This document shows, one piece after another, positions 1-12,268 of a DNA stretch of 12,268 nt. The translations under genes were made by a program, and so were the position numbers. The first letter of the stretch is position 1. Each line of letters starts with the position of its first letter. This stretch comes from a bacterium. Its GTDB lineage: Bacteria; CAIWAD01. The notes beneath the pieces were generated by a model. The model ran no database searches. It was given only the letters and a program-made list of their open reading frames with translations, and was not told where the DNA came from. The stretch covers positions 1-12,268 of the forward strand of contig JAUXWS010000097.1 in assembly GCA_030685015.1 (NCBI GenBank). Reading direction: 5' to 3'.

Positions 1-144
1 CCATCTCTTCGGCCTCTGCGCGCGCATACTTCCCGCCTTCGCTTCGCTGCGGCGGTCAGTCGCGACGCACGACGAGGCCGAAAAGAGGGCGTTGACATGC
101 CAGGTGCTGCTTCGCCAGGAATGAGGCATGGCCGCTTGAGGTGA

Positions 145-177
145 AGGCCGTGGCCATCCTGCGGTTGGCCACGGCCT
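145..177. repeat. perfect 12-bp inverted repeat, 9-nt loop
   Basis: The arms aggccgtggcca (145-156) and tggccacggcct (166-177) are perfectly complementary around a 9-nt loop. No T-run follows on either strand, so a classical rho-independent terminator is not clearly supported. It may be a palindromic intergenic repeat or the terminator of a gene left of the window. Confidence 0.6.
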
Positions 178-227
178 GAACTGAGAACATGGGCTGTCGA
201 TTCACCTGACGCGGCCCTCTGTCCGAC

Positions 228-245
228 GCCCGCCGTGAGGCGGGC
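228..245 (+). terminator. candidate hairpin, GTGA tetraloop
   Basis: The arms gcccgcc and ggcgggc form a perfect 7-bp stem closed by a GTGA (GNRA-type) tetraloop. It is followed by tagttag rather than a clean T-run. It could be a weak terminator for an unseen upstream gene, or simply a structured element. Confidence 0.35.
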
Positions 246-287
246 TAGTTAGGGCCGATGATGTCTTGGAGATCGCTTCTTTGGCGC

Positions 288-315
288 CACCTTTCTTCTC
301 GCCAGAAGAAAGGTG
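288..315. repeat. perfect 12-bp palindrome with CGCC loop, REP-like
   Basis: The arms cacctttcttct (288-299) and agaagaaaggtg (304-315) are perfectly complementary with a 4-nt cgcc loop. Palindromes of this style are familiar as dispersed repeats in many bacterial genomes, but copy number cannot be assessed here. It lies 41 nt before the etfB start and would be in the leader of any transcript starting further upstream. Confidence 0.6.
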
Positions 316-321
316 CAAGAG

Positions 322-339
322 TGCGGCGCTGGCGCCGCA
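322..339 (+). promoter_or_regulatory. short GC hairpin just upstream of the etfB ribosome-binding site
   Basis: The arms gcggcg (323-328) and cgccgc (333-338) pair across a ctgg loop, with an extra outer T-A pair. The hairpin ends 8 nt before the Shine-Dalgarno AAGG. Its position would allow it to affect translation initiation, but no alternative pairing that would make a switch is obvious. Confidence 0.3.
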
Positions 340-346
340 AAACTGA

Positions 347-350
347 AAGG
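347..350 (+). promoter_or_regulatory. ribosome-binding site fixing the etfB GTG start
   Basis: AAGG within gaaagg lies 6 nt before the GTG at 357. This decides between the GTG and the in-frame upstream ATG at 258. The extra 33 residues from 258 would be translated from the 288-315 palindrome and are unlike any ETF beta amino terminus. Confidence 0.6.
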
Positions 351-356
351 ATTGTC

Positions 357-1142
357 GTGCCGTATCACATCGTCGTTGTCGTGCGCGAGGTCTGGGACAC
401 GCGCGACATCATCGGCGGGGCGCTGACCGAGGGCGGCGCGCTCAAAGCCCTGCCCCGCCGTCTCGAGCCGGAGGACCTCAACAGCCTGGAGCAGGCCCTC
501 CAGATCAAGGACCGCGAGGGCGGCCGCGTGACCGCCCTCTCGCTGGCGCCGGCCGGGGACCTTGACGTGCTGCGCGAGTGCCTCTACCGCGGCGCCGACG
601 AGGCTGTGCGCGTGGTGCCGCCGGCCGGTCCACTGGACAGCGCCGCCAGCGCCGCCCTGCTGGCCGCCGCCATCCGCCGCCTGGGGGAGCACAGCCTGAT
701 CCTGCTGGGTGTGTCGGTGCCCGAGGGCGAGAACTCCCTTCTGGCGGGCGAGTTGGCCGGCCGCCTGGGCCACGCCCAGGTCAGCTACGTGGACAGCCTG
801 GCGGAGTTGACGGAGCAGAGCGTCCTCTGCCGCCGCGAGATCGAAATGGGGAGCGAGTTCGTGCGCGTTCCGCTGCCGGCCGTGCTGGCGCTGGGCGTCT
901 ACCTGCTCAAGGACGATCCGCGCACCCCGCGCTCGGCCAAGGCCATGCTCAAGCTCAAGCTGAAGAAGGCGCCCATCCCCGAGTGGAGCGCCGCCGAGCT
1001 GGGCCTGGGCGACGGGTCGGGGCTGGCCCGCGTGCGCCTGGCCGGCCTCACGGCGCTGCCCATGCGGCAGGTGGAGACGCGGGAGGTGGATCCGGAGGAC
1101 GAGGCGGCCCTGAGGGCCATGCTGCAGGAGATCCGCTCATGA
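357..1142 (+). CDS. etfB: electron transfer flavoprotein beta subunit
   Basis: Encodes the small subunit of the ETF heterodimer, which carries electrons from flavin dehydrogenases to a membrane acceptor or quinone reductase. ETF beta binds AMP, or a second FAD in bifurcating types. From the GTG start the product is 261 aa, the usual family length, and opens with the hydrophobic beta strand VPYHIVVVVREVWDTRD typical of the nucleotide-binding fold. Near residues 153-178 is the ETF-beta signature region, with RREIEMGSE followed by VPLPAVLAL, and GADEAVRV lies near residue 82. The segment GVSVPEGENSLLAGELAGRLG replaces the usual GxQSxDGDxGQ cofactor loop, so this is a divergent beta subunit. The stop overlaps the etfA start (ATGA, 1139-1142), showing translational coupling. 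The partner acyl-CoA dehydrogenase lies two genes downstream. Whether it bifurcates cannot be told from sequence inspection. Confidence 0.9.
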   Translation: MPYHIVVVVREVWDTRDIIGGALTEGGALKALPRRLEPEDLNSLEQALQIKDREGGRVTALSLAPAGDLDVLRECLYRGADEAVRVVPPAGPLDSAASAALLAAAIRRLGEHSLILLGVSVPEGENSLLAGELAGRLGHAQVSYVDSLAELTEQSVLCRREIEMGSEFVRVPLPAVLALGVYLLKDDPRTPRSAKAMLKLKLKKAPIPEWSAAELGLGDGSGLARVRLAGLTALPMRQVETREVDPEDEAALRAMLQEIRS

Positions 1143-2089
1143 GAACGCTGGTCTACATCGAGCACGACGAGAGCGGCGTCACCGACCTCTCCCTGCAGGC
1201 CCTCGCCCTGGCGGGCAGCCTGGGTGGCGAGACAGAGGCCCTGCTCCTGGGCGAGGAGCTGGCGCCCCTGGCCGCTGTGGTCCTGACCCGCGGCGCGGGG
1301 CGGGTCCTGGCCTTCGAGCACGCCACGCTGCGGGAGCACGTCGCCTTGCCCGCCGCCCACGCCCTGGCCGCCGCGGTGCGGGAGCGCGACCCCGGCCTGG
1401 TGCTGCTGCCGGCCAGCACGGTGGGCAACGACCTCGCGCCCCTGGCCGCGGCCCTGCTGGAAGCGGCCTGTGTCGTCGACTGCGACGGCATCGAGGCGGG
1501 CGGAGGCGGCCTGCGCCTGCTGCGGACGGAGTTCGACGCCCGCGTGCGGGCCGCCTATGAGCCGACGGGTGCCGGCCCGGTCCTGGCCACGGTGAAGGAC
1601 GGCGTGGCGGCGACCCGGCCGCCGGGCGCATCCACCGGCGAAGCGGAGGTCCGCGCGGCGGAACTGCCGGCCGAGGCCCTCCGGGGCGCCGTCGAGCGCC
1701 GCGAAGTGGCCCGCAAGACGGTCAACCTGAAGGATGCGCGGGTCATCATCGGCGGCGGCGCCGGGGTGGGCAGCGCCGCCCATTTCACCATGCTGGAGCG
1801 GCTGGCGGAGAAGCTGGGCGGCGAGATCGGCGCCACGCGGGCCAGCGTGGACGCCGGCTGGGTGAGCGCCGAGCGCCAGATCGGGCAAACGGGCGTCACG
1901 GTGCGGCCCGACCTCTACATTGCCTGCGGCATCAGCGGCGCCGTGCAGCACCTGGTGGGCATCCGCGAGGCGAAGACGGTGGTGGCGATCAACAACGACC
2001 CCGCCGCCCCCATCTTCCGCGTCTCGCACTACCGCATCGTGGGGGATCTCACCACGGTGGTGCCCAAGCTGGTGGAGCTGCTCATATAG
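1139..2089 (+). CDS. etfA: electron transfer flavoprotein alpha subunit
   Basis: Encodes the FAD-binding large subunit of ETF, 316 aa, normal for the family. The N-terminal domain (residues 1 to about 190) begins MRTLVYIEHDESG and has the adenine-nucleotide-hydrolase-like fold, with LLPASTVGNDLAPLAAALL at 89-107. The C-terminal FAD domain starts near 200 with RVIIGGGAGVGS and continues through ATRASVDAGWV and the RQIGQTG loop (246-252). The family signature runs from LYIACGISGAVQH through VVAIN (259-285) and matches the ETF-alpha pattern throughout. The ATG overlaps the etfB stop by 4 nt. A 42-nt gap follows before the acyl-CoA dehydrogenase, consistent with one operon. There is no sign of truncation or fusion. 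Confidence 0.96.
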   Translation: MRTLVYIEHDESGVTDLSLQALALAGSLGGETEALLLGEELAPLAAVVLTRGAGRVLAFEHATLREHVALPAAHALAAAVRERDPGLVLLPASTVGNDLAPLAAALLEAACVVDCDGIEAGGGGLRLLRTEFDARVRAAYEPTGAGPVLATVKDGVAATRPPGASTGEAEVRAAELPAEALRGAVERREVARKTVNLKDARVIIGGGAGVGSAAHFTMLERLAEKLGGEIGATRASVDAGWVSAERQIGQTGVTVRPDLYIACGISGAVQHLVGIREAKTVVAINNDPAAPIFRVSHYRIVGDLTTVVPKLVELLI

Positions 2090-2131
2090 CCGCCCTGTTG
2101 TAGTCGTGTTCGTCCCAGCGCGAGAGGAATA

Positions 2132-3835
2132 ATGGTCACCAGCGAGAATTTCTTCCAGGACAACCCGGATCTGCGCTTCGTCATGGAGACGATGACTGAC
2201 TGGGAGGGGATCTGCACCCTGCGCGGCGACGTGGGCCAGGCGGAGTCCCCCTTCGAGAGCGTGGAGGAGGCCCGCGCCGCCAACCTGGACATGCTGGGCG
2301 ACCCCATCGGCGCCATCGCCGCCCAGCGTATCGCGCCGCGGGCGGAGGAGGTGGACCGCCTGGGCTGCCGCCTCGAGGGCGGGCGCGTCGTCTTCCCCGA
2401 AGCGCTGCAGCGCAACCTGGACGATCTGCGCGACGCCCAGCTCTGCGGCCTGACAGTGGACCCGGCCTTCGGTGGCCTGGGCTTCACCAAGACCTTCTAC
2501 AGCGCCGCGACCGAGATCATCAGCCGCGCCGACGCCAGCCTGATGAACTTCTTCGGCCTGCAGGGCATCGCCGACACGATCCAGCAGTTCGCCAGCGAGG
2601 AGATCAAGGCCGAGATCCTGCCGCCCATGGCGGCGGGCGAGCTGAGCGGGGCGATGGTGCTGACCGAGGCCGACGCCGGCAGCGACCTGGCCGCCGTGCG
2701 GACGCGCTCGCAGCTGGAGGCGGAGGAGGGCCCCGACGGCACCTGGACGATGACGGGAAGCAAGCGCTTCATCACCAACGGCTGCGGCGACATCCTGCTG
2801 GTCTTGGCGCGCAGCGAGGATCCGGCCAAGTACGGTGGTGGGCGCGGCCTCAGTTTCTTCCTGGTCACCCGCGGCGAGCGCGTCCAGGTGCGGCGCATCG
2901 AGGAGAAGCTGGGCATCCATGGCAGCCCCACCTGCGAACTTTATTTCGACAAGGCGCCGGCCCGGCTCATCGGGCGGCGCGGGCACGGGCTGACGCGCTA
3001 CACGGCCTGGTTGATGGCGGCGGCGCGGCTGGGGGTGGCGGCCCAGGCGGTGGGCATCTCGGAGGCGGCCCTGCGCGAGGCGGAGGCCTACGCCGGCGAG
3101 CGCGAGCAATTCGGCAAGCCCATCCGCGAGCTGCCCGCCGTGACCGTGATGCTGGCCGAGATGCGCGTGGCGGTGGAGGCCATGCGCGCCCTTCTCTTCG
3201 CCACCAGCTACTACGTGGACATGCAGGAGGCGGCGGAGAAGCGCGGCCTGAGCGCCGAGGAGAAGAAGTACGGACGCGGCGCCGACCTGCTCACGCCCCT
3301 CATCAAATACTACGCGTCGGAGCTGTGCAACATGGTCACCAGCACGGCCATCCAGGTGCACGGCGGCAACGGGTTCATGAAGGACTACCCGGTGGAGCGC
3401 CTCTTCCGGGACGCGCGCATCACCAACATCTACGAGGGCACCAGCCAGATCCAGATCGACTGGGCCGTGCTGCGCCTCATCCGCGGCGAGCTGGCCGCCA
3501 TCCTCGAGCCCTATGCCGGGCGCCTCTGGGCCGATGCCGAGCTGGAGGAGCTGGCCGCCCTGCTGCGTGCGACGCGTCCGCTCGTCGACGAGGCGACGGC
3601 TTTCGTCAAGGCAAAGGGCCCCGAGTACCGCGACCTGATGGCCCGCCGCCTGGTGGACATCGCCCTCGACCACCTGGTGGGCTGGCTGCTGTTGGCCCAG
3701 GCGGAGAAGTGGGACTACAAGCGCAAAGTGGCGCGCCGCTTCCTGGCGGACGCCCTGCCGCGCCTGAGGATGAACCACGAGATCGTCATGAGCGGGCGCC
3801 CCCTGGAGTTGGAGCAGCTGGCACCCAGGATCTGA
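2132..3835 (+). CDS. acyl-CoA dehydrogenase, long form (567 aa)
   Basis: A cytosolic FAD-dependent flavoenzyme that introduces an alpha,beta double bond into an acyl-CoA and passes electrons to ETF, encoded directly upstream. Domains: an N-terminal extension and helical domain (1 to about 170); a middle beta domain starting at the signature MVLTEADAGSDL (175-186), with TGSKRFITNG at 208-217; and a C-terminal helical domain with REQFGKPI (324-331) and the second signature QVHGGNGFMKDYPVERLFRD (408-427). The catalytic base is Glu435 in IYEGTSQIQ. At 567 aa it is longer than the roughly 380-aa short forms. It has about 50 extra residues at the N terminus (NFFQDNPDLRF) and about 110 after the catalytic region. 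Substrate chain length cannot be read from sequence. The start is supported by GAGAGGA at 2122-2128, 3 nt before the ATG. A hairpin terminator follows the stop. Confidence 0.94.
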   Translation: MVTSENFFQDNPDLRFVMETMTDWEGICTLRGDVGQAESPFESVEEARAANLDMLGDPIGAIAAQRIAPRAEEVDRLGCRLEGGRVVFPEALQRNLDDLRDAQLCGLTVDPAFGGLGFTKTFYSAATEIISRADASLMNFFGLQGIADTIQQFASEEIKAEILPPMAAGELSGAMVLTEADAGSDLAAVRTRSQLEAEEGPDGTWTMTGSKRFITNGCGDILLVLARSEDPAKYGGGRGLSFFLVTRGERVQVRRIEEKLGIHGSPTCELYFDKAPARLIGRRGHGLTRYTAWLMAAARLGVAAQAVGISEAALREAEAYAGEREQFGKPIRELPAVTVMLAEMRVAVEAMRALLFATSYYVDMQEAAEKRGLSAEEKKYGRGADLLTPLIKYYASELCNMVTSTAIQVHGGNGFMKDYPVERLFRDARITNIYEGTSQIQIDWAVLRLIRGELAAILEPYAGRLWADAELEELAALLRATRPLVDEATAFVKAKGPEYRDLMARRLVDIALDHLVGWLLLAQAEKWDYKRKVARRFLADALPRLRMNHEIVMSGRPLELEQLAPRI

Positions 3836-3861
3836 GCGGACACATCCATCGGACAGACAAC

Positions 3862-3884
3862 ACGCCCGGCCATTGACCGGGCGT
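3862..3884 (+). terminator. hairpin terminator after the etf-ACAD operon
   Basis: A perfect 8-bp stem, acgcccgg (3862-3869) with ccgggcgt (3877-3884), and a 7-nt loop lies 26 nt after the acyl-CoA dehydrogenase stop. It is followed by cttctgcct, a pyrimidine-rich but imperfect T tract. It sits between two convergent genes and could serve both; the opposite-strand tail tgttgtctg is moderately T-rich. Confidence 0.6.
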
Positions 3885-3918
3885 CTTCTGCCTCCCGAAG
3901 GGTGTCAGAGACTCAACC

Positions 3919-4998
3919 TCATCTTCCTCTGACCAGGCGAAAATCCACTTCATAGCGCATGAAGCTGGCAGAAGGGACAGGCTTCAGCGCGTATTGCAGG
4001 CGATTGGTCTCCTCGCTGGCAATGATCAGACCCTCGACCTGCTCATCTACTGTCGCCAAATCGGTTTTCACCCATCCCATATAGCGCAGCAGCTGAGCCA
4101 CTGTCTGGTCATCAGCCTGCCACCGTTTCAGCTCTACAACCAGCCAGCGCGGCTCCGTCCTGTGCTTGGCCAGGAGATCTATGCGGCCAATGGGCGTGAT
4201 GCGCTCACTCCCTGCGCCGTCGACATTCCCCTCATCATCCTCAACGAGCGACCAGTCGCGACCCAACTCGGTCAGATGCCAGTTCTCCCGCAAGAAGAAA
4301 TGGAGGTGACGTTCCAGACCGAACGTGCCGGAGCATGTCGATGGTGGTGTCTCGATGGATCCTGTTCGCATGGTGTCCACTGGAAGATCTGTGCCGATTG
4401 TTTCTCCCATCTGCCACCATAGGCTGTCCAGGCACCACAAGTCAACATCCGCATCTCGCGAGAGCTCAAGCAGGAGTTCGTTGATGCGCCGATACCGCTC
4501 ACCCTTGCTTGTGCCTCGAGGCCATTCCGGCAACAAGCCAACCTGCCTCATCATTCCCTCAGACGTTGCATTCCAGACGCCATAGCGGTCTGGGTAGACA
4601 ATCATCAGGATAGGTGTGAGGACAGCCTTGCCAAGCCTGAGAATCCTTGGGCGACCGTTCGGCAGCAACGAATCAAGTCGCTCGGCGATGGGACGTGACT
4701 CATCCAGCAGTTCTCGGATGGCCGCGCGTAGTGCCGGCATGTCGGAAATGATGCTGCCGCCCAGTCGCTGCAATCCTTGCCAATGTTTGTTGTAGCGATA
4801 CCAGAGCAGGCGCAGGAACTGTTCGGCGGTGAGATTGGCCAAGCCTTCAGATTTGAAGTACGGTGCGAAGTACTCCCTTACCTCATGACCGGTCGCCTTC
4901 ATCGATTCAAGACGCCCACTCGTGCGCTCATTCTCAGCAATCCGCCTGAGTTGCTCGAGAGCCCTTGAATAAGCGGCAGGGATGAATGAATCGCTCAT
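3919..4998 (-). CDS. two-domain NucS-like PD-(D/E)XK nuclease
   Basis: Probable DNA endonuclease of 359 aa. The C-terminal third matches the NucS/DUF91 type of PD-(D/E)XK fold: Glu229 in a helix (FGLERHLHFFLRENW), Asp274 in GRIDLLAK, Glu289 and Lys291 in WLVVELKR, and the helix AQLLRYMGWV with Gln302. All expected active-site positions are present. The N-terminal about 200 residues form a separate alpha-helical domain, with RLGKAVLTPILMIVYPDRYGV (from 121) and the Trp-rich DLWCLDSLWWQMGE (186-199); I do not know its function. The ATG at 4998 has GAGGA (5005-5009) 6 nt upstream. The gene follows the MOSC gene on the same strand with a 43-nt gap. Base composition is distinctly lower: one sampled 60-base line (4021-4080) is 50% GC against about 70% in dnaE. 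This suggests horizontal acquisition. A restriction or defence role is plausible inference; no partner methylase or helicase is visible nearby. Confidence 0.8.
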   Translation of the reverse strand: MSDSFIPAAYSRALEQLRRIAENERTSGRLESMKATGHEVREYFAPYFKSEGLANLTAEQFLRLLWYRYNKHWQGLQRLGGSIISDMPALRAAIRELLDESRPIAERLDSLLPNGRPRILRLGKAVLTPILMIVYPDRYGVWNATSEGMMRQVGLLPEWPRGTSKGERYRRINELLLELSRDADVDLWCLDSLWWQMGETIGTDLPVDTMRTGSIETPPSTCSGTFGLERHLHFFLRENWHLTELGRDWSLVEDDEGNVDGAGSERITPIGRIDLLAKHRTEPRWLVVELKRWQADDQTVAQLLRYMGWVKTDLATVDEQVEGLIIASEETNRLQYALKPVPSASFMRYEVDFRLVRGR

Positions 4999-5041
4999 GT
5001 GAAATCCTCACGTCCTTGAGTAGTCGAAATGTTGCTGCAAT

Positions 5042-5674
5042 TCATTCCCGCCAGGCGGCGGCCAGCTCCGGCAGGGTCTGCAACTCGATCCAGTCGCGTG
5101 GCGCCGAGTGGCGGGCCAGGTAGGCGCGCCAGCAGCGGGCGACACTCCAGTCCGGATGCGGGCGGTCGGCCAGGGTGAGGGCCTGCCCGGCCTCCAGCCG
5201 GCCGGATCGTGGCACGCGCAGATACCACCCGGTGCGGCCGCTCTCCGCCATCTCCCGCGCCAGGGTCGGCCGCCCCCAGAGGCGGGCCGGCTTCCAGCAG
5301 GGCACGCGCGGCTGGCTCACCTGCAATAGAGCCTCCCCGGCGGCCCAGGTGTCTCCCAGGCAGGCGCCTTCCTCGTCCAAGCCCTCCAGCAGCAGGTTCT
5401 CGCCGAAAGCGCCGGGCACCAGCTCCAGGCCGGTCTCGACGCGCCAACGCAGGTAGTGGGCGACGCTGTAGCAGAGCAGGGCTTTGTCGGCGCCACCATG
5501 ATGCAGGTGGTCCTGCACCTCGTCGCCGGCCAGGCCCCGCTCCGTCACCAGTGCCGGGCCGGAAAGGGGCGACTTCAACACGGCGCTGGACCAGAGCCCC
5601 TCGGCGTCGCGGTGCTCGCGCACTCGGCCGGCGCAAAGGGCCGCGAGGCGTGCCGGTCCCACAAGTCGCGTCAT
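5042..5674 (-). CDS. MOSC-domain protein, YiiM-like
   Basis: A 210-aa protein of the MOSC (molybdenum cofactor sulfurase C-terminal) family. The closest known type is YiiM, which uses molybdenum cofactor to reduce N-hydroxylated substrates such as 6-hydroxylaminopurine. Visible motifs: GLAGDEVQDHLHHGGADKAL (47-66), GAFGENLLLEGLDEEGACLGD (from 88) and the conserved cysteine Cys126 in VSQPRVPCWK (119-128), the expected Mo ligand. The C-terminal tail with LADRPHPDWSVARCWRAYL (168-186) matches the short alpha-helical domain of YiiM-type proteins. The start ATG overlaps the stop of the upstream GExH gene (ATGA, 5671-5674), so the two are translationally coupled. GAGGA lies about 10 nt upstream, a rather long spacing that fits coupling. 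The physiological substrate is not known from sequence. Confidence 0.88.
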   Translation of the reverse strand: MTRLVGPARLAALCAGRVREHRDAEGLWSSAVLKSPLSGPALVTERGLAGDEVQDHLHHGGADKALLCYSVAHYLRWRVETGLELVPGAFGENLLLEGLDEEGACLGDTWAAGEALLQVSQPRVPCWKPARLWGRPTLAREMAESGRTGWYLRVPRSGRLEAGQALTLADRPHPDWSVARCWRAYLARHSAPRDWIELQTLPELAAAWRE

Positions 5675-6738
5675 GGTTGCGCTGTCCTCGCGACCGGCGC
5701 GCCCTTGGCCCGCAGCGGGTGGAAACGGGACGCATCGGCGTCGCGCGCCATGTCGCGCATCAGCTTGCCGGCGCTCCAGGTGCGGCAGAGCGGATTGGGC
5801 ATGCCCAGCCGGGCGCGTTCCAGGTTGCCCTTGTTGATGAAGCCCGGGATGACGCGCACGCCTTTGAAGTCGTCGAAGGCGGCGAGGACGACGTAACCGT
5901 CGCAGAAGTCCGCCAGCGTGAAGGCCTCGCCGCCCTGGCTGTAGACGGCGTCCCTCGCGGGCAGCTCGCCCAGGGGCGTGCCGCGCGTGTGGAAAGCGAA
6001 GCGGCGCCGGTCGGGTGGCAGCTGCGCCAGCAACGCATCGATCACGCCCTCGACGGGACGCACGTCGTCGGCGTCGTAACCTGCCCGGCCCGGCCAGGGC
6101 GCGTGCAGGGAGATGGTGGCGACACGGTCGCCCAGGGCCGCGCGGAGGTGTTGGCCCATGCGGTCGTCCTCGAAGCGCACGAAGCGGCCGTCGACGACGA
6201 TGGGTTGGCCGAAGGCGGAAAAGGCGTGGTGGATGCCGCAGTGGACAAGGACCTTGCGGCCCCGCTCCACCTCCTTCAGGATCGCCTGCGCCCAGAAGCG
6301 CTCGCCGCCTCCCCGCCAGACGGCGCGGCGGATCGCGCCGTTGTCCCAATCCTCCGGACGGCGGATCAGGCTCCAGTCCGGCGAGTCCCCCATCCCCAGC
6401 ACACGCAGGGTCGGAGTCCCGGCCGGGCGCGCGCGGTCGGCCTCCCAGGCGAAGACCTCGACGCCGGCGGCGGGCATGCGGCGGATCACCTCCTGGACGA
6501 ACTCCACATCGTGGCGGATGCGGTGGTACTCGCCCAGGCAGACCACGTCCTTCGTCTCGAAGCGAGCGAGGACGTAGTTCTCCGGCGCGCGGCCGTTGGC
6601 CTGAAGCCAGGCCAGCAGACTGCCACGGCGGGCGGGATCAAGGTCGGGCAGCGGCAGAGGCCGCGCGGCGCCGGAGACGCAGCAGGCCAGGACGAGCGGC
6701 AGGATGGCATGAAGAAGACGCGACAGCATCGCGGGCAT
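5671..6738 (-). CDS. exported GExH-motif (ChaN/TraB/Tiki-like) protein, probable lipoprotein
   Basis: A 355-aa protein with an N-terminal export signal, MPAMLSRLLHAILPLVLACC, in which VLAC may be a lipobox (Cys19), so it is likely a lipoprotein; the lipobox is not ideal. The mature part begins a region with VVCLGEYHRIRHDVEFVQEV (65-84), the GExH motif of the haem-binding uptake/Tiki superfamily, which includes ChaN, TraB and erythromycin-esterase-like proteins. VLVHCGIHHAFSAFG (163-177) supplies the second conserved histidine pair. The remaining about 130 residues are not recognised. The assignment is to the superfamily; a metal-dependent hydrolase or a haem or cofactor-binding role are both possible. 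I chose the ATG at 6738 because AGGAGG lies at 6743-6748. A longer in-frame extension to 6891 would be translated from the GC repeat and hide the signal peptide. The second ATG at 6729 is an alternative start. The gene is coupled to the MOSC gene. Confidence 0.6.
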   Translation of the reverse strand: MPAMLSRLLHAILPLVLACCVSGAARPLPLPDLDPARRGSLLAWLQANGRAPENYVLARFETKDVVCLGEYHRIRHDVEFVQEVIRRMPAAGVEVFAWEADRARPAGTPTLRVLGMGDSPDWSLIRRPEDWDNGAIRRAVWRGGGERFWAQAILKEVERGRKVLVHCGIHHAFSAFGQPIVVDGRFVRFEDDRMGQHLRAALGDRVATISLHAPWPGRAGYDADDVRPVEGVIDALLAQLPPDRRRFAFHTRGTPLGELPARDAVYSQGGEAFTLADFCDGYVVLAAFDDFKGVRVIPGFINKGNLERARLGMPNPLCRTWSAGKLMRDMARDADASRFHPLRAKGAPVARTAQP

Positions 6739-6742
6739 GTGA

Positions 6743-6748
6743 CCTCCT
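6743..6748 (-). promoter_or_regulatory. ribosome-binding site of the GExH gene
   Basis: AGGAGG on the minus strand is 4 nt from the ATG at 6738 (6 nt if counted from the overlapping GGAGGA at 6745-6750) and 13 nt from the in-frame ATG at 6729. It supports a start that exposes the signal peptide at the extreme N terminus. Confidence 0.65.
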
Positions 6749-6775
6749 CCTGTCGCGGGGCATCGCCGGTGCCGG

Positions 6776-6822
6776 GGCCGCCCGGAGGGCGGCCGGCCCG
6801 GAGGGCGGCCGGCCCGGAGGGG
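6776..6822. repeat. 16-bp GC tandem repeat (about 2.6 copies) with hairpin
   Basis: The unit cccggagggcggccgg occurs at 6781-6796 and 6797-6812, with a third partial copy from 6813. The first copy also completes a perfect 8-bp hairpin: ggccgccc (6776-6783), loop gga, gggcggcc (6787-6794). It lies in the 206-nt gap between dnaE and the GExH gene, both transcribed leftwards. It might attenuate read-through from dnaE, but no T-run follows. Confidence 0.7.
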
Positions 6823-6944
6823 AATATCACATGCGGATGGGGGCAAGTCCACGCGCATCTGGCCCGGCGCCTCGCCTCCCCGCCCCGCCACAGAAACTCC
6901 CGGACCCGGTCATTCCGCCCGAGAACGCCGGGGCGCCGGGGTGA

Positions 6945-10382
<3,438 letters not shown>

Positions 10383-10636
10383 GGCTCCTTTTCCTCCCGG
10401 CCGGGCCGGGATCGGGCTGTCTGATGGCGGGAGGGCGCCGGGGGGACCTCTTGCTAGAACATAGAAATGGCTCGCTCCCGCCGAAAGCTCCTCCCCACAG
10501 CTTCTCGTGGATAAGCATGGATCCCGTTGTCCAACAGGCGTATTCAAATTGCCTGAGGGGGAGCGTCCGATTTCTCACCTTGAAGCGTCGGCGCGGCCCG
10601 CACGACGCGCGGCCCGACCGGCCAGTCGAGGATGCC
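10383..10636. promoter_or_regulatory. divergent promoter region of dnaE and the barrel gene
   Basis: This 254-nt gap must hold leftward (dnaE) and rightward (barrel) promoters, if each gene has its own. No strong sigma-70 pair is visible. The weak leftward candidate TTTCGG-N17-TATGTT, reading down from about 10480, is not convincing. A DnaA-box-like nonamer, ttatccacg on the minus strand (10506-10514), differs from TTATCCACA at one base. It lies 124 nt upstream of the dnaE start. Confidence 0.35.
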
Positions 10637-11701
10637 ATGGCGCTCTTCCGCCGCCAGCCAAGCCTGCTGCTATCCGCCCTGCTCCTGCTGGCGGCGGCGC
10701 CGGCCGGGGCCGCTCCCGCCCTCCTGCCCGTGGTGGCCTACATGCCGGAGACGGGGGCCATCGGCGGCGCCTGGCTGCAGTGGGTGACGCGGCAGGACAG
10801 CCTGGACCGCCCCGACCAGCTGGCGGCCTGGGCCACCCTCTGCGCCCGGGGACAGGCCGAGCTGGGCCTGCGTCCCGAGCTGTGGCGGGCGGGGGACCGC
10901 TTGAGCCTGCTGGGCGAACTGAGCTACCAGCACTGGCCGGCCTCCTGGCACGGCATCGGACCGGACAGTCCCTCCACCCCGGTGGACTTCACCGTGGAGC
11001 GCGTCAAGCTGGAGCTGCGCCTGCGGCGGCGCCTGACCGGGGACCTGTGGAGCGGCGTCCATGCCCTGGGCTCCCAGGAGAGCTTCACCAAGCATGATCC
11101 CGCCTTCGCCTTCGCGAACGATGACGGGCGGGACCTGGGGCTGGGCGCGGAGGTGGCCTGGGACATCCGTGACGACACGGTGTGGCCCGGCGCCGGCTGG
11201 TTGGCGGAGGGGCGTGCCCTGCGCCACGGCTCCTGGCTGGGCGGCCGCTGGGACTACTCGCGCTGGCAACTGGACCTGCGTCGCTACCAGCGTCACGGCC
11301 CCGGCGTGTTGGCCGTCCAGGCTGCGCTGGAGGGCCGCGGGGGCGCCCCCTCCTTCCGCACCCTGCCCCGCCTCGGCGAGTGGCTGCGCGCCGTGGAGGA
11401 CATGCGCTTCCAGGACCGCTGGGCAGCGGCGGCACGACTGGAGTGGCGCCAGGACCTGCCCTTCACCCTGCCCACCCGGCCGGGCCGCTGGCTGGCGGCG
11501 CGCTCCGGCTTCGTTTGCTTCGTGGAGGCGGGGCAGGTGGGGGCGCGGGGCTGCGACCTGGCGGCCGGCCCCTGGAAGTCGAGCCTGGGGCTGGGCGGGC
11601 GCTTCGCCCTCCTGCCCGGCGAGCGTCTCAACGCCCGCGCCGACCTCGCCTATGGGGCGGAGGGCGTGGCCTTGCGCATCAAAGTGGGGGAGGAGTTCTG
11701 A
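10637..11701 (+). CDS. D15/Omp85-type outer-membrane beta-barrel protein without POTRA domains
   Basis: A 354-aa probable outer-membrane protein of the bacterial surface antigen (D15, BamA C-terminal barrel) type. A signal peptide covers residues 1-26 (MALFRRQPS, then a Leu/Ala-rich core ending APAGA before AP). The body shows alternating-residue beta strands with aromatic girdles, plus VAWDIRDDTVWPGAGWLAEG (173-192), a hallmark of this barrel class. The last strands include FVCFVEAGQVG (292-302), SSLGLGGRFALLPGERLNA (315-333) and VALRIKVGEEF. The terminal Phe354 fits the C-terminal signal read by the BAM complex. The length leaves no room for POTRA domains, so it is not BamA itself. It could be a TamA/PatA-like or phospholipase-associated barrel; its function is unknown. 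The ATG at 10637 has GAGGA (10628-10632) 4 nt upstream and places the signal peptide at the N terminus. The gene ends 23 nt inside the converging DUF559 frame. Confidence 0.7.
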   Translation: MALFRRQPSLLLSALLLLAAAPAGAAPALLPVVAYMPETGAIGGAWLQWVTRQDSLDRPDQLAAWATLCARGQAELGLRPELWRAGDRLSLLGELSYQHWPASWHGIGPDSPSTPVDFTVERVKLELRLRRRLTGDLWSGVHALGSQESFTKHDPAFAFANDDGRDLGLGAEVAWDIRDDTVWPGAGWLAEGRALRHGSWLGGRWDYSRWQLDLRRYQRHGPGVLAVQAALEGRGGAPSFRTLPRLGEWLRAVEDMRFQDRWAAAARLEWRQDLPFTLPTRPGRWLAARSGFVCFVEAGQVGARGCDLAAGPWKSSLGLGGRFALLPGERLNARADLAYGAEGVALRIKVGEEF

Positions 11702-12113
11702 CTCCTTCCCCCTCCCAGGGGGAAGGCCGGGATGGGGGTTTGCGGAGCCGAGCATCGTTCGGATCCAGAGCGGCGCGGCAGATCTCGCCAAGCACCCATG
11801 CCAGCCTGTCGCTGACATCGTTGTTTTGGAACCTGATCACGCGCACTCCCTGCTGACTCAACCATGCGCTTCTTCTCTCATCCTGTGACTTGTCCACCTG
11901 ATGTTGCACCCCATCAAGTTCGATGGCAAGCCGGTGTTCTGCGCAATAGAAGTCCACGATGTATGGCCCCACAACATGTTGGCGTCTGAAGCGAAGGCCG
12001 TTCAATTGCTTTTTGCGGAGCATGCTCCATAAACATCGCTCGTAGCTTGTCATGTCGCGTCGCATGCGGCGAGCGTGTTGCGTCAGGCGTGGAGGGACTC
12101 GTTGGTACACCAT
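11679..12113 (-). CDS. DUF559 (Vsr-like) endonuclease-domain protein
   Basis: A 144-aa protein of the DUF559 family, related in fold to very-short-patch-repair endonucleases (PD-(D/E)XK-like). The family core is clear: MTSYERCLWSMLRKKQLNGL (21-40), RFRRQHVVGPYIVDFYCAEH (41-60, with the catalytic-type Asp54), RLAIELDGVQHQ (61-72, Glu65, Asp67) and RVIRFQNNDV (91-100). The C-terminal tail after residue 126 (PPSRPSPWEGEG) is translated from a copy of the palindromic repeat, so the frame reads through the repeat until a stop inside the convergent barrel gene. The start is uncertain: ATG at 12113 abuts the right-hand repeat, Met17 or Met21 are possible, and a further upstream ATG at 12179 lies wholly in the repeat. 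Base composition is low; line 12001-12060 counts 28 G+C of 60. Function is not established for the family; nicking or mobility-related cleavage is inference. Confidence 0.82.
   Translation of the reverse strand: MVYQRVPPRLTQHARRMRRDMTSYERCLWSMLRKKQLNGLRFRRQHVVGPYIVDFYCAEHRLAIELDGVQHQVDKSQDERRSAWLSQQGVRVIRFQNNDVSDRLAWVLGEICRAALDPNDARLRKPPSRPSPWEGEGVRTPPPL
11702..11740 (+). repeat. left copy of a 39-bp palindromic element, inverted relative to the right copy
   Basis: It contains the perfect hairpin ccttccccct (11704-11713), loop ccc, agggggaagg (11717-11726), followed by a cgggatgggggtt tail. The 39 bp match the reverse complement of 12115-12153 at 38 positions. The hairpin starts 2 nt after the barrel gene stop and may double as its terminator. 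On the minus strand it is inside the DUF559 reading frame. Confidence 0.85.
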
Positions 12114-12268
12114 GAACCCCCATCCCGACCTTCCCCCTGGGAGGGGGAAGGAGATTGCGCGGTCACCATGAACCCCCATCCCGACCTTCCCCCTGGGAGG
12201 GGGAAGGAGATTGCGCGGTCACCATGAACCCCCATCCCGACCTTCCCCCTGGGAGGGGGAAGGAGACT
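12108..12268. repeat. 56-bp tandem repeat array, at least 2.9 copies, open at the window edge
   Basis: Units start at 12108, 12164 and 12220, exactly 56 nt apart. The first two are identical by eye from the caccatgaac start to the gcgcggt end. The third runs to 12268 and differs at the second-last base visible (aggagact against aggagatt). Each unit has the hairpin ccttccccct-ggg-agggggaagg; in unit 1 it is at 12129-12151. The array continues beyond the window. Its unit is the same element, in opposite orientation, as the one at 11702-11740. Confidence 0.92.

Follow-up and report, generated by a model that had tools for sequence, protein, structure and literature searches.

DUF559 nuclease genes enclosed by inverted triplex-type repeats: a candidate two-part mobile system in bacteria

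A nuclease gene between inverted repeats

The window, that is, the whole stretch of 12,268 nt analysed here, ends in a short nuclease gene enclosed by inverted repeats. The features at this end are as follows.

11702..12153, no strand: whole nuclease-plus-repeats unit, 452 bp; the counterpart site is empty in the congener G002
11679..12113, minus strand: DUF559 (Vsr-like PD-(D/E)XK) nuclease ORF, 144 aa from the ATG at 12113; PF04480, E = 9e-38
11702..11740, minus strand: left triplex-type element; hairpin outward CCTTCCCCCTCCCAGGGGGAAGG (11704-11726), 3-nt linker, putative third strand GGATGGGGGT facing the gene
12115..12153, plus strand: right triplex-type element, inverted relative to the left one, putative third strand facing the gene
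12171..12209, plus strand: second tandem copy of the element, 56 bp beyond the right element
12227..12265, plus strand: third tandem copy, at the contig end

The two 39-nt arms (11702-11740 and 12115-12153) are mutually inverted and 97% complementary, with one mismatch, and each holds a perfect 10-bp stem (CCTTCCCCCT/AGGGGGAAGG) with a 3-nt loop. This recomputation agreed with an earlier note on this DNA, which had described 39-bp inverted copies with a single mismatch and a perfect 10-bp hairpin. The left element adjoins the stop codon of an Omp-like gene. The right side comprises three copies in a 56-bp tandem array (12108, 12164, 12220) that reaches the contig end, and four copies in all lie inside 600 bp at this locus. 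This array probably extends beyond the contig into C78, whose end, beside recN, has the same array. It interrupts the assembly (12108-12268, and L019 at the end of C78). Other direct pairs in the same genome were spaced by 50-57 bp, with differing intervening sequence (L005, L026, L029).

The gene between the arms is indeed a DUF559 gene, as the note had it, and the only one in this 3.6-Mb genome. The ATG at 12113, at the inner edge of the right element, is the probable start codon; a longer open frame begins at 12179. Over its last ~25 codons the reading frame crosses the left element and enters the Omp-like gene at its 3′ end, with the stop at 11679-11681; the claim that the C terminus is translated from the left repeat thus held. 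Among 91 such units from other genomes, with a median length of 451 bp, the ORF extended into the 3′ element in 56. The GC content between the arms was 57%, compared with 68% for the window, and fell within the lowest ~4% of same-sized windows. The low GC of the gene was therefore also confirmed, although a gene at 3919-4998 with a NucS C-terminal-like nuclease domain had the same GC (57%) as the DUF559 gene. Possibly, this NucS-like gene was also acquired.

DUF559 genes are very common, and to our knowledge no role has been agreed for the family. The AlphaFold model of the window protein (pLDDT 80) showed a predicted nuclease fold. It was most similar to 3HRL, a Neisseria DUF559 protein (Z = 16.0), followed by the I-Bth0305I domain (Z = 13.1) and Vsr (1cw0, Z = 10.7). 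A sequence match was found with 3r3p (I-Bth0305I; E = 2.1e-4), and the PADLOC 'homing endonuclease' model also matched (E = 5e-5). Residues E25, D54, E65, D67 and H71 are present and conserved, all of them invariant except D54. The window protein thus models as a Vsr/I-Bth0305I-type (EDxHD) PD-(D/E)XK nuclease, sharing with these enzymes the fold and the conserved acidic and histidine residues.

Architecture of the repeat element

On its G-rich strand the element consists of a Y-arm, a loop, an R-arm, a 3-nt linker and a putative third strand. In the alignment of copies from the same genome, a conserved head AACCCCCATCCCGR precedes a hairpin CCTTCCCCC...GGGGGAAGG. Purine-motif triads (G on G-C, A or T on A-T) were scored between the third strand and the R-arm, and the window element gave 10 of 10 at the 3-nt linker. 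The description of the element as palindromic in the earlier note stands for the hairpin, but a palindrome alone does not account for it, since the conserved head appears compatible with a triplex third strand.

Perfect third strands at exactly the 3-nt linker were found on 110 of 231 gene-facing sides versus 8 of 232 outer sides; other linker lengths were rare, and in some elements a small hairpin replaces the linker. The stem and the third strand covary: 100 of 152 combinations were perfect, compared with a mean of 22.6 and a maximum of 36 after permutation. This control matters because purine-rich composition makes partial triad matches common. The co-changing pairs of stem and third strand were GGGAGAGGG with GGGTGAGGG, GGGGGAAGG with GGATGGGGG, GGGGGAGGG with GGGTGGGGG and CGGGAGGGG with GGGGAGGGC. 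Nothing in Rfam matched the window, and a known RNA family was rejected as the identity of the element.

Copies in the same genome were counted by pattern searches. The palindrome occurred 43 times, versus none for the reversed control. Because of these counts, and of the four copies inside 600 bp, the inverted arms are not a chance finding. Most of the copies were singles and direct pairs. About 21 of 37 element copies lay within one longer repeated context (GACGAGGCCGAAAAC...TGGGGCA before and GGTGAAGGCC after; L002-L031), and part of the copy number therefore stems from a larger repeat.

BoxC/TM repeats, which form triplexes, were already known in the 1990s; they occur in hundreds of genomes and are linked to genome instability. 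We know of no prior candidate for their means of spread. Judged by its architecture, the present element is a predicted purine-motif intrastrand-triplex unit of this BoxC/PIT/TM class: a pyrimidine/purine hairpin is followed by a third strand obeying purine-motif triads, and the element is dispersed in many copies. The earlier note had not placed it in this class. The BoxC/PIT/TM motif was reported in more than 260 genomes and associated with instability (Holder et al. 2015, PMC4666352), and the likeness lies in the C-rich hairpin plus third strand, the many intergenic copies and the many genomes. Triplex formation has been reported for the E. coli TM motif (PMC4666352), the window variant being known from sequence alone. 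E. coli TM is of the CCCTCACCC...CCCTCTCCC type, which is common among the DUF559 loci studied here. E. coli K-12 has 23 TM copies (PMC4666352), and its DUF559 gene is ycjD. The two cases differ in that most loci studied here have a DUF559 gene bracketed by inverted copies, whereas Holder et al. never found mobility genes beside the motif and named no partner (PMC4666352).

Recurrence of the arrangement and empty sites

We compiled 80 DUF559 loci of many phyla from a scan of GTDB species, picked by the protein alone, and searched them for an enclosing inverted repeat (score of at least 14, within 350 nt). Such a repeat was present in 60 of the 80 loci, compared with 9 of 846 offset positions in the same loci. 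A second set was picked by HMM from 281 evenly drawn Gammaproteobacteria, where 46 of 61 DUF559 loci were enclosed versus 6 of 279 offset controls. Chance and GC-rich low complexity are ruled out by these same-locus controls together with the reversed-pattern control. In the same genomes only 1 of 30 Vsr genes was enclosed, by a repeat that is not a triplex element; bracketing is thus not a general trait of Vsr-like nucleases, and the DUF559 genes differ in this from those of Vsr. About a quarter of the DUF559 loci had no detectable inverted flanks. The idea that other DUF559 genes carry inverted flanks was therefore borne out for most of them, and DUF559 genes elsewhere do not generally lack such flanks; such a lack, with the element at hundreds of intergenic sites, was what the earlier note had named as contrary to its reading.

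The triplex-type units were 37-fold denser beside DUF559 than more than 1 kb away, with 68 of them head-inward and 20 outward. The stem type was identical on both sides in 91 of 109 units, where 38 were expected. On the nuclease tree the stem type changed 31 times, compared with 44.9 times after shuffling. This signal is only moderate, and a strict lock-and-key specificity of the nuclease for the stem type is not supported. The frequent changes of stem type would count against a system of nuclease plus triplex repeat. In loci from a plasmid collection, elements were found beside DUF559 genes of Sphingomonas (between sufB and sufC), Deinococcus, Azospirillum, Sinorhizobium, Synechocystis and Neisseria. 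Other genomes also had gene-less dimers in head-to-head arrangement (L245-L251), whose spacers varied little in length (27-33 nt) but were unrelated in sequence. One locus (L124, G306:C5) had two DUF559 units ~1.2 kb apart and 46% identical, each with its own inverted elements.

At the genome level we searched for the pattern CCCYCAYCCNNNCCYTCYCCC. Some stem types and the hairpin-linker form escape it, and zero counts are thus not absences. The pattern was present in 35 of 38 DUF559 genomes, at up to 267 copies, and the reversed control gave none. Among the 281 Gammaproteobacteria, 37 of 61 genomes with a strong DUF559 hit had the pattern compared with 41 of 220 others (OR = 6.7, P = 8e-10), and 18 of 61 versus 9 of 220 had at least 10 copies, both comparisons being uncorrected for phylogeny and GC. 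The presence of Vsr was also mildly associated with the repeat (OR = 3.7 at one or more copies; 1.9 and not significant at 10 or more), and the genome-level association is therefore partly unspecific.

Two sites were informative about the gain or loss of the unit. The congener G002 has recN and the Omp-like gene side by side in convergent orientation, with stop codons 9 bp apart and no DUF559 at the site. In the genome of the window, the unit and the array lie between these two genes, and the last codons of recN are made of the element; this recN-Omp join was inferred from the shared array and from synteny, because the recN side is on C78. The C terminus of recN is lengthened by translation of the element (...SPSPSQGEGRDGGSW; L209, 3205-3299). 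Conversely, the single DUF559 gene of G002 lies elsewhere, between inverted copies of another palindrome variant that has the same head CCCCCATC, again pointing inward; its unit takes up 506 nt, measured from the stop of one gene to the start of a helicase gene. This site has no DUF559 in three relatives: the two genes are separated by 12 nt in G003 and by ~100 nt in G000, and they overlap in G004. Reciprocally empty in this way, the two sites show that the unit has been gained or lost within a single genus. The three empty relatives favour a gain in G002, while empty sites as such show presence or absence rather than direction. The two congeneric nucleases were only 44% identical. Given the different sites and this divergence, vertical inheritance of one locus was rejected; the relatives thus have the empty sites that the earlier note had expected of a mobile unit, and not the vertically conserved locus that it had named as contrary.

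Other loci also bear on mobility. The GC content of DUF559 was below that of its flanks in 72 of 80 loci. In genome G068, near-identical DUF559 copies occurred at three places, and the proteins of two copies shared 98% identity. Its units (L134, L138, L140) lie inside ~80-nt terminal repeats that start with CAAAGGTATC and are accompanied by 9-bp target duplications (GTGCAGATT; GTTTGTAAC). The outer ends of these repeats recur elsewhere without DUF559, and the outer terminal repeat may belong to another transposon. The 9-bp duplications were found in the G068 copies only; no general target-site duplication, of the fixed length that marks a classical DNA transposon, was found, and none was evident at the window's own site compared with G002. 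In E. coli the ycjD site between fabI and sapF (L121, L192, L193) varies in presence and absence, and the flanking triplex-type elements are decayed or outward. It was rejected as a clean empty site, as the eefRABCD efflux operon occupies it in other E. coli phylogroups (PMC12817139). For S. meliloti, a same-site comparison matched the whole region in one strain only.

How the nuclease and the repeat might be linked

Because the pairing recurs across many bacterial phyla, the DUF559 nuclease stands out as a strong candidate for the partner, missing so far, by which these repeats spread. We lean, by a small measure, towards a two-part selfish system of nuclease and triplex repeat, in which the nuclease would act on the structure-prone ends of the unit that encodes it and also, in trans, on solo copies. 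The autonomous form would be the ~450-bp unit, a short Vsr-like (DUF559) gene between two inverted elements with their third strands facing the gene. The non-autonomous forms would be the copies dispersed through the same genomes singly, in tandem or head to head. Once single-stranded, as happens in replication, the elements might extrude as a hairpin or triplex. The nuclease would then recognise the extruded structure or an adjacent site and nick or cut there, and the break would receive a copy of the element, or of the entire nuclease unit, through host repair or replication. What the loci show is an association that is specific, recurrent and polar, along with units present or absent at precise sites; that the nuclease recognises and cuts, and that copying occurs in trans, is what we infer.

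The system works, in our best reading, like REPIN-RAYT without being a member of it. In both, the repeats are short palindromes that carry an unpaired head and occur singly or as inverted dimers, and inverted copies flank an enzyme gene; the gene-less inverted dimers here came from other genomes. The analogy drawn in the earlier note therefore stands as far as the anatomy is concerned, a gene within inverted copies, but extends neither to the enzyme nor to the tag. RAYT is an HUH Y1 tyrosine transposase, whereas the gene enclosed here encodes a predicted PD-(D/E)XK protein of the DUF559 family. REP sequences there are GTAG-tagged (classes GTAG and CGTC, PMC3733652), whereas the head here is AACCCCCATCCCGR, which would fit a triplex third strand. 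If the proposal is true, a second and chemically different enzyme class would have entered this type of partnership, acting on triplex-prone sequence.

It is also conceivable, though we think it unlikely, that the elements spread otherwise, by replication slippage or another transposase, and that the bracketed DUF559 gene is tolerated or benefiting cargo, inert on the elements. Of the 220 Gammaproteobacteria lacking a strong DUF559 hit, nine had at least 10 exact copies, and eight of the nine had no hit at all. The G068 units within longer terminal repeats, whose outer ends occur without DUF559, would fit this explanation. So would units that are direct repeats or have outward heads, as at E. 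coli ycjD and in Neisseria gonorrhoeae, where the two triplex-like units on either side of the 3HRL-matching DUF559 gene are direct rather than inverted (L038). However, among the genes tested the bracket was specific to DUF559, with 1-2% in offset controls and 1 of 30 for Vsr. Moreover, it recurs in many phyla around diverged nucleases, mostly with inward polarity and matched stem types.

A free-standing homing endonuclease of the I-Bth0305I type seems similarly doubtful. Such an enzyme would cut an unoccupied intergenic site, and repair from the occupied copy would install the unit; the repeats would be short homology arms or would shield the occupied site from cutting. The I-Bth0305I domain is the closest solved relative after 3HRL, the PADLOC match points the same way, and the empty sites are intergenic. 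Homing, however, requires allelic flanks, yet the congeneric units are at unrelated sites, and dozens of gene-less solo elements would be left unexplained. I-Bth0305I has been described as a mobile-intron protein, whereas the DUF559 gene of the window stands in an intergenic unit, where Rfam gave no intron match. Least probable, and in our view improbable, is a role in repair: a resident nuclease, Vsr-like or structure-specific, would resolve triplex-forming repeats or mismatches to protect the genome and would be retained where repeats are many. DUF559 and the repeats do co-occur in genomes, and the DUF559-containing VsrA of Caulobacter has DNA-damage effects in vivo in a pathway tied to a cytosine methyltransferase (PMC12907096), but the inverted bracket of the gene, its low GC and its presence or absence at precise sites would be left unexplained.

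We found no link of DUF559 to repeats in the titles and abstracts of the listed open-access papers that mention DUF559, no mention of palindromes in the study of Caulobacter VsrA (PMC12907096), and nothing relevant in the open-access literature that connects Vsr or a nuclease with REP or MITE. An earlier notice of the link is possible, because subscription journals and preprints lie outside the scope of this search.

If the two-part system is real, DUF559 nucleases might be dedicated mobilisers of BoxC/triplex repeats across bacteria, and BoxC of E. coli, perhaps also elements of the RIME type, would be non-autonomous debris. We offer this wider proposal tentatively, at slightly less than even confidence. 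If true, it would reveal a widespread class of nuclease-driven, structure-recognising mobile DNA. Linking BoxC/TM repeats with DUF559 gives each of them an explanation that can be tested in laboratory strains, E. coli K-12 having both. In S. meliloti the inverted elements on either side of the DUF559 gene are bipartite, 114 nt long and made of two such hairpins; we take them to resemble the rhizobial RIME-type intergenic mosaic elements.
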